Shown: piece after piece, positions 1 to 64,000 of the stretch | Layout: the number at the start of each line of letters is the position of its first letter | Numbering within the stretch: the stretch's first letter is position 1 | From: Albugo candida | Taxonomy: Eukaryota; Oomycota; Peronosporomycetes; Albuginales; Albuginaceae | DNA length: 64,000 nucleotides | NCBI GenBank assembly: GCA_905220665.1 | Contig: CAJNAR010000028.1 | Coordinates: 62,001-126,000 of the forward strand | Direction of reading: 5' to 3' | The notes under the pieces: generated by a model | Databases searched by the model: none | What the model was told of the DNA's origin: nothing | Seen by the model: the letters and a program-made list of their open reading frames with translations, nothing else | Position numbers and translations under genes: made by a program

Positions 1-3000
1 AGCATGAACGATCACTACGAAAAGGTATTTGACTCGATAGAGCGCGTGATTCACGACAAGAAGGACAAGACCATGATCCATACGATGCTCTCTGGTGTCG
101 AAGAAGTTCGTTTCTCACAGGTCGTTAAAGCTCAAGGTAATATTGAAGATTGGCTTGCAACGTTGCTTCAGAAAATGCAAATCACTATGAAGGATCATTG
201 TCGGCAATGTGCTGGCGATATCGCTGTTGTTGGAAGCGATCTCAAGCGCTTACGTGAGTTTGTCGATCGACATGTGGCTCAATTCGCGCTTTTAGGGATC
301 CAAATGATGTGGACAATGGATCTTCAGACCGCTTTGGAGCAATGTCGTGTCAAGAAGAATTTGGTGAAAGACACAGCGACGAAGCAAGCTCAGGTCTTAA
401 CGGAGCTGTCCACTTGGTGTTTGAATGACTTGGGCTCCAAGCAGAATCGCATTAAAATCGAGACACTTGTCACGATTCACGTCCACCAGCGCGATGTGAT
501 GGCCGAGCTGGCGACGCTGTACAAGCAGAAGAAAATCTCCGACGCAAATGATTTCGAATGGCTCAAGCAAGCGCGGTTTTATTGGCGTCCCGGGAATGGC
601 GATGAATGCAACCCCGACGGTGCTTGTGTGATAAGCATCACAGACGTTGATTTCAACTATCAGTACGAGTACTTGGGATCCAAGGAGCGTCTTGTGATCA
701 CACCACTCACAGATCGTTGTTATATCACTTTAGCGCAAGCGCTAGGAATGTATTTTGGCGGAGCGCCAGCAGGTCCAGCCGGGACGGGGAAAACAGAGAC
801 GGTGAAAGATTTAGGTCGGACTTTGGGCATTTATGTTGTCGTGACGAATTGCACAGATCAGCAGAAATACACCGATTGTGCCAAGATATTCAAAGGGCTC
901 TGTCAAGGAGGTTTATGGGGCTGTTTTGATGAGTTTAATCGGATTCAATTACCTGTGCTTTCCGTTGTCGCTCAGCAAGTGTTGGCGATTCAGAATGCGA
1001 AAAAGACCGGCACGAAATCGTTCCAGTTTCCTGGTGATCCTCAGCATATCACGTTATCATCCGTTTGCGGGTTTTTCATTACGATGAATCCCGGGTACGC
1101 TGGTCGTCAGGAGCTCCCAGAGAACCTGAAGGCTTTGTTCCGTGGTGTGGCAATGATGGTGCCTGATTTCGAGATCATTATGAAGGTCAAACTCTGCTCG
1201 GTCGGGTACACAGAATACCAAGATCTCGCCAAGAAGTTTTACATCCTTTACAACACCTGTAAGGAGCAGCTATCAGCGCAAAAGCATTACGATTGGGGTC
1301 TTCGTAACATCCTCGCGGTACTTCGAAGCGCTGGTAAAATCAAACGGGATAATCGGAACGATTCGGAAGCAAAATTGCTGTATCAGACGTTGAGAGACAT
1401 GAATCTCTCCAAGCTTGTAGCTCAAGACGTGCCCTTATTTCTATCGGTTCTTGCAGACTTATTTCCTACCGTCCAATTTCCTCCAAAAGGATCCTACCCG
1501 GACCTTCAAGCCGCCCTAGTAACCGAGATTGAGCGTGGTGGACTCGTAGATCATCCCGGATGGTTTACTAAAGTCATTCAGATGTATGAGACGCAGCTAG
1601 TTCGTCATGGTATTATGCTTGTCGGTCCGACTGGAGGTGGAAAATCGCGTATTTTTGAGGTCTTACAACAAGCGCTGACTGCAACCACCGGCACTATGCA
1701 TAAGCAAGCTCGACTGAATCCAAAGGCGATCCGAGCAGCTGAAATGTACGGTGAAGTAGACCCAATGTCGGGTGAATGGACCACCGGCGTGTTTGCGGCC
1801 ATGTGGCAAAAGTATAACAATAAAAGCAATAAATTCATCATGTGGATCGTTTGTGACGGACCTGTGGATGCAATTTGGATCGAGGATTTGAACACTGTTT
1901 TAGATGACAATAAGATTCTCACACTTGCAAACGGCGATCGAATGCCAATGACAGAAAATGTAAAGCTCATGTTTGAGGTGGAAACACTCGTGAATGCGAG
2001 CCCGGCCACGGTATCCCGCGCTGGCATCGTGTTTATCAGCGACACCGATTTGGATTGGGCGCCGGTTGTAGAAGCATGGATTCTCAAGAGGCCAAGCACA
2101 CAACAAAGTATTTTACGGGCGTTATTCGCAAAGTATCTTGGTGAGAATACGCCAGTGAATCCGGGTCATTGTTTCGATTATCTAGCGCGCAATACGCTGA
2201 GCGTGATGTCTGTATCTCGAGTCGGGCAGGCTTCTAGGCTCTTTAGCCTCTTAACAGGTCTTTTGCTTGGCGAACATGGAAATTATATCAGTGAGGTCCC
2301 CGTCATGCTGGAACAACAACTGGAGAAATTGTTTCTGTACAGCCTCTGCTGGAGCCTTGGAGCCTTATTAGAGCAAGAAGATAGAGTCAAGTTTCATGAA
2401 TGGCTTGGACAATACGACAAGGATGGACTCCTACTTCCAAAGTGCGAAATCGGTCAGACAATGTACGAGTACTTTGTCGATCCTCAAACGTTTGAATGGC
2501 GCCTTTGGCGTCCACCAAAATGGCAGCCACCTCCAAACACAGGAGCTCAGCTGAATTTCTCTAGTCTTTTAGTGCCGACGATGGATTCTGTGCGTACTTT
2601 GTACCTGATCGAGAATCTTCATAAACAGCGGAAACCTGTGCTTATGGTCGGCGGCCCGGGTACCGCAAAGACTTCCTCGGCACTCATGTACTTTCAGACC
2701 CTTTCAATGGATCATATGATGATCAAACGTATCAATTTCTCAAGCGCTACGACTCCATTTATGTTCCAAAATGCCGTTGAGACTGAATTGGACAAACGCG
2801 GCGGGAAGAGTTTTGGGCCGCCAAATGGTAAAAAAATGACGATTTTTCTCGATGATCTCAGCATGCCGCTGGTGAATGCATGGGGAGATCAACCAACGCT
2901 GGAGATTGTTCGTATGCTTATGGAGCTGAACGGATTCTGTTTCTTGGCAAAAGACCGCCGTGGCGACTTTAAAGTATGTGAAGACTTGCAGTATGTGGGC

Positions 3001-6000
3001 GCAATGGGCCATCCTGGCGCCGGGAAAAACGATATTCCGAATCGCCTCAAGCGCCAATTCTTCATTTTCAACCTGATCCTCCCTTCATTGACGTCTATCG
3101 ACGATATCTATGGCCAGCTTCTCGCGGCTCGATTCGATGCGACCGTATACAGCAAGGAAGCCTTAGGCATTCTCCAACGGCTCACAAGAGCTACAATTGA
3201 GCTTTGGAACTATATGAAAGCTAAACTGCTTCCCACGCCCGCCAAATTTCATTATGTGTTCAATATGCGTGAGCTCAGCCGCGTATTTCAAGGCATTCTT
3301 TTGACGCCTTCCGAGACGTTTTTGACGGGCGGAGGCCTCAGTGTGTCTCAAGGCAAAATGAAGAAACAGGAAGTCGGAATGCTTATTCTGCAGACCTGGC
3401 AGCATGAATGTGATCGTGTGTTCTGCGATAAGCTTACAAATCATAAAGATAAGGATCTCGTCCATGTATTTATGCAAAATCTCGTCACACAACAATTCGG
3501 CAAAGAAGCTGCTACTCTTCTCGCAGAGCCATTTTCAATGGTTCATTTTCTTCGAGACCCCGAAGAAGACGAAGATGGTGTGGTCTCTGAGGTAGCTCGT
3601 AAGATTTACGAGCCCGGTGGGTCGATGGAATCGATTCGCGAGCGTGTATTAAGCTTTTTGGAGCGATATAACGCGGAATTCCCACAGCGAAAAATGCGAT
3701 TGGTACTGTTTGACGATGCGCTGAATCACTTATTACGGATTTCCCGGTTGCTGGAGACGCCTCGAGGATCCGCATTGCTTGTCGGTGTCGGTGGATCAGG
3801 GAAGCAATCGTTGACCAAGCTAGCGGCCTACATGGCTTCCTCATCGATTGTCCAAATTGTGCTCACAAAAACGTACAATACAAACTCTTTTCTGGAAGAT
3901 TTGAGATCGCTGTACAAATCCGCCGGCCATCAGCGAAAGTCCACGACATTTCTGTTTACAGACGCTGATATAAAGCATGAGATTTTCTTAGAGCTTATCA
4001 ATTCCATCCTCATGACAGGTGAGGTCGCAGGTCTATTTGCCAAAGAAGAGATGATGGCTATGACCGCTGACCTTCGGAATGCTTTTGTCAGAGACCGTAT
4101 CGGTCAGGCAGAAACTTCGATCAATCTCAAGCAGTATTTCATCGATTGTGTGCGTGACAACCTCCACGTTGTATTGTGTATGTCTCCACTTCATGCCAAG
4201 TTTGCGGAGCGAGCACGCAAATTCCCAGGCTTAATCTCCGGTCCAACGATCGATTGGTTTCTTCCTTGGCCTGAAGATGCGCTTATCGCAGTGTCGAAAG
4301 GGTTTATCGCAGAATATGCAATGGAATGTGATGCATCGATCAAACTCGCACTGATGACGCACATGGGCACTGTTCATCGCATTGTGACGGATCATTGCGA
4401 TGAATACTATCAGAAAATGCGTCGACGAGTGTATCAAACGCCCAAAAGCTATCTCTCCTTTATCGAGTCGTATAAAAAGGTGTATGGGTCAAAATTGGAA
4501 GAGATTAAAGACAAGGAACATCGTGTGAATTTGGGGCTTCGTAAATTGATTCAGGGAGCAGAAGATGTGAGAGCCATGTCGATCGTCTTGGCCGATGAGC
4601 AACGTAAGCTCGAAAAAGCCACCGAAGAGACCAATACGATGCTTCAGTCACTACAAATCTCATCGGCAGAGGCGCATAAAGAAGGTGATCAGGTATCGCA
4701 AATCAAAGCGAAATGCGAAGAGGATGCCGCGAGGATCACTGCTGAAAAGGAGTTATGTGAGAAAGATCTCGCACGCGCCAAGCCTTTTGTCGAGGAAGCC
4801 GAGACCGCGATCGACTCGATCAAACCTGCTCATATTGGAGAGATCAAGAAGCTCGCGAAACCCGCAGATATCATTCGTCTCGTGTTTGACGGTGTGCTCA
4901 TTTTATTCAAAAATCAGCTGAATCCCGTGAAAGCGACCAAATTGAACGTCGCCAAGCAGGAAGTCGATTTTATTGAGACTTCGTTTACGCCGTACGCGCA
5001 AAGTATGCTGAGCGATTCGAATTTCCTTAAGAATGTGCAGACATTTGGCGCTGTTGGGAAGGATATGATCAATGAGGAGACTATCGAGCTGTTATGTCCG
5101 TATATGGAGCTGGAAGGATTTCTTCCTTCTGTCGCCAAGAACGCTTCGTTAGCAGCAGAAGGACTGTGCACTTGGGTACGAGCTATGAAGTTTTATCATG
5201 AGGCTTCTAAGGTCGTCAAGCCCAAATTAGAGGCGTTAATGATCGCGGAAGGGCAGATGGAAGCCGCCAATAAGGCGCTTGCAGCTGCAGAATTACGTCT
5301 TTGGAAATGTAAAGAGCGTCTTAACGAGCTTCAGCAACTTTTTGAAGCTCAAATGGCTGAGAAGAAGCGAATTGAAGACGGAGCAAATGCACTCGCCCGA
5401 AAAATGCAGCAGGCCTCGGACTTGATCAATGGCTTGGCGGGTGAAAAGGTTCGATGGACAGACGATTCCAACAACTTTGCCGACTTGAAGCGTCGATTAG
5501 TCGGCGATTGTGCGGTAGCGTGTGCTTTTGTATCGTACTGCGGTCCATTTAACCAGGATTTTCGGCATTACATGGTGACCCAAAAGTTTATTTCCGATTG
5601 TGTGAGCCGTAAAGTGCCCGTGACTGTAGATCTCGACGTGATCTCTTTCATGGTGGACATTGGGACCATCGGTGATTGGAATATGCAAGGTCTTCCAACG
5701 GATCCTCTTTCGATACAAAATGGAATTATGGTCACACGATCGTCGCGGTATCCTCTATTGGTGGATCCACAAGGCCAGGCGCTTTCGTGGATCAGAAACA
5801 AGGAAGCGGATCGTATTCCATCGTACGGAAGCACGATGCTGAATCATCCCAAGCTTAAAGATCAATTGGAGTTTTGTATGGGCGAAGGAAAGGCTTTGAT
5901 CATTACGGGTGTCGAGGAGGAAATTGATCCAATGCTGGACCCTGTGCTCGAGAAACAAGTGATTGTACGAGGAAGATTCATGTCCATCAACGTATCGGAC

Positions 6001-8952
6001 AAGAATATGGAGTTCAATCCGTCCTTTTCCATGTACTTTATCACGCGCTTACCGAATCCGCATTTCGGCCCCGAGCTTCAGGCAAAGACCACCGTCATCG
6101 ATTTCACTGTGACAATCAAAGGATTAGAGGAGCAATTACTGGGTCGTGTGATTGGAAAGGAGCAAAAAGCGTTAGAGGAACAGCTCGCACAAGTTTTAGA
6201 AGATGCCAATCTCAATACAAAAGCGTTATTGGCGTTGGATGCTTCGCTTTTGGAACGGTTGACTTCGAACACGGGAAATCTGTTGGAGGATGAAGAATTG
6301 ATCGGTGTGTTGGCAAACACGAAAGAGAAGGCAGCCGAAGTCAAAGATAAGCTTTTGGCCGCAGCCGACACGCGAAAATCGATCAACGAGAAGCGGGAAC
6401 AATTCCGACCCGTGGCAACTCGAGGCTCTGTGCTGTACTTTTCGATCGTTGAAACTTCGCTGATCAATTGCATGTATCAGACATCATTGAATCAATTCCT
6501 GGCGCTGTTTATGAAAAGTATGGATGTTGCAGAGAAGGCAAATTTAGCGTCTAAACGCGTGGCTAATATCATTGAGACAATGACGTATCTGTCGTATCGA
6601 TACATTAATCGCGGGTTGTATGAGCGTGATAAACTGACATTTATCCTTCTTCTCACTGTGAAAATCCTGGTCACGGACGGCTTACTGACACGTGAGGAAG
6701 TCACGTTATTGACACGTGGAGGAGCTGCGCTTGATATCAACTCGGTAAGACGCAAGCCGTTCTCGTGGATGTCCAATGAAGCCTGGCTTAACGTCATTGA
6801 GGTTTCCCAAAGCTGTAAATTCTTTATCAATCTTCCGCACGATATGACTGCCAATGAGACAATGTGGAGGCGGTGGTACGAGGACAATGAGCCAGAGACG
6901 ATCACGATTCCCGACTATGAGGCTCGAATCTCTGAAAATGAATCCATTGGGCCTTACTATAAACTGCTTCTCGTTCGAGCCTTACGAATGGATCGAACGA
7001 TTCTCTGCACGAAAGATTTTATTCGGAATACGCAGCAGATGGGGCCGCGGTACGTGGAGCCTGTGACCGATACAATTGAAAGCATTTTCGCAGAAATGAA
7101 AGCAGAAACACCAGTGATTTTTCTCCTTTCCATTGGAGCGGATCCCACGGAATCAATTGAGCAGCTCGCACGTAAGAAAAAACATCCATCTCCGGCTGTG
7201 GTTTCAATGGGCGAAGGACAAGAACCCGTGGCAATCCGAGCAATCAATGCGGCAGTTGTGAGCGGCACGTGGGTCCTGCTTCAAAACTGTGAGCTCGGTT
7301 TGGATCTTATGGATCAAATGGAAGAGATTTTATTGAAATTAGGTGATTCCATGGATCCCGGGTTTCGTCTTTTTCTAACAGCATTGCCCAACGATCAATT
7401 CCCTTTGGGCTTGCTTCAAATGTCGACCAAAGTCACGAATGAGCCTCCACAAGGCCTACATGCTGGCTTGCTGCGATCATTCACAGTCATGGTCGATCAA
7501 GACAAACTCGAGCGTGTGGAGACGACTCAATGGCGTCAGCTTTTATTCGATTTGTGCTTTTTACATTCTCTTGTGATTGAACGCAAAAAGTTTGGGCCTT
7601 TAGGATGGGGAATCCCGTATGAGTACAATAATGGCGATCTCTCTGCCTGCACCATCTTCCTCGAGAAGCATTTGTACAACGGACCTATTTCCTGGCCGAC
7701 ACTGCAGTATATGGTGGCAGAGGTGCAATATGGCGGTAAAATCACCGACAATATGGATCGTCGGCTGTTCAATTACTACGCGGAATGGTGTCTCACGCCT
7801 GAAGCCTGTTCTCCGAACTTTAGTTATACGCCGTCGGAACCGATTTTTCGCATTCCCAATGACTTTAACTATCGGATTCCGCTTGCAGACACCATTGAGG
7901 AGTATCGAAGCTTTTGTCATGCGTTCCCCGAAGTCGATTCCCCGGAGATTTTTGGCTTACACCCGAACGCAGACCTGACTTATCGTGTCAAGGAAGTGAA
8001 TGCTTTGCTTGCCACTCTCGGAGAAACCCAGCCGAAAGGAGGCGGAGGATCGGTAGGGGCTTCCCGCGAGGACGTTGTCTGTGACAAAGCCAAAGAGCTA
8101 TTGGATCGGTTGCCGGATGATTACGTCGAAGACGATTACAAAGCAAAGATACAAAGGCTCGGTGGGCTCACAATTCCTCTCAACATATTCCTATATCAGG
8201 AGATTCAGCGACTACAACGGGTCATTTCCAAAGTTCGCACAATGCTTCAGCAGCTGCAAATGGCAATTCGTGGGGAAGTGGTGATGACCGAAGAATTAAG
8301 TTTGACGCTGGATGCGATTTTTGATGCAAAAGTACCACCGTCCTGGCTTCGTACTTCAGTTGGTGACGAGTTTTCTTGGATTCTTCCAACACTTGGTCTC
8401 TGGTTCTCCTCGCTATTGTCACGCGATGAGCAGAATCGAGCTTGGCTGAATACAAAACGCCCCAACTGCTTTTGGCTCACAGGCTTTTTCAATCCTCAGG
8501 GAATGCTCACAGCAATGAAGCAAGAAGTGACCCGAAAGCATTCAAAGACGGACAAATGGGCGCTCGATGATGTGGTATATCACACGGAAGTCACCGCCTT
8601 TGAACGTGTGGAGCAAATACGAAGTGCTCCGGCTGAAGGCGTCTACATTTACGGGCTCTTTATGGACGGTGCGACGTGGAGCAAACAGGAGGGCACAATT
8701 GTGGAATCCGAGCCAAAAAAGCTCTTCACTTCACTCCCGATCCTCCACGTCAACTCGTTATCCAAAGAGCTTGAGAATAAGTCGAGAAAAGATTTGTACG
8801 GGTCCATCGGTCCATTTGAGTGTCCGTGCTACAAATATGCGACCCGGACGGATCGATACTTTATATTCATGGTCACGATGAAATGCCCACCTTCCAGAGC
8901 CCCGCGACATTGGGGTTTGCGAGGCGTTTGCTTGCTTTGTAACACAGAATAG
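1..8952 (+). CDS. DNAH5: Outer-arm axonemal dynein heavy chain, 5' truncated by window edge
   Basis: ATP-driven motor subunit of the outer dynein arm of motile cilia. The frame is already open at base 1, so the N-terminal tail lies outside; 2983 of an expected ~4500 residues are present, without any intron. Numbering from the first Met (base 4): AAA1 P-loop GPAGTGKT at 257-264 followed by CFDEFNR; AAA2 GPTGGGKS at 541-548; AAA3 GGPGTAKT at 883-890; AAA4 GVGGSGKQ at 1261-1268. The stalk coiled coils and microtubule-binding tip lie at roughly 1490-1810 (KPADIIRLVF near 1615). AAA5, AAA6 and the C-terminal domain (WLTGFFNPQGMLTAM, GVYIYGLFMDGATW) follow. The segment GLHPNADLTYR and the C-terminal motifs resemble DNAH5/DNAH8 and the Chlamydomonas gamma chain, so outer arm is inferred. 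It ends at TAG 8950-8952, convergent with the lactonase 91 bp away. The family is certain; the exact paralogue is less so. Confidence 0.96.
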   Translation, partial: SMNDHYEKVFDSIERVIHDKKDKTMIHTMLSGVEEVRFSQVVKAQGNIEDWLATLLQKMQITMKDHCRQCAGDIAVVGSDLKRLREFVDRHVAQFALLGIQMMWTMDLQTALEQCRVKKNLVKDTATKQAQVLTELSTWCLNDLGSKQNRIKIETLVTIHVHQRDVMAELATLYKQKKISDANDFEWLKQARFYWRPGNGDECNPDGACVISITDVDFNYQYEYLGSKERLVITPLTDRCYITLAQALGMYFGGAPAGPAGTGKTETVKDLGRTLGIYVVVTNCTDQQKYTDCAKIFKGLCQGGLWGCFDEFNRIQLPVLSVVAQQVLAIQNAKKTGTKSFQFPGDPQHITLSSVCGFFITMNPGYAGRQELPENLKALFRGVAMMVPDFEIIMKVKLCSVGYTEYQDLAKKFYILYNTCKEQLSAQKHYDWGLRNILAVLRSAGKIKRDNRNDSEAKLLYQTLRDMNLSKLVAQDVPLFLSVLADLFPTVQFPPKGSYPDLQAALVTEIERGGLVDHPGWFTKVIQMYETQLVRHGIMLVGPTGGGKSRIFEVLQQALTATTGTMHKQARLNPKAIRAAEMYGEVDPMSGEWTTGVFAAMWQKYNNKSNKFIMWIVCDGPVDAIWIEDLNTVLDDNKILTLANGDRMPMTENVKLMFEVETLVNASPATVSRAGIVFISDTDLDWAPVVEAWILKRPSTQQSILRALFAKYLGENTPVNPGHCFDYLARNTLSVMSVSRVGQASRLFSLLTGLLLGEHGNYISEVPVMLEQQLEKLFLYSLCWSLGALLEQEDRVKFHEWLGQYDKDGLLLPKCEIGQTMYEYFVDPQTFEWRLWRPPKWQPPPNTGAQLNFSSLLVPTMDSVRTLYLIENLHKQRKPVLMVGGPGTAKTSSALMYFQTLSMDHMMIKRINFSSATTPFMFQNAVETELDKRGGKSFGPPNGKKMTIFLDDLSMPLVNAWGDQPTLEIVRMLMELNGFCFLAKDRRGDFKVCEDLQYVGAMGHPGAGKNDIPNRLKRQFFIFNLILPSLTSIDDIYGQLLAARFDATVYSKEALGILQRLTRATIELWNYMKAKLLPTPAKFHYVFNMRELSRVFQGILLTPSETFLTGGGLSVSQGKMKKQEVGMLILQTWQHECDRVFCDKLTNHKDKDLVHVFMQNLVTQQFGKEAATLLAEPFSMVHFLRDPEEDEDGVVSEVARKIYEPGGSMESIRERVLSFLERYNAEFPQRKMRLVLFDDALNHLLRISRLLETPRGSALLVGVGGSGKQSLTKLAAYMASSSIVQIVLTKTYNTNSFLEDLRSLYKSAGHQRKSTTFLFTDADIKHEIFLELINSILMTGEVAGLFAKEEMMAMTADLRNAFVRDRIGQAETSINLKQYFIDCVRDNLHVVLCMSPLHAKFAERARKFPGLISGPTIDWFLPWPEDALIAVSKGFIAEYAMECDASIKLALMTHMGTVHRIVTDHCDEYYQKMRRRVYQTPKSYLSFIESYKKVYGSKLEEIKDKEHRVNLGLRKLIQGAEDVRAMSIVLADEQRKLEKATEETNTMLQSLQISSAEAHKEGDQVSQIKAKCEEDAARITAEKELCEKDLARAKPFVEEAETAIDSIKPAHIGEIKKLAKPADIIRLVFDGVLILFKNQLNPVKATKLNVAKQEVDFIETSFTPYAQSMLSDSNFLKNVQTFGAVGKDMINEETIELLCPYMELEGFLPSVAKNASLAAEGLCTWVRAMKFYHEASKVVKPKLEALMIAEGQMEAANKALAAAELRLWKCKERLNELQQLFEAQMAEKKRIEDGANALARKMQQASDLINGLAGEKVRWTDDSNNFADLKRRLVGDCAVACAFVSYCGPFNQDFRHYMVTQKFISDCVSRKVPVTVDLDVISFMVDIGTIGDWNMQGLPTDPLSIQNGIMVTRSSRYPLLVDPQGQALSWIRNKEADRIPSYGSTMLNHPKLKDQLEFCMGEGKALIITGVEEEIDPMLDPVLEKQVIVRGRFMSINVSDKNMEFNPSFSMYFITRLPNPHFGPELQAKTTVIDFTVTIKGLEEQLLGRVIGKEQKALEEQLAQVLEDANLNTKALLALDASLLERLTSNTGNLLEDEELIGVLANTKEKAAEVKDKLLAAADTRKSINEKREQFRPVATRGSVLYFSIVETSLINCMYQTSLNQFLALFMKSMDVAEKANLASKRVANIIETMTYLSYRYINRGLYERDKLTFILLLTVKILVTDGLLTREEVTLLTRGGAALDINSVRRKPFSWMSNEAWLNVIEVSQSCKFFINLPHDMTANETMWRRWYEDNEPETITIPDYEARISENESIGPYYKLLLVRALRMDRTILCTKDFIRNTQQMGPRYVEPVTDTIESIFAEMKAETPVIFLLSIGADPTESIEQLARKKKHPSPAVVSMGEGQEPVAIRAINAAVVSGTWVLLQNCELGLDLMDQMEEILLKLGDSMDPGFRLFLTALPNDQFPLGLLQMSTKVTNEPPQGLHAGLLRSFTVMVDQDKLERVETTQWRQLLFDLCFLHSLVIERKKFGPLGWGIPYEYNNGDLSACTIFLEKHLYNGPISWPTLQYMVAEVQYGGKITDNMDRRLFNYYAEWCLTPEACSPNFSYTPSEPIFRIPNDFNYRIPLADTIEEYRSFCHAFPEVDSPEIFGLHPNADLTYRVKEVNALLATLGETQPKGGGGSVGASREDVVCDKAKELLDRLPDDYVEDDYKAKIQRLGGLTIPLNIFLYQEIQRLQRVISKVRTMLQQLQMAIRGEVVMTEELSLTLDAIFDAKVPPSWLRTSVGDEFSWILPTLGLWFSSLLSRDEQNRAWLNTKRPNCFWLTGFFNPQGMLTAMKQEVTRKHSKTDKWALDDVVYHTEVTAFERVEQIRSAPAEGVYIYGLFMDGATWSKQEGTIVESEPKKLFTSLPILHVNSLSKELENKSRKDLYGSIGPFECPCYKYATRTDRYFIFMVTMKCPPSRAPRHWGLRGVCLLCNTE

Positions 8953-9043
8953 ACCTTGTGCTCTTATCTCATCAAATGTATCATTGATCGCGTTCTACGT
9001 CGCTTCGTTCCCGAAGACTAAAAATCTACTTGAAGGCTGTGAC

Positions 9044-10270
9044 TCACTCATTTGCCGTTCCTTTGACAATTGAGATCGATGTCGGTGTAAGACAGTGTAT
9101 ATCTCTTTGAACAATCAAAAGAGCACCAGCTGGGCCTTGATCGGTATCATCCTGCTGCACTTTGAACACCTGCAACGTATCCGAGTCCTGGTTGGCAACG
9201 ATCACAAAGTCGTCCATGATGGAAAAGCTTCGCGGGGTTGAGCCTAAAGTGGGGTAAAAGTCAATGAGTTTCAAGTACGTGCCATCCGTAGCCTCTGCTT
9301 CGATGGTGAAAGCTGCCAGGGAATTGTGTCCACGATTGGATGCATATAGGAATCGCAGACATTTTGAGATGTGAATATCTGCACACAAATTCCCTTTGGT
9401 ATCACAAGGCACTGTTGAGATATTTTGGACGGCTTCCGTTGCAATAAGTCCCGTCACAGGATCCATTTTGTGCACTCCAATACAGCTCGAGAGTTCGTCC
9501 AAAATGAACACAAGTTTCCGTGTATTGTGAATCACAAAATGTCGCGGACCCGATCCCGTAGGACGATTTGCACGCGCATCTGACGCGTCATTGCGTATCA
9601 CATCCTCCAGAGTGTTTGTAGCAGCATGTAGTCGCAAGTGATAAATGCAGTCATTTCCGAGGTCCGCTACGTATAAAAGGTCTTTTAAACGTTGATGTGA
9701 TAGCCAGGATGTACTGTGAGGGTGTGGAGCCTCTTGTCGTTCACTGCTGGTGGAGCTATGCGCCGTGTATTCTTTGACCAACGAAGCGGGTGATAAAAGT
9801 CCATTGTCAACGGGAAAAAGCGCAATACTTCCTCCGTTGTAATTGGAGACAGTTAGAAAGCTATTGGACGCATTCATAGCCAAATGACAAGGGTGACTTC
9901 CCAACGTTGGAAACGGATGTTGAAGTTGCGTCAGAATTAAAGCAACTTCATCGAAAACGAATGTTCGAACAAAACCGGTGCGTTTTAAAGGGATAGAGAA
10001 ACGTTCAGCGTCTTTAGAAGAAAGAGAATCACTGCATTCATTGACTGCGTACAAAATGATCTTTTTCCCGTCCATTTTGAGTCGTTTTGAGATAAGAAAT
10101 GATGGATTGGGTCCGACGCATCTCGCGACGTGAACAAGCTGCAAATGAGGTGTTTGGTGGGAAGAAAAGCGGTAGCAATAGATGCCTTCTCCCTTTCCGT
10201 CAACGTGAGACTCTTTTTGCGTATAACTACCGATAAACACCCAAGAAGACGAGTCTGAAATCGGATCCAT
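9044..10270 (-). CDS. 6-phosphogluconolactonase, seven-bladed propeller (lactonase) type
   Basis: A 408-residue intronless protein of the bacterial/fungal Pgl beta-propeller family, which hydrolyses 6-phosphogluconolactone in the oxidative pentose phosphate pathway; some relatives act on other lactones. The start WVFIGSYTQKE, the internal HPCHLAM, GSGPRHFV and LYASNRGHNSLAAF, and the end FVIVANQDSDTLQVF are recurring propeller-blade signatures. The frame stays open upstream to 10459, but that part overlaps the next gene and lacks family similarity, so the ATG at 10270 is chosen; it falls just before the conserved N-terminal strand. No signal peptide is seen, so it is probably cytosolic. It lies 44 bp downstream of the stop of the SDR gene on the same strand. 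The family is confident; the substrate is inferred. Confidence 0.85.
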   Translation of the reverse strand: MDPISDSSSWVFIGSYTQKESHVDGKGEGIYCYRFSSHQTPHLQLVHVARCVGPNPSFLISKRLKMDGKKIILYAVNECSDSLSSKDAERFSIPLKRTGFVRTFVFDEVALILTQLQHPFPTLGSHPCHLAMNASNSFLTVSNYNGGSIALFPVDNGLLSPASLVKEYTAHSSTSSERQEAPHPHSTSWLSHQRLKDLLYVADLGNDCIYHLRLHAATNTLEDVIRNDASDARANRPTGSGPRHFVIHNTRKLVFILDELSSCIGVHKMDPVTGLIATEAVQNISTVPCDTKGNLCADIHISKCLRFLYASNRGHNSLAAFTIEAEATDGTYLKLIDFYPTLGSTPRSFSIMDDFVIVANQDSDTLQVFKVQQDDTDQGPAGALLIVQRDIHCLTPTSISIVKGTANE

Positions 10271-10314
10271 TTTCGAGCAGTCCCCGCTCAAAATACCGGT
10301 ATGACCGGTTTCTT

Positions 10315-11486
10315 CTATTGCGATGTACGACCACGCAATGTATCCATTCCGTCGACAGCTCCGGCGACATTGAGGATCGCATCGTACCATGAAACAGGAA
10401 ACAGACGTATCAGGAAAAATAGCCACGGATACAGCATTCCTCTCCATCCACTCGCACACGAGATCAAAAGCGAGTCACCACGAGTCATTGCGTTGAAAAT
10501 GTTGCTTGCAACTTCTTCTTTGTCCAGCATTGGAGTCAGAAATTGAGAGATCTTCTTCTTCAGTGAGTCACCCTCAAATGCACCTGCAAACATTCCCGTG
10601 TTCACTGCAATCGGACACACGAGCAGAGTACGAATGTGATCAAGTCCATCATGCTGAAGCTCCAAACGCACTAAAGCGTCAAAATGTCAGTAAACCTTGC
10701 CTGCTACCTCAAATCTCGTACAGCTTTCGTGGAGTCCAATAGAAGCGGCTTTACTGGCGCAATAATCGCTCAATTTTGCACTGGAAACGAATCCCAACTG
10801 CATGAAAGAGGTGATGTGATATATATAACTATTCGCAGGTTACGAATTCTTACAATGGAAGACACCGTCACAATCATCGCTTCTTTTGATTGTTTTAAAG
10901 AGGGTAATGCATGTTGAAGGATCCAGAATTGACCAAACACATTCACTTGAAAAGTTTGTCGAATTTTCTTGGTTGTGAGATCTTCCAGCTTGCATCCCGT
11001 GACAATCCCTAATGCCCACGCTCAGCATCGACATGTCCAATGCAGTATTCACGTACCCGCATTATTAATCACCACAGAAATTGGATGAGGAGCAACATCG
11101 CTTTTGATTTGGTCCATGCATTTGGCCACAGCGCTGAGAGAACAATTAGCGACAATAACCGCAGTGTACGACGCTCACCTTTCATCCCCAATGTCACATT
11201 GATACGTACATACTCTCACGTTCCTTCCTTCCGTTAGGCTCTTCTCGACGCGTTCCAATCCTTCTCTGTCGATATCAATCAAAACTAGAGTGATACCATC
11301 GAGTCGATCGCATAATTTGCGTGCTAAACACTGTCCCAATCCATTCGCTGCGCCCGTGATAACAATCACACGTTCATTCGGTGCGGTTCTGTTGAAGAGT
11401 TCGACACGAGAGCTCTTCCTCCGCAGCCAATAAACCGCAACTACCGTCAGAATTGTAATAAAACCAGTCGCGTAGTCAGACAACAT
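10315..11486 (-). CDS. Short-chain dehydrogenase/reductase, membrane-anchored (copy 1)
   Basis: Five exons read from the minus strand: 11486-11179, 11133-11057, 11008-10854, 10797-10722 and 10670-10315, joined by GT-AG introns of 45, 48, 56 and 51 bp; 323 residues. An N-terminal hydrophobic helix (GFITILTVVAVYWL) suggests an ER or lipid-droplet membrane anchor. The Rossmann motif TGAANGLG is at 44-51, NNAG at 126-129 and the catalytic YCASK at Tyr192/Lys196, so all active-site elements are present. The layout resembles retinol dehydrogenase/17-beta-HSD-11-like SDRs that oxidise or reduce lipid alcohols and ketones with NAD(P); the substrate is unknown. The start is the ATG at 11486; the frame runs up to a TTG at 11516, but no earlier ATG exists. 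A close paralogue lies at 13486-14707. Confidence 0.88.
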
Positions 11487-11631
11487 CGAAACTTTAAATG
11501 GCAATTTGCACTGCAACTACGTATGAAAATCAAAAATGAAAAAGTGAAAAGAAGGGCTGCAGGAAACCCTTTGAAAACCGAATCGCTGCGAAATAAGAAA
11601 ACACTGATTTTTATTCATCCAATTTTTGATA

Positions 11632-13269
11632 TCACGCAAGCAGACCCCAAAAAAAGGCAAAAAATGTGATTGCAAACAGCTGAGAGGCTTGTATTTGGGT
11701 GCATAATGAAGCTGGAAGGAATTCAGGGTACTGATTCGGAGTCGATGGTTCGAGTTGTTGACGATTGAAACTGGAGCGCGATACAGCAGATGGCTTGACA
11801 ACCTGTTGTTTAGCGATTTTGACTGCGCGCATAGCGTCAATGAGCCCGTGACCCAGCGCATTATTGGGGTATTCCGTCTCGGAGATGTTTCCGCAGTCGT
11901 ACCCTGAGCTTTTAAGGGATTCCGTGGTGACAGAAGTGAGTAAGAGATCAAACAGTTGCATGCTTGTGAGGTTGGGATTCGCACTTAACGCCAGAGCAGC
12001 GACGCCTGCAACATGAGGTGCAGCCATACTCGTCCCAGTCTGTGTCCCATACGCGTCGTCCGAAAATGGGAGAGCTGAAAGGATGTCGTCTCCGGGTGCA
12101 CATACGTCCGGTTTGATACGTGGTGTTCCATTTCCGCTGCTTTCAGTCGTATTTAGTGCACTGGGACCTTTGCCGCTGTACCATCCGATAGAACCGTCGA
12201 GTGTCATTGCGCCGACTGCAATCACATTTTCAAAATCGCCGGGCGCCACTGTCGATTCACACGCTGGGCCGTAATTCCCATTGGCAAAGATGGGGAAAAT
12301 ATCGGCTTCGATCCAAACGCTAATGATAGTTTTCAGAAAATCAGATGAGAGGCTTCCGCCCCAGCTATTATTTATGATATGTGGCGCTTTCGTGCAATCG
12401 GCCGAGTGAGAATTCGAGCGCATGTCTATCGGACACGTCATAAACTGAGCACATGCGAGTAGCGCGGACTCGGAGCAGTCTGTTGGCGTGCAGGCTTTAC
12501 ATGCGATCCATTGTGCACCAGGAGCGACTCCGATTCCTTCGAGTCCGACCATTATTCCGACAGTATGAGTGCCATGCCCCAAGTCGTCGTAAGGCTCTTC
12601 CAAGCCATTCACTGCATCCATCCAGCCGTATTCTTCTCGGTAGTTGGCTGCGAGAGCCTCGTGGGTCGCACGAACTCCGCTATCGATGCTACCCACGACG
12701 ACATGTTGTCCACTGACTCCAAGTTTCCACGCATCATCAGCTCCGATTCGTTTCACGCCCCATGCTCCCAGTGAATGATTGACACTATGATCGGGGTTTT
12801 GTGTGATCGGCTTCATCATTGGAATGATTCGTTCGGGTCGTATTTCAGCGACATTTGAAATATTTGCAATTTGGCTCAAAAGATCGACGGAATTGGCTTC
12901 CAATGCGACTTGATTAGTGAGCCAAAAGCTCTCAAACGATAAATTGGATGATTCATTGGCGTTCGAAAGTGTGATGTGATTGACATTCTCATTCAATACG
13001 GCTTTCACTTGTCGTTGGCGATCGATTGCATGCGAGCGAAGTCGTTGGACCACATTTTGAAGCTTATCCTCACGTGAGGTCGAACGCGTTGTCTGAAGAA
13101 CCGCTTGCTGATTCAATGAATTCATTACTGGGCGTATTCCCGACTTGAACGTTATGATCACTTTGGAGACTCCATGCTCCTGAAGCTGTCGATACACTTT
13201 TGGATGGATTTTACATTGAGCGATAGAGAGGACTGTTAGAAGACCCACGAAAAAGCGGATGGGAGACAT
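11632..13269 (-). CDS. Secreted subtilisin-like serine protease (S8)
   Basis: Intronless, 545 residues from the ATG at 13269, which gives a clean signal peptide (hydrophobic RFFVGLLTVLSIAQC); an ATG at 13305 would add 12 residues before it. A propeptide-like region (about 20-140) precedes the catalytic domain. Triad and oxyanion residues are intact: Asp196 (VVVGSIDSGV), His232 (GHGTHTVG), Asn301 (NNSWGG) and Ser414 (GTSMAAPHVAG). Several NxS/T sequons occur. The extreme C-terminus ends in a hydrophobic stretch (FAITFFAFFWGLLA), which suggests a GPI-anchor signal or membrane tether rather than free secretion; this is inference. It sits between the two paralogous SDR genes, all on the minus strand. 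Bacillopeptidase/subtilase-like enzymes are commonly secreted by oomycetes. The protease call is certain; the physiological target is unknown. Confidence 0.95.
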   Translation of the reverse strand: MSPIRFFVGLLTVLSIAQCKIHPKVYRQLQEHGVSKVIITFKSGIRPVMNSLNQQAVLQTTRSTSREDKLQNVVQRLRSHAIDRQRQVKAVLNENVNHITLSNANESSNLSFESFWLTNQVALEANSVDLLSQIANISNVAEIRPERIIPMMKPITQNPDHSVNHSLGAWGVKRIGADDAWKLGVSGQHVVVGSIDSGVRATHEALAANYREEYGWMDAVNGLEEPYDDLGHGTHTVGIMVGLEGIGVAPGAQWIACKACTPTDCSESALLACAQFMTCPIDMRSNSHSADCTKAPHIINNSWGGSLSSDFLKTIISVWIEADIFPIFANGNYGPACESTVAPGDFENVIAVGAMTLDGSIGWYSGKGPSALNTTESSGNGTPRIKPDVCAPGDDILSALPFSDDAYGTQTGTSMAAPHVAGVAALALSANPNLTSMQLFDLLLTSVTTESLKSSGYDCGNISETEYPNNALGHGLIDAMRAVKIAKQQVVKPSAVSRSSFNRQQLEPSTPNQYPEFLPASLCTQIQASQLFAITFFAFFWGLLA

Positions 13270-13485
13270 TTGACGTCGATGTAAAAATGCATGTGGCAGA
13301 GCCATCGGAAGCGAAACGAATCAAATTTGTATGAGAAACTAAATTCGACCGCTCAGAGCCGAAACCGACTCATTTCAAAAAGGAACTCGAATGAATTTTA
13401 TCGTTCCAAAAAAATAGTATCGTGCAATTAAGCTCAATTACAACACGCTCATAAAGTCGCCCAGCGCTAAAACAGCATTTCGACG

Positions 13486-14707
13486 TTATTTGCTCCGCTT
13501 CACTTTCTCTGTGGCTTGAGGTCCTATGAAGGTATCCATACCGTGTTTTCCTCCGGCCAGGCCGATGATCCAGTCAAAGAAGGAAACTGGAAGGCACCGA
13601 ATGAGATACAGCATCCATGGGTATGCGAATCCTCTCCATCCACCCGCACATGAAATCAAAATCTGATCTTCTGCGATCATCGCCTCAAAAATACGATGTG
13701 CCACTTGAGTCACATCAAGCAGAGGACTTACAAATCGCGTGAGTTTCTTGGAAAATTCATTGCCTTGGAACGCTCCAGCAAACATTCCAGTGTCCACACC
13801 AATTGGACAGACTAGCAGCATTTTTATTCGGTCGTTTGAATGCAATTCCAATCGCACTGGACACAGAGAGATTGTTGAGGGAAGGCTTTGAGTATGAGGC
13901 TTTTTCTCGTACAACTCTCATGGAAGGCGATAAGCGCTGCTTTGCTGGCACAATAGTCGGTTAGTTTGGCACTGGGAACCAATCCTAGCTGTTCGAGAAG
14001 GAGAGCGGTCGGATTAGTGCGTTAAGAGTTGGTCGAAGGCTTACGACGGAAGAGATGGTTACGATGTGTGCTACTTTTGACATTTTCAATGAGGGAAGTA
14101 TACATTGAAGTATCCAAAAGTGCGATAGGATGTTGACGTCAAAAACGCGACGTATTTGACAAGAAGTTAATGTTTGAAATTGACGACCCACTACTATTCC
14201 TGTACATAAAATTAGGATACAGCGGAGGGATGGTACGTGACAATGCGCACCTGCATTATTTATAATTGCTGTAACCGATAGTGGTGCGATATCCTGCAGA
14301 ATGTTATGAAAACAAGTTTGTACTTCTCTACACAGAGCGATCATAAAACTTAAAACGATATTATACGGTAGTATGACTTATAAGACCTACGATTCATTTC
14401 CAATATCGCACGCATACGTTCGAACATCGTGATGTGGTGCGTTTGGAAGGGTAGAGACTAGATCATCCATCCCCTTCTCGTCAATGTCGATGAGAATTAA
14501 CAATAGGTGATCGAGCTGCTCCCATAGTTTAAGCGACAACGATAGCCCGATCCCGTGTGCCGCTCCAGTGATTAAAATCACCTGATGGTTCCGTCTCCAT
14601 TTCGCGAGATGCTGTACTCGCGCATTCACACGGTGCAACTTTGTATAAGCGTAACAAACAGCAAGCGCAAGAAGGATCCAGTATCCATAATCTATTAAAC
14701 CTTGCAT
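13486..14707 (-). CDS. Short-chain dehydrogenase/reductase, membrane-anchored (copy 2)
   Basis: Paralogue of the gene at 10315-11486. Five exons on the minus strand: 14707-14391, 14327-14251, 14199-14045, 13988-13913 and 13856-13486; introns of 63, 51, 56 and 56 bp; 331 residues. Exons 2, 3 and 4 are exactly 77, 155 and 76 bp in both copies and have the same phases, so the pair arose by duplication of an intron-bearing gene. There is an N-terminal membrane helix (YWILLALAVCYAY), the cofactor motif TGAAHGIG at 47-54, NNAG and the catalytic YCASK (Tyr195/Lys199). The C-terminus carries a longer basic tail (TEKVKRSK), a possible ER retention-like end. The start is the ATG at 14707. Function is inferred as lipid-type SDR; the substrate is unknown. 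Confidence 0.87.
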
Positions 14708-15501
14708 TTCGTAAATGTAATTAGCCAATACGTGACGAGATCACACGGCACCATTGCGCAAGATTCGAAGAACTGGCTTGCTGGCAAAGCAGTACCTAAG
14801 AGCCAGCTTGATGAGCAACGTTGAACGTAAAAGGTAAGCAGCCGAGTGCGATCGAGAGTGTACACAAGGATCAATCATGTTGTTACAGTTATACAGGAAT
14901 TGAAGAACGAAAGTACTCGAATAAAGTAAAACGGAAAAGAGGTACTTTAATTTATTATGGAGCCGATTGAAATTCGATCTCATATGTCAGTGCCAATGAC
15001 ACGTACGATGTGTACTTACTCTTGACTTCCGCACGTGTACAATCACCCCATCTGTCTTATCACGCTTACAATCAAAATTCAGTCGTTGACATCACCGAAA
15101 ACTGGGTCCTAGTCGCTTGGCATAATCGTTATTGCCGATTATCAACCTTATAAACGCACGGACTTGGTTTTATTGTATAGGGGTGACTCTATACCAGATC
15201 AGTGCAGCTAAGTGCGCCCATCACAGCACACTATTACTAGAGCTACCTTCTTAGAAAAGCCAGATCACACTGGATAAAAATGTCAGTAGATTTGAAATCC
15301 CTCTTTTTCCTAACAATGCGTCTAAACCAACCCTTCTGATATAAGTATAAATACATAGAGGTACAAAGGGTTGTGGTAAGGCGCACCGTTTTTCCCGCAT
15401 TTGTACTGGCTTCTTCACATTCGCAAACTTGAATCTGCACAGTGCAGTCTTTTCAAACCAAATCATTCACACTCATCGAACAAACTGTGCACTCTGACAT
15501 A
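14708..15501. other. Intergenic region, divergent promoters
   Basis: About 790 bp between the start of the minus-strand SDR and the plus-strand cysteine protein. It contains a TATA-like CTTATAAA near 15146 and A/T-rich patches, but no ORF that looks coding. Confidence 0.5.
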
Positions 15502-16029
15502 ATGGCGGTTGAGATTGAGATCGCACCAAGAAGACTGGTATCTTCGTATACGTTTTGTATCACAGCTACAGGTGAATCGAATTCGCTCCCTGAGTCAAAT
15601 CGCTGTCGATACAAGACTGGGAAATGTATCAATATGCGCTCACAGAAAAGGAATGGACAACCGCATCATCTTTGTCGCTATCATCGGGAGAAAGCCAATC
15701 GCATACAACGAAAATTTGATCGACAAAAACGAGAAAGTGGACGGACACGAAGAGTGGCCTCACGAGAGACTTTTACCACCGATAGATATGAAGGTCCGGC
15801 CCTGCCCCATAAAACTCAAGTGTCCACAGATATTAAAGGATTCTCGGATTCTGATTCCAGTCGATTCTCTAATGACAGTGACGCCAGCATGCTAGGAGAC
15901 TTGTGGAAGGAAATACCAAAAGCTGTGGTGGATTTGTATTCGACTACAGTGACTCAAGGAGGTCTAGTCACGAATGACCAGTTCTCTTACGATGAATTAG
16001 TCTTTCTACGCTCGGCAATTATGGACTAG
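15502..16029 (+). CDS. Small basic protein with Cys/His zinc-finger-like motif
   Basis: A 175-residue intronless protein. The conserved-looking core is Cys35, Cys42, Cys58 and His61 (C-x6-C-x15-C-x2-H), followed directly by a basic helix (RKFDRQKR). I associate this pattern (Cys-rich motif with NG..H.LC..HR, then a basic run) with uncharacterised oomycete proteins and suspect zinc and nucleic-acid binding, but no named domain can be assigned from sequence alone. The C-terminal half is Ser/Asp-rich, ending in a short acidic/hydrophobic segment (YDELVFLRSAIMD). The ATG at 15502 is preferred; the frame is open back to a GTG at 15442. Divergent from the SDR, convergent with the acyltransferase. 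The gene call is good, the function unknown. Confidence 0.65.
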   Translation: MAVEIEIAPRRLVSSYTFCITATGESNSLPESNRCRYKTGKCINMRSQKRNGQPHHLCRYHREKANRIQRKFDRQKRESGRTRRVASRETFTTDRYEGPALPHKTQVSTDIKGFSDSDSSRFSNDSDASMLGDLWKEIPKAVVDLYSTTVTQGGLVTNDQFSYDELVFLRSAIMD

Positions 16030-16469
16030 CAGTGCAGATGGTTTTTAAAGACATTATTATAAAATTATGCAAGTGATTGTGGTCCGTCATTAGCAACCTA
16101 TGCGTAAGGGAAACGCAGTATCGAAACGGCTATGAACGAAATTTAGCTCATATAAATGACGATACAGTATTATAAATTGCATGTCAATCACTATGTTTGA
16201 ATACGATGTGTTTATTAGTTTCAGCATTGTTTTTCGTGATATTGGATGTTGCCCTTGATCATCTACGTGTATATACTTATTCAAAATATGTGTCAAGTGT
16301 ACTATAACACTCACGATACCAACACATCAGACTGGTAGACAATCACCGTCAAGACATTATTGATCTGGTCCCAATCGCACCGATCATGATACCTCGCTGT
16401 TGCGCACTAGGGGAAGGGGAACGTTTAAATATTCTCACTGTCGTTACACCACATAATATGCGCACCGTC
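16030..16469. other. Intergenic 3' regions of convergent genes
   Basis: About 440 bp of A/T-rich sequence between two convergent stop codons. No convincing gene or structured element was seen. Confidence 0.5.
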
Positions 16470-19091
16470 TCACATAGGGACGATTTTATGCGTACCGGTA
16501 TGACTTGACATCACCCACGTGTCAGATAATGTCGTGGGACGGTACCGGAACGCATTCACAACACCCAACAAGTCTACCGCTTTCTCGGACGCTTTGACCA
16601 TGATAGAAGCGCTTCTATCCGTTTTTGGAGGTGGACTTGCGGCACGCACACTTGGACCCTGGACTCTATCGTTTCTATAATATAATATTTGGAGTTGAGT
16701 TAGCCATTCGACAGTTTGTTTGATGGTTTCTTTACATAGAGCCTCTGCATATATAATTTCATTCTTGAAGAGCATATTTTCAGCAAGTTGTTGCGCTTTT
16801 CTGATAAATTCTTCATAACCCATCTCTTTACCCTCACTACATTCACAAGCTGCTTGCACTGTAACCCACATCACGTCAAGTAGTGGCCATAAAAACGATA
16901 GATTGAACTGCACAAGACGGCATCGTTTCCAAGCACTCCAATCGATCGAGTATACCTTAGATGCCTCTATACTTAATATACTCACACATTCAAGCCTTGC
17001 AAGCAATGTCTCCACTTCAGGTATACAGATTTTCGGATTGGGATGATAGACAAGCTGGCTTAAAAACCGCAATAGAAATTGAGTCGTTGGTAGTAGTTCT
17101 ACATGATGAATGGCAGTCGTGTTTGTACTCCAAATTCCGTTCCTAACATTTGCGCGGAAAGAGTGGATGGCTCCAAATACAGCCATTTGAGGTACAAAGT
17201 GGTGTGCAAGTTGATTCCGATAATAATCGATCTCTAAAATGTGGGATGGCGGCATTCCTGATGGCAAGAAACAGATTTTAGTGCCGTGAATGGGCAAATC
17301 TAGTATTGATACTGCAGGCTTCCATATTTTATGCAAGTCATCCGAGAGGTGTGTTGTTGGAATGTGTCGAAGATTGAGTTCCTTTATTAACCAATCGATA
17401 TACGCTTCTAATACATCACAACTCATAGAAGAACGTTTCCACAGCAAAATAGACGCGATAATAGAGGTACTTGTGACAGTGCAAAGTTGTTGTAACCGAC
17501 ATCCAATGATATCTGCGACGTTATCGACTTTATCTTGAGCTTGCAAAGCGACACTCTTTCCGAAACGAAGGTACGCGCGCCCGCAATTTGTAGAGAACAA
17601 GTTCCTAACCGATCGAAACAAGTGATACAAACTCTCTCTCTGCTTTTTCTTCCCAAGTCGTTGATTGGCGTATTCTTTCACTTCCAAAATACGGTCATAA
17701 TCAAGTGAAATAGGCACAAGCCAAATTGTTTTGGGCTTTTCCTGATTTCGAGGAAGTCGTACGTAATCGTGGAGTAATGACAAAAAACCCATTTTGAGCT
17801 GACTCACTCGACCCACACGAGACCGACCACCTTCCAAAAACACTTCGAGGGGGTTGTTATCGTCTACGAGCTCATGAACGTAGGCTGATAAAATGCATTT
17901 ATATAGCACATCATTTCCCCAGCTCCGGCGCATGAAGAAGCTGCCATTAGCACGCAGAAAAGTTCCAACAATAGGAAGGTCCATGTTGTCTCCGGCCGCT
18001 ATACGAGGAATGGGAAGACCATATGCGAAACAGAGATAGCTGATTATCAGATAATCCAGATGCGTTTTGTGAGTTGGAATGTAAATCATTCCGAAATGGC
18101 ATCCTTCCTTCTTCGCTTGAGCAATCAAAGCATGGATACTTTGGATTCCAACGATATCAACGTCAATGCCTTGGAATAAGACACGCCAGAGTTTGGATAA
18201 AAGCCAGCCGAAAAATCGCACTGCAGGGAAATACAAATTGGAATGCAGTTTTGCCAGTACTATTCGGATGGATTGGGTTTCGCGGTCCAGGACCGATTGA
18301 GATGTTCGTAACCGGTTTAGTACATTCCGACAATGTGTGTTGGAACTCAAAGATGGTCGCTCTTGCAGATTTTGATTGCATCTGGAGCACATACTGAAGA
18401 TAATATCGAAGCAATTGCGATGGAAGAATTTTTTATTTGATTGTTCGACGACAGTCTGCTTGACCACGTGGTCCCAGAAACAACGTTCTTTGACAGTTGC
18501 CAGTAGCCATGATCTATTCACTATGTTCACGAAACGAGGTGTGCTGTATTCAACAGCTTGGTGGGCTCGAGTCTGCGCTGTATGTCGGAGAATGTTCAAT
18601 CGATCTGAGCCAGAAGCATGGCATGTCTCGTCTGTAAATAAGGTTGGACACGCTATTTTGGGAAAAATGGGTGGTCGACCTAAATGGTGTCTTGACCACA
18701 AAAAATGGTTATTGCTGGACTTTGCTTTTAGTAAATGAACGGTACTTTGTCGATTCGAATCACCGCGATTGACTTCTACATCAGTAACTTCAACTGCATT
18801 GGGCCACGTGGTTGGCCATATCGTCTCGTTTTGTTTTCTATCTGATCTCGCACATTTTTGCCGACGAGATAATGTAAACTTATTGAAATTTGCGTAATCT
18901 TTGCGCTTAGGTATCCGAAAGGTTCTCTCGCTATCGTTCAAGTACTCTGTCTGATTGGGATGTATACCACCACGGCAGTGTCGATATGTGGTTGTTTTTT
19001 TGCCCTTGATTTTTTTCCGGGTTGAAACACGTTTGCTGTCAGCGTGTGCAATAGAACTTCTAACCGGAATTTGGCTACTTTTGTCAGGCAT
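16470..19091 (-). CDS. Glycerol-3-phosphate / dihydroxyacetone-phosphate acyltransferase (PlsB/GNPAT type)
   Basis: A single exon of 873 residues. It carries the PlsC-superfamily acyltransferase blocks of the PlsB/GPAM/GNPAT branch: block I HKTHLD at 341-346 (H-x4-D), block II around AGDNMDLPIVGTFLRANGSF (366-385), block III FLEGGRSRVGR at 418-428, and block IV VPISLDYDRILE near 459-470. Such enzymes acylate the sn-1 position of glycerol-3-phosphate or dihydroxyacetone phosphate, the first step of phospholipid, triacylglycerol or ether-lipid synthesis. The first ~270 residues are long, basic and unlike the core (KKIKGKKTTTY), possibly a targeting or regulatory extension. Start ATG at 19091 and TAG/TGA-free frame throughout. 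Whether the acceptor is G3P or DHAP cannot be told by eye. Confidence 0.85.
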   Translation of the reverse strand: MPDKSSQIPVRSSIAHADSKRVSTRKKIKGKKTTTYRHCRGGIHPNQTEYLNDSERTFRIPKRKDYANFNKFTLSRRQKCARSDRKQNETIWPTTWPNAVEVTDVEVNRGDSNRQSTVHLLKAKSSNNHFLWSRHHLGRPPIFPKIACPTLFTDETCHASGSDRLNILRHTAQTRAHQAVEYSTPRFVNIVNRSWLLATVKERCFWDHVVKQTVVEQSNKKFFHRNCFDIIFSMCSRCNQNLQERPSLSSNTHCRNVLNRLRTSQSVLDRETQSIRIVLAKLHSNLYFPAVRFFGWLLSKLWRVLFQGIDVDIVGIQSIHALIAQAKKEGCHFGMIYIPTHKTHLDYLIISYLCFAYGLPIPRIAAGDNMDLPIVGTFLRANGSFFMRRSWGNDVLYKCILSAYVHELVDDNNPLEVFLEGGRSRVGRVSQLKMGFLSLLHDYVRLPRNQEKPKTIWLVPISLDYDRILEVKEYANQRLGKKKQRESLYHLFRSVRNLFSTNCGRAYLRFGKSVALQAQDKVDNVADIIGCRLQQLCTVTSTSIIASILLWKRSSMSCDVLEAYIDWLIKELNLRHIPTTHLSDDLHKIWKPAVSILDLPIHGTKICFLPSGMPPSHILEIDYYRNQLAHHFVPQMAVFGAIHSFRANVRNGIWSTNTTAIHHVELLPTTQFLLRFLSQLVYHPNPKICIPEVETLLARLECVSILSIEASKVYSIDWSAWKRCRLVQFNLSFLWPLLDVMWVTVQAACECSEGKEMGYEEFIRKAQQLAENMLFKNEIIYAEALCKETIKQTVEWLTQLQILYYRNDRVQGPSVRAASPPPKTDRSASIMVKASEKAVDLLGVVNAFRYRPTTLSDTWVMSSHTGTHKIVPM

Positions 19092-19849
19092 TTGAGATCA
19101 GCTCTCCAACCTTGAACAGCGGCTTGTATTTTGGATTATATTTGTGACAACCGTCCAAGCTTGTATTGTGGATGTATCAGTACTATAATTTTTGCGACTC
19201 GTAATCGAGGCAATACGGTGATCAGACATACTACTATTGTGGGAAACATTGCAAAAGGTAATACGCCAGAGCAAAAGTGGATCTTGCCCTATCGATATAA
19301 TGTCTGAAAGGTGAAATCAATTGCGGCTTCCTCAATCGACCAGTTGCATGTTTGTATGTTTGTGTACAACTGACTGATTTCTGATCACAATCGAACAAAC
19401 AAAAAGTATACACACGCATCCATGCAGGCGACACGATGTCAAACATGTGAGCATCCCACACGCAGCGAAATACCCTTTTGTGCTGCTTTTATATCTTATT
19501 CCACGTGCAAGACCAATTTATCCTGGAAGGTTCTGGTACGTATGCTTAATCTTTGACCGCTTGCAACTCGCAAACAGCAAACTTTCGATAGGATGAAGTT
19601 GCACGGCAATCGTACATGCGGATAATTTCTTCGCCTCCGACAACCATGGTGTCTCACGAGCTGTGTGCACAATCCATCCGGCATATACAATGCGCGCGGT
19701 ACTTTAGTGTCTGTGAGCTCGGTACTTCTCAGCTTCTGTGTCGGTCGGATTGTCAGAATGTAAGCACATGATGTTAATGAGGTTATGTTATGCTTAAGGT
19801 TATTCGCTTTTATAGTCAATAGCAGCCAATTGTACCTCCGACTCTGCTG
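19092..19849. other. Intergenic region, divergent promoters
   Basis: About 760 bp between divergent genes. The minus-strand frame at 19496-19855 lacks any recognisable signature and is not called. Part of the 5' end of the NIPA-like gene could lie here. Confidence 0.4.
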
Positions 19850-21771
19850 ATGCATTGCATTCGAATGCCACCAAGTGGAACACGTCCTTGGAACATTACG
19901 TGTGTGGAAATGATATACATCATGTTGGTGGGATCGTAGCTCCAGGTAAATGCTTCAAGTTAGCGTATAACGGCCCAGAACGAAGCGCCTGGGTACTTGG
20001 CTTTTCAATCGCTATCATATTCTCATTTCTCGCCAGGTACGATCACCAACTCTTCAATTATCTCTGAAAGTTGTATGTAATCTTGAATGCTAGTGTGGGT
20101 ATTAATTTACAAAAAAAAGCTCTCAAGCAAAATGAGCTTAGTGCTAACGAACACGAACAGGATCCTCTGCCAGTTTATCGACTACCTCTCTGGATCGTTG
20201 GCTTCGTGTTGATCGTAGCTGGATCGATCCTAGATTTTGTGGCGTTCGGCCTGGCACCTCAGAGTCTATTGGCACCGCTAGCGGCATTGACACTTGTGTG
20301 GAATATGGTAACTTATCTCTGCTACCTAACCGTCTTCTTTCTCATATTACCAACTCAGATGCTAGCACCATGTTTCAATAAAGAAAAACTCGAATGCAAA
20401 GACATTGTTGCAACACTCGTTATTTTCGCTGGCGCAACTTTGGCTGTGGTATTTGCATCACACACAACACCATCTTATACCCTCACGATGCTTTTGACAC
20501 TTTACGAAAACGTTCTCACATGTGAGGTGTTTTTTATGTCTCTCCTCATGTACTTATATCGTTCGTCATTTAGGTGTTTACTTTGCATTTGTAATTGTTT
20601 GCATCGTACTCCATTATGGAATGATCAAAGTGGTGGAAACATGCCACCTCAATACTCGACAGCATCATATGATTGAGTTTGGGAGTCTAGCATTTTGGAC
20701 ACGAGTCCGTATGATCGGATACGCTGGGTATATCACACCTCAATGCGTGATTATTTGAGTGATCTCACATCCTCTTTGTAGTTTGGCTGGGACGCTTGGT
20801 GGGCAATCAGTACTCTTTGCGAAATCGTGCGCAGAGTTACTCAAGTCGAGTATGAGTGGGGACAGCCCCTTCAAACATTTTGAGACCTATGCGTTCATCG
20901 TCGCCTTATCATTCTGTCTTTTATTTCAAGTAGGCACTCGATTTTGCAATTGGTGAATTTTTCTTCATATGTTTTGTAGGTTCACTTTTTGAATTGTGGT
21001 TTACTTCATTTTGATGCGTTGTTGATGGTACCGGTGTACCAGGCGTACTGGATTGTGAGTAGTGTGCTGGGTGGAGCGATTTATTTTCAAGAAATTCGTA
21101 GTTTCTCAGTCGTGCAAGCGGCTTGTTTTGTTATTGGTATTACAACGACCATCGCAGGTGTTATTTTATTATCTCAACGAAAAATTGTACCGGAGTTGAC
21201 CCGGAAAAAGTCTGGGACGACGCATCGAGAAATGTCCGCCGTCAAAAGCAACATATCTAACCACTCACTAAGTTCGGGCTCGAGTGACGATCGCAGTGAC
21301 CGACCAAGTCGAGTATTGCCTTCATCAGCAGTCACAGAAGGCGGTGCCACGAGTGATCAACATGAGGAAATCGACCGACTGAGGTACAAGGAGTGTCTAA
21401 CGAGGGATGCAGAAGTTGAGGAGAGTAAAGCTTACGAGAGTGCGGAAGGTGTTTCCTTTACTGAGACGCATGATGCAAGTCGAGTCAGTCGTCAAGCGAT
21501 TGAAAATTATTTCGATATGTCTGCTGGCACTTGTATCACAGAACTTTTGGGTGAATTGGGTCTGGCGAGAGCAAGCCATGTCCCGTTGCATTTGCGTCGG
21601 TCTCAAACTCGGACTCCGCATCAAACGGTCGATGATATTGAAGTAGGTCTGCCAGCCTCAAGGAAAAATCCTAGAAATCCGCCGCCTAAAAGACGATCAA
21701 TTACCTTTACAGCATTCCATCGGGGTAAACAATTCAGCGAAAACTCGCAAGGGAAACAAGATTCAAGCTGA
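19850..21771 (+). CDS. NIPA-like magnesium transporter (DUF803), 5' end uncertain
   Basis: Multi-spanning membrane protein of the NIPA family (Mg2+ transporters, DMT superfamily). Exons ending/starting at 20036, 20094-20521, 20574-20727, 20782-20929 and 20980-21771; GT-AG introns of 57, 52, 54 and 50 bp. Family landmarks are the helix 1 end SVGINLQKKAL, GFVLIVAGSILDFVAFGLAP with SLLAPLAALTLVWN, GTLGGQSVLFAKSCAELL, and MVPVYQAYWIVSSVLGGAIY with FQE. About nine membrane helices precede a ~200-residue hydrophilic Ser/Arg-rich cytosolic tail. The first conserved exon has no in-frame ATG (a stop lies at 19813-19815 and the first start-like codon is TTG 19855). An ATG at 19850 joined by a 38-bp intron, or an upstream exon, must supply the start. 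The transporter call is confident, the N-terminus not. Confidence 0.82.
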
Positions 21772-22291
21772 TGTATTTCAACCAATACAAGCTGTGCCAT
21801 TATTGTATATTGAATCTGTAACAGGAGTTCAGTGGACTTTGCCTAGTTCTCGGTTGATGTACGTCGAGACTTTATAATTATAGCATAGGAATATAAACTT
21901 TGAAATGATTCCAGAAGGTGATGGAACACATCACATGTAAATTCTCGATCTCGCGTCCGGACCAGAAAAAGCGTTTCGGGTCTTTATTTATTTGAGCGCT
22001 TGTTCTTTCTGATCAGGGAAAATAACCCAAAACGCTATTCCGCACCTTAATCGCAGAAACCATAAAAGGTGAGAGGATTACCGGCACTCAAGTTTATTTT
22101 CTCTTAAAATCCGACAAAAGAGACATATTGAACTTTAAGCATTGCCTTTCTTGTTACTTTGGCACACTTCGTGGAGCCCCTGTATCACGCAACTAAGCTT
22201 TGATGGCCGGTAAGAAAAGCACGACATGTCTATAGCAATCATATTTTCAAGTATTTTATTATTGAGATATTACAGCATATAACCGACCAGA
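21772..22291. other. Intergenic 3' regions of convergent genes
   Basis: About 520 bp between the convergent NIPA-like and Nudix stops. A/T-rich; no gene seen. Confidence 0.5.
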
Positions 22292-22958
22292 TCACGTAAG
22301 AATAGCGGATAAGTAGCGTTTCAATGCAAACATTCCATCTGCCGTGAATTCAGCTTTACGCATAAGAATTTCATCCAATTCCATAAGTAAGACATCATCA
22401 ACCTCTTCCTTTTCAAGAACTAATTCTCCATCATACGTGCACTCATACAGTGTGCCCCATATACTACCCCGTTCTTCGCTATAATAGAATGTATCAATAC
22501 GTTGTAATGGCACGTCCTTGATTCCCATTTCTTCAAACAATTCCCGTTCTGCTGCCGAATACACATCTTCACCATATTGCACAATTCCACTTGTCACTGG
22601 ATTCAGTAGTCCTGCACTGAAATCCTTCTGCATGGACCGTCGTTGCACGTAGAATTGACCACTACAAGTCACATGTCAGTTATCTGTTGGCACGTTTGAG
22701 GTCATGATATACCTTCTGCTTCGTACAATGATATACACCACACGGAACGGTAATCTGAATTCGCGCTAAAAGATTTATACGATGAGTATACGCTGAATAC
22801 GGTGTCGCACTGGGAATCTTACAGCCACTGCGCGATCAGCTTTTCCAACGACTTCATTCTTTGAATTAACGATACAAATCTACACAACTTGGATAAGTGC
22901 GCGTTCATTGTGTGTGAAGAGTGTTCGAGCGCACCTGTTCGCTGTTTGTCCACGTCAT
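22292..22958 (-). CDS. Nudix hydrolase, four exons
   Basis: Minus-strand exons 22958-22935 (24 bp), 22879-22823, 22765-22713 and 22661-22292; introns of 55, 57 and 51 bp, all GT-AG; 167 residues. The Nudix box is complete at 70-92: G-x5-E-x7-REL-F-EE-M-G-I (Gly70, Glu76, Arg84, Glu88, Glu89, Gly91). The preceding RVVYIIVRSRSGQFYVQRRS and LLNPVTSGIV resemble the YfcD/IDI-like subgroup, which hydrolyses nucleoside-diphosphate-linked compounds; the substrate is unknown. The tiny first exon (MTWTNSEQ) was placed because its splice phase restores the motif VNSKNEVVGKADR typical of this subgroup. No targeting signal is seen. High confidence in the family, moderate in exon 1. Confidence 0.87.
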
Positions 22959-25900
22959 CTTGAAGTTTGCGTCTCAAATTGAATAATGTATAACGGACAG
23001 CGTAGACATGGATAGTCCAAATCGTAAGTTCCGTCTTCGAGTTCTATATCATATGTAATAAACTGAACACGCAATATGTCCTGTGAGACTTATGACCACC
23101 CTCGAGAGATTATATTTCATCACCGTCCAACAGTACTGTACCATATTCCCACTAGACTTACTGCCACTATTATATAGGGAAGTTCGCTTGTCCACTTTGA
23201 AAACCATGTGCGCTCGCTGTGATTGCATAGAGTGGTTGATGGTACTAGGTGCGATTTTTACGTAGCAGGTTACCTAATGCGCCTCTAGCAGTGCGTCAAT
23301 TACGTAGAATGTAGTCCGACACCTCGTGTCTTTCAGGGTCTCAAGCCACTACCAGGTCAATTACTGTGCATAACTTTGATATGATGCCGCGATATATCTC
23401 AATTGATTGCATTGTAAACGGCTGTATTTCTTTCGATCACCTTGTAGAAGGTCTTGTTCCCGAATTTGGTTAACGGGAAGTAACGTCAAACTGATAACGC
23501 ACGCATGACAGCAATGCGAAAGAGTCGGTAGAGGGAGTAGTCGTATTTATGATGTGAGTGTCACAATTCTGGAGAATAATCGCCGTGCACACGATTGTAT
23601 CGAGCGATGCACAGTTAGTGTGTGTAAAAGACGTCGATGAAGCAAAGTTGATTTCTCGTAAGTCTATACAGGACACAGTAATCAGGAATATGGGAACAAT
23701 GTCTAAGAAATTCGATTGGTACTATCATAAAGAAAAGTGGCAGTCAACTTTGACTCACACTCCTGAAATAATTTACTTTCGGGTTACGGTGTCCTTCTAT
23801 GAGATGCGATTGCTGGAGAAATCATTGTTCTTGCTCCATTTATTATGGGTTTTGTAGACCGATGTGCGGCTAGCTACATACCCGTTACATTTCGGTTTGG
23901 GCTGACATTGCAATGTATTCCATCCTTTGTATTAGATTTAAGTCACGCGTAACATATAATCTACCTACCAGCACTGGTCGCACCATCAATCAGGTGATCG
24001 TACCACGCATTTGTATCGATGTACGAAAGTCTTACTCTTTTTATTGATGCCCGGCGAAGAATAAGAACATGGTGCCCCTGATGTGCAGATGTCATCGACA
24101 CAGCAAGGGTCCGTTTTTTATCTCTGTGACTGGGCTGTGTGAATGAAAACATTCAAAGCATCGATCAGACATCTCGCCTCGCTAATGAAAGCTGCCAAGT
24201 ATGCTAGATCAAATTCAGCTGGCTGATAGTCCCAACAATGCAATAGACTAACCTTCTGCATTATCACAACTTAGTTGACCCAGCAAGCAAGTTTTCATCA
24301 ACGCAATCCCCCAGTATCCCTAGGTTTACGAGTTCTTTTTTTTTGGTATGTGGCACATATCACGATGCATGTGTTTGAGTTAGATGCCGCATTAGGGCTA
24401 ACTCGAGTGTCGATCAGAAATCTGTGATTGAAATGATGTTTTATGTGGGATGCAAAGCGTGAAGTTGCAGTAGGTGAGTATCAAAATACTTATCCCTCCA
24501 CCGAACGAATGAGAGCAAAACTTAGATCGAGTCAAGCCAACACTCGCAAACGAAACAACCGCGAATACCTGTAACCACCACCTGATCACGGCCGAGGCTT
24601 GTCAGGCACGCCTCAAACCTTATCTTTACTAAGCAGATATTATCTGTACCACCTCCACCGGTGATTTGAGACGTCTAATGCATAAAGCATAATTTGAGAT
24701 TACGCCGAATCACCTTTCCGATAAAAAAAAGCTGAAAATCGAAATTTTTGGCACAACAAAGAGTAACTTCTATACAAATGTAAGAAAGCTGCCAGTTTGT
24801 TCACATGTTGAGGCAAAGCAGACATAGATAAGAGGTGACAAGACGATCTGTCTAGCGTTAATAAGTAGACTGACTCGGCTCGTGTTATGGCACAAATAGG
24901 CAAGAATTGAAAGAGTTACTTTTTAGGTACTAATATAGGAGCTGCCTAGATAGTTGGTCAGCAGAAAGAAGTGATTACAAAGACCGTTTAGAACGTCATG
25001 AAAGTATAACTCACCAAGATCGTTTAAATCATGAAACAATGCTGGAAGACTTCAGATACCCAAAATTAGAGACCTCAAAACGGGACGTATTGTATGTCGG
25101 GCTAGCGTGCGAGACTTTCAACAATGTGACAACCGCGGTTTGATGTAAGTCTGCAAGGAAAGCCCTAAAGCGTATTTCGGATGAGATTTATACTTGCCAA
25201 TAGCACCAGAACTCTTCATAAACTTCTCGAAATCAGCAGTTTGGACTGAGGACGGCAGTATTGAGATTGACAGATATTAGCATTTCAATGGTATAATACA
25301 GCCAACGCGAGAAATAGGACCGCGAATTGCGCTTCTTCCAGCCGAGAAGGTCTTCAACTGTAATATGGGGAACACGAATACTCTCCCTCAATTGCAAACC
25401 TACATTTGTCGCTTGATCTTCTATGAAAGCTGTCAGGAAGGTTACCGAAAGAATCGTTATGAAAGATCTGTCGTAGTGCTTGCCTTTCACCATAGAGAGG
25501 CTTTAGGATCCTATAGAAAACCTCGTTCCGTTGATGTCAGGATCAAAAGTGTTCTTTCGCACTCGGGTTCTCCGAAGAAACCGGATATAATTGCGCTACT
25601 GAATTCCATTAGAGTCCAAGATCGAAGACGGATCTATAAGATCAAACGTACATTTGGAGCATCACGCTGCTGAACCCATTGCTCATCAACCCTTAAGGAA
25701 TCACGATACCATAAAAATTGCTTGACTTGACCTGATTAATGTGGTTCCGGACGTTAACTGCAGCAAGAAGTTCCTCTTCTTAACGTAAAATTCGCTTATA
25801 CAATAAACTCTCGGACGAAATGCTAATCAATTGAAAATGGGACTCCTTTACATCGATTCAATGCTCAAAAGTTGAGCGACGAAAGGAGTATCATCAATTT

Positions 25901-26288
25901 CAAAAGGTCAGTACGCTCACCGAATATAATGTAAATGTGAAGTCCTGGCAAAATGAAGATAAATCTTTTTTGCTTGCAATAGCCAATTATGAAGGTAAAA
26001 ACAAGGTAATACCAAAGCTGTTTTTAGCATTGTTGGAGATTGGCTTCGAAGCTATGTACTTGGTGCATATCAAAACTTTATAAATGGACTTGTAGAGACG
26101 GTGGCTGAACATGCTTCATGTTGAGCGCTCTACTTGAGGTCACAGCAACTCGTTTGAAAAAGCAGGGCGCTAGTTGCCGTTGGGTTGAGACTCATCTCAT
26201 TTCATACTTTCTGATTTACAAGAGTAGTCACAACTTTAGCTTATTCAATAACATATATTATATAATTACAAAAAGAGTTGTGCTTTTT
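22959..26288. other. Gene-poor 3.3-kb interval
   Basis: The longest stretch here without a supportable gene. Short frames (for example 23558-23857 plus, 25233-25493 minus, 25365-25673 plus) show no domain, signal peptide or splice-extendable continuity. A plus-strand stretch near 24970-25140 reads as a charged peptide (HQDRLNHETMLEDF) and may be decayed coding sequence. No terminal repeats, reverse transcriptase or transposase motif was recognised. Confidence 0.45.
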
Positions 26289-27834
26289 CTATAATACTAG
26301 CTTATGTCCTTTTCGTATTGGCTGCAGTAAATCATCTTCGAATAGATCTGTAATTTCGACTTTTACCGTTTCATTCCTTCGCAGCATATCCGCTTCGATC
26401 TCTATCTCGCCCGCAAAAGTGTCGGCTAAGCGTGGCATTAGCGTATTGTGTTGATTCGTATCAAAGCAGCCATTAGTTGAAGATCTTTTTCTGTTATCAA
26501 AAGAGCTGTTTGCTTTGCTCAACGTCGAATACTCCGAAAGCCTGCAGGATACTCTCTTTGACCGATACTGATCTATGTTGGCCAAGGAGGCAGCTCGGAG
26601 CATCTCATCCAGCTCACCACTTTCTAAAAGCTCCTCAGGCGACATATCGTTGAAAGACGCCAATCCTCTCGTGCTGCCAAAGCTCAATAAACTCGCGGAA
26701 CTGGAGCGCAGCAAAAGCTCTGCTAGGATCTCGGCATCATTCTGATCCATTTCTTCGTTAACCGCGTTATTTGACCGAAGTGATTTGGCTTCATTTGAAG
26801 TTGAAGATGCGATAATGGAATCGACATTGGGCACGGAAGGTAAGCTCAGCGTTCTTTCACCTTCTTCTTCTTCTTGATTTGTGCCATTATACTTCACATG
26901 GTTTCTTGGTGCGGCGATATTCGACTTTCCCGTACTTTGTAGGCTATTCCTATTGATGCCGGATATAAGCCGTGGTCGACCGGGTTTGGTAACGGATTTT
27001 GCAGCGGGATTCAGCTGCTTCCATCGAGTCTTCACTGCATCATCTGTTCGTCCCTGAGAAGAAGATGTGAAGAACTGAGATTGCATGGAATTTGTTCTCT
27101 AAATACCGGTAAAAGCTCTGCGATTTTAGTCCACCGATTTCCGATCGATTCGTACATAGTTTGTATGAGTTTATCTTCTTCTCGCGTAAACGGTCTGAAA
27201 GAGAAAGTTATTATTGATGTTGATTGAAACTAAGCTCAGTACGAACGCTTTGGTAATGCTTGGATCCAAATGGTTCTTCCATCGTTCTCGACACTGTTTG
27301 GCAGTCCGTCCGGGAATGTTTGACGATACTTCTGCCCAGGAATGGCAGCCCCGCAAAACCATTTTCTCCAATACATAGTCTTCATCACGACTCCAATGTC
27401 CTTTGACAAGTCCTGGCTTTAAGACTTTACTCCAGCGCTGTAAACATTGAGCGTGGTTTCGACCAGGAACGTATAACGCAATGGTCTGACGTAAATAATG
27501 TAAGCTACATAAAACATGTGCGTATTTTGGGGTCGAACCTTCCAATTGCACTGGCCAATGGCTTCGACGGCATTTCGAAGTGCCTCGTCCTAATGGATAA
27601 AATTAGTGATGCGCAGCATTTATTTCAGCCTATAAAGTCTCACTTGTTCTGATGTCCATCGTTTGCTGCTCAACGCCAACTGAGAACCAATCTCCTTTGA
27701 GCTTTGCGTCACACCTTGGCGGTTAGAGTAGTTCTCGTCGCGTGCTCGTTTACTATAATACACAAACCGCACTAAGTCACGTCCAAGTCACATGTTGTGG
27801 AAACGTACATGCCAAATTCTGAAAGCTTAAACAT
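26289..27834 (-). CDS. Three-repeat (R1R2R3) MYB transcription factor
   Basis: Six minus-strand exons: 27834-27809, 27752-27644, 27589-27539, 27485-27247, 27194-27107 and 27053-26289; GT-AG introns of 56, 54, 53, 52 and 53 bp; 425 residues. Splicing assembles three MYB repeats: R1 about 41-90 (KRWTSEQDEALRNAV, then WKTIALYVPGR), R2 about 92-140 (HWSRDEDYVLEKMV, SWAEVSSNIPGR, QCRERWKNHLDP) and R3 about 143-192 (PFTREEDKLIQTM, RWTKIAELLPGRTDDAVKTRW). The recognition-helix signatures PGRTAKQCRERW and GRTDDAVKTRW are intact, so sequence-specific DNA binding in the nucleus is expected. The remaining ~230 residues are acidic and Ser-rich, possibly an activation region. c-MYB-like three-repeat proteins regulate cell cycle or development in protists; targets here are unknown. 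Introns interrupt every repeat. Confidence 0.92.
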
Positions 27835-28188
27835 GAGATCGAGTGAGTGGTATAAATCAAGCGATCGAATTGTGCTGCCAAGTTGTGAATAGGAGGAAGC
27901 GGTTCACAAGCAAGTTACGTCGAGAATGACAATCCTTGGGGTTTTACCCCTACGCTAGGTGGTGACTCATGCTTACTATAATTAGGTCAGTCAGATCGCT
28001 CAAATTGGTCACTGTAGGGTCGACATGACGTGTTATGATGTTTCTGCGTAACTTCTTGTAACGAACATATCTAACACGTTTCTATCGTGATAAATGACAC
28101 CATAGCGTGACATTCAACGTGTCACGACGTTATGACAATGACACGATCCAATACAATTACCAAGTTTATTTTCATTGCCTGATATTCA
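27835..28188. promoter_or_regulatory. Divergent intergenic region with short palindromes
   Basis: A 354-bp divergent promoter region between the MYB and membrane-protein genes. It has several TGACA/TGTCA-like words, including an inverted pair CGTGACA (28108-28114) and TGTCACG (28122-28128). Factor binding is only a possibility. Confidence 0.3.
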
Positions 28189-29111
28189 ATGCATCAGGAC
28201 TGGTTGCTGCTTGCGTGGATGTCAATCCATAAAGCAGCGTCTGAAAATGCCGATACAATTTGTAAAGTCAGCAGATGTTTCGTATCCGGCTCCATACTTC
28301 CGCATGATTGTACAAGTCAAAAGTGTCCGCCGTGTGTGAAGAAAGTGATTTTTGGCATCTCCAAATGTTATGACCTGAATAGCACGCATACGTGTGCCTC
28401 AAGTTACACGTATTGTCCACAGCTGGCAGATTCTTCCAGTACGTGATATTATCAGTTTTATATGCGGACTCCGGGTAATCTCTGCATACAACAGGTATGA
28501 ATGCTACGCTCATCTCAGGCACCACAGAAAAGAACACAAAGGCCGCAATTACCAATGTCATCACTCCAACCAATAAAACAGAGTCAAATATTAGTCAACC
28601 ATCGAATACCTCGATAAAGCAAGAGTTTGATACTCCGGCACTATCTATAGGGGTACCTCAACTAACCGATCAAGTGAAGAAGAATGACACATCAATGCCA
28701 CTGGAGCCTGTAGCAGCTACCAGTCCGAATTCTACCACTGGTATCACGCTTATGATCGCAGCTTTAGTAGGCGCTGTGGTCGCGTTGATTGTGGCTGGAG
28801 TTGCACGTTATTATTGGAAACGTGTTCATAGCGACGAAGAGGATGATGATTCATTCAATCGGTCAAATGACCTCAGCGAGCAGTACCATTCTTATCGCCA
28901 GGCCAAAAATTCCAACATTTCACCAAAGTTTAACCGCGATGTTTACTCACCGCAGCAACATAGAGTGGAGAATCCTTCCGTGAACGAACACCCAGGACAA
29001 CGAAGTGGTGAAATAGCTTCGATCCAGTCTCTTATACACCCGCTGAATCGCCCCAGTACACCGTCAATTGAGTCGAAGCGGGCGGGGAGTACCGTATCCG
29101 TGGAGTTCTGA
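28189..29111 (+). CDS. Single-pass membrane protein with Cys-rich ectodomain, unknown function
   Basis: Two exons, 28189-28438 and 28495-29111, with a 56-bp GT-AG intron; 288 residues. The N-terminus has a short hydrophobic run (WLLLAWM) that could be a weak signal peptide. It is followed by a region with about ten cysteines (CKVSRCF, CTSQKCPPC, CYDLNSTHTC), then a Thr/Ser/Asn-rich stalk with many NxS/T sequons, one membrane helix (about 28741-28810; MIAALVGAVVALIVAGVARYYW) and a hydrophilic cytoplasmic tail rich in Ser, Gln and His. The topology fits a type I surface glycoprotein. No family is recognised; a further upstream exon supplying a stronger signal peptide cannot be excluded. It ends only 34 bp before the next gene on the same strand. 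Confidence 0.65.
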
Positions 29112-29145
29112 TACCATCTACGCTATTGGCTAGAATTCACACCGC

Positions 29146-30511
29146 ATGACGACGGTTTCCCATTCGTCAACACGAAAAGCTCACGCTGATGTGATTGTAC
29201 GTTGCGTACCAGCATTTTCACGGACGCGGCTGTTTCACAAAAGGTTCTAGGGCGATGTCGCACTTGCAGGGAAATTGATAAGCGCAGGCGAGATCATGAA
29301 ACGAATTGATCTTGTGGGAGCATCAGCATGCAGACATGTGAGCAACAAAGCATGTGTCACAGTAGCCATTGATACGTTCAAGATGGAGCGCACGCTCTTC
29401 CACGGGGACTTTGTACGCCTCGAAGCTATCGTGAATCGCACGGGGAAGTCGTCACTTGTCACACAGGCAGATCGCTATTGTCCTACTTTGATGTCTCCGC
29501 GTGACCTTATATCTGGGTCGTCTAGGTCAGCGCGTATCGTCATGATACTGCGACTCAGGAATTTCAACTCGCATGTAATGCCATACTTACATTCGTTGCC
29601 ATCGACGAGAATGGGAAGCCAACGCACGGCCTTCCTGTGATTGCATATCCAGAAGAGCAAGTCATGCAGGCTTTTTTGAATCACCGCAATCATCTTGACA
29701 CAAAATGGAAATCGGCAATCCAAAAAGTGAAAGAAATCGTGCCAATCACTTCTGGAATCGTTCAACAATTCAAACGTGATCATCAGATGCCTTTGAACCA
29801 CCTCACTCAGCTAAAAGTAGATATCCAGGACACGACTACGGAATTATGTGGTGGCTTTCTATACAAAGATGCAAATGCGCTTCATCAAGTGTTTGGTGGC
29901 GTTATCATTAGCTGGATGGTTTGTTATGATGTCATCGCCTTACAAGTGAAAATTTATTGTAACTGATAGGATCGAGCTGCAGTACAATGCGCTCGTAAGC
30001 TTACGAAGAACATGTACATGGCGACGATAGGTATCAGCCGCTTGCATTTCAAATTGCCCATCCTTGTCTCGGATGAGATTATCGTACGAGCACAAGTCTG
30101 CCACGTCAGGTACACATCCCTTCTCACGCGTGGAATTCCATCTCGATGATGTCGCACACGTAGAACTTTTGTTCTCGAGATCGAAGTGGCGGTATACCGA
30201 TCCGTACCTTTCAAACCTCCGCAACACTCTCACAGCGGGTACGCTTATGCATGTTTCATATCATGATGGTAACTAACCAGGATTCTAGGTATTTCTCAGT
30301 AATCAATGTGGACGAGAAGAATCAGCCAATGCGAGTTCAGGCTCAGGTGTATGCGACCGAAACGGATCAAGATGGTATGCGTGCAATATTGCAAGCACTT
30401 CATTGGCAGGTGCTTGAGAAAAAAGATCAGGTTTCGCAAACATTTCCCATAGTTCCTATTCGCTTCATGAGAAATGGCCAGACTCAATCAGAGCTTGCGA
30501 GTAATCTGTAA
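29146..30511 (+). CDS. Acyl-CoA thioesterase with two hotdog domains
   Basis: Six exons: 29146-29196, 29251-29457, 29526-29918, 29970-30109, 30164-30238 and 30289-30511; GT-AG introns of 54, 68, 51, 54 and 50 bp; 362 residues. Hotdog 1 (about 18-150) has SAGEIMKRIDLVGASACRH, CVTVAIDTF and GDFVRLEAIVNRTGKSSL. Hotdog 2 (about 190-350) has HQVFGGVIISWMDRAA, LPILVSDEI and GYFSVINVDEKNQP. The pattern (small residue-GG/AG-E/V-I-x-x-W/R-[IM]-D, helix with conserved Asp) is that of ACOT-type thioesterases with tandem hotdogs, which hydrolyse acyl-CoA to free acid and CoA. No clear transit peptide is seen. All introns keep frame through conserved blocks, which supports the model. The sub-type (ACOT7 versus ACOT9/12) is undecided. 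Confidence 0.87.
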
Positions 30512-30977
30512 TAGTTATTATGTTGAAATATCCGCTTTGTGATAGCCCAACATTTTTGTTGTGTGTGTTTATGATACAGATATCAAAACCGGCTTTTTTC
30601 TTGTTGAAGGGAAACATAGCACTAGCGAGTCTGCAACACTCTGCGTCTCTTTCTCCCTTATAGGACTATGCATGGCTGCTAATTGGACCCATGCGGCACG
30701 CGAGAGGGTGAGAAGATTAGGGTCGAGAAAACGTATCGAGTTAGGACAAGTGATTGGGTAGTAATGTAGTACTTGGTTGCCATGCGATTTAAATAATTCG
30801 TCTGTCAGCAAGTAGAAACGCTACATAGTATAGCTCTATAATTACCGTTAGAGATGTTAGTACTACAAGTACAACTACATTTGCGGCTAAAGTAATTTGT
30901 ACACGCACGGTATAGAATTGTGCCTCACTACCCAGATCGAAAACGTGGCAGCGCAGTTGACGACTTTTGTTTCAAGT
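30512..30977. other. Intergenic region upstream of the 993-residue ORF
   Basis: 466 bp between two plus-strand genes. The frame at 30561-30761 has no recognisable content. Part of the downstream gene's 5' untranslated region or a first exon could lie here. Confidence 0.4.
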
Positions 30978-33959
30978 ATGCCGATTGGGATTGGTATGGT
31001 TCTCACACGCTTGGCGGATTCCCTGCAAGGAAAGAAGAAGCTCACGGCGGCCCCGCACACAAGAGCAAGAGCAAGAGCACCCGTCCTAGCTGAGACGATT
31101 TCATCCTCTTCTACCGCTGCATCTGCCAGTACAATTAGTGTGGCTTCCCCAAAATCTAGTCCAGCGCGACCACGCTCTCAGAAGCCGACATGGAATGAGC
31201 AAAATAATAACGTTTTTGTTACAAAAACGCTCTTACGGCATTTACAGTCAGTCACTGCGGCTTTATACACAAAATGCAATAGCGTCACCCTAGACCTATT
31301 GGAACGTACCTCTCTCATGTTGGCACAACACGCACAAACTGTGCATCCATTCCCGCTTTATACGGCTAGCGAAGAGGCGCACAATTCGAGTACAGACAGT
31401 TCGACAGACAATGATGGTCAAGGTCAAGATCAAGATCGTGACAAAAATCGCATTTTTCGGCATTCGCAAGCGTCAAATAAAGGCCGTATGACCTCTATAG
31501 CATTGGAAGAATTTCTTAGTTTAATGATAGTACTGCTATCACAAATCTTCCAATTTTATATGAGATCGCAAAAGTGTATGGAAGAAAGTATTGGGTCGCA
31601 GAAAGAGAGTCCGAACATCGATACAACACAACAGAACGACGAATTTGTTGCGGCAGCACTCGGATTACGATTCTCACTGAAATGCTCGGCTCAGAAAATC
31701 AGGAAAACGTTTTATTCTTCGGAATCGGATGAAGAAAGTGATCAACGTGACTCTTTCGCGATTCAGCTTGCTGCTCTGAAGCTCATTCAAGTGGTTTTGG
31801 AGCAATTTGAGTGGGAACTTTTATACATTAAGGTAGCTACAGTAAAATGTGGTACACACGAAATGAGCTCATGTCCGGAACCGTGTACCAGCAATACCGA
31901 ATCAAAGGAGGCCAAGACAAATAGGGAGCACACATCGGATGCAAGGATTGTTTCTAAGAGTCGGACAAGGACGAATAGGAGACGACTCTCACGTGTTTCA
32001 ATTACCATTGCAGAACCAAAGAAAGCTGCAGATGAAGCACAGCACGCCACATCAGATGAGCAAGATCTGTCCTCGCGAAATAGTGATCCTAGAGGATCCA
32101 ATCGAGTGCATCGGAAACAGTACTTTAGTCAAACGCTTCCGGCGAAAGCACGAGCTATCGCATCACCAGGTCGGAAACGATCAGGATCCACTTCCAGACG
32201 GAGCAAAATCTCCATAGCGAAAATGAAGAAAAAATACAGCAAGGGCGCTTCTCGTTTCAACTGCGATCTATTGGATAGGTTCATGAAGCTCCATGCGAAA
32301 TTCTTATCGCATTTCGGTGATGAAGTCATGAAGCATTGTTTCAGCGTCAAACTTACAGGATCAAAAGAAGGACGACTAAATGACATGAAACAAGATCTTT
32401 TGTTCACACTATTAGCATCAGGCTACCTTCGGTTCCCATGGAATCGCACGGAAATCATCGAGCACCTCCGAAATAAATTTGAAATAGCCGAACGAGATCC
32501 GAGCCTTGTCATGTATTGGAAGACGACAATGCCAGTTCCTTCTAACGGATATAGCTCTAATTTCCTGAGAGAAGCTTACTGGCAATGGCCAGCGTTTTGT
32601 GGGCAGGTCTGTCGGGATACTCTGGAAGGGAAAGGTTCCGAAAAATCTTGGAATCAATATTCGTGGCTCGATACGGTGTTTGCTCGACATGATTTCTGTG
32701 CCTTGTTTGGCGCAACACTCTTGAATCGAGTCATGTCAATTGCATACAAAATAGGTGCGAAACAACTGCAAACAGAGTGGATTCCAGGATACAAGTGGAT
32801 ATTCGAACTTCTTAAAATATCAACCAAGGAGATTTATCGCTCATTATTATGTCAGCTAGAGCCTGTCATTTCAGATGATTCCGAGTCCATCGACCTTCAT
32901 ACAGTCCGTTACCAGAACATTATCAACAATCTTTTCACACCGAATGCATCACCTACGTCATTATCGTTCTCATCTTCTTCAGCGTCGATTCCAGTAACCT
33001 TATTTCATCATCTGTTCGAGCTCATGAAGTTATCGCCTTCGACTGTCCCCGATATTCTATTGACGATTCTCAGTCAGACCAATTATCAGCTACCGTATCA
33101 TGTCGTATTGTGCTTCAAGTTTATGGAGCGGTTGCTATCGGATCATCCACATTACTTTTCGAACATGAAACCCGACACATCCAAGCAGCAATCTACATCG
33201 CAATCTGGCTTATTTGGCTATATATTCGCATGCTTGCTAGATTCCGAGCATTTCGAAATACTGAAAATGACCGAACTGTTCTTGTTGAAACATTTCAGTA
33301 TGTTTCCGACATCGATTCAAGATCAAATTCTAAAGATACTGGAAAAGCAATGGCAGCGTTTGTTCTTTCATTGGCATCGAGATGTTCGCTACTGCTTCTT
33401 TCACATTCTACTGTACTTGGTCTACCCTGGAAATCGCATCGTACTGAGTGCACAATCGGATGAGATCATATTGGGAAGCGAGAAAGCGAGTCGCACTTTC
33501 GATTGCCCAGGTATTATTCGAACAGACGATGAATCTTCACAGCGCTGGGAGCAATATTTTGAAGGACGAATCTATCAATCGATAGTGTATCACCAAATGC
33601 TCACTCGAGAATCTCGACAACCAGACACAAAACCGAGTCGGAAGGCTGGAAGTGATCTCGACAAATCTGCAGCTTCAGCGAAATTGGGCCGACGAATGTA
33701 CGACTCTAGGAAATCAAATTATCGATCGGCAATGAACGCTATATCGAAAGAAACTTGCCGAAAAGAAGCAATTGCAGTGAAGAAGCCCGTCAAACCGCCA
33801 ACGCTGGAGATTCCCAATTGGCTTGCCGAAGTATCCAAAGTCTATCTCATACGTTCAGTCGAAGAATACCAAGTGATCGTAACGACTTATTATTCGTACG
33901 CAACGCATCACTCGTACGATCAAGCGCTCCCGGTGCCCGAATTTGACACGAAATCATGA
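30978..33959 (+). CDS. Large conserved-looking protein of unknown function
   Basis: Intronless frame, 993 residues from the first ATG (30978); the frame is open back to 30897 without an ATG. The N-terminal third is low-complexity (Ala/Arg/Ser tracts, then polar runs near DNDGQGQDQDRDKN). A basic Ser/Arg-rich linker follows in the middle (RTRTNRRRLSRVS, RKRSGSTSRRSKIS). The C-terminal half is helical and rich in aromatic/Leu motifs (FLLKHFSMFPTSIQDQIL, then FFHWHRDVRYCFFHILLYL), which recalls HEAT/ARM-like helical repeats. The FHW-R-DVR-F motif faintly resembles the DUF1765 family, but I cannot confirm this. No signal peptide or membrane helix is seen. The gene call is firm because of length; no function is proposed. 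Confidence 0.7.
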   Translation: MPIGIGMVLTRLADSLQGKKKLTAAPHTRARARAPVLAETISSSSTAASASTISVASPKSSPARPRSQKPTWNEQNNNVFVTKTLLRHLQSVTAALYTKCNSVTLDLLERTSLMLAQHAQTVHPFPLYTASEEAHNSSTDSSTDNDGQGQDQDRDKNRIFRHSQASNKGRMTSIALEEFLSLMIVLLSQIFQFYMRSQKCMEESIGSQKESPNIDTTQQNDEFVAAALGLRFSLKCSAQKIRKTFYSSESDEESDQRDSFAIQLAALKLIQVVLEQFEWELLYIKVATVKCGTHEMSSCPEPCTSNTESKEAKTNREHTSDARIVSKSRTRTNRRRLSRVSITIAEPKKAADEAQHATSDEQDLSSRNSDPRGSNRVHRKQYFSQTLPAKARAIASPGRKRSGSTSRRSKISIAKMKKKYSKGASRFNCDLLDRFMKLHAKFLSHFGDEVMKHCFSVKLTGSKEGRLNDMKQDLLFTLLASGYLRFPWNRTEIIEHLRNKFEIAERDPSLVMYWKTTMPVPSNGYSSNFLREAYWQWPAFCGQVCRDTLEGKGSEKSWNQYSWLDTVFARHDFCALFGATLLNRVMSIAYKIGAKQLQTEWIPGYKWIFELLKISTKEIYRSLLCQLEPVISDDSESIDLHTVRYQNIINNLFTPNASPTSLSFSSSSASIPVTLFHHLFELMKLSPSTVPDILLTILSQTNYQLPYHVVLCFKFMERLLSDHPHYFSNMKPDTSKQQSTSQSGLFGYIFACLLDSEHFEILKMTELFLLKHFSMFPTSIQDQILKILEKQWQRLFFHWHRDVRYCFFHILLYLVYPGNRIVLSAQSDEIILGSEKASRTFDCPGIIRTDDESSQRWEQYFEGRIYQSIVYHQMLTRESRQPDTKPSRKAGSDLDKSAASAKLGRRMYDSRKSNYRSAMNAISKETCRKEAIAVKKPVKPPTLEIPNWLAEVSKVYLIRSVEEYQVIVTTYYSYATHHSYDQALPVPEFDTKS

Positions 33960-34068
33960 GCCCAATACGATCGGTAGTTCGAATTCCAACACTATTACCT
34001 TTTTGGCAGGTACATCTTTAAAATACATAAATCTTTTGCAGTCTTATTAGCGTTATACAATCACGGAA

Positions 34069-35802
34069 TCAGCAAGACCCGCAACTCACACATGGTCTCG
34101 ATCTCAAACACGGATGCACATTCACAATGCAATTGGAAAGTTTCCCATCACTTCCATCGCCTTTCGACGTTTGAGTATCATCGATCGAATCAAACTCATC
34201 GACCAGATCGTAATCCATCAGCTCTTCCGCCGTGCAAATTGCATCGTACTCGCTGATGCTCTCATCTTCTGTCACGTATTCGAAATCAACACCACAGTCA
34301 ATATCAAACAATCGATAAATCTCCATCGCTTGAGCTTTACGTTTCTGCAAATGTTTCTTGCGTAGACGGGTTTCGATCGTAGCGGCGTAATACTCACGAA
34401 GCGCTTGGACTCCATCAAGTGAAATTCCACCGAGAAAAGCTTTATTCATTGCCAAACGGATGAGGATATCACATGTGCATTCGTCTCCATACACCAAACG
34501 AGATTGATGCGGCTTCAACAATGCTCCAAGGGACTCATGCGTGTACTTGAGAGCAGCATACACTTCCATGGCATCTTCACAGAGAATAAGGTCGTGTTCG
34601 CTCAGCTTCAGCAATGTCAACGCCACTCGCAACACCACATGACCGCCTTCATAGAAAAAGACATCCCAAATTCGCATTACCATTTCAAGTGGAAGTGTGT
34701 TGATGAAAAGGCAAAGAAACCATTTCATCGCAAACGGACCGAATTCGACGCCAAGTCGTTGAAAGTGGGCATACAAATTCGGAAGCATCTGTTCGACAAG
34801 ATCCGACAGAACGAGTTGCTCGACCCGCGAACCTCGCATATTGCGCTCATGGAACTGAGGAATCAAATCTTCAACGATCACAGCCAAAACCCAAAACGAT
34901 TCCTCTTCACCCAATTGCTGTAACAACATCGCACCGATAAAATTCATGCTTTGGCAGTACCCAACACACGGATTCCGAAGACTGTATGCTTGGAGGATGC
35001 GACGCAATTCCGCCATCGGATGGCTCGCATTATCAGTACCCAATTCTGCCGCAAATGTTCGAGGAAGATCTTTCTCAATTTCCATCACAACGCGAGGACT
35101 AAGCCACGATAACGATCGTTCGACTAAGTCTCCATATGAATCAGCCGCCGAAGCCTTTTTCTGCTGGGCCAGAGTACATTTCCACCAAATCGCACCCCGC
35201 ATGGAGATTGGTATTCCAGCGCGTAGCATGAGTCTCCGCTGTCGACACCAATTGGAGTCATTCGTAACAAGCAGAAATGTCGTCAGCATCGACTTCCAAG
35301 AGGGTATTTGCGTCCGTACGTGTTTCTCATCCTCACTTTCGACCAAAGATTCCGTCTGCTTTCTCTGACAATCGATGCAATAGGATTCCTGCGGGAAAGA
35401 CGAGCGATTTGATGTCCAATAAGGAATGAGAGGTTTCATATAAAGTTTTGTAGACTGTTGCCATTTGTCTATCCATTGCATCTCTTTCTGCTGCATCATT
35501 TTCTCATGAAAATCGAGCGATTCCTTTAGAATTTGCGATGGTATAGCACTGTGATTTCCTCTGATTCCATTACTATGCGAAAGAGTCAAATGACATCGCT
35601 GCATGTGAGCATTTTCGCAGTGACACGAGCGATTTAATTGGAATATGCTGTCCGCATTCCATCCGCTTCGAAATCGCTGCAGTGGACGAAAGCATGCCAA
35701 TTGATGGCCATGACGTACCGAAATAGTCATTCCATCGGATATTTTATCGTCTTCTTCGCTGTGTGCGGTCTCGACGCAGCACAAAGTTGATTCTTTTATC
35801 AT
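34069..35802 (-). CDS. TBC-domain Rab GTPase-activating protein
   Basis: Intronless, 577 residues. The TBC domain spans about 195-410: entry motif GIPISMRGAIWWKC (196-209), the IxxDxxR arginine-finger motif IEKDLPRTF with Arg248, and the YxQ glutamine-finger motif GYCQSMNFI with Gln284. Both catalytic fingers are present, so active Rab GAP function is expected. The later signature is FGPFAMKWFLCLFINTLP then RIWDVFFYEGG. The first ~190 residues carry Cys/His clusters (CHCENAHMQRCH; YCIDCQRKQ) of unknown role. The C-terminus is acidic and ends in a Cys-rich tail (CLRSRPCVSCGSC). The layout resembles TBC1D2/TBC1D8-like proteins acting on membrane traffic; the Rab partner is unknown. Convergent with the upstream ORF (109 bp apart). 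Start ATG 35802. Confidence 0.93.
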   Translation of the reverse strand: MIKESTLCCVETAHSEEDDKISDGMTISVRHGHQLACFRPLQRFRSGWNADSIFQLNRSCHCENAHMQRCHLTLSHSNGIRGNHSAIPSQILKESLDFHEKMMQQKEMQWIDKWQQSTKLYMKPLIPYWTSNRSSFPQESYCIDCQRKQTESLVESEDEKHVRTQIPSWKSMLTTFLLVTNDSNWCRQRRLMLRAGIPISMRGAIWWKCTLAQQKKASAADSYGDLVERSLSWLSPRVVMEIEKDLPRTFAAELGTDNASHPMAELRRILQAYSLRNPCVGYCQSMNFIGAMLLQQLGEEESFWVLAVIVEDLIPQFHERNMRGSRVEQLVLSDLVEQMLPNLYAHFQRLGVEFGPFAMKWFLCLFINTLPLEMVMRIWDVFFYEGGHVVLRVALTLLKLSEHDLILCEDAMEVYAALKYTHESLGALLKPHQSRLVYGDECTCDILIRLAMNKAFLGGISLDGVQALREYYAATIETRLRKKHLQKRKAQAMEIYRLFDIDCGVDFEYVTEDESISEYDAICTAEELMDYDLVDEFDSIDDTQTSKGDGSDGKLSNCIVNVHPCLRSRPCVSCGSC

Positions 35803-35980
35803 ATTCTTTCGACGTTTAGAAAATGTGTCGACTTCTTCAAGATTGCGAGTATATATATAGCATAATTATGTATTCATGCAGGTTATGCGATATACCGACT
35901 CCCTCTCCCACATCGTTTCCACGCACATCCATCAAAGTATCACTTTGAAGCGTTTGTTTCATAGCTGTACAGCTACACTC

Positions 35981-36940
35981 TCATCTACAAATTTGGCTAT
36001 TCACAAGCACACGTGATTTCCGCGTATTTGCTCTTGAAATTACAGTCTCCGCGACGCTCATAGAGCTCGTAACAGAGACAATATCACAGCCTCCTTTTCC
36101 TCGTCGTTTAGTCGTACTTTTGACACTTTTTGCGCCTGAAACAGACAACGCCGGTGACACTTTCAACACCTCACGTGTGATCAGCTTTTTCTGTGGGTCA
36201 ATGGCTCGCTTTGGGAATGGAATGCCTTCAATATGTTCTGGATGAAAGTCGGCGTACTCCAAGATCCCGCCAGTGAGAACGTACAGATTATCAAATCCTC
36301 GCTGTACGAGCACATGCGCTGTTTGTGCGACGTTCGTATCGTCCAAATCGTAGAGAATAATCAGATAATTTTCTTGATTTTTCTGATAATGAAAAGGTAC
36401 TCAGAAACTCAATTTCAATGGAAATTGTGTACTCACAAACTTTTGCATTTGAGGGAGGATGTAATCTCGACACACAAAAGACGACGGAAAACTCTGAGCG
36501 CGCTGTAATCTGTTAGTCGTGAATTCCTCTTTCGATCGAGTGTCCAGGATCAAATACGGCGCGTCATACTCCTCGACTTCGTCGGCTTCATAACTGATCA
36601 CTCGGGGTCCTCCCGAATTATTATTCACAGGAACTCGGTCCAAGCAGTATTTTCCATCTCTTTCGACCATTTTTGCCAGCATCTCGGGTCCAGGAGCACA
36701 TTTACCATTGGTGTCCTCATACTCTCCGAATAATTCCGCGAGACATTTGCATGTAATCCGACGAAAAGTCTCATCTCGGCGCTTAAGGAATTCCCTCTGA
36801 GCTTTAAAAACATTCAGATGACAACAAATGGAATGAAAACGCTTACATATCTGTCGAACTTTATTCACTGTCGTTCCACTGTCAATTTTACTCTTTGTGT
36901 CTTTATACTTTGCATTTTGTGGAATTCGTCGCTCCATCAT
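35981..36940 (-). CDS. CEP41: CEP41-like ciliary rhodanese-domain protein
   Basis: Three minus-strand exons: 36940-36847, 36801-36437 and 36382-35981; introns of 45 and 54 bp; 286 residues. The N-terminus RRIPQNAKYKDTKSKIDSG matches the start of CEP41 (RIPQNPRYQHIKSRLDTG), a basal body and axoneme protein linked to tubulin glutamylation. The rhodanese fold follows: YLILDTRSKEEF, then LIILYDLDDTNVAQTAHVL, then RGFDNLYVLTGG. The loop where active rhodaneses carry Cys reads YDLDDTN, so it is non-catalytic as in CEP41. The C-terminal tail is basic and Ser-rich. The first in-frame ATG after the upstream open frame (to 37018, GTG) is chosen. It sits in the same window as dynein and SAS-6. Confidence 0.88.
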
Positions 36941-37209
36941 CTGCTCAGATAAAGTGAGTTTGTGCGGGAAAATCGCTTGTTGACGCTCGTACACTAAGAG
37001 AAGGCTTTGTTTTCGCACGATACATGGCTTTCTGTCGCGTTACGAGCTCAAGGGCCCCGTTGTCGCGCGCTAATATAAGCTGATACTATAATTATCCGCA
37101 GGAGAACTGAAGCTTAAATGCCGAGAAAAAAGAATTGGGGAATTCGACGCTGTTATTAGTTACAATGGCTAAGGAATGAGATCGATAGAGCAGGTGGCTG
37201 TTAATTCCG

Positions 37210-37455
37210 CTATTTCTTGTTGCGCATATCTCTGGCGATTTCTTCTTTCAATGCTGATGTAAATTCCTTCACTCGTGGAGCTGTTCGTTTCCATGTTTCT
37301 ACGAGATTTTCTGCGCCTTCCGAAGCGATGTTCTTGACATCATTCACACGGTAATGAGTCTTCAATGCGAATTGCTGGAACGCGCGGTTGTTTGCAAGCG
37401 CTTTGACTGCGACATCATTGATAAAATACGACACAAATCGCTGTAAAAATGACAT
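37210..37455 (-). CDS. Small protein, 81 residues, unknown function
   Basis: From the ATG at 37455 (MSFLQRFVSYFINDVAVKAL...) to TAG at 37210: 81 residues with an amphipathic, alanine-rich start and a charged helical end (FTSALKEEIARDMRNKK). The size, basic N-terminal helix and placement opposite the Rieske gene suggest a mitochondrial accessory protein, but this is inference only. The frame extends to an ATG at 37635 (141 residues), but that would cross into the Rieske gene's first exon, so the shorter start is preferred. Confidence 0.6.
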   Translation of the reverse strand: MSFLQRFVSYFINDVAVKALANNRAFQQFALKTHYRVNDVKNIASEGAENLVETWKRTAPRVKEFTSALKEEIARDMRNKK

Positions 37456-37546
37456 TTCAATGAATGGATTTCCAAAGTATACTAATTTAAAGTGGTACAC
37501 ATATAATAAAACGAACGCAATTCGACCACACAGAAAAAGGATAAAA
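37456..37546. promoter_or_regulatory. Short divergent (bidirectional) promoter
   Basis: Only 91 bp separate the ATG of the small minus-strand protein from the ATG of the Rieske gene, so both promoters must lie here or overlap the opposite transcript. The stretch is A/T-rich and includes CATATAATAAAA (about 37499-37510), a TATA-like word. Confidence 0.45.
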
Positions 37547-38296
37547 ATGCTGAAAAGGCTGAGCTTTTCCGTGATCTCACAGCGAGCAAAGAGCGTGCAA
37601 AGTATGTCGAATCGATCCAATACCTTCCTTACCATCTATTGTTGACATCCACTCACTTTTTCGAATCTCATTCAAATCGTATGCGTAGCAAAAAATGGAA
37701 TTTGCAGATTTTTAAGCACGAAAAGCGAGCTTGTGGACGATATGAGCACTCCGGATCACTATTTCGAAACAGATCGAATCTCTAGCGGAGATCCCACACG
37801 ACGAGCGTTCACGTACTTTGTGTTGGGAGGCGCACGGATTATGTATGCGACCGCAGCGCGTTTGGCTGTCATCAAATTTGTGGGAAGTATGAGCGCTTCC
37901 GCAGATGTGTTGGCACTCGCAACAGCGGAATTCGACTTATCATCGATTGATGAGGGAGCTACAGTGACTGTGAAATGGCGTGGAAAGCCTATTTTCATCA
38001 AGCATCGAACAGATCAAGAAATCGAAGCTGCTAATGAAGTGTCTGTGTCAAGCCTACGCGATCCCGAGACTGATGATGTTCGAGTCAAAGATCCCAAATG
38101 GCTCGTGGTGCTTGGAGTGTGCACGCATTTGGGATGTGTACCAATCTCCAATGCCGGAGAATACAAAGGATGGTTCTGTCCTTGTCATGGATCACATTAT
38201 GACGTATCCGGGCGCATTCGAAAGGGTCCAGCACCACTCAATTTGGAAATTCCTCCGTATCAGTTTCTCGAAGATAACAAGATTCTTCTCGGCTAA
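37547..38296 (+). CDS. UQCRFS1: Rieske iron-sulfur protein of the mitochondrial cytochrome bc1 complex
   Basis: Electron-transfer subunit of complex III, passing electrons from ubiquinol to cytochrome c1. Two exons, 37547-37601 and 37689-38296, with an 87-bp GT-AG intron; 220 residues. Exon 1 encodes only the start of the presequence ([18 protein letters not shown]), a basic amphipathic matrix-targeting peptide. The signature [20 protein letters not shown] marks the membrane anchor. The cluster-binding motifs are CTHLGC (Cys163, His165) and CPCHGSH (Cys182, His185), with Cys168-Cys184 as the expected disulfide. [12 protein letters not shown] closes the domain. Ligands are complete, so the product should be functional. 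The acceptor at 37687-37688 was chosen because it keeps frame with exon 1; a second AG lies downstream but in the wrong phase. Confidence 0.95.
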
Positions 38297-38472
38297 AAGT
38301 AATCACTCTGCCGATTTGAATCGCTGTGCAAATGAGATGGGATCGTTAGGGTGTAGCGGATTCAATTCTGAGAGTCGACATATATTTTCATTTGGTCATT
38401 TTTTATCGTTTTTGAGCGCTTTTCGCTTGCATGTATACGATCATGTTCGACTGATCGATATCTCTGAAGAAA

Positions 38473-38715
38473 ATGAGCTCATTTATTCGCATTTGCCTCT
38501 CGCCTCGCCGCGTCCTGCAGCAAGTCGATGTCTACTTCCTGCGCTGGAATTTGGACGTATCGGATAACGCTTCCCCTTATAAAGCAGTTTTTCATATTCA
38601 TCTGCAGCGAGTGTGTGAGTACGAGAGGTGCGATTGGATGGAAAAAAGTACCAATTGCGGATATTTGTCACTTTCCACAATTGAGACACCCATTAGCTTT
38701 ATATTGAGATATTGA
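38473..38715 (+). CDS. Possible small ORF, 80 residues
   Basis: ATG-initiated frame in the 826-bp gap between Rieske and SAS-6. The N-terminus (MSSFIRICLSPRRVLQQVD) looks like a possible mitochondrial presequence and the frame uses ordinary codons, but no family is recognised and later introns cannot be placed. Treat as tentative. The rest of the interval (38716-39122) shows nothing clear. Confidence 0.3.
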   Translation: MSSFIRICLSPRRVLQQVDVYFLRWNLDVSDNASPYKAVFHIHLQRVCEYERCDWMEKSTNCGYLSLSTIETPISFILRY

Positions 38716-39122
38716 TCGACAGAATGGAGGGTTCCCATAAGTGCGACGTCATTTTTGAGCTCTACAGCGACTTCTTTGCCTACTAATGTCTTGAAAAACG
38801 AGTAGAAGAGCTAGAAAAACGTGAGAAATAGATAGCGCGCATGTACGATACAAAAACGAACCATTTTCAAAGGAACAAGTCGATTGTTATATAACGGTAG
38901 GAGCTGTTATACAGCGAGCACATAACGTTACGTAGTAAGTTGACATGCGCTTGGAGATAGCAATGTATACGCAGAGACAGGAGGTTGACAGGTTACTTAT
39001 TGTAGTACAAAAGTGGTAGGTAGAGCATATAGAAGCCGATGGCCAATTACGAGTAGAAATGCTGCTAGGAATCATATACTTGATGTAATACAACTCTCAT
39101 TATTCCACACCAATACTTGACA

Positions 39123-41310
39123 ATGTTGCGCGAATGTATCTCTCCCGCAATACTCGAAACGTTTTCGCGCCAATTTTACATGCGGATACGAAGCTTTCCT
39201 ATGGAAGAATACGACCGAGGGAATCCGCTATTCGATCAGCGATTGAACATCCTGATTCAATCCGTAGACAGAGAAGAGAAAACGCTACCCATAACAGTCC
39301 GACTCGTATTAGGAACACGCGTACGTGCATCTAAACATTGCAATCCTCAAATCCCAAACTCTTCTCTGTAGCCTCACGCAATCACAAACCAAAAAGAAAA
39401 GATTTTTCGCGTCGAGCTGACCGACGACGACGGTATCGATCCATTTTTCCTCTATCTATGGAGCATCTCCGAAGAACAATTCCACGACGTGAAGCAGCAG
39501 CAGCGATTATTAGTCGATTTTGAAAACTTTCCAATTCATTTAATCAGTCTCCTCGAATGCTGTCTCAAGAACGACTCCACGTGCAATGAAGCTTCTAAAC
39601 AGGAAGTAAAAGACGCTGAATCCGATGATATTGGCTCTTCTCCAATTTTATCAAACATGGAGACCTTTAATTGCCACAGAAGAAAGAGATCTCATGGACC
39701 TGAGCCTCTGAGTTACCTTGCAGTTCTCAATATCTCCGAAGACGCTACCAGCATGTTCAGCATCGTGGAGACCAATATCTTTAAGCATTTAACGCATCTA
39801 TCCCTCCCTTTCCAAGCTGGAAACGATGACGCGGTCAAACGTTATTTAGCAGCTCGATTATGTCAACGGAATTCCGAGAAGAAACGAATGAATAAAAGTC
39901 TCACAGAAACGTTGGAGCAATTAAAGCACTTTAAAGAGACAACCAAACAGCTGGAGAAGACGCTCGAGGATCTGGAACGCAAGCATTCGATTCACATATC
40001 AGAGGAAACGATACGATTTACGGAACAACTCCATTCTCAGGTCGGTGGGATACAATCGTTTTCTCAATATTCTCATTCGAATTTCAGCGAGAAAAAGCCG
40101 CAAAAAATCTCACCGAACGTGAGAACGAGCACACAAAGAAGCTGGAATCGCTGATGGTCAAGTACGAAGATGAGGTCTGTCGACACAAAGCAAGCAGTTT
40201 GCGTCTGATGAGCTGTGTAGGTCTCCAAGCTTCAATGTCGAGTCAAAGCGCAAGAAGATGAGATCCAAATGCTTACAAAGAAAACGTACCAGCAATCTGT
40301 CAAAATTGAGCAATTGTCGACGCTTTGTGAAGAGAATCAGCGGGAGAGAGACATATTGGACAAGGCACTGGTCGATTTACGTACGATGAATAAAGAGCTC
40401 GATCATCGTGTCTTCACGCAAGAAAAGACCATCACGCAGCTGGAAGTACGTCATGAAGCTTTAAATCAGCAGCTTTGTGATAAAGAGCAAGTGCTTACGA
40501 AGACGAGCCAATTGCTTGACGGAGCTCACGACCACAAGGTGCGATGTCCATTGTCTGTTTTGATCGCTTCCAATCTCAGCATTCCACACAGCAACAAGTC
40601 GATGAAAGCTTACGAATGTATCGCGATAATCACGCGATTTTGCATCAGAAATTGGAACTCAGTGTCGCTGAAATCAATAAGGGGAATGAGATCATCGAAC
40701 AGATGCAAAAAGAGATCCAAAATCTTCGCCTGAAACTCAAAAATCGAATCAAAATCATCAAACAACAAGAGCAGGTACGAGTCACAACTCGCGCATCTCT
40801 CTCGTTATCGTTCGTCTGTAGCTGCTCCAAGAAACTCGACGGAATCAAAGCGATGACAAACATCAATTGGAAGGCCTCCGCGTGGAAATCCAAAAACGGA
40901 ATGAACAGATTCTTCAGCTCAAAGTCGGTGATAATTGGGAATTTGTATGGCATTTGGCTCATTTTTCGCTGTAAAAGGACAAAAATATCGATTTGATTCG
41001 TAAATTGGAAGACAGCAATAAAGTTCTCTCATCGAATCAAAAAGGTCGGTGGATTTTTTCGTATGGACGGAATTTGATGGGAATTCGATGCAGTGATCCA
41101 ATGGCTCAATAAGGAGATCACAGAGACGCAAATGGCCGCACATAAGAGTGAGAATGTGTCTGTGTTTGCATATCATCCAACCGCATCGGTACGAATTCTC
41201 ACGCAAATCGAATGAGACAACTGACATTTTTTGTACAGCGAGCGATGGAAAAAGAGCTCTCTTTCAATCGTTCGCCGCTCGCCAATGCCAATGCCAATTG
41301 CCCGTCGTAA
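39123..41310 (+). CDS. SAS6: SAS-6 centriole cartwheel protein
   Basis: Core of the centriolar/basal-body cartwheel that sets nine-fold symmetry. Nine exons: 39123-39320, 39372-40040, 40088-40174, 40221-40538, 40580-40774, 40822-40923, 40978-41044, 41094-41188 and 41239-41310; introns 41-54 bp; 600 residues. The globular head contains FRVELTDDDGIDPFFLYLW, LLVDFENFPIHLISLLECC and the diagnostic VETNIFKHLTHLSLPF followed by GNDDAVKRYLAARL (about 198-225), whose NxFKxL loop mediates head-to-head assembly. A ~45-residue hydrophilic insert precedes YLAVLNIS. A long coiled coil (about 230-560) follows, then the conserved tail LSSNQKVIQWLNKEIT. If the last intron is not spliced, translation stops at 41215 instead. 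An Inr-like CTCATTATTCCA lies at 39096-39107. Confidence 0.93.
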
Positions 41311-41463
41311 TGTATCGAATCTGACAATGAGACGACAAAAAGTAGCACTGTACCCCCACATGAGAAATTGGAAGCATTTTTTGCGGCTGGAAAAAGTGGA
41401 CTGAGAAATTCGATTTGCACGTGTGCGGTCATAATTAAATTCTCTCTGATAGCAGCGGATCAA

Positions 41464-42540
41464 ATGGTTGTAGGAAATGCGATTTTCGCGCTATTTTGGT
41501 GCATATGTGTCTCAGCAAAACACGAGGAATTGTGTGCACTTGTGCCCGAATCGTATGAAAAGGCCAAACCGATGTTTCCCGACGCACGATTCGCCTTTGA
41601 TACCATGGAGACGTACACAATTGCTACGTGGTACACGGATCGTGATCCCAATAGCGATCAAGTGCTGGAAAAGCTTTTGAACAAGTGTTCATTGAGCTCG
41701 CGTATCGTTCTTGTGGTCTACGGAATACCTGGAAAAGACTGCGAGGGTCAATATTCATCGAATAGTGCTTCTGTGAAAGACGCCAAATCGTATCGCGCGT
41801 GGCTGCAGCATTTGGTGGAACGCATGGGCGAACGTAAAGTCCTTTATATCGTCGAGCCCGATGCCGTCTCACTGTCAATGGACAACAAATGCGGAGTGAT
41901 GAACCATTACGCATCTTATCTGAACACAGCGATCGAATTGCTCAGCCGCAACGAACATGCGAATGTGTACTTGGACGTTGGCTTCTGGTCGGTGTCGTCG
42001 ATAGAGAAAGCAAATCAACTCGCACAGTTCATAAGAGATATCTGTGGCGATCATAAGATATCGGGGATCGTATTGAACACATCAAATTATCGTCCAGTTG
42101 CTGAAATCGTGAATGATTGCAAGAATTTCCAAAAGGCCATGCATTCCGATACGTATCGTTGTGTGGTAGACACTTCTCGCGATATGGCGGGAGCTTCCCC
42201 CAAATCGGAATGGTGTAATTATAAGGACGCAGGGATCGGCAGCCCACCGACGGTGGAATCTCCGGACTCGTGTGTGAGCTATCTTTTGTACGTCAAAGTT
42301 CCCGGACATAGCGATGGCTTTTGCAACGATCCGAAACGAACCTCTGACGCCGCACGGGGTCCCGCTGCCGGGGAATTCAGTATGGAGCTGTTTAAGAATC
42401 TATGGAATAATGGCTACTTTGTGAAGATGAAAGGAGCAAAGCCTATTTTGGCGAGAAACGACATACGAAAGCCTGTGGCAAAGGCGCATCCCAAAGTGAA
42501 AGAGAAAGCGCTTCGAGCGGATGCGCGCGCGTATTGTTAG
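41464..42540 (+). CDS. Secreted glycoside hydrolase family 6 protein (cellulase/cellobiohydrolase type)
   Basis: Intronless, 358 residues from the ATG at 41464, which yields a clear signal peptide (MVVGNAIFALFWCICVSA). GH6 blocks are: VVYGIPGKDC with Asp92 (equivalent to the pKa-modulating Asp), VLYIVEPDAVS with Asp133 (the usual proton donor), LDVGFWS, VVDTSRDMAG and YVKVPGHSDGFC with Asp284. All carboxylates used by GH6 inverting enzymes are present. The enzyme would cleave beta-1,4-glucan in plant or its own cellulose wall. No carbohydrate-binding module; a basic, low-complexity tail (RKPVAKAHPKVKEKALRA) ends the protein. Family loops are short compared with fungal cellobiohydrolases, so an endo-acting role is possible. 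The upstream frame to 41368 lacks an ATG. Confidence 0.9.
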   Translation: MVVGNAIFALFWCICVSAKHEELCALVPESYEKAKPMFPDARFAFDTMETYTIATWYTDRDPNSDQVLEKLLNKCSLSSRIVLVVYGIPGKDCEGQYSSNSASVKDAKSYRAWLQHLVERMGERKVLYIVEPDAVSLSMDNKCGVMNHYASYLNTAIELLSRNEHANVYLDVGFWSVSSIEKANQLAQFIRDICGDHKISGIVLNTSNYRPVAEIVNDCKNFQKAMHSDTYRCVVDTSRDMAGASPKSEWCNYKDAGIGSPPTVESPDSCVSYLLYVKVPGHSDGFCNDPKRTSDAARGPAAGEFSMELFKNLWNNGYFVKMKGAKPILARNDIRKPVAKAHPKVKEKALRADARAYC

Positions 42541-42671
42541 TGAAAGGAGAAATTAATGCAGAGAATACACCCTTTTTGCTTTGCATACAACCACACGATT
42601 CCGCGGAATGATTGTTTCCGTAAAGATGAAATGTTTCCTTTGTTAAGTGCGCTGTACCTTATACAATTTGT

Positions 42672-43928
42672 ATGGAAATTTGCGCATTGAAAGTGCGTTT
42701 AGAGAAAGCGTTGGAAAAGCGGAGAGAGATAGGAACGTATCGCGAATTGAATTACGATGCGTCTGGTTCCTATTCGGACTTTAGCAGCAACGATTACCTT
42801 GGGTTTGCGCGAGATGAGAATTTGAGAGCTTTTCTCGATGCAAAACGCAGTGATTTTGGAAATAGCGCAACATTGGGATCGACGGGGTCTCGATTGCTCA
42901 GTGGAAACTCCAGTCTCTGCATGCGCGTTGAGCGCAATCTCGCGCGATTTTATAGAGCGGAAGCTGCGCTTTTATTCAATTCGGGATACACTGCGAATTT
43001 GGGTCTTCTTTCATGTCTTCCTTCGATGACCGATTGGGTTCTGTATGACGAATATATTCACATTTCGTCGTATGAAGGAATCCGTCTCAGTCGACCGTTC
43101 CAACAGCATCGTATTAAGTCATTTCGGCACAACGATACGACTCATTTGGAAGAATTATTGGTGGAATTACAAGGACATCCGATTTCAAATTTTGCTATTT
43201 TTATTGTCGTCGAATCGATCTACTCGATGGATGGGGATGAAGCTCCGGTCAAAGAGCTTGTCCGACTGTGTAGATTTTATAGGAACACATATTTGCTCAT
43301 CGATGAAGCACATGGAGTCGGTGTGTATGGAGACACAGGCGCTGGGCTTTTGGAAGCCAAAAGTTTGTTAAACTCGACAGAAAGTTCGTTGATGAGAAGT
43401 TTGAACGATATTTTATGCTGCCGGGTGTATGCTTTTGGGAAAGCGATGGGAATCCATGGAGCTGTTGTTTGTGGATCACAAACGGTAATCCGTTATTTGG
43501 TCAATTACGCGAGACCATTCATTTACACGACATCTCTTCCTCCGGAGCATTTGATCACCATTCAATACGTTCACGAATTCTGCAAACAAAGCAGTGATTT
43601 ACGCGATCGATTGCGCGATCTTGTTCGATACTTTCGACAACAGGTGCTTGCAGTCCGAGAAATTCCATCGACCGCTTTGATGCACAGTCTGTCTCCGATT
43701 CAGGGACTCCTTATTGCTGGAAATGAAGCTGTGTTGTGGGCAGTAAAACAGATAAAATCACGAGGATTCATGGTGTATGCAATTCGTGCGCCTACGGTGC
43801 GTAAAGGAGAAGAACGAATTCGTATCAATATCCATTCTCACAATACAAAAGACGAGATTGATCGATTGGTAAAGGCGACGGCATTTGTATTTGCCGCTCT
43901 TACAAAGGAGCCGAAACCAAAACTTTAA
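42672..43928 (+). CDS. Alpha-oxoamine synthase, 8-amino-7-oxononanoate synthase (BioF)-like
   Basis: Intronless, 418 residues. PLP-dependent fold type I enzyme of the family that condenses an amino acid with an acyl-CoA (BioF, KBL, ALAS, SPT). Key features are FSSNDYLGFA near 37-46, the stacking His130 (YIHISSYEGIRLS), the cofactor-contacting DEAHGVGVYG at 211-220 (Asp211, His214) and the Schiff-base Lys257 in YAFGKAMGIHGA. The C-terminal RAPTVRKGEERIRINIHS resembles the BioF ending R-PTVP-G--R-R. The length fits BioF better than eukaryotic ALAS or SPT, which have targeting or membrane segments. Biotin precursor synthesis is therefore the best guess. The insert LLNSTESSLMRSLNDILC before the lysine loop is unusual. 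No transit peptide is seen. Convergent with the ankyrin gene, 30 bp apart. Confidence 0.83.
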   Translation: MEICALKVRLEKALEKRREIGTYRELNYDASGSYSDFSSNDYLGFARDENLRAFLDAKRSDFGNSATLGSTGSRLLSGNSSLCMRVERNLARFYRAEAALLFNSGYTANLGLLSCLPSMTDWVLYDEYIHISSYEGIRLSRPFQQHRIKSFRHNDTTHLEELLVELQGHPISNFAIFIVVESIYSMDGDEAPVKELVRLCRFYRNTYLLIDEAHGVGVYGDTGAGLLEAKSLLNSTESSLMRSLNDILCCRVYAFGKAMGIHGAVVCGSQTVIRYLVNYARPFIYTTSLPPEHLITIQYVHEFCKQSSDLRDRLRDLVRYFRQQVLAVREIPSTALMHSLSPIQGLLIAGNEAVLWAVKQIKSRGFMVYAIRAPTVRKGEERIRINIHSHNTKDEIDRLVKATAFVFAALTKEPKPKL

Positions 43929-43958
43929 CGTTCCGCGAATTTCGTTTTTCACGCTTCA

Positions 43959-44783
43959 CTAGACAGCTTTTTCTATTCGAGCCGAGCCTACGCGTAATGA
44001 AAGAGCCGCGTCCTGATCTTTGCTTCCGCCTCCGTTTTTATCAACTGTGATCCGGGCCATTGCTCGTTGTAAGAGTCGAGAACACCCGATGTTCCCGCTT
44101 TGTTCTGCCAGCTTTAATGGAGTACGAAGATCGACATCCGTACGGAATGGATCAGCATGATATTCCAGCAGTAGCTTCAAACATAGAGCGTGTCCACCAA
44201 CAGCGGCCAAATGGAGCGGTGTAAGCTTTTGATCGTCGTGAACATTAGGATCCGCTCCGGCTATCAGAATCATCCTAAAGCGATTCTATCAGCTCTGTAA
44301 CCTCAAAAAAGAACATTTAGTACCTTGTGCAGTCATTATGTCCACCTCGACAAGCATAGTGAAGTGCTGTCAAATTCTCCGGACTTCTTCCATTGATATC
44401 GCGATTCGTGGAATTGACCCAGCGTCTTACGACCCGAGTACTTCCCGATTCTGCAGCTAATCGCGCGAATTCCGGGAGGCTTTTCGCATTGATTATATCG
44501 TTATCTGTCAGGAGATTAGAAATGACGTTTAGCGCACTCACAGCCGTACAAATAACAAAATGTCTTTGCCTTGTTTCATAGGCTTTCCCGAGGTAATTCG
44601 CTTCCGAATCAGACGACGAGCCATGTACTGGAGCCGCTCGCGCTGATACGACGTGGTTGTGACGACAATGACCAATAGTAGTAGCATGAGAACTCCAACG
44701 GCGACCGCTAGAGGGTGTATTTTGCCGCTATCATTGTCCAAAGCATCGGAATAAGTTGGAGGAATTGTGTCCGACATTTGCAT
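43959..44783 (-). CDS. Membrane-anchored ankyrin-repeat protein
   Basis: Three minus-strand exons: 44783-44629, 44569-44324 and 44274-43959; introns of 59 and 49 bp; 238 residues. An N-terminal membrane helix (LAVAVGVLMLLLLVIVVTTT) comes first. Ankyrin repeats follow: LTALHYACRGGHNDC, then AGADPNVHDDQKLTPLHLA and AVGGHALCLKLLLEYHADP, then LRTPLKLAEQSGNIGCSRLL. The first donor (44628) and the acceptor after AAACAAG were chosen because only this pairing joins the membrane exon to the ankyrin frame. The partner and function are unknown; ankyrin domains bind proteins. An alternative ATG at 44831 lies inside the palindrome described separately and is less likely. Divergent with mL46. Confidence 0.75.
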
Positions 44784-44825
44784 TTGACCTGTATGAATGC
44801 ATTTTCTCTCATGCTGAATACACGA

Positions 44826-44860
44826 TAGCATAGCGAACTTAAGAAGTTCGCACTATGCTA
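44826..44860. repeat. 35-bp interrupted palindrome in a divergent promoter
   Basis: TAGCATAG-CGAACTT at the left and AAGTTCG-CACTATGCTA at the right are inverted copies (one 2-base offset) around the centre AAG. It sits between the ankyrin and mL46 starts and could form a hairpin or bind a dimeric factor. Confidence 0.7.
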
Positions 44861-44885
44861 CCAGCCATTCGTCATACTGACGATC

Positions 44886-45935
44886 ATGCAAGCTTTTCGA
44901 GCATCTTGCCGGCAAATATCTTGCTTTCAAGGCATTGGTAGCTGGCAAGGTAGTGCGAATCGTACCTGTCGTACGCAGGGGATACTCTACATCAATCAGC
45001 ATTCTTGTTTTGCTTCATCTACACAGAAAAAAACAAAAGTTCCATGGCGTAAGAAGCAGCGCCAATTAGCAGCCAAGCAAAAAAGACTTCAGGAAGAAAA
45101 AGATGGAACAGCTAATCCGTACAGACGTGAAAAGATTCGACGGCAGAATCGCATTATTGATCTTCCCGTAGACGACGGTAAACGATGGAGAATTATGGCT
45201 GCTAGTATCTTGCATCGATATCCTATCATTCAGCCCGATCTTGAAGATTGGGAAGAAGATTTTGAAAAAGTTCGCTATGAAAAGAGCCTTCGAGAGGATA
45301 TGCGCATCCCGAAAGGCTTTTGGACAGTAGAACCAGGAACGGAAGACTTGTCACCAGAGGAAGCGCCCTCTCCATTTGAGCCAGATGATCCTGAACTGAT
45401 TGTTGGTGATGGATTTCATTTAGCTCCGCGGATCACAGAAGACGGTGAGGTATTTTGGTAATTGCAGGGTAGAATGCGCACTCATATTGACTTTTTTTCG
45501 ATAGATAAAATCAAGAATCAAAAATCACTGGATCGCGCGCTAGCGAACCATGTAGTATTGCTTACCCGACAGCCACAAGATCAGCGAAGAAGTCCTTACG
45601 ATTGGTTTTTTCCATTTGGTGAGTTTAAGGAAGGCGTGAAAATGCGGAAAATGGCAATTCGTCAATTGAAACGCACATGTGGCAAAGAACTTGACGTGTA
45701 TCCAATTGGTAATGCACCGATCGGATACGTCTCTTTCTTACATAAAGAGAAGCAATCAGAAGATGCTTTTGATGGCACGAAAATCTTCTTGTATAAAACT
45801 CGATTGATGGGTGAAGCGCAAATCACCTTGAACGCTTCAAGAGCTACAGACTACGTGTGGGTTACGAGGGAAGAATTGAACGAATATCTAGAACCCGAGC
45901 TTGCTTCTTACATTTACAAACTTTTGCCACCATAG
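44886..45935 (+). CDS. MRPL46: Mitochondrial large-subunit ribosomal protein mL46
   Basis: Two exons, 44886-45444 and 45505-45935, with a 60-bp GT-AG intron that restores frame at Asp; 329 residues. The N-terminus is basic and poor in acidic residues (MQAFRASCRQISCFQGIG), a plausible mitochondrial presequence. mL46 landmarks are WRIMAASILHRYPIIQPDLEDWE in the first half and a degenerate Nudix fold in the second (VVLLTRQP, WFFPFGEFKEGVKMRKMAIR, YKTRLMGEAQITL, DYVWVTREELNEYL). The Nudix catalytic glutamates are not conserved, as expected for this structural ribosomal protein. It serves mitochondrial translation, as Rieske serves respiration. Gene start ATG 44886; only 102 bp from the ankyrin ATG on the other strand. 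Confidence 0.92.
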
Positions 45936-46042
45936 AATGTGTAGATAACTAATCACGCTCGTAATAGATCACAATTGCGTTATTCTGTCTCAGTGTGACA
46001 CTCACAGCAATCCATTCGCTGAGGCTGAGCGGAAAAGGCTGG

Positions 46043-47122
46043 ATGAAGATACCACCAACAAGAATCATTGGCGCGCATATCTCGGCCTCTGGAGGACTTG
46101 GATCGTTGTTGAAGAATGCGGAAGCACTCGGCCCATGTGCTCGCTGCTTTGCATTTTTCATAAGACCACGTATGACTTGGCGAAAGTTTCCTCCTTTCAG
46201 TAGTGAAATTGTATCAGAATTCCGGGAAAAGTTGGAATTGAATGAGCAATTTTGTTTAGAGCATTTAGCTGTCCATGGATCGTATTTGGTCAATTTAGCT
46301 TCTCATAATGCCGAGCTTCGCGCAAAGAGCGTTGGTTTGATGACGGAAGAAGTTTCCAAATGCGAACAATTAGGCATCCCTTACTACGTATTTCATCCTG
46401 GTTCTTGCACTGGGCATACAATTGTCAAGTCAAAAAAGCGTTTGAAATGCGAGGAGGATATTCGGATCGAAGAAAATCGGAAAAAAAATCTCCGCATTCA
46501 AAGCAAAAAATATGTCGCTGAGAGTATGATGCAAGTACTATCGAAAACCAGTCATGTCGCTTTGGTCCTTGAAAACACAGCTGGGCAAGGGAATTGTCTC
46601 GGAGCTGATTTGGCTGAATTACGAGAAGTCTTGGACTCGATCGAGATGCTGTGGCAAGAGAATGGCTGCGGGAGCGCTCCTTATCAAAGACTGGGTATTT
46701 GCCTCGATACTTGTCATCTTTTTGCAAGCGGTACTTGCATTGTTAAAGACGGAGGAGATTTGTTTGTCGAGACGAGTATGAGCGTATATGAGGAATTATG
46801 GAATTTCATCGCAAACTCTCTTGGAGCTCGATGGATGAATCGGAATGTGCTCAAGGTTGTTCATCTGAATGACTCGAAAGCGCCCGCTGCTTCAAGAAAA
46901 GATCAGCATGCGAATATCGGGAAGGGATGTATGCCCATTGAATTTTTTTACTGGATGATGCAAAGTGAGCATTTTGAGAATATTCCAATGATCTTGGAAA
47001 CACCTCGTAAAAAGGCTAATAAAAAGCGGAAATCGAAAGCAGCAAAGGACAAAGTTTATGAGATTGAGCCCCTATCTGCGAAGGAAGAAATAGAGCTTTT
47101 GACGGGATGGGTTGGGAAGTAA
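46043..47122 (+). CDS. Endonuclease IV-type AP endonuclease
   Basis: Intronless, 359 residues from the ATG at 46043; the frame opens at a GTG (45995). Zinc-dependent TIM-barrel enzyme (Nfo/Apn1 family) that nicks DNA 5' of abasic sites in base-excision repair. Family blocks in order are IIGAHISASGGL, AFFIRPRMTW, AVHGSYLVNLAS, YYVFHPGSCTG, ALVLENTAGQGNCLG, GICLDTCHLFASG, VVHLNDSKA, RKDQHANIGKG and PMILETPR. Metal-binding His, Glu and Asp positions are all present. The basic C-terminal extension (KKANKKRKSKAAKDK) resembles the nuclear localisation tail of yeast Apn1. Spaced 107 bp after mL46, same strand. Confidence 0.95.
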   Translation: MKIPPTRIIGAHISASGGLGSLLKNAEALGPCARCFAFFIRPRMTWRKFPPFSSEIVSEFREKLELNEQFCLEHLAVHGSYLVNLASHNAELRAKSVGLMTEEVSKCEQLGIPYYVFHPGSCTGHTIVKSKKRLKCEEDIRIEENRKKNLRIQSKKYVAESMMQVLSKTSHVALVLENTAGQGNCLGADLAELREVLDSIEMLWQENGCGSAPYQRLGICLDTCHLFASGTCIVKDGGDLFVETSMSVYEELWNFIANSLGARWMNRNVLKVVHLNDSKAPAASRKDQHANIGKGCMPIEFFYWMMQSEHFENIPMILETPRKKANKKRKSKAAKDKVYEIEPLSAKEEIELLTGWVGK

Positions 47123-47759
47123 GCCTTTCATCCTCTGAAACGCGTTTAATTTGGTCTCCTTTTGTATGAATTTGACTGCGATTGGAGGACTTCCCGCCAA
47201 CTCGGTCTCCTTTCAGAGGATGCTGATCAGTAGCTGTTTCGCAATAGTTGAAGTTGCTGTAAAATTTAGCATATTTGGTCTCCGTAGTGAGCTTGTACTC
47301 TTTCTAAGCCAGAAGTTGGATAGACAATAGCTCACAATATAATAAAGTTGCAATAGTGCTGACAAGAGAAGTCCAAAGGTCCAATTCATCGCTCCACCTC
47401 CATAGCACGCTCAAATCGAATCCATTTTAGCGATAGTATTACCTTTCAACTTCCATAAGCGCCAATACTTTTTCAAAGTCATTTAGCGTTTGCTTGTCCA
47501 GCAAAAGCCTCTGATGGAGGTGCATTGTTAATGCGATAAAATTTTTATCCTCACCATCGAGCTTCTTCTCCCACTCCAAGGTTGAGCTTGTTTTCAAGTA
47601 GATCCATGTCCTTTTGTGTACGCATCTAAATTGCTGAAGATATGATAAATCGCGTGATCTTGGTGAGAATTTTCTCTTGATGATGTCACTCTCTGGCAGT
47701 CTTCCGTATGCTATGCGAATTATGGATAAAAATGCGAAGTTCAGTGTCTACAAGTGGCT
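47123..47759. other. Intergenic region, no gene seen
   Basis: 637 bp downstream of the AP endonuclease. No convincing ORF or repeat was found before the inverted duplication begins. Confidence 0.5.
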
Positions 47760-47942
47760 TCCCAGCTCTTCCTTATCAAGATGCAATATATCTCACGGAA
47801 GTATCGACGATAGACGATAAACTATCATCAGAGTCACGCTATCACAGCTGTCGCTTCAAGCGTCTAGGAGGTGGATCGCCAGATCTCATCCGCGCTTAAC
47901 AGCACGTATTTTTTGCCATGATGCCACTCGTATGTGTTACAA
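47760..47942 (+). pseudogene. Decayed left arm of an inverted gene duplication
   Basis: This plus-strand stretch is a diverged, inverted copy of 48091-48290. Shared peptide blocks are PALPYQDA and DDKL followed by ES; further on, the SHPRLTA block appears only after a change of frame. In this copy the frame shifts around 47870, giving a premature end RLGGGSPDLIRA at 47899. It is therefore a broken copy. The underlying function is unknown. Confidence 0.6.
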
Positions 47943-47948
47943 GTTTTT

Positions 47949-48320
47949 TTAATAATACATATCCCGTCTCAAAGCAAAAAATGATACGCTCTTCCTTGAG
48001 TTACCAAACAGAGGCAAGTTGAATTGCTGCATCCGGTTGATTACCGTTTGCATTTTCACATTCATGGCCATTGCGGATCGTACTGAATAGTGTATAGCAC
48101 ACATGAGTGGCATCTTTGCAAAAATTTGTGCTGTTAAGCGCGGATGAGATTTGGCGATCCACATCCTAGACGCTTGTAGCGACAGCTGTGACAACGTTCT
48201 ACTTTGACAGCATGACTCTATTAATAGTTTATCGTCTGTCGTCAATAATTTCTTGATACACATTGCATCTTGATAAGGCAGAGCTGGCAAGCCTAGACGA
48301 TCAGACAAGGTGAGGGACAT
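47949..48320 (-). CDS. Unknown 123-residue ORF, right arm of an inverted duplication
   Basis: ATG at 48320 to stop at 47949. The part 48290-48091 is the intact-frame counterpart of the decayed copy at 47760-47942. The sequence (GLPALPYQDAMCIKK, then LQASRMWIAKSHPRLTA) is Cys/Leu-rich with no membrane helix and resembles no family I know; an F-box-like helical start is conceivable but unproven. The C-terminal part (48090-47949) is not in the other arm. It may be a small gene or part of a larger mobile or decayed unit. Confidence 0.35.
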   Translation of the reverse strand: MSLTLSDRLGLPALPYQDAMCIKKLLTTDDKLLIESCCQSRTLSQLSLQASRMWIAKSHPRLTAQIFAKMPLMCAIHYSVRSAMAMNVKMQTVINRMQQFNLPLFGNSRKSVSFFALRRDMYY

Positions 48321-48459
48321 TCAAAAGCCTCCACTGTTTCATTACGTGCGTTGAAGATAACTTCAACATTCTTGGTTTTTAGCCAATAGGAAGAAATGCT
48401 CTGTGTGTTGTATTTTTAGTGGTCGCAATTATGTCCAAAGTTTCCGATGAAAAATTCGA

Positions 48460-51400
48460 ATGGATGAAGCCTCAAAAGGAAACCTAGCATGGCGACATCA
48501 AATGCGCTATTTAGTGTTCGTTACACCGATTGGGTCCATTTCGGAATCAGACTTTTACGACTTTCTTGCCTTGTTGAGACATCATTCTACCCTCCCTCTT
48601 GAGAATCTCACTAAACCAAGCAATCACGCTATCGAATTATCTCCCTTCCCATCTTTTTCGTGGGATCGAGCGGATACGGCATTAACGTTTGAATATCAGT
48701 ATAAATCGGTACAAGACCTCCAATCCGTAGCAGAAGGAGAGGAAGCTCATGTGAATCTCGTTCATGCTTGGAACCGTGTTATCGGTATCATTGGTCTGGT
48801 ACACTATCCTACATTTATGTGTCAGAAGGATGTCACACATGGACGTTTGGAATTGATTGAGAACTCATTTCATCAAATTGTCGAGAAAATACCTTACTTG
48901 GATCAGCTGATCTTCCAGAAGTGCTTTGTGTTGGAGTATGGCTTCGATTTGAGTCGGGAGAACCGCTTCCTAGGCGAAAGAGAATCGAATGGTAATATGA
49001 ATTTGGTTATTTTTCCAATGTATCAAACCTTAGCGAATGGCGAGTCGACGCGAAGTGTTCACCTGCAAGTCGTTTTGGATACATTGGCGGTCACAGTGAT
49101 TATTGCATTAGGAAGGCTCATCCACGCAGTGTTGAGCGATATCGACAGTGAATCAAGCTTTACGGATGACACTAGAGTTGGGAAACGAGCCAATATCTCA
49201 GCTCCGATTACGTTTGGTGCTTCGTTCTCGCCTTCCGCTATGGTTTCAGCTGCCGCTGCAGCTATTTCGAAGAGAAGCGGTATGACACCCTCCGGAGTTG
49301 GTCAAGCTGAAGCTCTTACTCGTGGAAGTAAGAGTCGAGTTTCAGGAATCGCTTTATTTCGAACCAACATCGAGCCTGGATTCATGAAATCTGAGGAACC
49401 GAAAGCGAATCTCAAAGTGAAGGACATCCGTCAGCAATGTAGGTGGAGAAAGGAAAAGCTGATTGGAGACTATGCAATGATGCTTTCATGCTACACTGAT
49501 GCCAAATTACACTACGAAAGAGTGATTGAGCATTTGCGTCAAGAAGAACGCCACTTCACATTGCCTCTGGATTTGCTTAATTCGTCTGGTGCTAGCCATT
49601 CATCAAATGATCAAAGTTTGGCACAAAGTACTGGAAATGCACTATGGTTTGCAGCTGCTCTGGAAGGCCATTTGCATTCTCTGATGTGTGAGAATGAGAA
49701 TCGATTCTCATCAAACATATTGGAACAAGGTAGTGAAGCACTCGTACATTATTCACGTGCGTGCACACCTTCACTGGAAATCCAATTGATACAAAAAATG
49801 GGAAGGTATCTTGTTTTTGGAATTGAAGATTGTCCGGAAACCTCATCGGAAGTACATTTTTGGTGCAAACGTTTGCTTTTAGAAGTCATTCAACGCGGAT
49901 TTCTCATCTTTCCTGTACTTTCCTGGCGGCACCAAATGGTATTTCTCCTACATTTCGAGGAAATGTTATCCACGATTAATTACAATCGTCATGCTTTGAT
50001 GCTTCTTATGGAGGCCTCTGACGCACTGTTGAAGCAAGAAACGCATCAGCTTGATTCGAGGAAGTTTCACGATATTCTCATACGACGGCTGAGTACACTG
50101 TTATCGAGTCCCGGAACAAAAGCACCGATATGGCTTGATCTTCGATTTCACGCTCTGCGTCAGCTCTGTGCATTGGCAATGAAAGCAAGAAAGTGGTCAC
50201 TTTGGCTCAATTTTGTGCATCAATTGTTATGGAATTTGGTGGAACACGATCAACGGATACCAAAAGGAGACACGTATCATGTCGAGGATGAAAACTATGC
50301 TCGTGTTCCGCTATTACAATCATCATGGTCGTCCACCATCACAAGAGGAAGCAACGTGGAATGCAATCTATCAAATCAGCATTGGCCTTCTCTTCCAAGG
50401 GATCCGAGTCACAAGCAAAGGGTACTGATGAATTTTTATCGTAATCGAATGATTTGTGCAGTCAAAGCATTAGAAATCGCTGGTGCAAGTGCTAAAGTGA
50501 CATCTGTGAACCTTTTCGGTGTACTAAGCCTTTTCGATCGCACAAGTATTTACTATCAACAAGTACCCTCATCGTTGGATGCCTCTATTCTGATGCAGGG
50601 TGAGAATTTAGGATCAAACGTACGGAAATTCATCCCATTCTCATTGTTGGCTTCTGGAACGTCTCCTTTGTCTGCTATGAGCTCAGCAGCTGAATCGATC
50701 TCTTCCGCCTTGGCAAGTACACCCCGAATGCTTATGAGTCGAACACCTCGACGTCAGACGATTACTTCGCTCATGAGATCACCTTCCTCGTTCGACTTGG
50801 GGGAAGTACGTAAAGCATTCGATGATGATGACTTAGAACCTCTCAAGCTTCGAACGTTTAGTAAGGAACAGGCAGCTTTGGGTCGAGAAAAAACTGAATT
50901 TATGGAAGAACGGAATAGTTCTTATCATATTCCGGGTGATCCTTCCGTACGAGGTTTCGATCAATCACGTTGGAATCTTCAATCTCGTCGATGTATAACT
51001 GCATGTCAAGAAGAAGCACTACGCCTTTTGATCGAGTTCTCGTCGTCCTCAAAAGGCTGGAATTTTGTACCAGACACAACGCGATGCATCTTACTCTTGC
51101 TATGCATGCAGCCGAAATGGGAAAATTATCGTCGATATCCCATTTTACTCGGATCGGACGCGATACAGCGACTCCAAGCTCGTGTCGAAAAGCAGCAAGG
51201 CAGATCAATTGACCAAGAGAATGCATTTCTGTATTCGCCGTTCCGAGACTCACAGACAAATCAAGCACTTGGAACGCCATTCCCTTCAGCAAAACCCCTC
51301 GAGAGCAACGCCGCTGGAAATGAGGCTGTCTCTGATGCCCAAAATCGAATGAAGCGGATGACGCTGGAAATGGAACTGTCAAAAGAACTTCAAGCGTGTG

Positions 51401-53223
51401 CGGTTTATGAAGTAATAACATTCGACTTTCTGCTGAGGAATCCTCTTGGAGTCTCTCTCTCAATCAGTGACGCGACGGTATGTGCTCAATATAGTTTCAG
51501 GGCTGAGAACGCATCAGAGTACGAAATTTACTCAACGATAGATTCAGCGCCTGATTTGGAATGTCATCCAGTTTCATTCACCATTCCCCCGTACCAAGAC
51601 GCTTTTCATTGTTCTCTGGTCTTTCGTCCATTGCTTCCTGGAACAATCGAAATACGAGGAATTCGATGTGAGGTTGCCAATCACAAATTTCAACTGTCAA
51701 CTGAGAAGATCTTATTGCACGTTTTACATCCGATTCCGCTAGTAACAATGCAATTGAAGTCCAATCAAGCGTCTGATGTCACTCTTCCAGACACCAGGGA
51801 TTTCAGCGTCTCGAATGGGAGTGGAAATCAACAATTATGGCTCTATGAGTGCGAGACAAAACGATTTGAAATATTGATTGAGAATATCGGAAGACATCGA
51901 GTGGTGGACTCGCAACTTTTGGTTGAAATTTGCGAATTAGACCAACGTTCTAAGCAGGAGAAGCTGCTGGATGCGATGATTGTTTGGGGCGGTAAAGAAG
52001 GCAATCAAGCAGTTCAATCGATACAGAGCCGACGGATGTGGCTAAAGATCGAACGTTCTGGATGCCGGACAACTTCAGTGGAAATAGAGCAACGCATATC
52101 TGTGTTCTTCGATGTCGGCTTCATGCTGTCGGAACCTGACACCCAATATAGCAAATCATCAAGACGTAAGCTGTCTTTGAAATGGAAGCTTGTGTCTACG
52201 TCAATGGCAAGAGCATTCGGCGATACAATCACAGAGCGATATTTTCGTGAATCGAACTTGAGTATGGTACTTCACCTCCTTCCTTCTTTGGCACTGAAAA
52301 GCATTTGGGTCGAGAACGCGAACATGTACACTCCAAGCGTTCCAAACGATAAAGCAACAAAAGCAATTCTGAGCGATAGTTTGTGTTGTTATGTCATTTT
52401 TCAATTATGGAACCCGACCGAGTCGCCATTCCGAGTCACCGCAAAAGCATTGGATCCTCGATACCCCATAGACCCGGAAGTTTGCGCGGATATCGATCGT
52501 CAGTGTCTTCGTCAAATTGCTATCCAGCTTGCACTTGACTCATTTGCCGCGCTTTTAGTGGAAAGTCCATTATCACCCTCTTGGAAAGATCGTTTTTGCG
52601 AATTGTTACAAGCTCAAATCAAACTTGACTGGCATACACGTTTTCAGAGTAGTGGACACCTCGAATTCCAACCTGATATGCTCAAGCAGTCCTGTGAACA
52701 ACTTGCCATACAACTACTCCCGGCTCATGTCGTCATGCACCTTAGCTGTGTTCCGCATCAAATACATTCATCTGAGTCGAAATCTCTTCAAACGAGCAAT
52801 GATACCTCATTTTCCTTTGCTTTCACACCGCATGTACGTCAGCGACCATTTTCAAACTCAGTAGCCGTAAATCAATTTATATCGCTGACATTGAGGCTGG
52901 AATTGAAGCAGTTGGACTTGTTATGGGGCATTTTAGTTCAAAACGAAATCGAGTTAGCAGTGTTCATTCGGCAACCTGAAGGCCCATGGCTTCATGATCA
53001 ATCGGATGGGTGGAAGCATTTCGTACTTTGCGGGAAAACCGCTGTTCGTGTCGATGCCAAATGTATCAATGGGACTCAAGTGCTGGATTTGAAAATACTT
53101 TTTCTCACTCACGGAACTTTCGAAATATTCAGTCGCGTTAGGTGTTTCTCCTCTTCCAAGCACGACGGCTGCATCGACATGTACTGTCGAAATCCGTTGA
53201 TGTTCCACGTTCAGGATCCGTAG
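48460..53223 (+). CDS. TRAPPC9: TRAPP II complex subunit TRAPPC9/Trs120
   Basis: Intronless, 1587 residues. Scaffold subunit of the TRAPPII complex, a Rab11/Ypt31-activating GEF at the trans-Golgi. The N-terminus (MRYLVFVTPIGSISESDFYDF, then LVHAWNRVIGIIGLVHYPTF) matches the Trs120/TRAPPC9 start, where the roadblock-like region is followed by helical repeats (about 350-780; LIGDYAMMLSCYTDAKLHYERVIEHL). The C-terminal half is beta-rich Ig-like modules (FDFLLRNPLGVSLSISDATVC, then FHCSLVFRPLLPGTIEIRGI). Internal Ser-rich low-complexity linkers (SRTPRRQTITSLMRSPSSFD) separate blocks. Length is in the usual 1150-1600 range. The ATG at 48460 is 14 codons before the conserved start; another ATG at 48431 is out of frame. 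Confidence 0.88.
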   Translation: MDEASKGNLAWRHQMRYLVFVTPIGSISESDFYDFLALLRHHSTLPLENLTKPSNHAIELSPFPSFSWDRADTALTFEYQYKSVQDLQSVAEGEEAHVNLVHAWNRVIGIIGLVHYPTFMCQKDVTHGRLELIENSFHQIVEKIPYLDQLIFQKCFVLEYGFDLSRENRFLGERESNGNMNLVIFPMYQTLANGESTRSVHLQVVLDTLAVTVIIALGRLIHAVLSDIDSESSFTDDTRVGKRANISAPITFGASFSPSAMVSAAAAAISKRSGMTPSGVGQAEALTRGSKSRVSGIALFRTNIEPGFMKSEEPKANLKVKDIRQQCRWRKEKLIGDYAMMLSCYTDAKLHYERVIEHLRQEERHFTLPLDLLNSSGASHSSNDQSLAQSTGNALWFAAALEGHLHSLMCENENRFSSNILEQGSEALVHYSRACTPSLEIQLIQKMGRYLVFGIEDCPETSSEVHFWCKRLLLEVIQRGFLIFPVLSWRHQMVFLLHFEEMLSTINYNRHALMLLMEASDALLKQETHQLDSRKFHDILIRRLSTLLSSPGTKAPIWLDLRFHALRQLCALAMKARKWSLWLNFVHQLLWNLVEHDQRIPKGDTYHVEDENYARVPLLQSSWSSTITRGSNVECNLSNQHWPSLPRDPSHKQRVLMNFYRNRMICAVKALEIAGASAKVTSVNLFGVLSLFDRTSIYYQQVPSSLDASILMQGENLGSNVRKFIPFSLLASGTSPLSAMSSAAESISSALASTPRMLMSRTPRRQTITSLMRSPSSFDLGEVRKAFDDDDLEPLKLRTFSKEQAALGREKTEFMEERNSSYHIPGDPSVRGFDQSRWNLQSRRCITACQEEALRLLIEFSSSSKGWNFVPDTTRCILLLLCMQPKWENYRRYPILLGSDAIQRLQARVEKQQGRSIDQENAFLYSPFRDSQTNQALGTPFPSAKPLESNAAGNEAVSDAQNRMKRMTLEMELSKELQACAVYEVITFDFLLRNPLGVSLSISDATVCAQYSFRAENASEYEIYSTIDSAPDLECHPVSFTIPPYQDAFHCSLVFRPLLPGTIEIRGIRCEVANHKFQLSTEKILLHVLHPIPLVTMQLKSNQASDVTLPDTRDFSVSNGSGNQQLWLYECETKRFEILIENIGRHRVVDSQLLVEICELDQRSKQEKLLDAMIVWGGKEGNQAVQSIQSRRMWLKIERSGCRTTSVEIEQRISVFFDVGFMLSEPDTQYSKSSRRKLSLKWKLVSTSMARAFGDTITERYFRESNLSMVLHLLPSLALKSIWVENANMYTPSVPNDKATKAILSDSLCCYVIFQLWNPTESPFRVTAKALDPRYPIDPEVCADIDRQCLRQIAIQLALDSFAALLVESPLSPSWKDRFCELLQAQIKLDWHTRFQSSGHLEFQPDMLKQSCEQLAIQLLPAHVVMHLSCVPHQIHSSESKSLQTSNDTSFSFAFTPHVRQRPFSNSVAVNQFISLTLRLELKQLDLLWGILVQNEIELAVFIRQPEGPWLHDQSDGWKHFVLCGKTAVRVDAKCINGTQVLDLKILFLTHGTFEIFSRVRCFSSSKHDGCIDMYCRNPLMFHVQDP

Positions 53224-53806
53224 CCATCGACAGGATTTCGGGTAGCGTACAATCGCCCAAATGGAATCGAACGCCAGAAACCTCACACTTGATGCACGCG
53301 CTCTCACATGATCGATAGCGTGCTTGTAGTAGAAACTGAACGACCAAATCGATTAGATAGTTATTATGTGAGCACGAGGACTCGATGAGCTCATAATGAA
53401 AAAGTCAAATGTTTTTTACGCGTTTGGTGAATGCGTTTCAAAGTTGGCCATCGTTTATTAAGTTAGCTTACCCACTAGCTTGTCACAACTTATGAATCTC
53501 TGTTACTATTAAGATCCGCCACACTAGGCTGGAGTAGGATCTGGTCCGTCCACATGCACTTTCACTTACTTTTGCGAGTCTTGTCACGGAAAATATTACT
53601 CTGTAGAATGACTAGATATGCAATAACCTGCGTCGAGTGAGCTTGTAATCTTGTAATGAAATAGGAGGCAAACTTTCAATTCTCTCAAGGGATGACTTTA
53701 AAAACAACAATATAGCAGAATGACTTATATTAATTACAATTATGTGTTGCACTTAAACTGAACAGCTATTTCAAACAACGACAATTCTTCAGCTTCATTT
53801 TGGCGC
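53224..53806. other. Intergenic 3' regions of convergent genes
   Basis: 583 bp, A/T-rich, no gene seen; it borders the 61-bp tandem array. Confidence 0.5.
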
Positions 53807-54111
53807 TATTGCTAAATGACGTGATGAGGTCATTGAACAGATGCACTTGATGTCCATGAAGTGTTGCTATTGCTAAATGACGTGATGAGGTCATTGAACA
53901 GATGCACTTGATGTCCATGAAGTGTTGCTATTGCTAAATGACGTGATGAGGTCATTGAACAGATGCACTTGATGTCCATGAAGTGTTGCTATTGCTAAAT
54001 GACGTGATGAGGTCATTGAGCAGATGCACTTGATGTCCATGAAGTGTTGCTGTTGGGTAATGACGCGATGGGGCATTCCGAAGATGCGCTTGATGTCCAT
54101 GAGACGTCGCT
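53807..54111. repeat. 61-bp tandem repeat array
   Basis: Four near-identical 61-bp units start at 53807, 53868, 53929 and 53990; a fifth, degenerate 60-bp unit spans 54051-54110. A sixth, more diverged, relative is embedded in coding sequence at about 54286-54340. Each unit carries GACGTGATGAGGTCATTGA and CTTGATGTCCATGAAG. The array overlaps the 3' end of the minus-strand coiled-coil gene, whose stop lies inside the fourth unit. Confidence 0.97.
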
Positions 54112-55646
54112 ATCTGATTGAAGCTGGTAATCCAAGCTGCTTGAATTCCAATCCGGCACGAAGTCCCGCTTCTCGTCACTGTTCCAGTTTCCAATTGCAA
54201 ACCTGTCCAGCTGCATTTGCAATAGCTCCTTGTTGTACTCACAATCCTTCAGTTTCACTTCCAGCATGTATACTTTCATCCTCAATGACGTGATGAGGCC
54301 ATTTTCGAGATGTATTTTCTGTCCATGAACTGCCACTCCTTGTTCGCACTCGATGTTTCCAGCGGCTTCGATTGCAACTGCATCTGTTGGACTGAATTCT
54401 TTGTTCGCATCCAAAGACGCGAGCTGATTGTTCATAAAATCCTCAAAGTCTTCAAGCATCGACCTTGACTTGACAACCTCCGTTTTGAGCTCCATGTTTT
54501 CCTTTATCATATCCTTCATCTTGATTTCGTCCTCTTCGTGCTGTAATCGGTACAGGCGCTCCCTCGAGTTGCTTTGGGTGCCCATGGCCGTTGTTTGCAC
54601 TCCAGTTGAGACGGAAGTATTGGTACCACGCGTCTTCTGCATGTTGTCCAATTGGTTTCGTTGCACTTCCATAAAGATCTTCAGGTCCTGGATCATTGTA
54701 TTCGACTCAAGCAACTCCCGCTTGAGCTGTTCGTGTCCATCCGTAAGTTGCTTTAACTGATATGCATCTTCTTCGTGAATCTTCATCGCATCGTCCAGCT
54801 TGCTTTGATTCATGATGTTGCGTTTTCGACTTGCGTGCAGGCTTTTTTCTAGTATTTCGACATCCATCTTGAGCTTGCTCACTTGTTCAGTGGCATCTTG
54901 GAGCTGAGTCGTTGTATTCATCAATGTCCGCGAAAGCTGCGCATTATCGTTCTTCAGCTGCGCATCATCGTTCTTCAGCTGCGCATTATCGTTTTTCAGC
55001 TGCGCATTGTCGTTCTTCAGCCGCGCATTTTCGTCCAGACGCGTTTGAGTTGCCGTAATTGGTCTTGGACGCGTTTGAGTTGACGTAATTGGTCCTGGAC
55101 GCACGACGGGAGCACGGATCGTCGTTGATTCAGTACCACGAGTCATCACCAGAGATGCTCGTCTTGTGGCAGTAGCCCGTGCTGCATTTGTCGCTGGAAC
55201 GCGAGCCAGGGTCGACGTTCGTCCAGTTGGATTTGTTCGTGTAGGAGGTGTCCTCGAAACGCGAGCCGTGGTCGATATCGTTCCACCGCGTGGTGCGTTG
55301 GCTCGCGCCGTTCGCGTCGTTGTCGTTGTCGATGTCGGTGTTGTTGTCGGTGTTGTTGTCGGTGTTGTTGTCGGTGTTGTTGTCGGTGTCGGTCGAGCCA
55401 CGCGCTGTCGCGTTGGTGTCCTTGTAGACGTATCTGTCGGATGTGCTCGTAGCACATACCCACCGCCGACACGCTTCATTGTCGACGGTGTCGCATTTCT
55501 CGCGGATGCAAGCATATTTGTTGGCGTCGTCTTTCGCACTCGCTGTATTCGTAAGATATTAGTTGACTTGAAACGAGTATGCATGAGAAAAGCGGTACGT
55601 ACACATGTTGCCCTGACCTCCCAAGTCTCTTAGCATGATGCTTCAT
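54013..55646 (-). CDS. Thr/Pro-rich coiled-coil protein with internal repeats, unknown function
   Basis: Two-exon model: 55646-55605 and 55542-54013, with a 62-bp GT-AG intron; 523 residues (an intron-free start at 55584 also gives 523). A basic, Thr/Arg/Pro-rich N-terminal third includes TPTT repeats of 12 bp. Then come four tandem 21-bp units encoding LKNDNAQ-type heptads (54937-55020), which open a long coiled coil (about 195-430; RKRNIMNQSKLDDAMKIHEE). The last residues (VSWTSSASS, NTSWTSSASAQ) are encoded by the 61-bp repeat array, with the stop at 54013-54015 inside it. No domain is recognised. A structural or cytoskeletal scaffold role is a guess. Repeat-driven length variation between strains is likely. 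An alternative upstream in-frame ATG (about 55676) exists. Confidence 0.6.
54937..55020 (-). repeat. 21-bp in-frame minisatellite (coiled-coil heptads)
   Basis: Four consecutive 21-bp units differ by one or two bases, each encoding one heptad of the pattern A-Q-L-K-N-D-N/D. Unit length equals one heptad, so copy changes preserve both frame and coiled-coil register. Confidence 0.95.
55335..55392 (-). repeat. 12-bp in-frame minisatellite (Thr-Pro-Thr-Thr)
   Basis: Four to five copies of a GGTGTTGTTGTC unit (plus strand) encode repeated P-T-T-T within a Thr-rich linker. In frame, so length changes would be tolerated. Confidence 0.9.
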
Positions 55647-56052
55647 GCTGATTGGGAGAATTCGCGCATGATGCATGTCGATTCTGAGGAAACGGAGTCG
55701 ATATCGGCGTCGGCGCATGAGATGATATCGGTAGGTGTATTTCATTTTGTGTGTTCTTTTGCATTGATTGATCGATGCGAAGGACACACAGAATGACATA
55801 CACCCATCGATATGTGCAACTGATGCATTTTGGCATTGCCGCCGCTATTTTTAGATAATGCGGCGGCGCGATGTACCGTGTATCCCAAAATTGGCGGCGG
55901 CTTGCACATGCGAGTGCTTTGTAGACGGACGTGTTGTACTGAAGTATAGTATGTAGAAATGAAATGAAAGTGAATTCATTTTAGTTATGTAACACGGTTA
56001 GAATGACACAAGGAATAGATGCATGGAATATATTTACATAATTAACCGCAGT
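55647..56052. other. Intergenic with GC-rich hairpin
   Basis: The region upstream of the coiled-coil gene contains GCCGCCGC (55838-55845) and its inverse GCGGCGGC (55860-55867) around an A/T loop, and a third GGCGGCGG nearby, standing out from the A/T-rich surroundings. An alternative first exon of the coiled-coil gene may extend into it. Confidence 0.5.
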
Positions 56053-56427
56053 CTATTTGGCAGAAGTGCAACTTGTGCGAATTTCAATCCACAAGCTTGA
56101 GTGCCGTTGCCGTTCTGAAAGCAATGATCCTTTCTGTCTTGATAGTGATGCTGCCGTCGAAGTGACAAAAGTGTGCGCTGAATGCGTGTATATCCCGGTA
56201 AGTTGAGTACTGGTCAAGCGACCGACGACCTCGATTGCACCAGATGACCTGCAGCTACACATCCTGGTGCAAGGCGGCATCTGCATCTGAACGTTGAAGA
56301 AGTTGGCGAGAACAAGAAGACCAGGACTTGCTGAGAATTGACGAAGGCACACTGCACTCATGTTGCCGAACTGTGTACATGCACTTCCATCAGCGCAATT
56401 GCATCTGACCATGAATCGCCAATTCAT
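56053..56427 (-). CDS. Cys-rich ORF of unknown function, tentative
   Basis: A 124-residue frame from the ATG at 56427. The first half has clustered cysteines (CNCADGSACTQFG, then CTRMCSCRSSG), reminiscent of small secreted cysteine proteins, but there is no signal peptide in this exon. An upstream exon, or frame shifts into the two other open frames at the 3' end, is possible. No family is recognised. Confidence 0.3.
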   Translation of the reverse strand: MNWRFMVRCNCADGSACTQFGNMSAVCLRQFSASPGLLVLANFFNVQMQMPPCTRMCSCRSSGAIEVVGRLTSTQLTGIYTHSAHTFVTSTAASLSRQKGSLLSERQRHSSLWIEIRTSCTSAK

Positions 56428-59192
56428 GTCAAACTATTTCCTCGTTTTTCATCACCAGTCTTGAAATCTTGATTCGCTACCCAAGAACATCATTGCGGCC
56501 TAATTGCTCAAAAATCAACCCAGCAGAGGAGTTGAAGATACTCAAAAAAATGATGCTATTACTGCAAAGACTCGGTTTCGTGCCCTGCGTCTGGAGCGGT
56601 CGTAGTCGTCGATTTCTTTTACGAGTTTTCGTGTAGCATCGCCTTTATAACCGTGTTCAGCTTTGCAACCAGCTTCGAGATTTTGTAATGACTCCTTCGA
56701 CAACATTATGGAACAAGGCTGACAATTTGCGTACTCGTCTTGCCTCGGTTGGTGACGAGAGGATCCAAGATAGATGCAGCATTAGATAAATAGTTTGGAG
56801 AAAGCTTTGCCTAGACCGTGCCGATTACTGCACAGTGTAGTGCAAATGGTAATTCAACCGAAAGCAAGGAATTGCTACAGCCATCGATAAAAGTACTCTA
56901 TCTGAAAGTCTGAGCGCTTCACTCAGTGAATATATTGGTTTACGAGAGATTATCTTGTGCTCTCTACACATCTGGCGTGGTTTGGAGTGGAAAACCCAGC
57001 GTCGACTGCTAATAACAGAATTCAAGGGTAAAGGCCGTCGGGCAGCAAGTTATCTATTATATTACTCAATACTCTAGCCTAGAAGAAGTGTTGTACTGGG
57101 TCAACTAAGTTTCAGCATTTCTGGGACGTAAGCAACGAATTGATGGATAAGCAAAATGACGGCCAGATCTTGAAGTGAGGATTCTATATCCCGGTCGTAA
57201 AGCAGAGAAGTACTAATAGAAGCGGACGGTATGCTTTAGTAAGCTTGATGAACTTTCCAAATCTCGGGTCGCAAGAAGTTCTCATATCCCGCGTGAATTT
57301 AGCTCCAGGCGACAAGCCGACACAACCATTTTTATTTCACGCAGCTTATAACTCAGACTTGATCAGCCGAGATTGAATAGTTGATGACGAGGCCAATAAA
57401 GTGTTACAATTGTGGAAATTGGGCGTATGAATTATCGTTGGAATGGGAGCCATATAGGAGATCGCAGAAATCGAGTGTTTTCCAAAATGGAAATAGATTG
57501 GGAAGAAAGTGGAGAATAGAGGTTAAGTCCGAGGAGTTGATCAACGGCTCACTCAGGAATGTCATATCTTACGACGTACAATATGCAGCATTCACTTTGC
57601 ATTCTTGTCTAATACGGAACCTAGGGACGGCCATCAAGTGGATAGATTCAGGTATCGCATTTTAGTGAAAATGGTACGAAAAAAGCTCGTTTTTGTGACA
57701 GAAAGAGGGTGATGCGCATTCAGGATAGTTGATGTACTGGCTTCACTAGAGCCTTCTATTCACCGACGATTTGGCCATCATAGCTGCGACATTACTGAGC
57801 ATAGAGAGAATATAAGTACTTGTAGAGATCTAGATTGATGCAACCAGGTGTACAGAAATCCGAAGTACGTTGGAAAGCATTACCAACAGAATGAATCGAC
57901 GCTTAGGTACGTGCAGCTACGTACAAGCTCCGAACAAGCTTCAAGATCTACGAGGAACGGATATGCTGTCAATGAACGGACTGTTATTGAGGTATTCTGC
58001 TGTACATCTGGCTAAATTCAACGGTGAAGGATCTGGAACGGTTGGACAATTCTTATCTCACTTTGGATTGAGATTCGAATGCAATGTACGTCGATTTCGA
58101 ATTTGTGATAGTGAAGGATACATTATAGTCGACAAATGTGCAAGGAACCCGTAATAATGAGACAGATAAGCGAGGCTTCATATCAGTCCAAACAAAACAT
58201 CAGAACGAATGCACCGAGTGCCATGAACACATCTTCATATAATTGGAAGCGAGGTGGCTTCACAATTTGAGAAAACTGCAGCAGATGCCACTTAGTAGAA
58301 GCTCAATCAAAGCGAACCAAGGGAGGAAATCACCCCTGAAGGTTTTAATCCGAAAACACATTTGACTGATAGATTGCGTTCAACTTGACTCGACTGTTGC
58401 AAGAGCTGGAATGAAATGGGTGTGTCAATTGAAACGTTGATGAGATCAAGAGGTACCTAACATATAGAGGTCAAAATCAATACGTGATTTTGGATCGAAC
58501 GTGAAGTCTTTTTCGGAAGCAACTGCCACATCACTGTACATCTCTTAAAAGAACTTTGAGGTCACTTGTGCGAAGTATTCAAGCAATGCCAACAATGAAA
58601 GCGCCATGAGGACGATACAAGAATGGAATTGATTAACGTCGGCATAGATGCGACGGGAAATCACACAAAGCAGTAATCAAGAAGAGAAAGACCACCTAAG
58701 GAGATGTTTTCTGTCGTGATCTGGCCGAGTACGAAGACGTTTCATCAAGGAATAAATCATGCACGTTGAATGGAATGAGGCTGCAGACGAAGCAGTTTGG
58801 TTCAAAGGTCTGCATACCAAGCGGGTATCAAACGAAAACGTAGGCAGACGGCAACCTAGAGTGGCTCAAGGGCAAGAACGGTTGCAAGTGAAAACGAAAA
58901 AGTTTCTCGGAACCAACTTGAACTGGTACGTCACAGGAGTCTTGGACGTGAAGACAAATAAGCTATACGGACTATGGCAGATACACAAGGTATTCCATCA
59001 CGGTATGGTGACTTACCGCGCGTACGATTACGCCCCAATCAGAAAATTGCTGGATCTTTATTTCAAAAAATTTACAAAACGATAACAGACTATCGATATC
59101 GCGACTGCAATAGAGTTTTATGATTTGAACAGCAGATCAGTATGGAGCTTACTGTGTTTGCAAAAGTGGCCAATGCAGGATCTAAGCAAAGC
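56428..59192. other. Gene-poor 2.8-kb interval with decayed-looking frames
   Basis: No supportable gene. Short plus-strand frames at 57870-58154 and 58759-59085 (the latter from a good ATG, 108 residues, containing NWYVTGVLDVKTNKLYGLW) read like protein but have no family, signal peptide or splice continuity. They could be remnants of lineage-specific genes. No transposon motif was recognised. Confidence 0.4.
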
Positions 59193-59945
59193 TTAACCAA
59201 TACTGTTGGCTGGTATTTTTTTTGGGTTTTGATATGGTGTCGAACTGATTATAAGCTGCGGCGGGGACGTCGATTCCGTGTCTTCTTTTATGATTGCGAA
59301 CTCGAGGTTATCCAGCGCTTGCCGTCCAAGAATCAGTGCATTTCTGTGCCACACACACACTCGACCACGATTGAGTGATATACTGACGCTAGTTGTTGTA
59401 TCAATCGGTTTTGCTGGATTGTCTCGGACTTGGAGAGATGGAGGAACGAGTTCCTTCGTGAAAGTCAGTTTTACTGAATTACGCCCAAGAGCTGGAGGAA
59501 TCTTTAGCTCCATAGTTTCAGGCAATAACGTCCTCAAATCTTGAAAATCGTAAGAAATCGTAGGATTTAATGGGTCCGTGTATTTTGAGACTGTCTTCGC
59601 GCCCGATTATATCGCACCGATTATAACTATTGGTCGTTCTGGCATCCAAATTGGAGATCGCTCCAACGGTCCTTCTGATATTTTATATTCTTGCAGGCCT
59701 TTAAAGATTATGTGAAATGTTGAGCAGCCTAAAATTTTGTTGGGTGATTGAAGAACATTCTTTTGTAGAAGTTTAAGAGTATGAATCTCGATTGACGGCT
59801 TCGGGGTGCAATCGTAGTTAAAAGGATCGTCGGGAAAGACAGTGCACTTAATTTGTTCTTTCAAAAAACAACCATTCACGGACGATCGTGTGATCAGTAT
59901 AGACCATGCGAGTACGAGATGGAAAAAAGCTGAGATTTGTTTCAT
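59193..59945 (-). pseudogene. Secreted-protein ORF interrupted by one in-frame stop
   Basis: The ATG at 59945 opens a frame with a strong signal peptide (MKQISAFFHLVLAWSILITR). The mature part has a few cysteines (NGCFLKEQIKCTVF) and then runs as ordinary protein. A single TAA at 59607-59609 interrupts it, yet the same frame continues without shift to a natural stop at 59193 (about 250 codons). Either this is a pseudogene with one nonsense change, or the stop lies in a small in-frame intron: a GT...AG segment of 78 bp (GTGCGA... to ...TTCAAG) would remove it. It is a candidate effector or other extracellular protein; no family is recognised. Both interpretations remain open. Confidence 0.55.
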
Positions 59946-61140
59946 GGAAGTTGAGTTGTTGCGGATGAAAGAGAAATCAAAAGTGATTGTGAGGAATGCT
60001 GGCACAGCCTCAACTATATAGTCCGTCTTGATTTGTATCTGATATCGCAACGTCGCACGACTGACGCTAGCGGATCCATGTATACATGTCATCATAATAA
60101 TCGAACTGTCCCGTCGTATATCCTTGAACGTTGCAGGATCGTTGTTGGAGAATAGATTTAGTACATGCTTTTTGCGCAACGTTGCAAATTACAAAAAATA
60201 GAATCACATTCGATTTATAAAAATAGACACATAGGGCTGACTTCAGCTCTGTCTACATTACACTTCAGTATGTAGTTTCCCGTGAACGGATCGCTTGCAT
60301 GTACGAGCGCTCGTTTGTAATCCGAATTGAAAAGACGTACTTCAGTTTTACAGAAGTGGCATTGCGTCCCTGACATTTCTTATTGCCCTACACTCATTCT
60401 GTCGACAGCAAATGGCGGATGTGTTAAGTCAAACATGTTGACTTAACTGCGAACGGAAATGTTAAGACAAGGACTCCGCGTTTGAGAATCCTTCTGTATC
60501 GCACAAGGGAAACTACAGATGATAGGCTTTCAGTCGCAAGCAGTGCTATTCTCCGGATTTACTCGAATTGCCCTTCGGACAGATCTTCAGCGTCGTTGCA
60601 AGGACACGTACATAACCAAAATTATGCTCTAATAAGATCAAATCTCACCGTACGAGGGGAGCTTTATAAATCGCATTGTGCATAATCTGGTCTCAGTTTT
60701 TGGCACAGCAATTCCCATTTTAGGCGATTTGTTGTCCAAACGCGGCGTTGAGGTACTCAATTAGTTGACACCTGTCCGATATGCACGAACTTCGAATGGT
60801 ACTGTACACCGGCATTTGCTTTAGCACGAAGAAGACTGAGAAGACCGCTACGTTAAGAAAGCCAATGCAGTCGACGTCCCTAATACTGGGAATTGTGCCG
60901 CTCTGTGTCTGATTCATTCGAGTATTCCTCGCACAGTGAAGGGTCCCGTTGTTGCTTCTCATATATCGTCCGACACACCCTTTTGCTTCGTTGTCGATGC
61001 ATATTTGCTACAAAGACTCCATCAGCTGAAATTGTGATTGTAGCTGATTTGGTAAATAACAGTGTCCTTGCTCGCCATCCACCTCGTTTGTGACAGAATG
61101 GTATTTTAATGAAGAACACTCCGAGCTTAATAGATTCGAT
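59946..61140. other. Intergenic, no supportable gene
   Basis: Several short overlapping frames (for example 60720-60962 and 60880-61119, both minus) have no recognisable content. It contains the short perfect inverted repeat at 60423-60447. Confidence 0.4.
60423..60447. repeat. Perfect 10-bp inverted repeat
   Basis: GTTAAGTCAA at 60423-60432 and TTGACTTAAC at 60438-60447 are exact inverse copies around a 5-base centre. A related GTTAAG follows nearby. Confidence 0.75.
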
Positions 61141-61389
61141 TCATATGTTTGAATTCCTCCATACTTCTTCTCCTTGGAAATAAAATAGGTCCACGGTTAT
61201 GACATAGCTTCCGTACAAAATTATGTGCTCTTCCTGTTCAGTCGGAAATGCCCATTTACTTTGTGGTAGTTTCTGATTAGAGGATTCAGGCGCTGCGAGT
61301 ATAAGTAGACAATATACTGATAAGTAACAAGTGCTTGAGGAAGCGTGTCGATTATTGAAAACTTTCAAGCCTTCCATAGCACTCTTCAT
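61141..61389 (-). CDS. Possible small secreted protein, tentative
   Basis: An 82-residue frame from the ATG at 61389. It has a hydrophobic segment (CYLSVYCLLILAAPESS) after a short polar start, which could be a signal peptide or membrane anchor, then a short polar mature part. No family, and no supporting neighbours. Confidence 0.3.
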   Translation of the reverse strand: MKSAMEGLKVFNNRHASSSTCYLSVYCLLILAAPESSNQKLPQSKWAFPTEQEEHIILYGSYVITVDLFYFQGEEVWRNSNI

Positions 61390-61414
61390 GAGTTCCGGAC
61401 TGGTAAGCAAGTTC

Positions 61415-61461
61415 TAGCGCTGATTCAAGCCTACAACTTTGTAGGCTTGAAATCAGCGCTA
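61415..61461. repeat. Long hairpin, ~20-bp arms
   Basis: Left arm 61415-61434 and right arm 61441-61461 are inverse copies except for one extra base in the right arm, with the loop AACTTT. By far the strongest simple hairpin in the window. It lies just upstream of the small ORF at 61141-61389 (minus), and could be a MITE remnant or a structured RNA element. Confidence 0.8.
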
Positions 61462-61852
61462 CCCGATTTTCACGCCTATCCTTCAAGACGACCATAGCAT
61501 TGAAAAGTAGAGGAGGTGGAGTTGTAGTGCGTAAATACAGTCAGCCATCAAGAAGATTCACCCTTGTTGAGACGTCTTTTGTGGTTCGTCCGATGCACCT
61601 ACTAAAGCTGCAAGTTCATATAAAGCTGGACTGTGGAGAAAGGTTCAGAGTCCGAATGTGACTCCGATTTTTCAGCGAGACAGCAATCCATGCTTCCATT
61701 ACGTCATCTGACAACATACGTCTTGAAATATCACATTATGGGATAGCATATTTGTGTGTCATTCCTGAGTGTCGAAAATAAAGTTGCGTGGACATGGCAG
61801 ATGCAAAATGGTCATTAAGTTCGACTGCGGACCATACAAAAAATAAGCCAAA
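61462..61852. other. Intergenic, upstream of RRP46
   Basis: 391 bp without a recognisable gene; presumably holds the RRP46 promoter. Confidence 0.4.
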
Positions 61853-62738
61853 ATGTTGCGAGATGATGGCCGCAATTGCAATGAATTACGTCAGATTGCA
61901 AGCGAACAAGGAACCTTAAACCGAGCGGATGGATCTTCAAACTTATCTATTGGTGATACATCAGTTCTAGTGGCAGTCTATGGACCAGGACAAGCTAAAA
62001 TTGTCCGTAATGAACTCGTGGACAAGGCTGCCATCGATGTTTGTGTGCAAGTTAATCAAGGAATTGCAGGTAAGAGTCGAATCGATGGCATCAATCTATA
62101 GCGTGATTTTCCATCGCATCAGGTGCAAAGGAAAAGGAATTAGAGCTGATTGTTCGGAGATTGTATGAACCGATAATCGAGCGACAGGAGTTTCCTCGGA
62201 CAATGATCAGCATCGTAATCCAAATCATCGAAGACGCTGGATCGATATCTTTTTCGAAGAACTTTTCCTACGATAGACTCTGTTTCCTGAATGGGAGTTC
62301 CTTGACTATTTATCTCTGTACCTTGTTTCAACAGTGATTGATGCAGTGACAATGGCACTAATGGATGCTGGAATTGTGATGCATTGTGTTGTGACTTCTA
62401 CCACATGCTGCCTTACAAAAGATGGCTCTCTCCTATTGGATCCTTCTCAGAAAGAAGAAGCGGTATGTAGCGTTGCCCAATTCCCATCGACTATCAAGAT
62501 ACGTTTCAATTAGGATTGCACCGCGCAAGTGATCTGCGCGTGTTCTTTCCAGCTCGCGGAAGATGGTGTGCTGTTTCTTTCCAGTGAAGGTACGAAGTAG
62601 CCTTCATCGCTCGTCTGCTCTCATGTGACTTGACGTCTTTTTCTAGGACTTTTATCCGAAGAGCAATTATTCGCTTGTGCGGAAGCGTGTAAGCGGTATG
62701 CGAGCAATCACGTTTCCGGCGGGCATGATGATGACTGA
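61853..62738 (+). CDS. RRP46: Exosome complex subunit RRP46/EXOSC5
   Basis: RNase PH-fold subunit of the exosome ring (3' RNA processing and decay). Five exons: 61853-62069, 62123-62244, 62322-62462, 62514-62589 and 62647-62738; 215 residues (EXOSC5 is ~235). Landmarks are LRQIASEQGTLNRADGSS, GDTSVLVAVYGPGQAK, VCVQVNQGIAG, DAGSLVSTVIDAVTMALMDA, KDGSLLLDPSQKEE and FLSSEGLLSEEQLFACAE. Introns 1, 3 and 4 are GT-AG (53, 51 and 57 bp). Intron 2 (62245-62321) begins AT and ends AC with U12-type signals; removing it restores the exact spacing between DAGS and MAL seen in the family. As in other eukaryotes, phosphorolytic active-site residues need not be conserved. The ATG at 61853 gives the family-like start; upstream exons are not needed. 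Confidence 0.9.
62245..62321 (+). other. Probable U12-type AT-AC intron
   Basis: The 5' end is ATATCTTTT (U12 consensus ATATCCTTT, one mismatch). The branch element TTCCTTGAC at 62298-62306 fits the U12 consensus TTCCTTRAC, its branch A lies 16 nt before the 3' end, and the 3' end is TAC. 77 bp. The junction is G|AT...AC|C, between TCG and CTT codons, phase 0. The best GT-AG alternative would insert eight residues into a conserved strand. Confidence 0.8.
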
Positions 62739-62913
62739 TGATATGTTCACTTTAGCGGATCCAGATGTATTGAGACATTTATTCGACAATCGTACTCCAA
62801 AAGGCTACAACAATTAATCTGATCTCAGATGATTCCCATTAGTACATAGTGTCCATTTTGGCTATATGATCCATAGAAATCAAAAGTTAGAAAATATGGT
62901 ATGGATTTCCAGA
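62739..62913. other. Short convergent intergenic region
   Basis: About 175 bp between RRP46 and the converging minus-strand cysteine-rich gene. Nothing recognised. Confidence 0.4.
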
Positions 62914-63480
62914 CTAGCAACAGCATATATCGTGCCAAGCATGCAAAACGTTGTACAAATCCTCGCATTCGTCATCAACAAATGTGGTTTGAGAATTGCT
63001 CACCTCACACTTGTGTATGAATTTACCTGTCTTACCGGGGTCATCCGTCCAACAAAATTGAAGACGTGTGCAATTTCTGGTAACGAAAAGAAAACCATCA
63101 GCAAGAATTGAATGGATTGATCACGTAGCTGTTGCTCTTCAAAGAGACCTCGAAGCTGCAGGTCCCTTTCCTTTCTTGATTGTATACACAATGGCTTCAA
63201 GCACTTCTTTGAATTGTTCCAAATGATGGTGTATACAATTCTCTTTTCTCCATGAACTCAACAGAGCCAAAGTTGGAAATTACATTCCCGTCGCTCAGTG
63301 TGTCACTGCCTACGCGGTTTGAGAGGCATATGCTATCACTTCATCGAAAAATGTGCACCCGCAATTGATCAGAGACTAGGTTGCGACCGCGCATTGTCGG
63401 ATTACTCGTCATTGAAGCACAGTATTTGGCTCACATTCAGTCAGATTCCACACCTCATCCACGATGTACCCGCTCGTTAA
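62914..63480 (-). CDS. Probable multi-exon Cys-rich secreted protein, 5' end unresolved
   Basis: Four segments of one reading frame join through short GT-AG introns: GYIVDEVWNLTECEPNT, then SLINCGCTFFDEVIAYASQT, then KENCIHHHLEQFKEVLEA with KKGKGPAAS, then RNCTRLQFCWTDDPGKTGKF with IHKCE, ending near CEDLYNVLHAWHDICC at stop 62914-62916. The introns lie around 63380-63425, 63247-63310 and 63070-63145. At least ten cysteines and an NLT sequon suggest an extracellular protein. The first exon (signal peptide) lies upstream of 63480 and is not placed. A strong GTGAGC donor after HKCE allows an alternative 3' end. No family is recognised; coding status is inferred from continuity over several introns. 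Confidence 0.5.
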
Positions 63481-64000
63481 AATACGCTTTTTCTCCGAGT
63501 GTCATATGCATTTATTCGCGGCTCATAGATCTATACTTTGTAATGACAAGACAATCATTTGAATTCCTACGTCGCCTTCAACAATCGCTTTCTTGTACTC
63601 ACGATAAGCATGTTATACTGTTCTAGTTAGGACCATTCCGACTGCGACCGCACATTCAAAATGATTCCTTGCGCTTCATCCCACGATCCATAAGGTACCT
63701 GGCAGCTATGTGGCTGAGTATACAAGTATAAAAGTCATGCTGCTAACCTCTTCATAGCAATTGGGCATCGTACAGACCGATTCCTATATCTCGATTTTTA
63801 CAGATATTTCCACGATCGCCACTTTTGATTATCAGCTTCTTCTAGTGTATATCGTATCGTTTGCCTGCACATTACGATGCGTGCTGCGCCCTACAGGTGG
63901 ACGGATATATAAACATCCTTCCGAGCCGAAGAGCCACGTTTCAAGCGCCTGACAGAATACAGCGAGTCCGACTTTCTTAATGGCAAATGCGCTACCATCA
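63481..64000. other. Unresolved terminal region
   Basis: Probably contains the 5' end of the preceding minus-strand gene. Short plus-strand frames here have no recognisable content; the window ends without a clear gene. Confidence 0.35.

Follow-up and report, generated by a model that had tools for sequence, protein, structure and literature searches.

The window, i.e., the whole stretch of 64,000 nucleotides analysed here (C28:62001-126000), belongs to a 38.9 Mb assembly of Albugo candida in 196 contigs, and contains on its forward strand a five-exon gene (61853-62738) whose predicted product, of 215 residues, carries the Pfam domains PF01138 (RNase_PH) and PF03725 (RNase_PH_C). Human RRP46 is the top match of this product in a PDB search, followed by rice RRP46 (92.8 bits), and the 136.5 bits obtained with the human protein identify the gene, by sequence comparison, as RRP46 (EXOSC5). 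RRP46 is a subunit of the ring of the RNA exosome, which destroys faulty RNA. The layout of the gene is as follows:

61853..62069, + strand: RRP46 exon 1, starting at the first ATG of the frame, a further upstream exon being possible; human and rice RRP46 match in PDB
62070..62122, + strand: GT-AG intron, 53 nt
62123..62244, + strand: RRP46 exon 2, ending in ...DAGS on a codon boundary; PDB match
62245..62321, + strand: probable U12-type AT-AC intron, 77 nt, phase 0, assigned by protein fit, motif pair and PDB comparison
62245..62253, + strand: 5' splice site ATATCTTTT, which differs from ATATCCTTT by one T for C
62298..62306, + strand: branch-site element TTCCTTGAC
62322..62462, + strand: RRP46 exon 3, beginning LVSTVIDAVTMAL; PDB match
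62335..62337, + strand: TGA reached on intron retention
62463..62513, + strand: GT-AG intron, 51 nt
62514..62589, + strand: RRP46 exon 4; PDB match
62590..62646, + strand: GT-AG intron, 57 nt
62647..62738, + strand: RRP46 exon 5, including the stop codon; PDB match

The window also encodes a lactonase-type propeller protein (9044-10474), a subtilase (11632-13320) and a GH6 glycosyl hydrolase (41311-42540). Upstream of RRP46, an inverted repeat with arms of about 22 nt and a one-base slip was seen by eye at 61415-61461; a gap-free repeat search with a minimum length of 15 did not report it.

A sequence-only reading of this DNA had proposed a U12-type AT-AC intron in RRP46, and its letters, its ends and a branch A located 16 nt before the 3' end are as claimed. 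The intron reads ATATCTTTTTC...GAGTTCCTTGACTATTTATCTCTGTAC, with a length of 77 nt and phase 0. Its first eight positions, ATATCTTT (62245-62252), fit the U12-type 5' splice site rule RTATCCTT with T in place of C at +6, and the rule as given in PMC2846911 allows T for one C of +5/+6. The element TTCCTTGAC at 62298-62306 lies shortly before the 3' end and is close to the branch consensus TTCCTTRAY. There is a single occurrence of this two-part motif in the window, whereas its mean number in 100 dinucleotide shuffles was 0.01, with a match in 1 of the 100. The same reading had held that all other introns modelled are of GT-AG type and of 41-87 bp, which holds for the three others of the RRP46 gene (53, 51 and 57 nt), the gene to which this comparison is confined.

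Since the motif pair alone is weak genome-wide (16 matches vs 13 in a control), it is the reading of the exons that decides the identification. All introns of at least 30 nt, with any termini, that leave the frame open, have their start within 62150-62319 and stop short of 62400 were listed (n = 6,096). With the fit to human RRP46 as the only score, the AT-AC intron shares the top place (219) with its own 1-nt slide. As had been predicted, splicing at 62244|62322 gives DAGS|LVSTVIDAVTMAL, with no gap at the junction in the alignment with human RRP46. Removal of the AT-AC intron restores the conserved protein. We put at about 95% the probability that RRP46 is interrupted at 62245-62321 by a spliceosomal intron of U12 type (minor, A-type AT-AC).

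As an alternative, the region could hold a conventional GT-AG intron of U2 type (62282-62334), with eight extra residues in the RRP46 of this lineage, but this is very improbable. Its GT and AG are legal and in frame, and its protein is open; the eight inserted residues, a number already given by the sequence-only reading, align to nothing, and the protein reaches 121.0 bits with human RRP46 and 77.1 with the rice protein, i.e., 15.5 and 15.7 bits less than the AT-AC product (136.5 and 92.8). On the first of these deficits this alternative was rejected, and it would, moreover, leave the U12-type motifs without explanation. It had been taken for the best of the GT-AG choices; however, 62297/62346 scores higher (204 vs 194), and both stay below the 219 of the AT-AC intron.

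We consider it very unlikely that the same AT-AC intron is of U2 type and removed by the major spliceosome. U2-type AT-AC introns exist, 85 major AT-AC introns having been scored in human cells according to PMC8280824, but ATATCTTTT and a TTCCTTGAC branch site 16 nt before the AC are minor-type signals, and the genome contains minor snRNAs and further introns of like build. The chance that an unusual intron is mimicked by a mistake in the assembly or by degeneration of this copy of the gene is negligible: the basis is a single copy in a single assembly, but the rest of the gene, with its five exons, stays open, its three GT-AG introns are clean and neither RNase PH domain is missing, and damage would not put both U12 motifs at frame-fitting ends.

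The U12-type intron of RRP46 would have company in this genome. Genome-wide, the motif pair was found 16 times when a strict branch site was demanded, vs 13 with a reversed-pattern control, and 42 times when the branch site was relaxed and the spacing kept tight, vs 13 in the control; with eight matches in common, these represent 50 distinct places, all of which were read, and ten were modelled and searched against Pfam. TATC is preceded by A at 23 of the 50 places, by G at 11, and by C or T at 16. A Pfam family match was obtained for eight of the ten modelled introns, and these eight supported introns are all AT-AC and 68-83 nt long, their branch A lying 12-23 nt from the end. Besides that of RRP46, seven AT-AC introns of like build thus have protein support, weak in one case:

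SmD3: AT-AC intron; 110.4 bits to solved SmD3, no gap at the junction
LRR protein presumed to be U2A'-like: AT-AC intron; LRR_9 spans the junction
DEAD helicase: AT-AC intron; the match stops three residues beyond the junction (weak)
MICU1-like EF-hand protein: AT-AC intron; 34.3 bits overall, 19.8 across the junction (moderate)
GPN-loop GTPase: AT-AC intron; 86.3 bits
Enkurin: AT-AC intron; family match
Cullin: AT-AC intron; 106.9 bits to Cullin-3

Enkurin represents a flagellar-type gene in this genome; together with the GH6 enzyme, a GC content of 43-47% and the A-type minor introns, it is in keeping with an oomycete-like stramenopile. A DCN1-like AT-AC candidate (L044) is without family match, as is a candidate in a coiled-coil gene (L018:1500-1578), which has AT-AT ends, is 79 nt long and in frame, with a branch A 17 nt before its end, and is possibly an AT-AT minor intron. 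Among the 40 places outside the modelled ten, frames are open across the AT-AC at L015, L039, L043, L048 and L054. These minor-intron counts are a lower bound, with limited spacings in the patterns and 11 G-type places outside the library test; the supported minor introns of the genome are A-type without exception, and GT-AG minor introns may still exist.

The absence of all components of the minor spliceosome would, according to the sequence-only reading, have refuted the proposal; the genome shows no such absence, four minor snRNA genes or candidates having been located. U11 (64.3 bits) and U6atac (58.4 bits) exceed their Rfam cut-offs, of 39 and 33, respectively; U12 and U4atac stay below theirs and are nevertheless credible. 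U11 keeps AAAAAGGGC. U12 is represented by two copies, which score 45.3 and 44.9 bits (E about 2e-6) against a cut-off of 53; both have AGUAAGGAAA, able to pair with TTCCTTRAY, and a U-rich Sm-like site. The two copies (L002:1501-1661 and L003:1501-1661) start with GUGGCUU, the consensus start being AUGCCUU, and their flanks show some stretches alike on both sides. To judge from its letters, the GUGGCUU start should disturb the U6atac/U12 helix I.

For U4atac, an Rfam search of the genome at E <= 0.001 gave no match, and a strict pattern derived from U6atac gave 0 matches in the genome. A candidate was obtained in a lenient search only (36 bits, E = 0.0024, below the Rfam cut-off of 53), at a threshold that also gave a match in 11 of 14 control genomes. 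It can pair with the U6atac of its own genome at 16 of 17 positions of stem II and, in an alignment made by eye, at 7 of 7 positions of stem I, one of them G-U. The predicted duplex has an energy of -54.3 kcal/mol, which none of 500 shuffles reached, in a predicted fold without stem I in that form; with Rfam-consensus U6atac the value is -41.4 kcal/mol, again with 0 of 500 shuffles as low. It is this pairing with the U6atac of its own genome that makes the U4atac candidate credible.

With respect to proteins, CENATAC (CCDC84) is present as two exons (E = 1.9e-19 and 3.4e-4), both of which match the CENATAC family in Pfam. In human cells, as reported in PMC8280824, CENATAC depletion hit 92% of the minor introns of A type and 24% of those of G type. 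The proposal to look for snRNAs and for U11/U12-specific proteins was fruitful for the former; with regard to the latter, no U11/U12 di-snRNP protein came out of the single match examined, to zf-U11-48K, which is something else: the frames beside it resemble a TRM13-type methyltransferase, and it was not counted as U11-48K. A match of this kind was also found in 1 of 14 control genomes.

Taking these components together with the intron signals, it can be proposed that U11/U12 binds both the 5' splice site and the branch site, that a U4atac/U6atac.U5 tri-snRNP with CENATAC then joins, and that the intron is excised at its AC, giving DAGS|LVST. In the cell, it would thus be the minor spliceosome that removes the RRP46 AT-AC intron. 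As the sequence-only reading suggested, this may be a slow or regulated step. If it is retained, the frame runs into the TGA at 62335-62337 after 143 codons, so failed splicing would be expected to truncate RRP46, and RNA decay might drop.

The U6atac gene, at C148:614751-614860 on the - strand (L001:1501-1610), is the sole place in the genome that matches the conserved core, and has GAGCCGAGAGA in place of the Rfam consensus GAAAGGAGAGA. In register, consensus U6atac pairs with positions +4 to +8 of the 5' splice site in the ten modelled introns, whereas the U6atac of this genome, in all ten, forms pairs at +4 and +5, none at +6 and +7, and a wobble at +8. Thus, the 5' splice site of the RRP46 intron does not pair with U6atac throughout +4 to +8, +6/+7 being unpaired. 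The failure, seen in all ten introns modelled, is a change in the snRNA; the intron's own signals are present. When the register is left free, the duplex with the genome's own U6atac is also weaker than the consensus duplex in 10 of 10 introns.

If 5' splice sites had followed the odd U6atac, ATAT before a branch site might be enriched. Such an arrangement was found at 95 places vs 96 in the control, followed by CCTT in four of the 95, by GATC in four and by CGGC in none; in this weak test, with no excess over the control, there is no sign of adapted 5' splice sites. Standard U6atac/U12 helix I was absent as the best predicted duplex. A compensating pairing between the odd U6atac box and the U12 5' end (-8.0 kcal/mol) was discarded, being equalled by 33% of 500 shuffles.

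In the human studies described in PMC4980772, U6atac altered at G14/G15 is employed together with an intron altered at +5/+6, and it is for this reason that a natural change of U6atac is surprising. The good pairing with the U4atac candidate argues that the odd U6atac gene is a working copy. It could tentatively be suggested, as a reading that we hold to be possible but rather doubtful, that the lineage keeps a small minor spliceosome for mainly or only A-type (AT-AN) introns, in which the letters for reading +6/+7 are gone from the one U6atac, while U11 and U12 preserve their own. Once the spliceosome is activated, recognition would then depend on +4/+5, on U11 and on a protein such as CENATAC.

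U12-type introns in this gene have precedents. In U12DB, as described in PMC2831892, two U12 introns have U12-type orthologues in both human and Arabidopsis, and one of them is in EXOSC5; this figure is database-dependent, since by another method 20 positions common to human and Arabidopsis are counted (PMC2426677). Patients with U4atac defects have fewer correctly spliced EXOSC5 transcripts, as stated in PMC4667643. The Albugo intron resembles the human and Arabidopsis one in being in the same gene, and may or may not be the same intron. Literature searches on EXOSC5/RRP46 with U12 or minor introns, and on Albugo with U12-type introns, covering mainly non-subscription papers, did not find an oomycete RRP46 U12 intron. 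Since the human/Arabidopsis EXOSC5 U12 intron had already been published (PMC2831892), the intron of Albugo candida is a new case of a known kind.

Among other organisms, Phytophthora and Saprolegnia are similar to Albugo in that their minor introns are few and in several cases AT-AC, and in having minor snRNAs (PMC10639083 and PMC2846911). Unlike the present case, the genes for which PMC2846911 names such introns in Phytophthora are those of a peptidyl-prolyl isomerase and of ribosomal protein L31, the latter intron being GT-AG; RRP46 is absent from its text. The minor introns of Blastocystis share the AT-AC bias (196 of 253 in PMC10639083; the bias also in PMC5608401), but amount to hundreds with a median of 39 nt, in contrast with the eight supported introns of 68-83 nt described here.

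The U12-type intron proposed here would add another deep branch to those with such an intron in RRP46, human and Arabidopsis having one in the same gene, and would do so in a small genome, where every supported minor intron is A-type. Since RRP46 is part of the machinery that destroys faulty RNA, poor splicing of this intron could lower general RNA decay. If the tentative reading of the U6atac change is true, Albugo candida would depart naturally from the pairing rule derived from human U6atac mutants; and if the change is real and common to the relatives of this organism, it would put to the test the extent to which the minor spliceosome needs pairing by U6atac.
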